Below are positions 1 through 33,057 of a stretch of DNA of 33,057 nucleotides, in pieces (position 1 is the stretch's first letter; each line of letters begins with the position of its first letter). The notes under the pieces were generated by a model, which made no database searches, was not told the origin of the DNA, and saw only the letters and a program-made list of their open reading frames with translations. The DNA is taken from IMG/VR virus record IMGVR_UViG_3300020061_000055, positions 1 through 33,057 of that record; one strand, written 5' to 3'. The position numbers and the translations under genes were made by a program. This DNA comes from a virus.

Positions 1-1353
1 CATAATTTGCTTAGGTGCGACACCATCAATGATTGCAGCCTTAAGAATTGCAGCTACCTTTGACTCTTCCTTATCATATGCCTTAAGGTAGAGCGCCTCC
101 ATATCTACAAATCTTAACTGTCTATTAATCTTTGGTAGGTCAGGAAGAACATCATCTCTCATACGACGTATGATGAAAGATTTGGTAACTTCCCTAAATT
201 GGGGAATATTTCTAATTCCCGCTTCCCTATACTTACCGGTATCCTTATCCTTAATATAATCTACCCACATATTCTTGAAGTGGGCTTGACTAGGGAACAT
301 CTCAGGACGTAGCATATTAAGAACTGGAAAATATTCACTACCTCTATTCTTCCAGGGTGTTCCACTAAGAGGCATAAAATAATCAGCCTTAGCAACTAAC
401 TTCCTTAATTCACCTGTCCTAGTAGAATCAGGATTCTTAAAGTGCTGAATCTCATCTGCAACAACAGTCTTATATGGAATCTCTGCTAGCTTCTCAGTAG
501 GGATATTACGTAGCAAGTCCATTGATACGATGTATAGATTAAGATTAGGGATAATAAACATTTTCCCATGCTCGATAACCTGTCCCATCATCTCAGGACC
601 ACACCAATCAATAGCTTCCTTTAATGCTTGTATCTTAAGGGTAGACTTACATACCCATAATGCAGGACGCATTTCAGGATAGAACTTGAGCGCGCCAAGA
701 GCTTGAATAGTCTTACCAAGTCCAGGCTCATCTGCAATTAATGCCCTACCATTAGCATCAGATACAAATTTAATACCTTCTACTTGAAAAGGAAATACTG
801 TCTTACCCGAATTGCTAGTCCAAGAATTCAATTCTTCTATAGGATTCTTAATCTTATCCTTCTCAATGGTATGACCACATTGAAGGTGAACTAAAATCTT
901 CTTGAATCCTGTAATCTTATCTACCTTAGTAGTCCGTGATACTTCTACAGCTGTTACGGAACAAACTGGACAATAAGCATTAATAGACTTAATCTTCTTT
1001 TCAGGTCTAGTCTCTACTACATTAGTAGCACGTCCAGCTTCAGCATTAGAATGTCCACAAGGTCTAGGATTATTACATCCTAATTCTAATGCTTTCTGGA
1101 CCCATACATCATCGTGACCGTGGTCATGGCCTACCAATGCATGTGCCAATTCATGTTGAATAGTATCAATTAACTCAGCTTCCGAACGCGCGTTCAAATG
1201 TGGCACACTTATAATGATACGTTTATTAGTATGATCACATGCTGCAATGAACTTATCGACTTTGGTGAAATTAGTTCTAAAACCTAATTCCCAAAGACCA
1301 TACTTACGTAATGCTTTATCGCACAATAACTGTGCATCATACTGACGAACCAT
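1..1353 (-). CDS. SprT-like metalloprotease fused to SNF2-type helicase, partial
   Basis: The frame is open from ATG at 1353 to the window edge (451 residues), so the C-terminal helicase lobe is missing. Residues 1-165 look like an SprT/SPRTN-type zinc protease: HELAH at 67-71, a further GHDDVW at 79-84, then cysteine pairs YCPVC (127-131) and LQCGH (158-161) resembling the SprT zinc ribbon. Residues about 185-430 are the first lobe of an SNF2 helicase: FPFQVEGIKF, Walker A GLGKT (211-215), DEIQH box (300-304), LSGTPWKNR (329-337) and FIIRRMRDDVLPDLP (394-408). SprT proteins cut DNA-protein crosslinks and SNF2 proteins move along duplex DNA, so a role in clearing bound or crosslinked protein from DNA is inferred. 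No stop or frame change separates the two halves. Domain identity is strong; the joint function is a guess. Confidence 0.88.
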   Translation of the reverse strand, partial: MVRQYDAQLLCDKALRKYGLWELGFRTNFTKVDKFIAACDHTNKRIIISVPHLNARSEAELIDTIQHELAHALVGHDHGHDDVWVQKALELGCNNPRPCGHSNAEAGRATNVVETRPEKKIKSINAYCPVCSVTAVEVSRTTKVDKITGFKKILVHLQCGHTIEKDKIKNPIEELNSWTSNSGKTVFPFQVEGIKFVSDANGRALIADEPGLGKTIQALGALKFYPEMRPALWVCKSTLKIQALKEAIDWCGPEMMGQVIEHGKMFIIPNLNLYIVSMDLLRNIPTEKLAEIPYKTVVADEIQHFKNPDSTRTGELRKLVAKADYFMPLSGTPWKNRGSEYFPVLNMLRPEMFPSQAHFKNMWVDYIKDKDTGKYREAGIRNIPQFREVTKSFIIRRMRDDVLPDLPKINRQLRFVDMEALYLKAYDKEESKVAAILKAAIIDGVAPKQIM

Positions 1354-1382
1354 ATTGTTATACCTACTCTAGAGGTTTAATC

Positions 1383-1502
1383 TTATCTACCAAATAAAAA
1401 GGATAGTCCTACTACAGTCCAAAAGATATACCATAATTCATACCATCTAAATGGTTCAATTGGCTTTTTAATCTTACTGTTGAATTCGTTAGTTAGATTC
1501 AT
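1383..1502 (-). CDS. Small single-span membrane protein (39 aa), unknown
   Basis: A 39-residue frame begins with MNLTNEFNSKIKKPIEPFRW and continues into a hydrophobic, aromatic stretch (residues about 21-37, YELWYIFWTVVGLSFLF) ending in GR. This predicts one membrane span with a short basic N-terminal part. Its ATG overlaps the stop of the upstream 32-aa gene by one base (TAATG), which suggests coupled translation. It lies 29 bp upstream of the SprT-SNF2 gene in the same direction. I do not recognise a family. Support comes from the overlap, the clear membrane segment and the otherwise tight gene packing. Confidence 0.5.
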   Translation of the reverse strand: MNLTNEFNSKIKKPIEPFRWYELWYIFWTVVGLSFLFGR

Positions 1503-1600
1503 TATTTACTCTTACGTTTCTTATTACGTTTCTTACGATATTTTTCTAATGTTTTAGTAGATGCCCACTTGCCTTTGCCCTTGCCTGATAGTTTAGCCAT
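1502..1600 (-). CDS. Very small lysine/arginine-rich protein (32 aa)
   Basis: A 32-residue frame beginning MAKLSGKGKGKW and ending in a dense basic tail (YRKKRNKKRKSK). The protein has no acidic cluster and would bind nucleic acid non-specifically if made. It sits 5 bp after the stop of the 229-aa gene and overlaps the following 39-aa gene at TAATG. I do not recognise it. The length is at the limit for a confident call, but both neighbours fit it without space to spare. Confidence 0.45.
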   Translation of the reverse strand: MAKLSGKGKGKWASTKTLEKYRKKRNKKRKSK

Positions 1601-1605
1601 GATAA

Positions 1606-2295
1606 TTAACCATGCTTAATACAAGGCATAGGCCCCCCACACTCACCACAATTACCTGCTAGTATGTTAAATTTCTTTTCCCGTGCAATCTTCTCAGCAT
1701 CTTGCGTAGTCTTAATGAATGCCTTATATGCTTCCAAGCTCATACCTAAAGTCTTTGCCATCTTCTCTTCTTGTGTAGTCTTAACTGAAGATGGTTTCTT
1801 TACCTTAGCATACTCTTCCTTAGAATCATCGAAGTCCTTAAGACCTTTTTCCTTACGTCGTTCTTCCTTAAGTCTAGCCTGTTCTCTTTGTAGTGGGTCT
1901 AGTTTATACTTAATCTGGAAGATACTCATTCCTAATTGTTCAATCTCCTCTGTAATACTTTCAAGAGTCCGATTGATAATTGCAGGTGCATGATAATTGA
2001 ATATCTTATCATAATTCCTACAGGTAGTATCTACATTATCAAACTGAAGTTCAATTGGAATATTCAGTGCTTGATATATTACTGGAAGTAGTGGTCCCTG
2101 TTCTACTTTAGTTGTAGACTCTACATGAATGACACTTGCTGGTGCAATGTTAGTGAGATTGTTTATGATTGCCATGAAACAATCGTCACAGTAAAATATT
2201 CCTGCCTGCCATTCTCTACTTGCAGGATTAGGAGGATTAAATCCTCTTTCAATGCAGGATTGACAGTATTTTACATTGACTGCTGTTGTAGTCAT
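1606..2295 (-). CDS. Hypothetical protein with zinc-ribbon-like ends (229 aa)
   Basis: The N-terminus carries CQSC (residues 11-14) and CDDC (36-39), a typical four-cysteine zinc-binding spacing. The C-terminus carries a second cysteine/histidine group (CGECGGPMPCIKH). Between them are a mixed segment and a strongly charged helical region (about 110-180) rich in E, K and R that should form a coiled coil. No catalytic motif was found. The start overlaps the stop of the upstream 89-aa gene (ATGA), so the two are probably translated together. Protein or nucleic-acid binding is the most that can be inferred. Confidence 0.8.
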   Translation of the reverse strand: MTTTAVNVKYCQSCIERGFNPPNPASREWQAGIFYCDDCFMAIINNLTNIAPASVIHVESTTKVEQGPLLPVIYQALNIPIELQFDNVDTTCRNYDKIFNYHAPAIINRTLESITEEIEQLGMSIFQIKYKLDPLQREQARLKEERRKEKGLKDFDDSKEEYAKVKKPSSVKTTQEEKMAKTLGMSLEAYKAFIKTTQDAEKIAREKKFNILAGNCGECGGPMPCIKHG

Positions 2296-2561
2296 TTTAT
2301 TTTGAACTCTACTAATCTAGTCTCAAGTATATCTTCTCTACTAAACCTTATACTAAACCTTGACGCGTACTTATCTGCTTCATTTGCACTATCAAAGAAA
2401 TAAACTTCCTTGAGCTTGGTAGCTGCTGTAAATCCTATGAGATTACCGTAGGAATCTTCGTCTATTCCAATCGGTGCGTCATGTTTAGGCCAATATAATA
2501 TATACTTAGGAGAAAATATTTTCTTAGTTTCTTCTGTATATTTGACTACTTTAACAGTCAT
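2292..2561 (-). CDS. Hypothetical protein (89 aa)
   Basis: A small soluble mixed alpha/beta protein with no cysteines and no recognised motif. It includes an aromatic segment ILYWPKHDAPIG and a later helix around FDSANEADKYASRF. That helix vaguely resembles the short segment SNKSDAHDWACRN in the 46-aa protein at 4595-4735, which hints at a shared small fold but is not proof. An AAGG-type ribosome site lies upstream of the ATG. It overlaps the 229-aa gene by four bases (ATGA). Confidence 0.7.
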   Translation of the reverse strand: MTVKVVKYTEETKKIFSPKYILYWPKHDAPIGIDEDSYGNLIGFTAATKLKEVYFFDSANEADKYASRFSIRFSREDILETRLVEFKIK

Positions 2562-2607
2562 CTTTAATTGACCTTAGGCTGATAGGTAGGTGGATACTTA
2601 ATGATAC

Positions 2608-2790
2608 TCAACGTTGGACCGTCCTTCTAATCCTATCAATGAAATTTTCAAATTCATCGTCGGTTCCAGTTAAATCAACAAATGATACTAACTTACCTGT
2701 AATCATGCTACGTGATATCAATTCGATTGTCATCTCACCATTAGCATCTTTAGGTAATCTCTTATTGATTACCAAATCACATAGTCTCAT
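2608..2790 (-). CDS. Hypothetical protein (60 aa)
   Basis: A 60-residue protein beginning MRLCDLVINKRLP. Alternating hydrophobic and polar stretches (MTIELISRSMITGKLVSFVDL) suggest a few beta strands followed by a short C-terminal helix (DDEFENFIDRIRRTV). It has no recognised family. An AAGG site precedes the start (AAGGTCGCATACAAG then ATG). It lies in the same minus-strand series as its neighbours, 46 bp before the 89-aa gene. Plausible phage early-type gene of unknown role. Confidence 0.65.
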   Translation of the reverse strand: MRLCDLVINKRLPKDANGEMTIELISRSMITGKLVSFVDLTGTDDEFENFIDRIRRTVQR

Positions 2791-2843
2791 CTTGTATGCG
2801 ACCTTTCTTTACAGGTTATTTACCAATTAAATTAAACGCTCGA

Positions 2844-2891
2844 CTGGATTATCTTTACCCATTGATAATGATAATGATAATGATAATCCAG
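2844..2891 (-). repeat. TGATAA x4 tandem repeat inside a 10-bp inverted repeat
   Basis: CTGGATTATC (2844-2853) and GATAATCCAG (2882-2891) are perfect inverted copies. The right half of the enclosed segment consists of four tandem TGATAA units (2863-2886), the last merging into the stem arm. Because each unit can pair with the left arm, several registers of hairpin are possible. It lies in the gap between two minus-strand genes (52 aa and 60 aa). There is no T-run after the stem, so a simple intrinsic terminator is not supported. An mRNA-stabilising or processing hairpin is possible. Confidence 0.6.
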
Positions 2892-2908
2892 CCCAATTCT
2901 CAATTTAA

Positions 2909-3067
2909 TTAACCAGGAATTGTAACGATAAAGGGATTCCTTTCAACTACCGTAGTATTCAAAGCGCCATTATCATAATGGCATTTCATTGCATCCTTTT
3001 GAGTAGACGAAGGTCCTAATGTAGATGGATTAATCTTACCACACACTAGACAGATTTTTGTTGGCAT
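2909..3067 (-). CDS. Small zinc-binding-type protein (52 aa)
   Basis: The frame starts at ATG 3067 and ends with TAA at 2909-2911. It begins MPTKICLVCGKINPSTLG, with a CxxC knuckle at residues 6-9 and a later C and H (MKCHYDNG). The short length and knuckle are typical of small phage zinc-finger proteins, though only three cysteines and one histidine are available. It lies 5 bp downstream of the 64-aa zinc-ribbon gene in the same direction. Function unknown. Confidence 0.6.
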   Translation of the reverse strand: MPTKICLVCGKINPSTLGPSSTQKDAMKCHYDNGALNTTVVERNPFIVTIPG

Positions 3068-3072
3068 TTGAT

Positions 3073-3267
3073 TTAGTCTCTTGGGTCAGGTTCAATACTG
3101 TAATCAAAAGGAACATATCTAACAACTCGATTAGCAGCCTTAATTCTTGCATCTTCCTGAGCATTTTGGTAATCCGAACTATCATTGCAAGGAATGCAAG
3201 TTCTATCTTCGTAATGAAGAGTATTTCTCTTACACTTAACACAAGGTATGTTGGTAATGTAAAGCAT
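3073..3267 (-). CDS. Small zinc-ribbon protein (64 aa)
   Basis: MLYITNIPCVKCKRNTLHYE gives CVKC at residues 9-12, and CIPC follows at 24-27, the spacing of a zinc ribbon. The rest is a polar helix (YQNAQEDARIKAANRVVRYV) and an acidic tail. Similar one-ribbon proteins are common in phage early regions and are usually of unknown role. The ribosome site AAGGA lies within the tandem repeat just upstream. A 68-aa frame on the same strand overlaps it but has no cysteine pattern and is taken as a shadow. Confidence 0.7.
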   Translation of the reverse strand: MLYITNIPCVKCKRNTLHYEDRTCIPCNDSSDYQNAQEDARIKAANRVVRYVPFDYSIEPDPRD

Positions 3268-3297
3268 CTTGTTAATCCTTGTTAATCCTTGTTAATT
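3268..3297 (-). repeat. Three tandem 10-bp units at a gene junction
   Basis: CTTGTTAATC occurs at 3268-3277 and 3278-3287, with CTTGTTAATT at 3288-3297. Read on the coding (minus) strand, the units contain AAGGATTAAC. The repeat supplies the last codons and stop of the 130-aa gene and, in the next unit, an AAGGA ribosome site for the 64-aa gene. Gain or loss of a unit would change spacing and possibly the stop position. Confidence 0.7.
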
Positions 3298-3671
3298 GGA
3301 TAATAATAGTCAGTATCTCTCACTCTAATCTTAGTTATCTTTCCTTCCTTAAATAATATACTTAAATAATCTGCAATTGTAAACTTAGTGCTACCTGAAT
3401 AGTAGTCATACCTCTTACAAAATTCTCTGAACAAATAATAAACCTGATACGCATTTAGTCCAGAAGATTGATTAACAATCAACTGAATTAAACTCATAGT
3501 TTTCCCACGCAAATCTTTAGGTCTATATGACTCTTTGGACAGTGTCGTTTGGTTTACTAATGATTCATTATTGGATGCAATCTGAATGTGTTCTGGTTTA
3601 GATTCGGTTGAAGACTTGGAAGGCTCAGAGTGCCCTAAGTCTTTTCGTTTCAACGGTTTAGCGAGAATCAT
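3282..3671 (-). CDS. Winged-helix-like protein, probable regulator (130 aa)
   Basis: The N-terminal half (to about residue 55) is polar and probably unstructured. The C-terminal half looks like a small winged-helix domain: helix (MSLIQLIVNQSS), helix (AYQVYYLFREFCKRY), helix (TIADYLSILFKEGK) and a two-stranded wing (ITKIRVRDTDYYYPI). The start at 3671 is chosen because GGAGGG lies about 10 bases upstream. A longer frame starting at 3701 would begin inside the -10 box of the promoter at 3702-3730, so it could not be made from that transcript. As first gene after a promoter with paired operator-like sites, it is a candidate autoregulator. DNA binding is inferred from fold pattern only. Confidence 0.7.
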   Translation of the reverse strand: MILAKPLKRKDLGHSEPSKSSTESKPEHIQIASNNESLVNQTTLSKESYRPKDLRGKTMSLIQLIVNQSSGLNAYQVYYLFREFCKRYDYYSGSTKFTIADYLSILFKEGKITKIRVRDTDYYYPINKD

Positions 3672-3701
3672 CCCTTTGACCCTCCCTCCCTCCCCCGGCA
3701 T

Positions 3702-3730
3702 ATCTTACCACACCCGTTAGACCTTGTCAA
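3702..3730 (-). promoter_or_regulatory. Sigma70-type promoter for the leftward gene series
   Basis: On the minus strand TTGACA (3730-3725) is followed by a 17-base spacer and TAAGAT (3707-3702). This is close to consensus with ideal spacing. Transcription would start near 3695, upstream of the 130-aa gene start at 3671. Confidence 0.85.
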
Positions 3731-3749
3731 GTGTCACCTAGAGTGGACA
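3731..3749 (-). promoter_or_regulatory. Operator-like site A, abutting the -35 box
   Basis: Read on the minus strand: TGTCCACTCTAGGTGACAC. It has imperfect dyad symmetry (TGTC...GACA) and touches the -35 box of the leftward promoter. It matches site B (3835-3853) in 16 of 19 positions, differing only in the central spacer. The position suits an activator or a looping repressor. Confidence 0.6.
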
Positions 3750-3834
3750 CTATGTAATTAGTGCATGGTTGTGGGGTGTTCTTATATTTTATATATATTT
3801 ATAATATATATAATAACAATACAACACACACCAC
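3750..3834. other. AT-rich spacer between the two operator-like sites
   Basis: About 85 bp separate the inverted sites. The segment 3781-3826 is almost wholly A and T (repeated TATATAT and ATAATATA tracts). Such a tract between protein-binding sites can be a duplex-unwinding region of an origin, or a flexible spacer for looping. No gene fits here. Confidence 0.6.
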
Positions 3835-3853
3835 TGTCCACAGGAGGTGACAC
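3835..3853 (+). promoter_or_regulatory. Operator-like site B, inverted copy of site A
   Basis: TGTCCACAGGAGGTGACAC on the plus strand, the inverted partner of site A. A further shared word, GGGTGTGGT, lies outside each site (3858-3866 plus strand; 3707-3715 minus strand), so the similarity extends past the core. No promoter is evident next to this copy. Confidence 0.55.
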
Positions 3854-4070
3854 ATATGGGTGTGGTCGAGATGGTAGGGGGAAGGATAGGGTATCGACGC
3901 TAACTCTATCCGTATCAGTCACTTAGCCCTGATTTGACTCGACTGAAATGCATCCAAGACTCATTCAAATGGCATTCAAATCATGTTCTCATCTAAACCA
4001 AATGAAGAAATCTCTACTCAATTATTCTACTCGATTAGATTATCACATGACTAATAAGCTAATAGAATAT

Positions 4071-4107
4071 CCGAGTTTATCCTTTATCGAATCATGTTGT
4101 AACTCGG
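4071..4107. repeat. Hairpin CCGAGTT/AACTCGG
   Basis: CCGAGTT (4071-4077) and AACTCGG (4101-4107) pair perfectly around a 23-base loop. No T-run follows on either strand. Confidence 0.5.
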
Positions 4108-4121
4108 AAAGGTCACATGAT

Positions 4122-4133
4122 AAGACTAGTCTT
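4122..4133. repeat. 12-bp perfect palindrome
   Basis: AAGACTAGTCTT is a perfect dyad without a spacer, so it is more likely to be a protein-binding site than an RNA hairpin. Confidence 0.45.
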
Positions 4134-4228
4134 TATACTCTGGCTAGTATTGAGTCCATTTCTAATGCATTGTGCAATCTCCTATGTTAGAGTCCATAGT
4201 GAGGAATCACCCTTGGGCTATCCTCTAC

Positions 4229-4315
4229 TAAGTATACAATCCTTATTTCAGCGTTAGCCTATCTCTAGGCAGAGTGTTAACACCCTTCGTCAGCTTATTC
4301 GTGATTGTATACTTA
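4229..4315. repeat. 13-bp inverted repeat enclosing nested hairpins (possible structured RNA)
   Basis: TAAGTATACAATC (4229-4241) and GATTGTATACTTA (4303-4315) are perfect inverted copies 61 bases apart. Inside, GCCTA (4257-4261) pairs with TAGGC (4266-4270) around four bases. Read on the minus strand the loop is GAGA, a GNRA tetraloop. GTTA (4253-4256) can pair with TAAC (4278-4281) to extend it with a bulge. The nested stems resemble a folded RNA, more naturally read on the minus strand, downstream of the 207-aa gene unit. No known RNA family is recognised. Confidence 0.5.
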
Positions 4316-4465
4316 ATAGAATATAGCAATTAGGTGAATAGTTTAAGGACATATTCAGGTCCAGTTTTAGTTATTCAGTGAGAATAATAAAACAAGAAAC
4401 AAACCATCCACGAAACTCTTCTACTTTCTGGAATCTCTTGAAATGGTCCAAGTCTTGGAATCGCC

Positions 4466-4487
4466 CACAAAGCTCTATTTCTTTGTG
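4466..4487. repeat. Hairpin CACAAAG/CTTTGTG
   Basis: A 7-bp stem with an 8-base loop. On the plus strand it is followed after four bases by TTTTT, but the stem is short and AT-rich, so termination would be weak. No plus-strand gene ends here. Confidence 0.35.
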
Positions 4488-4526
4488 ATGATTTTTGTGT
4501 CTGACACAGTAGCAGATAATCATTAA

Positions 4527-4598
4527 TCACCTATTCTTAAGTAGAGTATAACCCAATCCTAGTAGAAGGTCAATAGCCTTTCGTTCTTTCTTTTTCAT
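4527..4598 (-). CDS. Possible 23-aa coupled peptide
   Basis: The ATG at 4598 overlaps the stop of the 46-aa gene (ATGA), and the frame encodes MKKKERKAIDLLLGLGYTLL plus KNR before TGA at 4529-4527. The sequence would form a basic, amphipathic helix. Such coupled mini-genes occur in phages, but length alone gives little support. Family unknown. Confidence 0.35.
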   Translation of the reverse strand: MKKKERKAIDLLLGLGYTLLKNR

Positions 4599-4735
4599 CT
4601 ATGGATATCTTCCACATTAATCATTTGCATAATCTCCCATTCAAAATGAAGATTACGACACGCCCAATCATGAGCATCTGATTTATTAGAGAATCCTACG
4701 TAGACAGTTCCGTGGCATACTATTGAGAATCGCAT
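4595..4735 (-). CDS. Small hypothetical protein (46 aa)
   Basis: The frame is open from an ATG at 4813, but the start at 4735 is preferred: AGGGA lies 7 bases upstream, and the preceding 26 residues look unlike the rest. The 46-residue product begins MRFSIVCHGTVYVGFSNKSD and continues DAHDWACRNLHFEWEIM, a compact beta-beta-alpha pattern reminiscent of small phage proteins of unknown function. It lies downstream of the 207-aa gene and probably shares its promoter. The longer 72-aa form cannot be excluded. Confidence 0.55.
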   Translation of the reverse strand: MRFSIVCHGTVYVGFSNKSDAHDWACRNLHFEWEIMQMINVEDIHR

Positions 4736-4874
4736 TTTAGTTTCCCTAATGAGAGTCCGTGTTATCGTTTCAATAGATTTTATCGAATGCACCAATATTA
4801 GATACTGATGCATTCTGTAAAAGCTACGAACAGTTATGATGCATGTTCAGGCACGTTACTTGTAAGGTTAATCC

Positions 4875-5498
4875 TTACTCATCCTCATCAGACTTAGTCC
4901 GACGCAGAGGAGTAGCATCAAAATCAGCTACCGTATAATCCTCTGGCAATGCCTTAGCAATAACCAATTGACTAACGGCAGTCTCCTTCGATACTCCAGC
5001 AAGACGAATGAAATTAGCAACCAGACGTGCCATTGCAGTATCACGCTTCTCACCTTCAAGAGGCGTATACTTATTAACAAGAGACTGATATGCAGCCGAC
5101 TTAGCATCTGCTCTCAGCTTAATGTTAATAACCTTGACTACAGTGGCAACTGCCTCACCAATAGTCTTAGACACAGCTTCGTCCTTAGAAGTCAAAGCCG
5201 TTCCAAGCATAGTGATAGCAGAATCATCTAGCTTAGCCTCGAAGTAACGCAGAGCATTAGCAAGGCTATTAACCTTGTTATACTCAAAGGGTTCCTCTTT
5301 ATTCTCGTAAAGAACCTTTTTTGCATCATCGGTAACCTTAATGGAGAATGTTCCACGAAGAACTTCCCCAAATTCAGTTTCCTTAACTACGTTACTAACT
5401 TCAGTCGTCTCACCTTCAGTAGGCAACAATGATGCAACATTCTGGAAAGATACCAGGACACCATTAGAAACGAGACGACCGCGATTATTCTTATTCAT
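4875..5498 (-). CDS. Unknown phage protein with acidic C-terminal tail (207 aa)
   Basis: The ATG at 5498 is preferred over an upstream TTG (5519) because GGAG lies 9 bases upstream of it. The protein has a beta-rich N-terminal half (RGTFSIKVTDDAKKVLYENK) and an alanine-rich helical C-terminal half (AVATVVKVINIKLRADAKSA), ending in a disordered acidic tail (RRTKSDEDE). Its own strong promoter suggests high expression. An acidic tail after a folded core is typical of phage single-stranded-DNA-binding proteins, but no OB-fold signature is certain, so that remains only one possibility. Codons look richer in C/G-ending forms than in the late genes. Confidence 0.75.
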   Translation of the reverse strand: MNKNNRGRLVSNGVLVSFQNVASLLPTEGETTEVSNVVKETEFGEVLRGTFSIKVTDDAKKVLYENKEEPFEYNKVNSLANALRYFEAKLDDSAITMLGTALTSKDEAVSKTIGEAVATVVKVINIKLRADAKSAAYQSLVNKYTPLEGEKRDTAMARLVANFIRLAGVSKETAVSQLVIAKALPEDYTVADFDATPLRRTKSDEDE

Positions 5499-5546
5499 TT
5501 GGACATTCTCCGGTTTCAAGTGGAGGATAATTCCCCCGACTCAGTA

Positions 5547-5575
5547 ATAGTAACACGGACACCTCTCTTTGTCAA
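5547..5575 (-). promoter_or_regulatory. Sigma70-type promoter for the 207-aa gene
   Basis: On the minus strand TTGACA (5575-5570), a 17-base spacer, then TACTAT (5552-5547). A run GTCGGGGGAATT follows before the ribosome site. The start of transcription would lie near 5540, giving a leader of about 40 bases before ATG 5498. Confidence 0.85.
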
Positions 5576-5674
5576 CTGGAATCGACTCCAATTGGCTAAA
5601 TCAAGAGGTATCCTTTAATGACTGGAATTTGGGTGAGAAAATGGACAGAAATCGACGTCGACCTAAACGCGAGA

Positions 5675-5926
5675 TTAGTCTTGAAATGGAATAGGATAAA
5701 GAGTAATAGAAATATTACCCGTTTCATCATTCCATTGTCTATACTTAGATAAATCAGCATTGTATAACCCTGCTGAATAATCAATGAAAGTATAGTCCAT
5801 CATTTTCATCATGTTCTCTGCTGTAATTAAAGCATGAGACATATGATGAAAATAGTAGTGTGTTACCTCATCACGATAAGCATTTTGGACACGAAGAATA
5901 AACATAATTATCCTTAGTCCAATCAT
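5675..5926 (-). CDS. Hypothetical protein (83 aa; possibly 76)
   Basis: The frame starts at ATG 5926 (AGAGG about 9 bases upstream). A second ATG at 5905 has AAGGA 5 bases upstream and may be the true start. The product is rich in H, Y and M (VTHYYFHHMSHALITAENMM) with no cysteines and no recognised motif. It is the last leftward gene before the large gene-free centre. No clear promoter was found immediately upstream. Its codons and start signals look genuine, but its role is unknown. Confidence 0.55.
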   Translation of the reverse strand: MIGLRIIMFILRVQNAYRDEVTHYYFHHMSHALITAENMMKMMDYTFIDYSAGLYNADLSKYRQWNDETGNISITLYPIPFQD

Positions 5927-6102
5927 TAAAGCATACCTCTCAAAAGAGAAAGGTTCTCTATCGGCCTCTAGTAGAGTGTCAGGTTAGTTAATTATCCTAA
6001 TTTTGTAGTGTTACTATTAATCGTTTACTACTATACACGGTCCGCTGTCATTTTACTTACAGAATCAGGGGACTTTGGCATAGTAGTAGACAAGGCATAG
6101 TG

Positions 6103-6123
6103 TAACAATTAGGTGCATTGTTA
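6103..6123. repeat. Hairpin TAACAAT/ATTGTTA
   Basis: A perfect 7-bp stem closes the 7-base loop TAGGTGC. The left arm and loop form the word CAATTAGGTG, also found at 4327-4336. Confidence 0.45.
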
Positions 6124-6413
6124 GCCCATGAGTCTACTATTGACCCTTTCGAGTATTATTCGCCTATTAGAACTAATTGCCTAAGCATTCGGTCCACTAG
6201 TAGACGGAGACATCCCTTTATTTTACAGCCGGGATTTAAGCTGTGCTGCAAATCTAGTTATAGCCTATTGGCTAGTATTATGCATCTATACTGTTATACC
6301 ATTCCTGCGTTAGTGGCTGGCTGCGGCTTGCATGAGTTTCGCGCCATCCGTTTGAATCCTTCCGACATACTATACTATAGCATGGCTGATGCCATCTTTA
6401 TATTCCCATAAGT

Positions 6414-6518
6414 CCTTTAGAATCAACAACTTACATATTTGGTATGTCGACGGTAATACCGCGTTTGGGTGACTTTTATACTGGAAGTCACGTATATTCT
6501 ATAAACCCTTTAGAATCA
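6414..6518. repeat. 12-bp direct repeat CCTTTAGAATCA, two copies
   Basis: Identical copies at 6414-6425 and 6507-6518, 93 bp apart. The hairpin GTGACTT/AAGTCAC (6469-6491, 9-base loop) lies between them. Confidence 0.55.
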
Positions 6519-6540
6519 GTATGTTACAGCATTCTGTTAT

Positions 6541-6678
6541 ATGCCCTAATGCAATACTGTGCAATTCTGAACGCTCGGGTAAATGCCCTAATATATGAGT
6601 GCAATAGCATGCAGTATTGTATACAAATTAGGTCATTTAACCAATGCACACAACTGCATGAATAATAAATTAGGTCAT
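6541..6678. repeat. Phased repeats with 42-bp period (iteron-like)
   Basis: ATGCCCTAAT occurs at 6541-6550 and again at 6583-6592. AAATTAGGTCAT occurs at 6625-6636 and 6667-6678. Each step is 42 bp, four helical turns. CCTAAT in the first pair is the inverse of ATTAGG in the second, so the array is two direct copies facing two inverted copies. TGCAAT is also repeated inside (6550, 6560, 6600). Helical phasing suggests a protein that binds one face of the DNA. Confidence 0.55.
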
Positions 6679-6839
6679 ACCCCCATATGCCTCTTTTAGA
6701 TAAGTTCTGGCACGAAAATTGCGGAGGTGGACTTAACTGAGAGAGGGTAATTTAATTAATTCTAATAGGTAAAAGATGTTAAATGGTAAAGGTTAGAATT
6801 ATAATTAAAAATTCCTATCGATCCAGATTTGGGACGGGC

Positions 6840-6868
6840 TTGACAAGATCGATTGAATGTGCTATACT
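6840..6868 (+). promoter_or_regulatory. Sigma70-type promoter of the late (packaging/structure) operon
   Basis: TTGACA (6840-6845), a 17-base spacer and TATACT (6863-6868). The word TTGACAAG at the -35 is shared with the leftward promoter at 3702-3730. Transcription from near 6875 gives a leader of about 140 bases before the small terminase gene. It is the only clear promoter seen upstream of the long plus-strand operon. Confidence 0.85.
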
Positions 6869-7016
6869 GTCTGTATCGGGTAGTGTAATGAATTTAGGAT
6901 TAACAACTTTTTAAGACTATAGTATTATGATTATTAATCGATAATTTACCAATCAGTTTTTATGGAATTCACTATCATCAGTCCAATGCACTTACAAATA
7001 CATGGCTAGGAATTAA

Positions 7017-7523
7017 ATGAATATCTTTCTAAAAGAAGATGAACTTGAGGAAATCAATCCTCTTAAGGAATCTCAGGATAAAGGAATAACTATTAATCCT
7101 CATAAGTCTGAAGGTAGACCGACTAAGGAGAATGAGATTCCTGATAGTATTAAGGAGATTATAGCAATTGATGCTATTAATACTTCATCAAGAGATGCTG
7201 CTGCATTGCATGGAATTGGTAGGAATAGAGCCAATGATTTAACTAATGGAATAGGGATAAAAGATCCTGATATTAGGGCACGAGTATTAGATGTCAAGCA
7301 TGGTATTCAGGATGCAGCAATAACTAAACTAATGGATACTCTGGAATTGATTGATCCGAGAGAATTGGATTCAGTTAAGGAAAGAGTAATGGTATTGAAT
7401 AGTTTAAGTAATCTAGTTGATAAACTATCAGGTGATGGGGGTAAGGATGTTAAGCAGGTTCACTTGCATATGTATGCACCTAATATGAAAAAGGAAGCTG
7501 ACTACGATGTAATTGAGGCCTAA
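7017..7523 (+). CDS. terS: Probable terminase small subunit (168 aa)
   Basis: The small terminase subunit recognises phage DNA and loads the large subunit for packaging. Position directly before the large terminase, size, and a central helix-turn-helix-like segment (SSRDAAALHGIGRNRANDL, about residues 57-75) support this. The segment after it (DPDIRARVLDVKHGIQDAA, then LIDPRELDSVKERVMVLNSL) is all-helical, as expected for oligomerisation. AGGA lies 6 bases before the ATG. Sequence alone does not prove the assignment, because these proteins diverge strongly. Confidence 0.7.
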   Translation: MNIFLKEDELEEINPLKESQDKGITINPHKSEGRPTKENEIPDSIKEIIAIDAINTSSRDAAALHGIGRNRANDLTNGIGIKDPDIRARVLDVKHGIQDAAITKLMDTLELIDPRELDSVKERVMVLNSLSNLVDKLSGDGGKDVKQVHLHMYAPNMKKEADYDVIEA

Positions 7524-7524
7524 T

Positions 7525-7674
7525 ATGATTATCATAATTCTTCTTCTATTATTGTTACTTGGTGGAGGTGGATATTATAGAGGTGGTCCATTAGTTGGAG
7601 GAGGTGGAGTAGGATTAGTATTGATTATTATTTTCGTTCTTTGGGCTACAGGTTACTTGCGTAGAGATATTTAA
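7525..7674 (+). CDS. Small glycine-rich membrane protein, DUF3309-like (49 aa)
   Basis: The protein is a leucine/isoleucine run (residues 2-12), a glycine-rich middle (GGGGYYRGGPLVGGGGVG) and a second hydrophobic stretch (LVLIIIFVLWATGYL) ending RRDI. This hydrophobic-glycine-hydrophobic layout resembles the DUF3309 family of tiny membrane proteins, recognised from memory only. It sits between the two terminase genes, starting 1 bp after one stop and overlapping the next start by one base. A role in lysis or membrane association is possible but unproved. Confidence 0.65.
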   Translation: MIIIILLLLLLLGGGGYYRGGPLVGGGGVGLVLIIIFVLWATGYLRRDI

Positions 7675-9329
7675 TGGCCTCATCGGTAATGATGGGAGAT
7701 CCTGGTAATGATTTTATCAAGATAGTCCCACATAAAGTTCAAGAGGCATTACTTCAGATTCCTGATACAGTCTACGAGGCCCTATATGGGGGCGCCGCAT
7801 ATGGCGGTAAGAGTTTTATTCTCACCCTATTACCCCTAATCAGGGGATTCTACAAATATAGAGGATTTAAGGGTCTTCTCTTACGAAGAGAAATGACCGA
7901 TTTGGAAAAGGAAGTAATCCGTCTTAGTAAAGATTATTTTCCTTTAACTGGTGCCAAGTATAATGAGACTAAGCATAGTTGGCACTGGCCTGAGTATGGA
8001 TCATATTTTGATTTTTCCCATATTCAACACCTAAAGGATGTTAAGGCATACGATACAGCGCAGTATAATTATGCCGCATTTGATGAGCTTACACACTTTG
8101 AAGAACCAATGTATCGCTATTTTGTGGGCTCCCGTGTTCGTCCCAGTAGTTCTTTTAATATTGCTATTGTTCGTAACGGTTCCAATCCTGGTGGCATTGG
8201 GCAAACTTTTGTTTATAACAGGTTTGTTAGGCCCTGTGAAGCAGGATATAAAATTATTAAGGATAAAATAACTGGATTAAGAAGAATATATATTCCATGT
8301 TTGCCACAGGATAATCCTTATGGAATGGCATATGATCCAGACTATTTACAGAAGTTAGAGATACTACCGGAAGCAGAGAAGAGAGCTAAGAAATATGGAG
8401 ATTGGCATGCATTTGAAGGTTCGGTCTTTATTTCATTTAGACCATTTCGATTTCCTGATGAACCTGATAATGCTCTGCACATTTGTGAATATTTTAATAT
8501 TCCTGAATGGTGGCCCAGAATACTATGTGTTGATTGGGGTAAGCGTGCAATGTGTCATGCATTGTGGGCTGCTATATCTCCTAATAACAGATTATACATC
8601 TATCGTGAACGCGCCTGGAAAGGTGTTGATGTTCCCTTTTGGGCAACAGAAATTGGACAAGCAAGTGAATATGAGAATATCGTAACATTTGTATTATGTG
8701 GTTCTGGTTGGCAGGAACATGGAACAGCAACTACTATAGCATCACAAGTTGCTAAGTATGCTGGTATGGTTCCAGTAACTAGTGAAAATACTCCAGGTAG
8801 TAGAATAAGCACATTACAATTGGTTCAAGATTTCCTTAGGTGGGAACAGAAACCACGAAGAGAACAAAATGAATTTTATGAACATGATAAAGCACAGGAA
8901 ATATATAGAAGATTAGGAGATGAAGCATTAAAGAATTACATGAATAGTTTCAAGCCTTATGAGGAAGAAACTAATCTACCAATAATACAAATATTAGGAT
9001 TACAAAATAAATCAGCAGATTGTGTAGCGCCAGTATTAGTTGAGACTATTCCAGTCTGTGTTTATGATGATAAGAAAACTGAGGACATTGCGGAATTTAA
9101 TGGAGATGATCCTATTGATAATCTCCGTTATCTTTGTAAGTTTGCTAATCGTTATATGAATGGTTTGCTAGGTGAGGAAGTTGAAAGACGTAAGAGAGTT
9201 CAGGAAGTAATAGAAGATTATCATAATAATTCAGACACTAATCAATTTTATCGTAGGATGGAACACCTTGAAGCACAGAATAAAGCAGTTCAATTTGGTG
9301 TTAGGAGAATGGCTTCGAGGCGTCATTAA
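7674..9329 (+). CDS. terL: Terminase large subunit (551 aa)
   Basis: This is the ATPase/nuclease motor that pumps DNA into the prohead and cuts it. The ATPase part shows a deviant Walker A GGAAYGGKS (residues 39-47, K46), an adenine/arginine segment LLLRREM (68-74), Walker B with catalytic glutamate AAFDELTHF (134-142, D137 E138) and the coupling-type motif NGSNPGG (168-174). GDWHAFEGSVF (242-252) marks the linker into the nuclease domain, whose first strand carries the acidic residue in ILCVDWGK (D287). Length is normal for phage large terminases. The ATG overlaps the stop of the small membrane gene. Confidence 0.93.
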   Translation: MASSVMMGDPGNDFIKIVPHKVQEALLQIPDTVYEALYGGAAYGGKSFILTLLPLIRGFYKYRGFKGLLLRREMTDLEKEVIRLSKDYFPLTGAKYNETKHSWHWPEYGSYFDFSHIQHLKDVKAYDTAQYNYAAFDELTHFEEPMYRYFVGSRVRPSSSFNIAIVRNGSNPGGIGQTFVYNRFVRPCEAGYKIIKDKITGLRRIYIPCLPQDNPYGMAYDPDYLQKLEILPEAEKRAKKYGDWHAFEGSVFISFRPFRFPDEPDNALHICEYFNIPEWWPRILCVDWGKRAMCHALWAAISPNNRLYIYRERAWKGVDVPFWATEIGQASEYENIVTFVLCGSGWQEHGTATTIASQVAKYAGMVPVTSENTPGSRISTLQLVQDFLRWEQKPRREQNEFYEHDKAQEIYRRLGDEALKNYMNSFKPYEEETNLPIIQILGLQNKSADCVAPVLVETIPVCVYDDKKTEDIAEFNGDDPIDNLRYLCKFANRYMNGLLGEEVERRKRVQEVIEDYHNNSDTNQFYRRMEHLEAQNKAVQFGVRRMASRRH

Positions 9330-9369
9330 TCTAATCAATAGACCAAATAAGACTATTAGATTTCTAGAG

Positions 9370-9618
9370 ATGCTTAATGAGAATAATACGAGGCATATTA
9401 ATCATCTAGAAAATGAACTGAGATTCTTCAAAGAACAGAATACATTATTACTCAAACGATTAGGAATTACAGAAAGACTTAAGACAGAAATAGATACCAG
9501 TAAGATGGAGCCTATTGGAGGCTATAAATCTTTGAGAAGTCAGATTAGAGAAGCTGAAGAACTTTCTCGTATAGAATATCAGAAGATGGTAGAAGAGGGA
9601 TCAGATGAGTCTGTTTAA
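9370..9618 (+). CDS. Coiled-coil protein (82 aa)
   Basis: The frame is open from inside the end of the terminase gene (TTG 9268), but an ATG at 9370 gives an 82-residue protein beginning MLNENNTRHINHLENELRFF. Residues about 1-40 form a heptad-patterned coiled coil, followed by a charged helical segment (SLRSQIREAEELSRIEY). The segment before 9370 (RGVINLINRPNKTIRFLE) also looks coding, so a non-ATG start near 9295-9298 is possible. No family recognised. The place in the operon suggests a head or packaging accessory role. Confidence 0.6.
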   Translation: MLNENNTRHINHLENELRFFKEQNTLLLKRLGITERLKTEIDTSKMEPIGGYKSLRSQIREAEELSRIEYQKMVEEGSDESV

Positions 9619-9955
9619 TCCTTTCTCTAAGGGTAAAAAGAAAGTAACATCACCTACTCCTGCAGCAGGTATTGGTGCGGCTACTGATACAGGAAGTAAA
9701 CCTGTAATTCCAGAAGTTAAGAAGAAGAAAAAAGGTTTCTTCGGTAAGATGTTTAGTCCTATTACTAAGACAGTTAAAGCTGTAGATAAAGGTGTTAGGA
9801 AATCAGTAGATGCAGTTACTCCAGGACAAGGTTCTAAGGCCATACCATCATTGTGGGGTGGGGGCAAGGTAACTAAGACTGCACCTACTACTAATAGTGA
9901 TAGTAGTTTAGGTGATATAATGAAGAAAAAGAAGAAGATGGTTGAAGATGAGTAA
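9605..9955 (+). CDS. Lysine-rich late protein with WGGG motif (116 aa)
   Basis: Begins MSLFNPFSKGKKKV and is rich in K, P, S and T, with a basic block (EVKKKKKGFFGKMF, about residues 37-50) and a C-terminal KKKKKM. It carries the peptide AIPSLWGGGKVTK (about residues 79-91), closely matched in the next protein (ELPASMWGGGRIKK). The protein is probably largely disordered and positively charged, so binding DNA or an acidic head protein is possible. It overlaps the preceding gene by 14 bases and the next by 8. AGAGGG precedes its ATG. Confidence 0.7.
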   Translation: MSLFNPFSKGKKKVTSPTPAAGIGAATDTGSKPVIPEVKKKKKGFFGKMFSPITKTVKAVDKGVRKSVDAVTPGQGSKAIPSLWGGGKVTKTAPTTNSDSSLGDIMKKKKKMVEDE

Positions 9956-10220
9956 ATCAAAATACCGAACTACTGAGCCTTCTAAGACTAGAAATAGGAG
10001 TTTAGGTTATCTTGATACTCCTGCTGAGACTAGAAAGAAATCAGAAGGCTCAATCGACAAAGACATAGAACTTCCAGCATCTATGTGGGGTGGAGGAAGA
10101 ATTAAAAAGATTAGTGAAGAAGATAGAGAAAAACTAAGAAATCAAAAGAATAATCTAACATACAAAACAGCACAATCTGCTTTAACTAAAGAGATGAAAA
10201 AAAGATCATCAAAAGATTAA
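9948..10220 (+). CDS. Basic late protein sharing the WGGG motif (90 aa)
   Basis: Starts at ATG 9948 (an upstream TTG frame start is unlikely) and begins MSKSKYRTTEPSKTRNRSLG. It is rich in K, R and S. Near residue 45 the motif LPASMWGGGRIKK repeats the pattern seen in the upstream protein. The C-terminal half is a charged helix (EEDREKLRNQKNNLTYK). No enzyme motif is present. The shared motif suggests that both proteins bind the same partner, perhaps the portal or terminase, but this is inference. Confidence 0.68.
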   Translation: MSKSKYRTTEPSKTRNRSLGYLDTPAETRKKSEGSIDKDIELPASMWGGGRIKKISEEDREKLRNQKNNLTYKTAQSALTKEMKKRSSKD

Positions 10221-10260
10221 TTCAATGAGACGAAAATCAATTGAAAAGGAAGGTATTCCA

Positions 10261-10851
10261 ATGGTGAATGAACCAATTAAACTTGATGCCAAGACTGAAC
10301 AACCTCCAGTAGCTGATCCTAAAGTTGTAGATAAACTGGGAGCACATTCTCTTTCATCTCCTACACAAAAAGAGTCTGATGATCTAGCTAAAACTATTTT
10401 TCACGAGACGACAGAAAAGGATGGAGTTAAGACGGTTGTTAGTGCTATTAACAAGGAAGAGGCAGAAAAATCAAAAGAACGACTTGCCAAGGTTCCTGAA
10501 TTCAGAAATGAAACTCAGAGTCTTACTGGGACTCCTGGTAATACTAATCTTACTGAGCATGGTAGGCTTGCTGGTGATAAGTCTATTAGAAGTAAGAAAA
10601 CCCTTGCAGAATTGAATGCTGAATTGGAAGTTAAATCAGGACCAAATCCTACTCCTAATAGGGAAGGAAATGAACTTCTGAGAGCTACCAATGGTATTAC
10701 AGATCAACAGAAGATGTTTATTAACGAAGATACTAATGGTATGGCAGATGAAATTGACAATTTCATTAAGGATAAGAATCTATCAGAAGAAGAGAAGAAA
10801 CGAAGATTGGAGAGTATTAGGGATAGGCTTAGAAGCACTGCATCAGTTTAA
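10261..10851 (+). CDS. Hydrophilic late protein, unknown (196 aa)
   Basis: The ATG at 10261 is chosen because GGAAGG lies 7 bases upstream. A frame start at 10225 has no ribosome site. The protein is polar and low in hydrophobic residues, with helices near the C-terminus (SEEEKKRRLESIRDRLR). It has no cysteine cluster or enzyme motif. The composition suits a flexible head-associated or scaffold-like protein. It precedes the portal gene by one small gene. Confidence 0.68.
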   Translation: MVNEPIKLDAKTEQPPVADPKVVDKLGAHSLSSPTQKESDDLAKTIFHETTEKDGVKTVVSAINKEEAEKSKERLAKVPEFRNETQSLTGTPGNTNLTEHGRLAGDKSIRSKKTLAELNAELEVKSGPNPTPNREGNELLRATNGITDQQKMFINEDTNGMADEIDNFIKDKNLSEEEKKRRLESIRDRLRSTASV

Positions 10852-10873
10852 TTTACTCAAGCAGGACTAGTTC

Positions 10874-11092
10874 ATGTTAACTCCTACACAAGCACTTGCC
10901 GTTATCATTAAGTTGCATCCAGCAGCTCAAGAAATGGCTAAAGTTATTGAGAGTATTAGATTAGAGATGGAAGGAAAAGGAATTAGTCCTGCTAGAGCTC
11001 CTGTAGTTATTATGAGATTGTTGGAGGTGGAAAGTAAATTAAGACAATTAGGGGCAGATCAAAATAATCCTATTCCTTGGATTCCTTTATAA
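10874..11092 (+). CDS. Small helical protein before the portal (72 aa)
   Basis: MLTPTQALAVIIKLHPAAQE begins a protein of two or three helices with regular hydrophobic spacing (IRLEMEGKGISPARAPVVIM) and a proline-rich end (NNPIPWIPL). The stop shares one base with the portal start (TAATG), so translation is probably coupled. No family recognised. AGGA upstream of the ATG supports this start. Confidence 0.65.
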   Translation: MLTPTQALAVIIKLHPAAQEMAKVIESIRLEMEGKGISPARAPVVIMRLLEVESKLRQLGADQNNPIPWIPL

Positions 11093-13287
11093 TGGCTAGT
11101 GTAGGAACAACAAAGACTTATGGACTAGTTAATCTAGATAATGATTTGGTAGATCTCGTTTTAGAATTGAGTAAGGAATACGATAAGGAAGACAGACAAG
11201 AAAGAGATAATAACCGTCCTTTATGGATGAAACTTGAATCTTATTTTGAAGGTGTTCAAAGAATTTATTGGGATCAAGTTGCGAGGGATTATCGTAGTCT
11301 AGATGCAACGCCAGGCAATCAGACTATGAGACACTATGACAAAATTATCAATATATACCGAGCGCACGGAGAATCTATTATCGCAGCATTATCAGTTAAG
11401 ACTCCGTCTGCAATTTTCTACCCTAACGATGCTGATGTTGAGGCTGATATTACAACGGCGAAGGTTTGCATTAAAATTAAACAAGAAATCGAACGACATA
11501 ATGAAGCAATAATGCTTCTTATTCGTATTCTTGTCATTTTGTGGAATCAGGGAACTGTAGCAGCTTATATTTATAATAGAAGGAACTCAAAATTCGGAAC
11601 TTATACAACACCTGTTCATGGTGATAAGGCTGTAATAAATACAGTATTATTAAATTGTCCTGAATGTGGAAATAACATTGATGAGATAGTTTCTAAAAAT
11701 GAAAAAGCGAAAATACCGGAAGAAGCTAAAACTTGTCCAGTTTGTGGATATCATGGTATTCCGATTCAAGACGAATATAATGAAGAAGTTGCAGATATTA
11801 TCGGTGCAAAATTACAGCCTAAATCTAGAACTCAAATAGAAGTATATAGTCCTTTATTTGTTTATTTGCCATTTTATGCCCGAAAACAAGAACACATTCC
11901 ATATTTAAGATTGAAGTTCGAGCAGCATTATTCAGCACTTAAAAATCTTTATCCTAAACTAAAGAAAAAGGGATTTACTTCTAAGATTGATGCTCAGAAT
12001 GCAGAAGAACGCGGAATTAATATTGGAGTAAATCATAGTAATCTATCAACTGTAGAATGTCTCTGGATTAGACCTTGGGGATATGATTTACTCGATGGTA
12101 AGGATGATGAGATTAAGAGACTTAGAAAGAAATATCCTGATGGAGTTTATGCTATTATCATTGATGATCAACTTGTTGAAATAAATAACGAGGCGCTCGA
12201 TGATCATTGGGCTATTTCTGCGAATCCTTTAAGCACTTATATTCATGGACAGCCACTTGGAAAACCTCTAGCGCCTATTCAGGATTTAGAAAATGAAATA
12301 GTTGATTTACAAATAGAAACATTCGAACATTCTATTCCTGAGACATTTGCTAGGGGCGATGTATTAGACTTTAATAAATATAGTCAATCTAAAGCTGCAC
12401 CAGGAATGATTTATCCTGCTATGACTCCAGCAGATGGGGCTAGCATAGGAGATTCATTTCATACTCTAAAGACTGCAACACTATCAGAAGAGGCTGATCT
12501 TTTCCATAGGAAATTAGATGATAAAGGACAATTCGTATCTGGTTCCTTTCCTTCTATTTATGGTGGCCCTGCTACTAGTGGCTCCAAAACTGCTAGAGAG
12601 TATACTGAATCTCGTGCTATGGCCTTGCAGCGATTAAGTATACCTTGGAATACATTAAAGAATCTTTGGGCTGATATCATGTCTAAGGCAGTTCCTCTGG
12701 CAATTCATGCTATGAGGGAGACTGGAGAGAATGAGAAGATTGTAGAGAAAGGTAAGACTGGATTCATAAATACTTGGATTAGACAAGAAGATTTGGATGG
12801 TAAGATTGGTAGAGTTGAGGCTGATGTAGAAGAAGATTTACCACAAAGTGCAGGTCAGCTTAAAGATCTTATTATTCAACTTCTTGGTCTTAAAGATGAT
12901 TACATTAGTGAGGCCATGTATCATCCTCAGAATTTGCCTCTCATTACAAAAGCACTCGGAGCGCCTGATTTTTATATACCTAATGCAGATGATAGAGATA
13001 AACAATATCAGGAATTCGTAGATTTACTTAATGGAATTCCAGTAGAGGTAGATCCTGAGATAGATGATAATGAGGTAGAGGCTGAAGTTTGTAGAACATT
13101 CTTAGTATCTGCTACAGGATTAATGTTAAAGAAAAGTAATCCTGAAGGTAGGAAGATGATTGAAGAGCATTATAAGGCTCATATAGAGGCTGCTAAGATG
13201 AAAAGTATGGAACAACAACCAGTAGATCCTAATGCACCCAGTCCAGGACCTGTAAATCCTGAAGGAGAGCAAAATGTTCCTCAATGA
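11092..13287 (+). CDS. Portal protein with an inserted zinc ribbon (731 aa)
   Basis: The portal forms the 12-fold ring through which DNA enters and leaves the head. Assignment rests on position (after terminase, before scaffold and capsid), on length, and on sequence features: N-terminal helices (YDKEDRQERDNNRPLW), the IRILVILWNQGTVAAYIYN segment, and a C-terminal stem/wing region (KAVPLAIHAMRETGENEK) with a disordered polar tail. Unusually, residues 189-218 hold CPEC and CPVC pairs, a zinc ribbon inserted in the N-terminal half. The start at 11092 is preferred over a TTG at 11077 because it overlaps the previous stop. Confidence 0.82.
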   Translation: MASVGTTKTYGLVNLDNDLVDLVLELSKEYDKEDRQERDNNRPLWMKLESYFEGVQRIYWDQVARDYRSLDATPGNQTMRHYDKIINIYRAHGESIIAALSVKTPSAIFYPNDADVEADITTAKVCIKIKQEIERHNEAIMLLIRILVILWNQGTVAAYIYNRRNSKFGTYTTPVHGDKAVINTVLLNCPECGNNIDEIVSKNEKAKIPEEAKTCPVCGYHGIPIQDEYNEEVADIIGAKLQPKSRTQIEVYSPLFVYLPFYARKQEHIPYLRLKFEQHYSALKNLYPKLKKKGFTSKIDAQNAEERGINIGVNHSNLSTVECLWIRPWGYDLLDGKDDEIKRLRKKYPDGVYAIIIDDQLVEINNEALDDHWAISANPLSTYIHGQPLGKPLAPIQDLENEIVDLQIETFEHSIPETFARGDVLDFNKYSQSKAAPGMIYPAMTPADGASIGDSFHTLKTATLSEEADLFHRKLDDKGQFVSGSFPSIYGGPATSGSKTAREYTESRAMALQRLSIPWNTLKNLWADIMSKAVPLAIHAMRETGENEKIVEKGKTGFINTWIRQEDLDGKIGRVEADVEEDLPQSAGQLKDLIIQLLGLKDDYISEAMYHPQNLPLITKALGAPDFYIPNADDRDKQYQEFVDLLNGIPVEVDPEIDDNEVEAEVCRTFLVSATGLMLKKSNPEGRKMIEEHYKAHIEAAKMKSMEQQPVDPNAPSPGPVNPEGEQNVPQ

Positions 13288-14431
13288 TATTTTGAATAGT
13301 CTATTATTTTATCCTCCTGATAGTTCTGGAGGAGATGAAGAATTAAAAATAGATGATGAAAATGAATTAAAGGATGAAGATGAAGATAACGAAGAAGGCG
13401 AAAAGGAAGATGAGGAAGATGAGGATAAAGATGAGAAGGAAGATGATGAAGAAGAACTTCAATTAACTAGAGTAGAATTCAAAGATATTAAAGGAAAATA
13501 TCCTCAGTTCTTTAAGGATTTTCCAGAACTTAAACATGCTTTTTTCCGTGAACAGCAATTTACTGAAATATTTCCTACAGTAGAAGATGCTAAAAGAGCA
13601 TCTGAAGCTCAGAATGCATATGAGGAGATTACAGCTGCTGTAATTGATGGAGATGTAGATAAGTTTCTTTCTGAACTCGAATCTGAAAGTAAAGATGGAT
13701 TAGAGAATTTTGCTAAGAACTTCATGCCTTCATTACAGAAGACTAATAAAGATCTTTATTTTGAGATAATTGGACCCCAGGTTGCAACGTTTATTAGAAA
13801 CGTATATGCTCATGGAACTAGAGATAAAGATGACAATATTAAGAATGCTGCCAAGATAGTCCATAAGATGATCTTTGGTGGTGCCTATGAGGATGTTGAA
13901 AAGGATGTTCCTCTAATTAATATTGAATCTAAGAAGGATGATAAGATAGAGAAAGATAAAGCAGAATACTTTAGCACCAAATATAATAATCTATATAAGG
14001 AAGTTACTGAAACTTGCTATAACAAACTAGATGAAGAGATTGGTAAGGGTCTAATAGATCTTAAGGGTAAACAAGGATTGGTTAGGATTCTATCTAAGGA
14101 TATTAGGGGTAGAGTTCTTGAGGAATTAGAAAAAGATTCTGCATATATGGGCAGAATGCAGGCTTTATGGAAACGAGAACAAAGAAATGGATTTTCTGGA
14201 ACACTTAAAAGTTCATTATCAACATTATTCTTGGCTAAAGCTAAAACAGTATTACCTAAGATAAGAATGGAAGTTCGTAGAGAGGCTTTAGGTAAAGAAA
14301 TTAAAGAGGATAAAGAAGAAAAGGAAACTACTAGACTTTCAGGAGGAAAAGAATCTGGTGGTAAAGGTAAACAAATGACTCCACTGCGTGCTAAAGAAGA
14401 AAGACTATCTACTCGACAGATACTTGATTAG
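13274..14431 (+). CDS. Probable scaffolding protein (385 aa)
   Basis: Scaffold proteins guide capsid assembly and then leave or are digested. This one lies between portal and capsid genes, is highly charged, and has a long aspartate/glutamate-rich stretch (about residues 20-62) followed by helical segments and a basic, glycine-rich C-terminus (GGKESGGKGKQMTPLR). Basic C-terminal ends of scaffolds often contact the acidic inner capsid surface. No protease motif was seen. The start lies inside the end of the portal gene (14-base overlap). Confidence 0.72.
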   Translation: MFLNDILNSLLFYPPDSSGGDEELKIDDENELKDEDEDNEEGEKEDEEDEDKDEKEDDEEELQLTRVEFKDIKGKYPQFFKDFPELKHAFFREQQFTEIFPTVEDAKRASEAQNAYEEITAAVIDGDVDKFLSELESESKDGLENFAKNFMPSLQKTNKDLYFEIIGPQVATFIRNVYAHGTRDKDDNIKNAAKIVHKMIFGGAYEDVEKDVPLINIESKKDDKIEKDKAEYFSTKYNNLYKEVTETCYNKLDEEIGKGLIDLKGKQGLVRILSKDIRGRVLEELEKDSAYMGRMQALWKREQRNGFSGTLKSSLSTLFLAKAKTVLPKIRMEVRREALGKEIKEDKEEKETTRLSGGKESGGKGKQMTPLRAKEERLSTRQILD

Positions 14432-14441
14432 GGTGAAAGTA

Positions 14442-14612
14442 ATGTCTCCTGAAGCAGAATCTAAGCAGATAGATGACTTAAAACAGGAGATTATTCAATT
14501 GAAAATGGTGATTGGAAAGATGGTGGAATGGATTAGTAAGTCTATGCTATCTCCATTAACACCAAAAGATGCTAAGAACCTAATAGAAATGTTAGGTGAT
14601 GATAAAAAGTGA
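14442..14612 (+). CDS. Small coiled-coil protein before the capsid gene (56 aa)
   Basis: ATG at 14442 follows AGGGTG. The longer frame from 14388 has no such site and overlaps the scaffold gene. The product begins MSPEAESKQIDDLKQEIIQL and continues as one long heptad-patterned helix (KMVIGKMVEWISKSML), then TPKDAKNLIEML. It resembles small helper proteins next to scaffold genes, but no family is recognised. Confidence 0.62.
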   Translation: MSPEAESKQIDDLKQEIIQLKMVIGKMVEWISKSMLSPLTPKDAKNLIEMLGDDKK

Positions 14613-14724
14613 ATTATTATCAATCATACCCTCCAGTCCAGCACTGTTAAATGCTGTAAAATCAGGGTTGATAGATTCACATAAAAAAGGAATGTTAGAC
14701 GGAGGGTATTATGCAAACAGTTGA
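14599..14724 (+). CDS. Possible 41-aa gene bridging to the capsid start
   Basis: The frame from ATG 14599 encodes 41 residues (MIKSELLSIIPSSPALLNAV, then KSGLIDSHKKGMLDGGYYANS) and stops at 14722-14724. It overlaps the previous gene by 14 bases and the capsid gene by 14. That matches overlap sizes elsewhere in this operon, and the composition looks protein-like. The ribosome site (AGGTG) is very close to the ATG, so initiation may depend on coupling. Its reading would open the RNA stem that covers the capsid ribosome site. Function unknown. Confidence 0.45.
   Translation: MIKSELLSIIPSSPALLNAVKSGLIDSHKKGMLDGGYYANS
14626..14709 (+). promoter_or_regulatory. RNA stem that can cover the capsid ribosome site
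   Basis: ATACCCTCC (14626-14634) is the exact complement of GGAGGGTAT (14701-14709), which contains the Shine-Dalgarno site of the major capsid gene (ATG 14711). GTC (14636-14638) and GAC (14698-14700) extend the stem past a bulged A. Pairing would hide the ribosome site. Ribosomes reading the 41-aa frame would melt it. Confidence 0.6.
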
Positions 14725-15973
14725 TGACGTATTGGCAACAGAACTAGAGAGGGTAGAAGGTGATAGGCTTATGACAGCCTATGACGTCGACGATACCTTC
14801 TATAGTGAAGTTGAGAAAGTTCCTGGTAAGAAGGTTTCTAGTCGTAGTATGAGGGTTCCAATCAAACTTAGACCCGGTGGTAAGTTTGGTTATTATGACC
14901 CAAATAATGGCGATTTGGGAACTGGTGATGCCACTAAGTATGATAAGGGAACCATTACAGTAGCACATCTTAAGATTGCTATTCAATGGACTCTTGAAGT
15001 TGAATTGGGCACTGAGGGTAATCAGGCTGTTATCAATGCAGTTCGTGATAACATGGCTGATGCTATGGATGAATTCCGTAGACATTCAGAAGCTCAAATC
15101 ATGCAAGCAGGAACTGGTGTTCTTGCAACTGTAACAACTATTAACACTACAGCAGGTGTAGATACTATTACTTGCACGACTGATGGATTTGGAGTTAAAC
15201 TCCTACGATATGGTCAGCGTGTTAGTGTTTACAATGCAGCTAGGACTGTTAATAGAACTCCTGCTGGACCTGTTACTATCTCATTTCTTGATTATGCAAA
15301 TAGCACAATTAAGATTCCCAGTGTAACAGGTATCATTGCAACAGATGTTGTCCTGCCTGAAGGATTAACTGGAGTAACTCCAGTAGCATTGTATGGTATT
15401 CCTTATCATACTTCTAATGCTACTACTGGTGCATGGTTAGGTCTAGATCGTGCAACTACTCCAGAAGTAGTAGCAAGTAGAGTCGATGGTGGTGGCGCAA
15501 TGCTTGCATTCCCACTAGGTCGACTTGCTATCAATAAAATGGGCGATCGTGTTGGTATTAAAAATGCCAAGAAACTAAAGCCCAGAATCTGGACGCACCC
15601 CGCACAAACAGCAGCTTATGAAGCTCTTGGTAATCTATCGGTTATGATTAACAAGGGAACTAATAAGAATGAAGGATTGGATCTCTATTTTGGAGATAAT
15701 CTTTCTATTGCTGGTGTTAGTATCGAAGAATCATTCCTTTGGAACAAAAAGAGAATGGACTTCGTTCTTATGGCATTGTATGGACGTGCCGTAATGAAGG
15801 AACCTGGATGGTTCACAGTAGCAGGGCGTAAGATATTCGAGATGAGAGGTGGTAGTGGTGGTGTAGCAACATCAAGTGTTAGCTATATTACTGCTGATTG
15901 GAATCTCTATCATAAGAGTCCTGGTGTTGGTGTTTACATTGACAACTTGTTGATTCCTCCAGGTTACGAATGA
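14711..15973 (+). CDS. Major capsid protein, HK97-fold type (420 aa)
   Basis: This forms the icosahedral shell. It follows the scaffold, has the usual length, a very strong ribosome site (GGAGGG), and a pattern typical of phage capsid proteins: N-terminal arm, long spine-helix region (GNQAVINAVRDNMADAMDEF), glycine/threonine-rich beta segments and a C-terminal domain ending with a conserved-looking strand (GVGVYIDNLLIPPGYE). The inserted domain of about 70 residues (near 150-215) is beta-rich. Exact family membership was not tested. Position and composition make the call fairly secure. Confidence 0.85.
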   Translation: MQTVDDVLATELERVEGDRLMTAYDVDDTFYSEVEKVPGKKVSSRSMRVPIKLRPGGKFGYYDPNNGDLGTGDATKYDKGTITVAHLKIAIQWTLEVELGTEGNQAVINAVRDNMADAMDEFRRHSEAQIMQAGTGVLATVTTINTTAGVDTITCTTDGFGVKLLRYGQRVSVYNAARTVNRTPAGPVTISFLDYANSTIKIPSVTGIIATDVVLPEGLTGVTPVALYGIPYHTSNATTGAWLGLDRATTPEVVASRVDGGGAMLAFPLGRLAINKMGDRVGIKNAKKLKPRIWTHPAQTAAYEALGNLSVMINKGTNKNEGLDLYFGDNLSIAGVSIEESFLWNKKRMDFVLMALYGRAVMKEPGWFTVAGRKIFEMRGGSGGVATSSVSYITADWNLYHKSPGVGVYIDNLLIPPGYE

Positions 15974-15981
15974 AATTTAGT

Positions 15982-16064
15982 TTACTTGGATGCTATCGAA
16001 TAATGCTTATAGCTTGGGCAAAATAAGGTAGGGCATCAGGCGGGCCTGGGACACATCCAAGTAA
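15982..16064 (+). promoter_or_regulatory. Branched RNA-like structure between capsid and decoration genes
   Basis: TTACTTGGATG (15982-15992) and CATCCAAGTAA (16054-16064) form an 11-bp perfect stem. Inside, CTAT (15993-15996) pairs with ATAG (16009-16012), and CAGG (16037-16040) with CCTG (16045-16048) around CGGG. The result is a compact multi-branch fold of 83 bases. No T-run follows, so it is not a standard terminator. It may set mRNA stability or processing between two high-copy genes. Confidence 0.55.
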
Positions 16065-16098
16065 TATTAATTAGATTAGAATTCAAGGAGTTAATGAA

Positions 16099-16413
16099 AT
16101 GCCAGATGTTGATCTCGCTAAATTTGCTGCAAGAGCTGCAATTAATCCTCCAGGACAATATGAGGGTCCACCACTTGCATCAGCAGCAACTATTACACTT
16201 TCTCATCCTGTTCATAAGGTAACAGGAGTAGTTGCAATTGTGAACATCAATCCTCCTTATACTGGATTTGTTGGTCACGTTACGTTGATTCCTACAGCTA
16301 TTTGGACTATGACAGCAGCAGGTAATATTGCTGTCGCTAGAACTGCTGTAGTTGGTGTTGTTGTGCAGATGTATTATGATGGAGCTGTTTGGTATCCATC
16401 TAGCGCAGCATAA
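16099..16413 (+). CDS. Probable capsid decoration or head-fibre protein (104 aa)
   Basis: After a short N-terminal helix (LAKFAARAAINPPGQYEG), the remaining residues form a beta-rich domain: SHPVHKVTGVVAIVNINPP, GFVGHVTLIPTAIWT, TAAGNIAVARTAVVG and YYDGAVWYPS. This GF-G-ITLIP...AGNIA...YDG-WYP pattern is one I recognise from many phage structural proteins of the head and fibres, generally annotated as hypothetical. Its place right after the capsid gene with its own good ribosome site (AAGGAG) suggests a shell decoration protein. It could also be a fibre base. Confidence 0.65.
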   Translation: MPDVDLAKFAARAAINPPGQYEGPPLASAATITLSHPVHKVTGVVAIVNINPPYTGFVGHVTLIPTAIWTMTAAGNIAVARTAVVGVVVQMYYDGAVWYPSSAA

Positions 16414-16414
16414 A

Positions 16415-16483
16415 TCTCCTAAATGGGTAGGAGAACTCCCTACTCTAGTCTGTTAAGCCAAGGTCATTCTGGAGTAGGGGGTT
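16415..16483 (+). promoter_or_regulatory. Mutually exclusive hairpins covering the next ribosome site
   Basis: Stem 1: TCTCCTA (16415-16421) with TAGGAGA (16428-16434). Stem 2: AACTCCCTACTCTAG (16434-16448) with CTGGAGTAGGGGGTT (16469-16483), 15 pairs including two G-T, which buries the AGGGGG ribosome site of the gene at 16489. Alternative stem 3: GTAGGAG (16427-16433) with CTCCCTAC (16436-16443), one bulge, which excludes both others. The three exclusive folds resemble a translational switch or attenuator. Confidence 0.6.
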
Positions 16484-16488
16484 ATTAA

Positions 16489-16806
16489 ATGAGAATCATT
16501 TTTGAAGATGGAGAGGCAGAATTAAAGCGACACAAAGAAGTATTAGATGCAATAAAGAATGTCAAAGGAACAATCATGGCAAAGATGGAACAGTTTCAAG
16601 AAGGTTTCGATAAGATGGCCGCTGAGACTACTCGCATTGGTGAGTATATCAAGACCATTACTGATCAATTGAATCGAACTGACTTGACTGAGACTCAAGA
16701 AGAATCATTGCTAGCAGCATTGAATGCAGCAGCAGATAGATTGAAGGAAATTGGTGTTACCGTAGAAACGCCTATTCCTGAAGGTGAATTGCCACTCGTA
16801 GCATAG
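16489..16806 (+). CDS. Coiled-coil late protein (105 aa)
   Basis: Starts MRIIFEDGEAELKRHKEV and is almost wholly helical, with heptad patterning through about residue 75 (KMEQFQEGFDKMAAETTRIG, LNRTDLTETQEESLLAAL), ending in a short acidic/proline tail (VETPIPEGELPLV). Similar small coiled-coil proteins with a proline tail often follow capsid and decoration genes in phages and may be head fibres or decoration partners. Translation is probably controlled by the hairpins just upstream. Confidence 0.68.
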   Translation: MRIIFEDGEAELKRHKEVLDAIKNVKGTIMAKMEQFQEGFDKMAAETTRIGEYIKTITDQLNRTDLTETQEESLLAALNAAADRLKEIGVTVETPIPEGELPLVA

Positions 16807-16819
16807 AGGGATTGAAGGT

Positions 16820-17332
16820 ATGGATGATCTTGGGATTAATAAATGGCTTTTAGATAATTATGGTAAAACCATCGATGGACATCCATGCTTTCGTCTTACT
16901 TGGTCTACTGGAGTAACTGAATTAAGACATTCTGAATTTCATGATTTTTATGGTGATATTTTTATTAGACGTGTGGTTGAGACAAGAGAAGTATTAAAAT
17001 ATCCATTTGCTCAAAATAGATGGATAATTGAGCGTATTGCGCCAATAAATAAAGAAGCTAAAGAAATGGGATTAGTTAGTGCTAATTATTCATATGAAGA
17101 AGTATATACCTTTCAGGATAAAGAAGGTAATTTTCTTCCTTTATCTAGAGATAAAGTTGAGGCCGCATTATTTCTTTATTTTAAGTATTTCCTCCAACTC
17201 AATCAGAGACAAAGAACTGATATGAGAATGGAAATGTTAGCTAAACGTGAATTGGCTAAGAAGACTAAAACTAGGGAAGCTATTGGTGAATTAAGAAGTC
17301 CTTATGGATTTGTTTTAGGAAAAAGGCATTGA
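16820..17332 (+). CDS. Late structural-region protein, unknown (170 aa)
   Basis: A mixed protein starting MDDLGINKWLLDNYGKTIDG with beta-rich first half (HPCFRLTWSTGVTELRHSEF, DIFIRRVVETREV) and helical, basic C-terminus (RTDMRMEMLAKRELAKKTK). No zinc or enzyme motif. The position after capsid-associated genes and before a zinc-ribbon gene suggests a head-completion or accessory role, but nothing specific can be read from the sequence. AAGG precedes the ATG. The stop TGA overlaps the TTG start of the next gene. Confidence 0.65.
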   Translation: MDDLGINKWLLDNYGKTIDGHPCFRLTWSTGVTELRHSEFHDFYGDIFIRRVVETREVLKYPFAQNRWIIERIAPINKEAKEMGLVSANYSYEEVYTFQDKEGNFLPLSRDKVEAALFLYFKYFLQLNQRQRTDMRMEMLAKRELAKKTKTREAIGELRSPYGFVLGKRH

Positions 17333-17508
17333 AGATTATACCTCCTTCAGAATGCCCAAATATAAAAAATCATACAAAAAGTCCTGAAGGATATAATCAA
17401 TGGCAGGCATGGGCAGAAAAGAAAAGTAAAACTCATGATCAATTACAATGTCCCGATTGTGGATATTATGTAATTTGGATTAAAAGAAAGAAAGAGGATA
17501 AAAAATGA
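17329..17508 (+). CDS. Small zinc-ribbon protein with TTG start (59 aa)
   Basis: The frame has no ATG but opens with TTG at 17329, overlapping the previous stop (TTGA), with AGGA about 8 bases upstream. It encodes a protein with C at residue 9, two tryptophans (NQWQAWAEK), and a clear knuckle CPDCGYYVIW (41-50) before a basic tail. The stop overlaps the next ATG (ATGA). Both junctions are thus coupled, which supports a real gene. Zinc binding is likely; role unknown. Confidence 0.65.
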   Translation: MKIIPPSECPNIKNHTKSPEGYNQWQAWAEKKSKTHDQLQCPDCGYYVIWIKRKKEDKK

Positions 17509-18173
17509 CTAGTTCACTAATCAGTTTAGCAAAGCGTGATATTCTAGAAGAAATACCGGGACTTCAATATGGACATTATCCTATTCCTGCAGCTAAGGAT
17601 GGAGTTCCTAGTATTCTTCTTATAGAAGATTCATATTATTATAAACCTGATATTGATGGTAATCAGGATAAGCTACTAGTTGCATCTCGACAAATTGCCG
17701 AGAGTATTGTGCATATGCATATTACTTCTCAATTAGGCTATCGTCCTGATAGACATCCTGCATTGTTTTGTGTTCCTGATGAAGAAGTTACTATTAAGAC
17801 ATTAGAGATTAATCATAAAGATAAAATTAAAGATGTTTTAACTAAGCAACATAATTGGTTTACTGCATTAGTTCAAATTGCAGATGATGATTGGCAGCAG
17901 GCACATAAACATAATATGATCTCTGATATTCAGAGAACTGCCGCAAGAGAATTAGGTCTTAAACGTGATTGGTTAATGCAAATTGCAGACGAAACGAGAT
18001 CGAATTGTCCATTCTGTGGAACTGGTTTACTGGACATTAATGCTCCTATTTGCCCGACTTGTGGTAAAGTTCACAATCCAGAAAGACTTAGGCAAATCGA
18101 AGAGAGTTTCGCGAAGACGATAGATTCTAGACAGATTATTAGCAAATCAAATAATCCTGTTACAGGTAGATAA
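17505..18173 (+). CDS. Late protein with C-terminal zinc ribbon (222 aa)
   Basis: The N-terminal two-thirds are mixed (LISLAKRDILEEIPGLQYGH, SRQIAESIVHMHITSQL), including a helical stretch with tryptophans (KQHNWFTALVQIADDDWQQA). Residues about 168-189 form a textbook zinc ribbon (CPFCGTGLL then CPTCGKVHNP). The gene sits between capsid-related genes and the head-tail connector and overlaps neighbours at ATGA and TAATG. No enzyme motif is seen. Nucleic-acid or protein contact at the head vertex is possible. Confidence 0.7.
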   Translation: MTSSLISLAKRDILEEIPGLQYGHYPIPAAKDGVPSILLIEDSYYYKPDIDGNQDKLLVASRQIAESIVHMHITSQLGYRPDRHPALFCVPDEEVTIKTLEINHKDKIKDVLTKQHNWFTALVQIADDDWQQAHKHNMISDIQRTAARELGLKRDWLMQIADETRSNCPFCGTGLLDINAPICPTCGKVHNPERLRQIEESFAKTIDSRQIISKSNNPVTGR

Positions 18174-18634
18174 TGGCCTCTACTGCTGGTTCAGTGATGT
18201 TACGTGCTAGTGCACATCTAAATGATGTAAATCAATTAGTTTATGATACTGAAACTCTTCTTCCGTTCTTTCAGATGGCATTGGATGAATTGGATGAAGA
18301 ATTGGCAGTGTGGGAGATACCATTACTTAATAAAGAATCTATTATTATATTAGTTCCTTCAGGGAGTCTTCTATTACCTGAAATGCCTGTTGATTACGTA
18401 GAGTCCATTTCAATAGTTGAGAGAATACAAGGTAGCACTGATCGTTGGAATTATGTTAGAGAGGCTAGTGATATTAATCCTAATCTAAAGGTAAGTCCTG
18501 CTGATGGAATTATTCAGTGGGCTTTTAGATCTAATCAGATTTATATCAATCCTCCTATAAGTGCTAGAGAGGTATTATTGAATTATGTATCAGGATTAGT
18601 TCCTGTAACGGACGAAGGAACTGGAATTGATTAA
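18173..18634 (+). CDS. Head-tail connector (adaptor) protein, frameshifted (153 aa)
   Basis: Adaptor proteins bind under the portal and join head to tail. The pattern (ASTAGSVMLRASAHLNDVNQ, PFFQMALDELDEELAVWEIP, LPEMPVDYVESISIVERI, QIYINPPISAREVLLNYVSG) fits the small phage adaptor family with a helix bundle around a beta hairpin. The frame stops early, at TAA 18632-18634. A continuation in the -1 frame encodes the expected C-terminal helices (see 18631-18798). Intact length would be about 208 residues. Either the gene is damaged or one T was lost in sequencing. Confidence 0.7.
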   Translation: MASTAGSVMLRASAHLNDVNQLVYDTETLLPFFQMALDELDEELAVWEIPLLNKESIIILVPSGSLLLPEMPVDYVESISIVERIQGSTDRWNYVREASDINPNLKVSPADGIIQWAFRSNQIYINPPISAREVLLNYVSGLVPVTDEGTGID

Positions 18635-18798
18635 CTACAGCGAGAAATGCTGCAAGGGATTTAGGCAATAGTCAGACTAAAGCATCTATGTTTGATGCAG
18701 ATATTACTAGAGCACGAGATAGATTGGTTCGTAGACTTCACAAAAATGCACAGCATTCTATGGGAGTCCGTAGAAGGCCATTCACAGGAAGAGGTTAA
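18631..18798 (+). pseudogene. Out-of-frame C-terminal part of the connector gene
   Basis: Reading from 18631 gives LTTARNAARDLGNSQTKASM, then FDADITRARDRLVRRLHKNA and RRRPFTGRG, ending TAA 18796-18798. This reads as the natural helical end of an adaptor protein, and the next gene starts 4 bases later. No start codon or ribosome site is present for separate translation. Restoring one T in GATTAAC (to GATTTAAC) joins both parts. Confidence 0.7.
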
Positions 18799-18801
18799 AT
18801 T

Positions 18802-19269
18802 ATGGGATCACCAACGATGAATCCAATGATGGCTCTTAGAGCAGATGGTGGAGCAGGACTAAGACCCCATCTTAATGTTCATGGTGCAACTATTCCTACT
18901 GCAGCAGGTAATACAGATGCTTATACAATTGCGCCTGAAACAGGATATTTGAATTCTGTTGATTTCTCAGGTGTAGATGCTCTTGTAGCACATGATACCA
19001 ATTTTATTACTTGGACAATCACTAATCTTGGTCAAGCAGGCGCAGGCTCAACAGCAATGTTAGCTGCAACAGATACTAATACTACTAAAGTAACTGGTGG
19101 AACTGCATTGGTTGCAAATGCTAAAAGATCATTAGCATTGAATGCTACTCTTGCGAATAAGCGCGTAGTTAAGGGAGATAGACTTAGAATCAGAGCGACT
19201 GGTGCTGGAACACTAGCAAATACTGTAACATTTCCAGCCTATTTGTTGAGATTTGATATAGGTCTTTAA
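18802..19269 (+). CDS. Beta-rich virion protein, decoration or tail-associated (155 aa)
   Basis: MGSPTMNPMMALRADGGAG begins an alanine/threonine/glycine-rich protein with alternating strands (YLNSVDFSGVDALVAHDTNF, TFPAYLLRFDIGL). The region LATDTNTTKV-like repeats and DRLRIRATGAGTLA suggest a beta-sandwich such as a decoration or tail-decorating domain. It starts 4 bases after the connector frame, with AGAGG upstream, and ends overlapping the nozzle gene start. Family not certain. Confidence 0.65.
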   Translation: MGSPTMNPMMALRADGGAGLRPHLNVHGATIPTAAGNTDAYTIAPETGYLNSVDFSGVDALVAHDTNFITWTITNLGQAGAGSTAMLAATDTNTTKVTGGTALVANAKRSLALNATLANKRVVKGDRLRIRATGAGTLANTVTFPAYLLRFDIGL

Positions 19270-21113
19270 TGTTACAGGACCATACTCCAATACCAATAGA
19301 GCAGTTTAATGGATTATATGGGATTGATTCTTATGAAGATTCAGTTCCTCCTACTTATTTCATAAACGAATTAAATACAATAACTTACGGAAGCGAGTTG
19401 AGAACTCGTGATGGATTTGGTCTATCATTAGAAACACTTCCAATTACTAAGTTTGCAATATATAGGAGACAGGGAGAATCTGCAAGAAAATTAGCATTGA
19501 TAGGAACTAATATTGTTGATTTGACCACCGGAATAACAATATTAGCCGTAGCTGGAATGACTGATTTTGCTATAGGATTTTTCAATAATAGAGCATTTAT
19601 ATCACCCCATAATGGAATAGCAGGATTACCAGGTTCATTTGTTTATGTGTATAATGGAACTGGAGTAGCACGTAAAGCAGCAGGTAATAAACCCGTAGCA
19701 GGATTTACAGTTGCTTGGGGTGCTACAGGAGTAATAGAGACTGGTATCCATATATTCTCTTGGGTATTTGAGACTGATTCAGGTTTTGTTACTGCACCAG
19801 GACCAGCCCAGATAATTGATATGGATGGGGTCCATAAAGTATCATTTGTTAATGTTCCTGTTGGACCTACTGGAACTGCTGCAAGAAGATTAATTGCTAG
19901 CCGCGCAATTCAAGATTATAATGGGGACGAAGAAGGTTATGAAATGTTTTTCGTCTCAGGCGCTCGGATAGCTAATAATGTATCAACGATATATGCTGAT
20001 GTAGATTTTTATGATGTTGATTTGCAGTTTAGTGCAGATTATACATATGATCAATTAGAAGAAATTCCGGCAGTTGTATTTATTTCACCTTATGGAAATA
20101 AAATGGGTTATGGTGGCCCTGATGTAGATAAGAATTTAGTTTATATAAGCAAATCTATGGAACCTGAGAGTATTCATAGTTCAGCAGGCTTCGCATCATT
20201 TGATCCTTTTGAAACTGAGGGGGTTAAAGACGCTACAGAATTTAGAGATAATTATTATGTTACGAAGCGAAATAAAACTTATGTTATTCGTGATAACACC
20301 TTTGAGCCTTCTACTTGGAAGCCTATCACTTTGGATTCTTCTATTGGTTCCGACGTTAATGGAATTGCTAAATTCTGGGATACTACTGGTAGCAAAGTTG
20401 ATTGGTTTGTTGTTAATTCTCCGGGAGGTATTTATAAATTTACTGGAGTTTATGACGAATTAGCTATAACCAGAAATATTAGAAAGATAATTTGGGATAG
20501 AATTAATAAGGAATTTTATAATAAAAATCAAATTATATTTGATCAAGAACGAATGTTGTTATATGTTCTTTTGTGTTTGGATGCCTCTGAAGAACCTTCT
20601 CATATTTTAGTATGTAATTATGAAAATGGATTTCAGTTAGATCGTATTAAATGGCATCTTTGGGAATTTGAGGATTTTACTCCCAATTGCATTGGAATTG
20701 ATAGAAACACAAATAAGAAAACGGTATTAAAGGTAGCTGCTAATACAGGTAATATTTATGCCCAAGAAGAAAATAGAAGATATGATGATGAGAGTATAAT
20801 CACTAATACTGTTAAATTTGCTCTTATAGGAGAAGAGCCTAATGCCATACATCATTATGGGGCAGTAGGATTTCGTATAATGGGCAGTGGAGTTCTTAAT
20901 CTAAGATTAGAAGGTCAAGATGGAGTAGATAATCAGGATTTACCCAGTCTTAATCTAACTTGTTTTCCAGGAAAGGAATTCATTGCATTAGCTCACTTTC
21001 AAAGTGAAAAGGCATCAATAGTCATTAGAATGGATACTCCTGGAGCTTATTTCAAATTAAAACGAATTAATCTCTATACTAATATAATATTCAATTCTAG
21101 GCCTTTAGTATGA
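19269..21113 (+). CDS. Probable tail nozzle/hub protein, T7 gp12- or P22 gp10-like (614 aa)
   Basis: The sequence is a string of beta segments typical of a propeller-containing short-tail nozzle: N-terminal IPIEQFNGLYGIDSYED, RTRDGFGLS, repeated strand-turn motifs (FAIGFFNNRAFIS, GSFVYVYNGTG), a middle part with NKMGYGGPDVDKNLVYIS and NYYVTKRNKTYVIRD, and a C-terminal lectin-like region. Length, position after the adaptor gene, and lack of long-tail genes support a short-tailed virion. Such proteins close the portal channel and hold the fibres. Fold is inferred; sequence identity to known nozzles was not tested. Confidence 0.7.
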   Translation: MLQDHTPIPIEQFNGLYGIDSYEDSVPPTYFINELNTITYGSELRTRDGFGLSLETLPITKFAIYRRQGESARKLALIGTNIVDLTTGITILAVAGMTDFAIGFFNNRAFISPHNGIAGLPGSFVYVYNGTGVARKAAGNKPVAGFTVAWGATGVIETGIHIFSWVFETDSGFVTAPGPAQIIDMDGVHKVSFVNVPVGPTGTAARRLIASRAIQDYNGDEEGYEMFFVSGARIANNVSTIYADVDFYDVDLQFSADYTYDQLEEIPAVVFISPYGNKMGYGGPDVDKNLVYISKSMEPESIHSSAGFASFDPFETEGVKDATEFRDNYYVTKRNKTYVIRDNTFEPSTWKPITLDSSIGSDVNGIAKFWDTTGSKVDWFVVNSPGGIYKFTGVYDELAITRNIRKIIWDRINKEFYNKNQIIFDQERMLLYVLLCLDASEEPSHILVCNYENGFQLDRIKWHLWEFEDFTPNCIGIDRNTNKKTVLKVAANTGNIYAQEENRRYDDESIITNTVKFALIGEEPNAIHHYGAVGFRIMGSGVLNLRLEGQDGVDNQDLPSLNLTCFPGKEFIALAHFQSEKASIVIRMDTPGAYFKLKRINLYTNIIFNSRPLV

Positions 21114-21289
21114 TTGATGATTATAATAATGTAGATTATGACGATGATCCATATAGAACGTGCGAAATAGATGATATAAAATATCATGAAGAATATGGAA
21201 CTAGATGTGATCAATGTGATATTTGGATTTGTAATAATTGTTGGCCAGAACATATTGAACAACATTTAGCTAAAATAAATGGCAGTTAA
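21110..21289 (+). CDS. Small acidic zinc-binding-type protein (59 aa)
   Basis: ATG 21110 overlaps the nozzle stop (ATGA). The frame encodes an acidic N-terminus (MIDDYNNVDYDDDPYRTC) and a cysteine-rich end (CDQCDIWICNNCWPEHIEQH) that could bind one zinc ion. The stop falls 11 bases inside the next gene. The double overlap and cysteine pattern support reality; function unknown. Confidence 0.6.
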   Translation: MIDDYNNVDYDDDPYRTCEIDDIKYHEEYGTRCDQCDIWICNNCWPEHIEQHLAKINGS

Positions 21290-22700
21290 TTTAGCAGCGG
21301 CTAATAATCTATTAACTAAGGCCGCCCAAGATAATCCTGAATTAGTGTCTGTTATTCAAGATATAATAACAGAGATTGAGAATATAGGATTAATAGTATA
21401 TGAGCCTCCATTAGTCGGAAGTAAGATAGGAACTGGTGCTAAAGTTGTTCCACTTGGTCCATTAAATTTTACTTATACTTTAACTAATACTAATGTAATT
21501 TTAAGTTGGACTCCATCAAGTGTTGATTTTACTTTCTATGAATTAAGAGAAGCAACTTTACCTTCATTAGATTGGGAGCTTGCTAGTCGTATATTAACTA
21601 CTTCTAATAATCAGGTAATCCTAGACCCAATAACGATTGGAACTCATGTTTATCTTCTGAAATCAATAAATAGTCAAGGAGTTTATTCTACTGATGCTGT
21701 TAGTTTAACTATTGTAATTCCTGTCATAGGCGATATTCAAATTATCCCTATGGTTATTAATAATACTATATTATTTAACTGGAATGTTCCGGATTCCACT
21801 TTTCTTATAGATCATTATGAATTCTCCAGAGATGGAGTAATTGTAAATACTGGAGTTAGAGGAACTTTCTTTTTCTTAATGGAAGTTGAGACTGCCATAT
21901 ATACTTATGGAGTTAGAGCTGTTAATATTATTGGAGATAAAAGTGCTTTATATACTATAGTATCTCAGGTAAATGCTCCTCCAGATTTTGAATTGCAACA
22001 GACTATCGTTAGCACTTTTGGTGGAACCATAGTAAATGGTAAATTATTTGATGGTAGATTATACTTTAATCTTAATTTAACTGAGACTTATCAAGCTCAT
22101 TTTACATCAAGAAGTTGGGCAGGACCATCAGCACAAGTTGCAGCAGGATTTCCATTATGGTTGCAACCTACAGTAACTACTGGAAGTTATGAAGAGATAT
22201 TTGATTTTGGTGTTTTAATTGCTACTGGAATTGTTAGCATTACTTATCTGTTTGAACTTATTTCAGGCGCATTTACTTTTGGATTAGATAGTAGATTATC
22301 TACAAATGGAACTACTTGGGGAGCTGCAATATTAACTCCAACATTTTATGCAGTTAATTTTAGATATATAAAAGTTAAAATATCATTTACTTCAGCAGAT
22401 ACTAAAGCCTTATTGGCATTCTATAATTTTGCAATAGCAATTTCATTACGTAGGGAGAATGATGGTGGTGAAGTTGTTGTAAGTGCTAGTGATGTATCAG
22501 GAACTGCAATTAATTTTAATAAAGCCTTTTATGATGTAGAATCTATAACCGCAACTGTCAAGAGCGCCAAAGAACCTTATGATGTGATTATAGATTTTAA
22601 TGATATTCCCAATCCTACTTTATTCAAAGCATATGTTTATGATTATGCAGGATTAAGAGTAACTAAGACGGTAGAGTGGAAGGCACGTGGGGTTTTGTAA
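21279..22700 (+). CDS. Tail fibre-type protein with fibronectin-III-like domains (473 aa)
   Basis: After an N-terminal helix (LLTKAAQDNPELVSVIQDII), residues about 58-145 and 150-232 look like two fibronectin-type III domains (NVILSWTPSSVDFTFYELRE; TILFNWNVPDSTFLIDHYEF). Then follows a beta-rich region of about 160 residues resembling a carbohydrate-binding or host-contact domain, and a short C-terminal strand region (DYAGLRVTKTVEWKARG). Such architecture is common in phage tail tips and fibres that meet the cell surface. Confidence 0.7.
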   Translation: MAVNLAAANNLLTKAAQDNPELVSVIQDIITEIENIGLIVYEPPLVGSKIGTGAKVVPLGPLNFTYTLTNTNVILSWTPSSVDFTFYELREATLPSLDWELASRILTTSNNQVILDPITIGTHVYLLKSINSQGVYSTDAVSLTIVIPVIGDIQIIPMVINNTILFNWNVPDSTFLIDHYEFSRDGVIVNTGVRGTFFFLMEVETAIYTYGVRAVNIIGDKSALYTIVSQVNAPPDFELQQTIVSTFGGTIVNGKLFDGRLYFNLNLTETYQAHFTSRSWAGPSAQVAAGFPLWLQPTVTTGSYEEIFDFGVLIATGIVSITYLFELISGAFTFGLDSRLSTNGTTWGAAILTPTFYAVNFRYIKVKISFTSADTKALLAFYNFAIAISLRRENDGGEVVVSASDVSGTAINFNKAFYDVESITATVKSAKEPYDVIIDFNDIPNPTLFKAYVYDYAGLRVTKTVEWKARGVL

Positions 22701-23239
22701 TGTGGATTAGATATAATTCTACTGCCAAATATTATGAGTATTCTAATGATGAAACCAATTGGTTTGCACTTGATTTAAGTGGACAAACTGCCGCATTAAG
22801 TGCATCAATTACTACATTAAATGGACAAGTTAGCACACTTCAATCTCAGCTTGCAGCATTAGGACTTTGGACTAATATTTCATTTTCATCTAGTAATTTT
22901 TCTGTTACTGCCGGAACATGGACAGTCGTATCTGGAAATATAGCTAGTCATCGTTATTCTGTAATAAATAAAAAACTATCATATGCTATATATTTAATTA
23001 ATACAGTCTATACAGGAGGTGGTGGTATTTTAGGTATTAAATTACCTTCAGGAATGTTATCTGCAGGAGCTTTATTTTTTCCTTATATTTATTATACTAC
23101 AACAGATCCTTGGTCGATAGGACTTTGTAATATTGCAGCCGGATCGGATACTTTATTTTTCTATACTGCACATTTGAATAATTTTCCTGCTAGTAATCCA
23201 TTGCAAATTGCTCTTAGTGTAGAAATTCCACTTGCATGA
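22700..23239 (+). CDS. Tail fibre-like protein, trimeric coiled coil plus beta head (179 aa)
   Basis: ATG 22700 overlaps the previous stop (TAATG). An upstream GTG start is less likely. Residues 1-30 (MWIRYNSTAKYYEYSNDETN) match a short wrapper often seen at the start of phage fibre modules. Residues about 33-52 form a coiled coil (TAALSASITTLNGQVSTLQS), and the rest is a beta-rich head (SFSSSNFSVTAGTWTVVSGN) of the kind used for receptor contact. Trimerisation is inferred from layout. Confidence 0.68.
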   Translation: MWIRYNSTAKYYEYSNDETNWFALDLSGQTAALSASITTLNGQVSTLQSQLAALGLWTNISFSSSNFSVTAGTWTVVSGNIASHRYSVINKKLSYAIYLINTVYTGGGGILGIKLPSGMLSAGALFFPYIYYTTTDPWSIGLCNIAAGSDTLFFYTAHLNNFPASNPLQIALSVEIPLA

Positions 23240-23249
23240 GGTAAAAATT

Positions 23250-23534
23250 ATGGTAACTCCTGGCGGCCCAACGAATATTGGTATTGGTGTTACAAAAGGT
23301 GATATTAGTTACATATGTGGACAAATCTGCCTTCAACTTAAAATCAATTTTGATAAGGCAGTTAATGTTAATGCCTTTCTTTTGACTCAAACAGATGAAG
23401 TCCTAATAGAAATGGGATTTATTCAAGGAGAAATTGATACTATTAAATCTGCTTTAGCTGACTTAGCTTATATGAAGGAAACAGCATTTAATTCTAGTCC
23501 GCATGTAAAATTGCTATATGGCATGGGTATCTAG
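23250..23534 (+). CDS. Small late protein, unknown (94 aa)
   Basis: GAGGT lies about 7 bases before ATG 23250. A TTG 18 bases upstream is an unlikely start. The product begins MVTPGGPTNIGIGVTKGDIS and is mostly helical with a globular look (LKINFDKAVNVNAFLLTQTD, LADLAYMKETAFNS). The FMGFIQGEIDTIKSAL-like stretch is amphipathic. No family recognised. Lying in the fibre gene cluster, it may be a fibre-associated or chaperone-like protein. Confidence 0.6.
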   Translation: MVTPGGPTNIGIGVTKGDISYICGQICLQLKINFDKAVNVNAFLLTQTDEVLIEMGFIQGEIDTIKSALADLAYMKETAFNSSPHVKLLYGMGI

Positions 23535-23768
23535 ATGAAGGTGAATGTTAATAACAACAATATAGTTATTAAACTTGAGACTGATGAAGAGAAAGATGCT
23601 ATTGCTGCATTTGTAGCCGATCATGGGGAAATTGCATTAGAAAAACAATTTGCAGTATGGTTAAATAGTAGAATAGCTACTCATGAAGAAAATACTAAAG
23701 CTGGCATTTGGAAGAAATTAAGTAAGGTAGAAAGACAAGAACTTAGAGATAGAGTGAGAAATAGATAA
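23535..23768 (+). CDS. Small charged helical protein (77 aa)
   Basis: Begins MKVNVNNNNIVIKLETDEEK with a short beta start, then helices (DAIAAFVADHGEIALEKQFA, WKKLSKVERQELRDRVRNR). No cysteines or enzyme motif. It starts directly after the previous stop and shares one base with the next gene start (TAATG). Its role in the fibre cluster is unknown. Confidence 0.62.
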   Translation: MKVNVNNNNIVIKLETDEEKDAIAAFVADHGEIALEKQFAVWLNSRIATHEENTKAGIWKKLSKVERQELRDRVRNR

Positions 23769-24481
23769 TGGCAGATTGGGCTCTACCTACTCTAACTTCT
23801 ACATACGCTAATTTTCTAGATTATCTTGCAGCTAGAGATCTAGATGTAGCTAAAATGTTTGTTGCACTGCCTACAAATCCTGTAGCAGACATGATGAGGT
23901 ATGATAGAACAGGAAATAAATTTCAAGAGTATTTAGCTGGGGTATGGACAGATAAACTATTATCATTAGCAGGAGGAGGAACTGGAGCTAATACAGCTGC
24001 TAATGCTAGAACTAATTTAGGTATCGGAACTTTAGGTGTTCAAGATTTTAATAATGTAACTATTACTGGTGGAGTTATATCAGGATTAGGTTCATTACAA
24101 AGTAATGGAGTAATTAGTGGTCCTGGTTCTGGTATTACTGCCATAAATGCTGCCAATATTGCAACAGGATTAGTTAATCCCCTAAGATTAGGAACAGGAA
24201 CTCCTAATAATACTAAATTTTTACGTGGTGATGGACTTTGGATTAAACCGGCTATGGTAAAAACAGTAGCTAAAGCAACCGGAACTATGACTCCTGTAGG
24301 AACCACCACTTATAATTTTACTGTTACTCCTACATTAACTGATTATACCAAAGCTGTAATCGTATATGCTTCAGCTGGATTACTCGCTAATCTTATTAGT
24401 AATACTCAAGTAGCAGTAGGACCACATTCTGTCAGCAATGCTAGTGATATAGTTATACACATAGTAGAATTTGATTACTGA
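23768..24481 (+). CDS. Tail fibre protein with GGTGANTA motif (237 aa)
   Basis: An N-terminal alignment typical of fibres (LPTLTSTYANFLDYLAARDL) leads to LAGGGTGANTAANARTNLGI (about residues 67-86), the well-known repeated motif of phage tail fibres. Glycine/serine-rich beta-helical repeats follow (TGGVISGLGSLQSNGVISG, AANIATGLVNPLRLGTG), and then a beta-rich C-terminal domain. This strongly supports a role in the distal fibre. Confidence 0.82.
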   Translation: MADWALPTLTSTYANFLDYLAARDLDVAKMFVALPTNPVADMMRYDRTGNKFQEYLAGVWTDKLLSLAGGGTGANTAANARTNLGIGTLGVQDFNNVTITGGVISGLGSLQSNGVISGPGSGITAINAANIATGLVNPLRLGTGTPNNTKFLRGDGLWIKPAMVKTVAKATGTMTPVGTTTYNFTVTPTLTDYTKAVIVYASAGLLANLISNTQVAVGPHSVSNASDIVIHIVEFDY

Positions 24482-24487
24482 AACAAA

Positions 24488-24910
24488 ATGGAACTAGATG
24501 TAATTAAATGGGCTATAACCCAAGGAGGATGGGCAGCATTAGCTATACTTATGTTCTGGATGTATACTAGAGATTCTAAGTCTGCTCAGGATAAATTAAT
24601 AGAAATGAGTAAATTCTATAGTAATGATGTTAAAGAAAATCAAACTAAATTAGTAGATACTGCTGCAGCATATATGTCATTTGGTGAAAAGTATGCTGAG
24701 TCATTAACTAAAATTTCAGAGTCTCTTAATTATCAAGCTAGAACATTAGAGAAGATAGAAGATCATTTATCTAAGGTGGATATGTTTTCTGATGTTCCTA
24801 AAGAATTACTAAGAGAAAGATTAAGAGCTTCTGAAGTTCCTAAAAGAAGAGCAGTAGATCTTACATTGCTTCATGCCTTAGAACCTCCCCAGCAAGGTAA
24901 GGCAAGTTAA
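24488..24910 (+). CDS. Membrane-anchored coiled-coil protein, holin-like (140 aa)
   Basis: One hydrophobic segment near the N-terminus (GGWAALAILMFWMY, residues about 13-26) is followed by a basic turn and a long polar coiled coil (residues about 30-100), with a disordered tail. The layout resembles BhlA/UviB-type holin-like proteins, though those are shorter. It is followed without a gap by the receiver-domain gene (TTAATG), so the pair may be co-translated. A role in lysis timing, or as a membrane platform for the receiver protein, are the two main ideas. Confidence 0.6.
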   Translation: MELDVIKWAITQGGWAALAILMFWMYTRDSKSAQDKLIEMSKFYSNDVKENQTKLVDTAAAYMSFGEKYAESLTKISESLNYQARTLEKIEDHLSKVDMFSDVPKELLRERLRASEVPKRRAVDLTLLHALEPPQQGKAS

Positions 24911-25293
24911 TGTTAGTTTTAATAGTTGATGATACTGCAGCTAATCTAACATTAGCGTCTATTCTATTAGAAGCTGCAGGATATAAATATATGCTAGCAA
25001 TGGATGCAGAGGCTGCTAGAAGCATTCTTAAAGAATTTAATCCCGGCATCATAATTTTAGATTTACTTCTTCCAAAAACAGATGGATTTACCTTCTGTAG
25101 GGAATTAAGATCTAATAGTAGATTTGAAAAAACCGCCATAATTTCTATGACGGCATATTTGGATGATTCTATAGCAACAAGAGCAAAGGAGGCAGGATTC
25201 GATTATTATTTACCTAAACCCTTTACTTCAAAAGAATTTATAGAATTATTGGATTCTATCAGAGATGAACTCCATGATAATACGAGAAGCTGA
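24910..25293 (+). CDS. Stand-alone CheY-like response regulator receiver (127 aa)
   Basis: A complete receiver domain with every signature residue: acidic pair D7-D8 (VLIVDDTAANL), phosphoacceptor D51 (IIILDLLLPKTDGF), T81 (IISMTAYLDD) and K103 of the KP turn (DYYLPKPFTS). No output domain follows. Such proteins carry phosphate from a histidine kinase to a target. No kinase is encoded in this window, so a host kinase or small phosphodonor would be needed. It is embedded in the late operon between a membrane protein and a GNAT-like gene, with overlapping starts and stops, so it is not a random insertion. Confidence 0.92.
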   Translation: MLVLIVDDTAANLTLASILLEAAGYKYMLAMDAEAARSILKEFNPGIIILDLLLPKTDGFTFCRELRSNSRFEKTAIISMTAYLDDSIATRAKEAGFDYYLPKPFTSKEFIELLDSIRDELHDNTRS

Positions 25294-25645
25294 ACTTAAA
25301 GATTTGAAGATTATCGATAAATTAAATAATTTACAAGCGGATTTTAAGTTAAATAATATAGATAATTGTATAATTCAACGTATTGTATTTGATGGAACTA
25401 TTCCAATAGCATATGGCATAGTTAGGAAATTAGCTGAGGCAATTATGTTAGTTGATCCTCATACGCCTAAATTATTACGGGCTAAGGCTATGAGAGAATT
25501 AATGATGTATGCAGAGATAGGTAGTAAAACGAGTGGCTGTGAGCAATTACATTGTTTTGTTTCAGATCCTAAATTAGCTTTCTCATTAGAGAAACAATTT
25601 GGATTCAAGAGAACTAAAGATATAGTTCTTGTGAAAAATTTATAA
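25274..25645 (+). CDS. GNAT-like acetyltransferase protein (123 aa)
   Basis: The start at 25274 gives MIIREAELKDLKIIDKLNNL, a typical GNAT opening. An ATG at 25265 would add three residues. The beta strand AYGIVRKLAEAIMLVDP is followed by a helix RAKAMRELMMYAEIG and a late strand/helix EQLHCFVSDPKLAFSLEKQF with GFKRTKDIVLV, matching the GNAT order. The usual Q/RxxGxG acyl-CoA loop is not clearly present, so activity is uncertain. It overlaps the receiver gene and precedes the tailspike. It may modify a virion or host protein. Confidence 0.6.
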   Translation: MIIREAELKDLKIIDKLNNLQADFKLNNIDNCIIQRIVFDGTIPIAYGIVRKLAEAIMLVDPHTPKLLRAKAMRELMMYAEIGSKTSGCEQLHCFVSDPKLAFSLEKQFGFKRTKDIVLVKNL

Positions 25646-25653
25646 GGGACCCA

Positions 25654-27021
25654 ATGAGTGATCAACTTAGGGATTTAATCGATAAACTGGCTGTTCAGTA
25701 TCTTGATTTTGGAAATTCAATCAGGCAGATTGATGAATTAATACCAAAAAAGATTATAATTCCTTTGGTTAAAATCACTCCAGCAGATGATATTAATCTA
25801 GCCTTCAAATCCCTATATAATGGTGGTGGAAGATTAATCTGTGGTCCTGGTAAGTATCCTGCTATTATTCATTCACAAAGAGAATTACAAACTTTAATTA
25901 CGGTAGAATCAGAAGATTCTAATAATAGGGCAAGTATTGCAGGATTCACTGCCAGAAATAAATCTTGTAATGTTGTATTCTTTAATACTGATTTTCATAC
26001 AGATGGTCCAGTAAGTCCCACAAATCATATTTCATTGGGTGGTGATAAGACTACTATGAAGATTAGAGAGGAAGTCCCATTTGGATTTTCTTTCATTAAT
26101 ACTAGACATAGAGGACCAGCACGTAGAGCCTTTATGGCTAATTGTGCTGATTTACTTATTGAGGATATTGATGCAGATGATTATTACGAGAAAGGAACTG
26201 ATTCACAAGCTATAGCTGGATGGAATGGATGCCGAAATCATATGATTAGGACATCCAAATTATCTGCAGCTAGTGAGAATATTATTTATGGTGGCGCGGA
26301 TGCAGCTAATCTAGAGATGTATCCTGAAGGAATTACATTCGATAAGAATGTTTTTTCAAAGAAAGAAGAATGGAGAACACTCAATTATAATATGAAGTGT
26401 CTTATGGAATTTAAGAATGCTAAATATGTTCTTATTAGTTATAACACATTAAAGGATACCTGGAGACAAGCATGGGGTAATTCTCCAGCAATTATGATTA
26501 AGGCAGCAAATCAGGAGAATACTAATCCTTATGCTGAAAGTTCTCATTTCACTATTATAAATAATGACATATATAATGTTGGTGATTATATTACCATTAT
26601 AGGTCAACGAGATGGAAACTATAATAGTGGTATATGTAATGATATTCTAATTAAGAATAATTTCATGCACAAAATGCATGCTATAGGTTCTGGTAGAGCA
26701 ACTCAGATTGGTGATGGTCCCAGAAATGTAAAAATATTACAGAATACTATACTTGATAATATCAATTCATTTATGGAAATGTATGGAATTCCTGGAGATG
26801 ATATTCATTTTACGGATAATGTAACAGGACATGGATATTATGGACTTATTAATAATAGTCCGACTTATGTTCCTGAAATTGAACGAAACATCGTAGAGCT
26901 TAATCCAACTAGAAAATATAAACTTACTCCATCTAACACTTATGTTCCTGCTCCTATAAGAGATTATCTTATAGCACATCCTGGAATTGCTGGTTCAGAT
27001 TGGTGTAATTATGGAGTATAA
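25654..27021 (+). CDS. Beta-helix tailspike, possible depolymerase (455 aa)
   Basis: The central part (about residues 90-420) shows repeated strand units rich in N, D, G and I (CADLLIEDIDADDYYEKGTD, HFTIINNDIYNVGDYITIIG, NDILIKNNFMHKMHAIGSG, RNVKILQNTILDNINSF), the pattern of a right-handed beta-helix of the pectate-lyase type. Tailspikes of this kind bind or cut surface polysaccharide. The N-terminal helix (RDLIDKLAVQYLDFGNSIRQ) would attach it to the virion. Catalytic residues cannot be assigned from sequence alone. Confidence 0.75.
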   Translation: MSDQLRDLIDKLAVQYLDFGNSIRQIDELIPKKIIIPLVKITPADDINLAFKSLYNGGGRLICGPGKYPAIIHSQRELQTLITVESEDSNNRASIAGFTARNKSCNVVFFNTDFHTDGPVSPTNHISLGGDKTTMKIREEVPFGFSFINTRHRGPARRAFMANCADLLIEDIDADDYYEKGTDSQAIAGWNGCRNHMIRTSKLSAASENIIYGGADAANLEMYPEGITFDKNVFSKKEEWRTLNYNMKCLMEFKNAKYVLISYNTLKDTWRQAWGNSPAIMIKAANQENTNPYAESSHFTIINNDIYNVGDYITIIGQRDGNYNSGICNDILIKNNFMHKMHAIGSGRATQIGDGPRNVKILQNTILDNINSFMEMYGIPGDDIHFTDNVTGHGYYGLINNSPTYVPEIERNIVELNPTRKYKLTPSNTYVPAPIRDYLIAHPGIAGSDWCNYGV

Positions 27022-27023
27022 CA

Positions 27024-28073
27024 ATGGGTAAACGAGAAACAAAAGAAACATATAAGGACTCTAAAGAAGCCGCTAAGAATGTCACTACAGCTTATGAACC
27101 AGTTACTGCTTCTGCTGGACAAAGAGCAGATACAGCAGGTTCACAATCTGGTGAATTAAGAGATGCTATAACTGGCGGTTATGGTGGTATGGCTAGTGGT
27201 CCTGCTAGGCAAATGAACATGCCTAGAGAGATTAAGGTAGGTGAATTACAAGCGGCAAATACCGAGTATCAGAAGTTTAGAGATACTGGGGGATTAAGTG
27301 CTGAAAATGAATCTAGAATGCGCGGAGGCGGTGGATTTGATGAATTCGCTAAAACCGGAGGATATTCAGATAAGAACAAAGCTGATATTAAAGCTCAGGC
27401 TATTAGTCCTATTGGATCTTATGCTACTGGGACTCAAGATGAAATCTCAAGGAGACAAGCATTAACAGGAGGATATGCTCCTGGTATGGATGCTGCTAAT
27501 AGACAATTGAGACGGGATACAAGTAGAGGAATTGCAGATACTAGTCTAAACGCTAATATAGCAATACAAGATAAAGTTAATCAAGGAAGACAATATGGAA
27601 TCAGTGGTATGGCTAATTCGGAAGCAGGACTTGCAGGATTACAGACTGGTAATAGATTACAAGCATTGGGCGGAGAATATAATACTGGTAACGCTATATC
27701 GGGATACGACGCCCAAAACGTAGGCAATACTATGAATGCTGAGCAGTTTAATATCAATACTGCTAATCAACAGCAAGCTGCAGGATTATCTGGATTATCT
27801 GGTATGTATGGTAGTGATGTTAATAGAGAGCAGGCTGAAAGAGATAGACAAGGCGGTATGATGACTGATGCCGATAGAGCTAGATTAGGCTATATGGGCA
27901 CTCAAGGACAAATAGCAGTTCAGCCTGGTATTGGTGGTAATATAATGAGTGGTGTTGGTGCTGCTGCTGGTATTGCTGGTGGTATTATGAGTGGTGGTGC
28001 TACTAGTATGCTTGGTGGAATGATGCCAAGAGGTGGAACTACTAGTAGTGGACAATTTACGGGTTACGCGTAG
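27024..28073 (+). CDS. Glycine-rich internal (ejection-type) protein (349 aa)
   Basis: A polar, glycine- and alanine-rich protein (TASAGQRADTAGSQSGELRD, RRDTSRGIADTSLNANIAIQ) with a hydrophobic glycine-rich C-terminal stretch (IMSGVGAAAGIAGGIMSGGA) that could insert into a membrane. Repeated NA/QA/AG motifs and the position before two large virion proteins match small ejection proteins of short-tailed phages, which leave the head with the DNA. No enzyme motif. Identity is inferred from context and composition. Confidence 0.65.
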   Translation: MGKRETKETYKDSKEAAKNVTTAYEPVTASAGQRADTAGSQSGELRDAITGGYGGMASGPARQMNMPREIKVGELQAANTEYQKFRDTGGLSAENESRMRGGGGFDEFAKTGGYSDKNKADIKAQAISPIGSYATGTQDEISRRQALTGGYAPGMDAANRQLRRDTSRGIADTSLNANIAIQDKVNQGRQYGISGMANSEAGLAGLQTGNRLQALGGEYNTGNAISGYDAQNVGNTMNAEQFNINTANQQQAAGLSGLSGMYGSDVNREQAERDRQGGMMTDADRARLGYMGTQGQIAVQPGIGGNIMSGVGAAAGIAGGIMSGGATSMLGGMMPRGGTTSSGQFTGYA

Positions 28074-28082
28074 GTAAATTAG

Positions 28083-29627
28083 ATGGATTTTTTACAGCAG
28101 CTGAAACTTAGGAATTTGTTTAATAATCAACAACAAAATCCTAATCCAATACAGGCTACTATGCCTGCAGTAAATCCTGCCAATATGATGATACCAAGAC
28201 AGGAACCTCCTCCATCTATTATAAGTCCTGCTGATTCTCCTGATACTGGATTAGAGGCATTACGTGGTAGAGCTACACCAGCTATTAACGAATATAAGAA
28301 ATTTCTAGAAGATCAGCCTACTAGGCAAGATAATAAACTTAGTAAATTAGGTAAAATATTAGCTATGACTGCCGGAACTGTAGAAGGAGGAATATCTAAA
28401 GATGTAGGTAGAGGAATTAAGACAGGTATGGGGATTGTTGATGCTCCATATGAACGTGCTAAAGATGATTGGTCCATGAAGGGTGGTAGACTCAAGGAAA
28501 TGGCAGAACTTGAGTATCGTGGACTTACTGATGATCAGAAATTAGAAGTTCAGATTGCTAAGAATGATTTAGAACAACAAGAAACTTATATTAAGATGCT
28601 CCAGGCTAATTCTACTATTGCACTTAATAGTCAGAAGGCTAAAGAGATTGCAGATAAGATTAAGAATTCTGGTAAGAATCTCGTCAAGAATGAATCTACT
28701 GGAGATATGGAAATTGTAGATTCTAAGACTGGAGAAAGACAATCATTAGGTAGATTCCTAGAAACTGCAGGAGAAAAAAGAACTGAGGAATTTGGTTTCT
28801 TTAAGAAGAGAGAAGAAATTGAACAATCAGGTAGAATTGGTTTAGAGAATGTAAGACATCGTGGTTCAATGCAATTAGAAGGAGCTAGACAAGAAGGAGA
28901 TATTGCTACAGAAAAACTAAGACAAACTGGTGCTACAGGATTAGAAACTCAAAGACAAACTGGTAGAGAAAGACTTGCTAGAGTAACAGGTGAGATTACA
29001 TCCATTGCTAAGGCTAAGGATGTTAAATTAAATCTTTTATCTCCCACTCAACAAAATGCTGCATTTCAAGGTGCATTGGGTAGATCTTTATTAGAGCATC
29101 CTGAATGGCGTAGAGAATTATTTGAAATAGATGATGCTACAGGACAATTAGTTCCTAAAGAACATGCCAGTGAGAATGATAGTTATGCAGTATTTCTAGC
29201 TGATGTAGTTAGTAAGACTAGAGATGTTACTGGTGCAGGTGATACGAAAGTTAATGACCCTAGTATACCTGTTCCTAAATCACAGACATTAGTGCCTGGT
29301 ATATCTGGAACTGGAGGAGGTAATAAAACCAGTATTCCTAATTTCCTTAGACCTGAAATGCAGCCTAGTATAACTCCACCTCCAGGACCTCCTACTGTAG
29401 CATTACCAAATTTAACACCGCCTCCACCATATAATTCTACTCAAGGAACTGGTAATATTATACCTAATATGCCTGCACCTACTATTAATCCTGCTGGAAT
29501 GCAAGGTAATGTTCAATCAGATAATCCTAGTGACACGGCAGCTATAGCAGCATTAGCTAAAATTGGATTTCCTAATCCTACACCTGAAATGATTGCTGAG
29601 GCTAAGAAGGATTTAGGATTACCCTGA
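28083..29627 (+). CDS. Internal virion protein with 11-residue repeats (514 aa)
   Basis: An N-terminal Q/N/P-rich part precedes helical regions. From about residue 253 are four clear 11-residue units (LENVRHRGSMQ, LEGARQEGDIA, TEKLRQTGATG, LETQRQTGRER), a hendecad coiled-coil pattern also seen in other phage ejection proteins. A proline-rich, disordered region follows (about 385-470), ending in a short helix (AAIAALAKIGFPNPTPEMIA). It lies between the glycine-rich ejection-type protein and the 1030-aa protein, which suggests a shared channel or ejected complex. Confidence 0.68.
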   Translation: MDFLQQLKLRNLFNNQQQNPNPIQATMPAVNPANMMIPRQEPPPSIISPADSPDTGLEALRGRATPAINEYKKFLEDQPTRQDNKLSKLGKILAMTAGTVEGGISKDVGRGIKTGMGIVDAPYERAKDDWSMKGGRLKEMAELEYRGLTDDQKLEVQIAKNDLEQQETYIKMLQANSTIALNSQKAKEIADKIKNSGKNLVKNESTGDMEIVDSKTGERQSLGRFLETAGEKRTEEFGFFKKREEIEQSGRIGLENVRHRGSMQLEGARQEGDIATEKLRQTGATGLETQRQTGRERLARVTGEITSIAKAKDVKLNLLSPTQQNAAFQGALGRSLLEHPEWRRELFEIDDATGQLVPKEHASENDSYAVFLADVVSKTRDVTGAGDTKVNDPSIPVPKSQTLVPGISGTGGGNKTSIPNFLRPEMQPSITPPPGPPTVALPNLTPPPPYNSTQGTGNIIPNMPAPTINPAGMQGNVQSDNPSDTAAIAALAKIGFPNPTPEMIAEAKKDLGLP

Positions 29628-29640
29628 TTGAATTAACACA

Positions 29641-32600
29641 ATGCCATTAGATCCTGAAAAATACAAGGCGCTCAGTCTTAATCCTAATAAATATGCCTCT
29701 ATGGCTAAGGGTGCTACTGCGCCTCAGATTACAGAACCTACAGTAGATACTCCATATTCAGGTATAATCAGTGGTGATAATCCTTTCATGCAATTTGGAG
29801 GTAAATCTAGGTATCCTGGTGAACAACATCAGATGTCTATCGTTAAGGGCATACCTGAGAATATAGATAAACTTAGAAATGTTATTACAGATCAGGCATC
29901 TAAGGTTCCAGTAGTAGGACCAGAGTTAGCTAGATGGGGTAGTATTGTTACTGAGGCATTAAGAGTTCCAGCAGAGATTGCTAATGATCCTTTTGCTGTT
30001 GGAGGAATGTTAGCTAATAAACTTAATCCTTCTAAATTCAAAAGTTTATTTAAGTCTGCTCCTAAAGAGCCAGCTAAGATTCCTATAGTTCAGAAGACTC
30101 ATACTCCTGCTGATTATGCGATGGATAATGCTTATACTAAGGCTAAGGGAGGTGTAGTAACTCCGCAATTAAAAGAATTAGCTAAAGAAATTCCACCAAT
30201 TAAAAAGGAAATTCCAAGCATATCAAGTGAATCTAGAATATTTCTACCTAAAGATTTACAAGGTGGTAAACCTAGATTCAATATTGGACAGAAATCATGG
30301 ATTCCAGAATTTGAGAATGATGTAGATAAAGCCTTACTAATTATAGCCCAAAAGAGTCCTAGCAAACGTAATGCTGATTACATGAATTGGCTTAAGAAGT
30401 ATACTGGACTAGAAGAACTTGAATTAACTGCTGCTGGCACTAGAGTTAAGGATAAACTTAAAAATCATTTAGCTGGACTTAAAGAACAAGGTCAAGTTAA
30501 GGTTCCTCTATTACATGATCTTACTGTTACTAAACCTCTATCTAATAGGACTCTTACATTAGGTAATCAAGGAGGTAGTTTAGCTAAACCTAGAGTTAGA
30601 CTTAATAAGGATGGATCTTATACTGAGCTTCCACCTAAGACTGGTAAGGCTGCATTGGAGAGTGCTGATGATATTAATGAACTGAATCCAGAATTCAATG
30701 CTAGAATAGATGCTATGAAAGCTGATACAGCTCGTATGAAAGCTAATAATGCATTACCTCCTACTCCTGAGCAAATAGCTGAAACTAACAGATGGAATAT
30801 GATTCAGGAGAATCTTAGAAAAGGAGATGAAGTTAGAGCAGGTAAAGGATTACCTGATATTGAAGGTGAGATTGTTCCACAAGTAACACTAGGTGATACT
30901 GCCAATGATATAGAAGTTCCCAAAATACCTTTCACTGAGGGTCATGTAGGTGAGACTGCTAGAACTTTAGTTAGAAATGTTCAAAGGGAATTAAAATCTG
31001 TATTTACAGGCGATCCTACTGATATAACGGGAATGAATGAATTGATGCTTAAAGATAAGGATAATATAATTAAAGATCATATCATTCCTGGTAGAATTAA
31101 GGAATTAGTTAGAACTCTTAAAGAGAAGGCTAATTGGGGAAGGAAATTCTTTGCTGGTGATACTCTTCCAGGACAGAAGGAAGAGATGGAGGCTACTGCA
31201 AAATATCTTGAGAAAATTGCAGCAGATATGGAGGCTAATCCTACTATAGATAATCTATATAGATTAAGATCTAAAGTAAATAACATGCTAGATGAAGGAA
31301 TAGAATCGGCTGATGATATTGCAGGAGATGTTACTCCTAGAGTATTTATGCCTGAAACTGGTCCTGATGAAATAATAGGACATAGTAGTGGTGAAATGCC
31401 ACAAGTTCATTTAGCTGATGATGTAGGAGGTGGTAACATACCTCCTCCAAATCAGCCTATGAACCCGCCTAATAACGGGTCTGGTTGGCGTCCTACAGGC
31501 GTTCCTGCAAGCGTTCAAGAGGATTTATTAACGAACCCTGAAACGACATTTAGAGAGCTTGCTACGAAGCCTGAAGAATGGTTAGGACTGGCTCGTGCGC
31601 TTAAATCATCCTTTGACTTGTCAGCCCCTAGACAAGCTATGGGATTAGTAGGAACTAAGGCATTCTGGAAGTCTACTCCGCAACTGATTAAATCATTAGG
31701 AAATGATGCTTATGCTGCTAGTCAAGCTGCTATTACTAGAATGCCTCATACTGAATTAGGAATTGGAGATGGACTTAAATTAACTGATATTCATGGACAT
31801 TTGGGTATTAGAGAAGAAAACTTTGGTAATGCTCTAGCGGATACAATACCTATTATTAGAACCATAGTAAAGAAATCAGAACAATCTTATATTGGATTTC
31901 TGAATACTGTTAGAGCTCATAAGTATAATGATATGGTGGAGAAGGCTGTTAAGGCCGGAATGAATCCATATCAGAATCGTAATTTATCTAAGAATTTTGC
32001 AGAATATGTGAATAATTCTACAGGTAGGGGAGATTTAGGAACTTGGGAAAGGAATGCACATCAACTAAATACTTATTTATTTGCTCCTAGAAATATGTCA
32101 GCGACTCTAAGATCATTCAATTATCTTAATCCTAAGAGATTTATTAAACTTGATAAAGTTACTAGAGATGAAGCATTAACTAATTGGTTATCATTTGCAG
32201 GATTGAATGTTAGTATTCTAGGACTTGCTAAGGCAGGTGGAGCTGAAGTAGGTTGGAATCCAACTAAATCTAATTTTGGTAAAGTTAAGATTCACAATAC
32301 CACTTTTGATTTTACTGGAGGTAAAGGTAGTTATATTGCAGCTGCAGCACAGATGGCGGATAAAGGTTTAGATAGTATTCTAAAGAAGAAAAGAACTAGT
32401 AATAGAACTGGATTAGATGTTGCTGAGACTTTCTTTGAAAATAGGGCTGCACCTATTCCTGCTGTTGTTTTAACTATGCTTAAAGGAACTGACTTTGAAG
32501 GAGAACGAGCGGATTTAATTAAAGAGACTATGAAAGTATTCGTGCCTATGTTTGCTGAGAGTATGTATAGTGTTTCTAAGAATGATCCTGAACTTCTACC

Positions 32601-32733
32601 ATTAGCTGCTATATCTGATCTATTTGGTCAGGCTGCTAATAGTCGTAAAACTAAATTCAAGAAAGGAAAAGGAAGTTTATTTCCTACTATTCAACTTCCT
32701 TCTCCTCCTAGTGTTAGTTTACCTGGGTTCTAA
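29641..32733 (+). CDS. Large internal virion protein with polyvalent-type C-terminal domain (1030 aa)
   Basis: The N-terminal part (to about 590) is polar, lysine-rich and helical. A proline/asparagine hinge follows (NIPPPNQPMNPPNNGSG, about residues 599-615). The C-terminal part, about 640-1010, resembles a domain seen in large phage polyvalent and ejection proteins (LPD38-like, from memory): SFDLSAPRQAMGL, SYIGFLNTVRAHKYNDMV, AEYVNNSTGRGDLG, APRNMSATLRSFNYLNP, FGKVKIHNTTFDFTGGKG. Such proteins are usually carried in the head and delivered with DNA. No catalytic motif is evident. A cluster of CpG sites marks the hinge. Confidence 0.78.
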   Translation: MPLDPEKYKALSLNPNKYASMAKGATAPQITEPTVDTPYSGIISGDNPFMQFGGKSRYPGEQHQMSIVKGIPENIDKLRNVITDQASKVPVVGPELARWGSIVTEALRVPAEIANDPFAVGGMLANKLNPSKFKSLFKSAPKEPAKIPIVQKTHTPADYAMDNAYTKAKGGVVTPQLKELAKEIPPIKKEIPSISSESRIFLPKDLQGGKPRFNIGQKSWIPEFENDVDKALLIIAQKSPSKRNADYMNWLKKYTGLEELELTAAGTRVKDKLKNHLAGLKEQGQVKVPLLHDLTVTKPLSNRTLTLGNQGGSLAKPRVRLNKDGSYTELPPKTGKAALESADDINELNPEFNARIDAMKADTARMKANNALPPTPEQIAETNRWNMIQENLRKGDEVRAGKGLPDIEGEIVPQVTLGDTANDIEVPKIPFTEGHVGETARTLVRNVQRELKSVFTGDPTDITGMNELMLKDKDNIIKDHIIPGRIKELVRTLKEKANWGRKFFAGDTLPGQKEEMEATAKYLEKIAADMEANPTIDNLYRLRSKVNNMLDEGIESADDIAGDVTPRVFMPETGPDEIIGHSSGEMPQVHLADDVGGGNIPPPNQPMNPPNNGSGWRPTGVPASVQEDLLTNPETTFRELATKPEEWLGLARALKSSFDLSAPRQAMGLVGTKAFWKSTPQLIKSLGNDAYAASQAAITRMPHTELGIGDGLKLTDIHGHLGIREENFGNALADTIPIIRTIVKKSEQSYIGFLNTVRAHKYNDMVEKAVKAGMNPYQNRNLSKNFAEYVNNSTGRGDLGTWERNAHQLNTYLFAPRNMSATLRSFNYLNPKRFIKLDKVTRDEALTNWLSFAGLNVSILGLAKAGGAEVGWNPTKSNFGKVKIHNTTFDFTGGKGSYIAAAAQMADKGLDSILKKKRTSNRTGLDVAETFFENRAAPIPAVVLTMLKGTDFEGERADLIKETMKVFVPMFAESMYSVSKNDPELLPLAAISDLFGQAANSRKTKFKKGKGSLFPTIQLPSPPSVSLPGF

Positions 32734-32748
32734 TCTATAATTTTAATT

Positions 32749-32937
32749 CTAATGTCTGGTGAATTCTTTAAGGATTTCTCTTAGAACAATACACATTGCC
32801 GATTGTTTACTAGCCATAGATGCAATAGTATTCTCTATTCCTTCATCCTCTGTTTCATATTCCCTAGCCATTAGAGATGCTTCATTCTCCATAGTTTCCA
32901 GCAATTCATCTAGAAATACCCTCCTGGCATACTCCAT
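32749..32937 (-). CDS. Small acidic helical protein (62 aa)
   Basis: Begins MEYARRVFLDELLETMENEA and is wholly helical and acidic, with one cysteine. It is transcribed toward the end of the late operon, and the stop codons of the two converging genes are 15 bp apart with no terminator stem visible. GGAGG lies in the start region (ATGGAGTATGCCAGGAGGG), so the exact start could be slightly later. Function unknown. Confidence 0.6.
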   Translation of the reverse strand: MEYARRVFLDELLETMENEASLMAREYETEDEGIENTIASMASKQSAMCIVLREILKEFTRH

Positions 32938-32938
32938 A

Positions 32939-33057
32939 TTAATTATTCTCTATATAAGACTTAATTTCAGGTCTATCAACTCTAAGTCGATACCAAATCT
33001 TCCCACCTATTTGATCTATCGTTAGAGTATTCTGTTGAATCATGAGTTGGGCTATGT
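32939..33057 (-). CDS. Partial gene, C-terminal end only (unknown)
   Basis: The frame is open from the window edge to TAA at 32941-32939 and ends MIQQNTLTIDQIGGKIWYRL plus RVDRPEIKSYIENN. An internal ATG at 33043 has no ribosome site, and codons upstream stay open to the edge, so the true start is probably outside the window. It lies 1 bp upstream of the 62-aa gene in the same direction. No family can be named from 39 residues. Confidence 0.5.
   Translation of the reverse strand, partial: IAQLMIQQNTLTIDQIGGKIWYRLRVDRPEIKSYIENN

Follow-up and report, generated by a model that had tools for sequence, protein, structure and literature searches.

The window analyzed here is the whole of the 33,057-base IMG/VR virus record IMGVR_UViG_3300020061_000055, which may be a fragment or incomplete. 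It encodes a stand-alone CheY-type receiver directly behind a small membrane protein that matches a holin family, and pairs of the same kind were found in about nine phage groups, nearly all of them in or beside lysis genes (GH108, M15, DUF5675, holin, or Rz-like spanin). We propose that host lysis is regulated by the receiver, an optional component that would be expressed late and act through the membrane protein encoded upstream, a reading to which we give a probability of roughly 0.45. While receivers and this holin family are known kinds of protein, their recurrent pairing in lysis cassettes appears to be undescribed within the open-access literature.

Table 1 Genes of the window locus and membrane protein–receiver pairs of other phages (pairs in gene order)
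Feature	Position	Strand	Evidence or remark
One-TM membrane protein, 140 aa	24488..24910	+	PF10960 Holin_BhlA match; proposed receiver partner
Stand-alone CheY-type receiver, 127 aa	24910..25293	+	PF00072, five phosphorylation residues, AlphaFold2, PDB folds
GNAT-like protein, 126 aa	25265..25645	+	Homologues in lineage; marks lysis-gene slot
R9Y1-3: 121-aa TM protein, receiver, GH108 lysozyme			Further viral contigs of same type
Foturvirus R8W, H4/4: class II holin, 98-aa one-TM protein, receiver, another membrane protein, terminase			H4/4 membrane protein after receiver annotated with two membrane domains
PB15, XX1924: XhlA-like protein, receiver, M15 peptidase (PB15) or DUF5675 protein (XX1924), 3-TM holin			PB15 partner vs PHROG 937 (XhlA-like), 1.8e-16
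V22, A5: 122-125-aa protein with weak N-terminal TM, receiver, spanin-like protein, 2-TM protein			A5 spanin-like protein vs PHROG 4297, 2.9e-8; endolysin-annotated gene after 2-TM protein in A5
L121: 100-aa TM protein, receiver			M15 candidate nearby on other strand
L127: 83-aa TM protein, receiver			Other strand: 2-TM protein and lysis candidate (by inspection, no Pfam match)
L133: 97-aa TM protein, receiver, DUF5675			
L135: 131-aa TM protein, receiver, GH108			
PT11-V19: 93-aa TM protein, degenerate receiver			DUF5675 protein and 3-TM protein on other strand

An earlier reading of the window, made from its sequence alone, had described an intact, stand-alone receiver retaining all phosphorylation residues, and this description held. 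The PF00072 profile spans residues 3-114 of the protein (E = 8.2e-24; 84.4 bits, with the cut-off at 30.2), and D7, D8, D51, T81, and K103 occupy the alignment positions at which other receivers carry their phosphorylation residues, so that the acidic pocket (D7/D8), the phospho-acceptor Asp (D51), the Ser/Thr switch (T81), and the Lys (K103) are all kept. The structure prediction proposed with that reading gave a complete receiver fold with the usual order of strands and helices (AlphaFold2, mean pLDDT 94.5). Its closest solved folds are the ordinary receivers RpaA, RR468, CheY, PhoP, and DivK, and its best viral fold match is V22 gp30. No second or output domain was found in the 127 residues. 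Identity to the closest bacterial sequences does not exceed 39-40%, and a search of viral contigs returned no close homologue. The fold and active site are the same as those of the bacterial single-domain receivers CheY, DivK, Spo0F, and RR468; in contrast to these, however, the window receiver is phage encoded, linked to a holin-like gene, and without a cognate kinase in the record.

The receiver gene lies in a co-directional block (positions 7017-32733) that also contains terminase, capsid, and tail genes, which makes the earlier label of a late operon reasonable, with late expression being a reading of gene order. The overlap of reading frames reported previously is real: the start codon of the receiver gene falls on the last base of the 140-aa gene (1-base overlap, gap of -1), and its 3' end overlaps the following ORF by up to 29 bases. 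Likewise, the statement that no kinase lies nearby was borne out, as a profile search detected no PF02518 histidine-kinase ATPase domain anywhere in the 33-kb record, which may be a fragment.

The best reading of the 140-aa protein, judged from its sequence, is a holin-like or holin-accessory protein. It matches PF10960 Holin_BhlA over its N-terminal 46 residues only (2.3e-6, 27.9 bits against a cut-off of 22.6), and a repeat profile search was also over the cut-off; weak PHROG matches to bacteriocin/holin families were found as well. The protein has a single N-terminal TM segment followed by a long, charged helical remainder, and the charges flanking the TM segment predict by the positive-inside rule that this remainder is cytosolic, in the same compartment as the receiver. 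Its AlphaFold model is helical and of low confidence, too uncertain to say more than that. No close homologues were found in viral contigs and none in named phages. The BhlA/UviB holins are likewise small, with one TM segment and a charged remainder, whereas the window protein is twice as long as the profile (140 versus 70 residues) and is followed by a receiver gene; pore formation by it is putative. A similar resemblance to a second class of lysis protein, the XhlA type, is seen in the PB15 partner, which matches the XhlA/hemolysin family. We also considered an Rz-type i-spanin, whose coiled coil would be periplasmic and to which the L121 and L127 partners show weak matches, and this identity is disfavored because the charged part of the membrane protein is predicted by the positive-inside rule to be cytosolic in every pair examined.

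Comparison with related phages places the receiver in a site that holds endolysin candidates in some of them. Terminase matches identified 42 related loci, and the receiver was absent, by sequence and by the PF00072 profile, from all 26 related phage records searched, several of which are short fragments while the larger ones cover the slot; the positive control of the profile search responded in 14 of 14 genomes. Since the closest relatives lack it, the receiver is dispensable in the window's lineage, and its conservation within that lineage is ruled out by the same absence. In the closest relative, G002 (terminase 74%), the slot reads tail fiber, an 85-aa one-TM protein, a GNAT-like protein (63% identical to that of the window), and a homologue of 27024-28073. 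The presence there of a TM protein without a receiver fits the receiver being an optional regulator. Among more distant relatives, the slot holds an M15-type endolysin candidate in G010 (PF08291, 4.9e-18), and another in G003 (PF13539, barely over the cut-off). The G009 slot encodes a protein of 100 aa whose single match is to the Hedgehog signaling domain profile PF01085; we regard this domain as distantly related to M15-like peptidases and count the G009 protein as a third candidate. With M15-type endolysin candidates in the same position in three relatives, the site is a lysis-gene slot in these phages and therefore probably one in the window. At the window locus itself, the partner is over the BhlA cut-off and the endolysin candidates of the slot are seen in the relatives only; no endolysin was recognized in the window, and PF08291 is absent from the record, which may be incomplete.

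The occupants of this slot in G010, G003, and G009 make the receiver and the 455-aa gene at 25654-27021, which G002 also lacks, look like two insertions into one lysis-gene slot. This 455-aa gene lies between the GNAT-like gene and 27024-28073; its product has no Pfam or PHROG match and appears beta-helix-like by eye, perhaps a tail spike. The GNAT-like gene is a conserved occupant of the slot, with similar genes in G006, G009, and G010 in addition to the G002 homologue, and in G010 and G009 a gene resembling it in size and sequence follows the M15-type endolysin candidate. The sequence-only reading had placed the receiver between a membrane-anchored protein and a GNAT-like protein; the order is correct, but the GNAT-like label was not confirmed by Pfam, in which no family recognizes the window protein or its relatives. 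This gene is probably outside the recurrent pair.

To find the pair elsewhere, we searched other phages with receivers as the only queries, leaving the membrane protein out, and examined the gene neighborhoods of the true phage matches, defining a pair as a small bitopic membrane-protein gene directly before a stand-alone receiver gene. The refutation proposed with the sequence-only reading, related phages lacking the gene and showing no conserved pairing, was borne out in part: close relatives do lack the receiver, but the pairing recurs in unrelated phages (Table 1). The membrane partners are highly diverse, with 12-24% identity to that of the window. Two contigs carry the reverse order of receiver, C-terminal-TM protein, and 2-TM protein (L150:4127-5197 and L156:4872-5990). 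The extent of the survey is the reach of its pattern scans: a scan with the PB15/XX1924 receivers gave no further matches, and an alignment pooling every phage receiver proved too diverse for scanning. Stand-alone receivers away from lysis genes were also encountered (L136/L138, L140, L144, L146, L147, L148, L149, and L154), some of which may be bacterial sequence.

To estimate how often such an arrangement arises by chance, a lenient definition of the partner, with a background of 16%, was replaced by a stricter one. Among 240 background genes comparable in size, a strict upstream partner precedes 6 (2.5%); such a partner is present in 9 of 18 receiver groups (P about 1.5e-10 against this background). 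Counting the marine receiver clade once leaves 4 of 13 groups with an upstream partner (P about 2e-4). Because the strict definition was written post hoc and the groups are not fully independent, these P values are guides rather than formal tests; one A5 partner just misses the definition.

The recurrence bears on a different role, in which the receiver would be a decoy, in line with the phosphate sink suggested in the sequence-only reading, that drains phosphate from a host histidine kinase or blocks it (e.g. of envelope stress or chemotaxis) late in infection, with the membrane protein serving as a tether near membrane kinases or being unrelated. An intact phospho-acceptor site without an output domain, in a record without a kinase, is what such a decoy would look like. 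However, a decoy that diffuses freely would have no need of a constant partner gene, whereas nine phage groups have a small membrane protein encoded upstream, and many of these receiver genes are set among lysis genes; we consider the decoy unlikely. The receiver might instead be an adaptor that works independently of phosphorylation, its fold serving only as a module that binds the membrane protein (for assembly, stability, or as an antiholin) and its active site being kept by descent. The receiver-like protein of PT11-V19 (L100:3498-3950), which has lost both the phospho-acceptor Asp and the Lys while its partner gene is kept, speaks for this and provides a test case, set by nature, for function without phosphorylation. 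The remaining lysis-linked receivers in the sample nevertheless all keep the acidic pair, Asp, Ser/Thr, and Lys, although across groups they are only 20-30% identical to one another, and we regard a pure adaptor as quite improbable.

Both genes of the pair are under purifying selection in two phage families, the R9Y-like phages and Foturvirus. Within these families, dN/dS is 0.08-0.16 for the receivers and 0.07-0.28 for the partners where measurable. In a phylogenetic tree, 11 receivers of marine/Alteromonas phages, which include podo-, sipho-, myo-, and N4-like phages, form one group (90/86), implying either transfer of the gene between phage families or its retention over a very long time. 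The receivers of the window, L135, L150, and PT11-V19 fall on long branches outside this clade, and a single clade of all phage receivers is neither shown nor rejected (p-AU = 0.125). The window receiver could thus have been acquired separately and have come to lie in a similar setting. These data also bear on whether the gene is accidental cargo, a host receiver acquired by chance and without a role in the phage. While a lineage-specific single insertion, absent from all relatives searched, would suit that explanation, the recurrence of a like partner in nine groups and the strength of purifying selection on the genes of R9Y-like phages and Foturvirus argue against it, and we find it very unlikely.

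Several of these genes have been described before in other terms. R8W g48 was described as a PhoB for low phosphate (PMC8228385), whereas V22 gp30 and A5 gp11 were placed in a host-recognition module and called CheY-like auxiliary genes of class II (PMC7289586, PMC10579305); all three were published as auxiliary metabolic genes and not as lysis genes. A term search of the R9Y paper (PMC9430817) found no mention of the receiver. No paper joining a CheY-like protein, a holin, and lysis was found among the open-access literature searched. As in the window, the receivers of V22 (gp30), A5 (gp11), R9Y1-3, R8W, H4/4, PB15, and XX1924 are stand-alone and immediately preceded by the gene of a small one-TM protein; they lie in or beside lysis genes. 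They are only 19-28% identical to the window receiver, which falls outside their clade in the tree.

Despite its PhoB label, R8W g48 (L098:3501-3962) is a receiver alone, with no DNA-binding domain. The published annotation (PMC8228385) would make these proteins PhoB-like transcription regulators for low phosphate; they are, however, single receiver domains of 127-153 aa, and a PhoB/OmpR-type regulator is ruled out by this domain content, which includes no C-terminal DNA-binding domain, leaving the annotation scarcely credible as a function. The assignment to a shared host-recognition module (PMC10579305) suggests in turn a virion or adsorption role, with the protein carried in the particle, and the gene does come after tail-fiber genes in the window, V22, and A5. 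The immediate neighbors are nonetheless membrane and lysis proteins. Moreover, many phages have their lysis genes located after the tail genes. Beyond this proximity to tail genes, nothing was found for the virion-carried signal protein raised in the sequence-only reading, and such a role is highly improbable.

With an intact receiver and a membrane protein predicted to face the cytosol recurring together among lysis genes, the simplest reading is control of the membrane protein by the receiver. The idea of a role in lysis by way of the membrane neighbor, put forward before, gains support from the holin-family match, the endolysin candidates in the relatives' slot, and the recurrent pair. We infer physical binding, phosphorylation in the infected cell, and an effect on lysis timing. 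Under this model of lysis control, the receiver would obtain its phosphate from a histidine kinase of the host or from acetyl phosphate or a similar small donor. Its binding to the membrane protein would shift with phosphorylation, and the altered binding would advance or delay lysis according to the state of the host, with either sign conceivable. Gating of lysis by phosphorylation is possible, given the intact active sites, with one homologue lacking the site. Weighing against the model are the absence of the receiver from the closest relatives, the loss of Asp and Lys in PT11-V19, the viral receivers situated away from lysis genes, the unrecognized endolysin of the window, the great diversity of the partners, and the position of the window receiver apart from the marine phage receivers. 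We put forward more tentatively, as a doubtful but possible extension, that a phosphorylation-responsive receiver docks on a holin-like protein and times lysis by host signaling or energy state, and that phages gained the pair on several occasions, exchanging it across unrelated lineages as a two-gene module.

Phage lysis timing responds to membrane energy and, in T-even phages, also to superinfection. If the receivers act on lysis proteins, lysis timing would also track host phospho-signaling, tying virus release to host physiology, and a phosphorylation switch may contribute, in some phages, to setting the moment at which the host bursts. If true, this would correct the reading of these genes as phosphate-response or generic signaling auxiliary genes. 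The question is directly testable because the carriers R9Y1-3, R8W, H4/4, V22, A5, and PB15 infect cultured marine Alteromonas.

The searches also returned database matches labeled as phage (gut MT83xxxx, Listeria, Acinetobacter, and Salmonella records) that were rejected: the nine unannotated ones that were fetched are multi-domain bacterial-type regulators and are probably contamination or host flanks. Many phage-labeled MT83xxxx and OR84xxxx records appear to hold bacterial multi-domain response regulators. Since the gut records that were read are of this kind, receiver counts in phage databases are inflated. Separately, a 153-kb viral contig may carry a phage-borne two-component system (L148:4261-6330), in which the gene for a histidine-kinase-like protein of 244 aa stands before two genes for receiver-type proteins.
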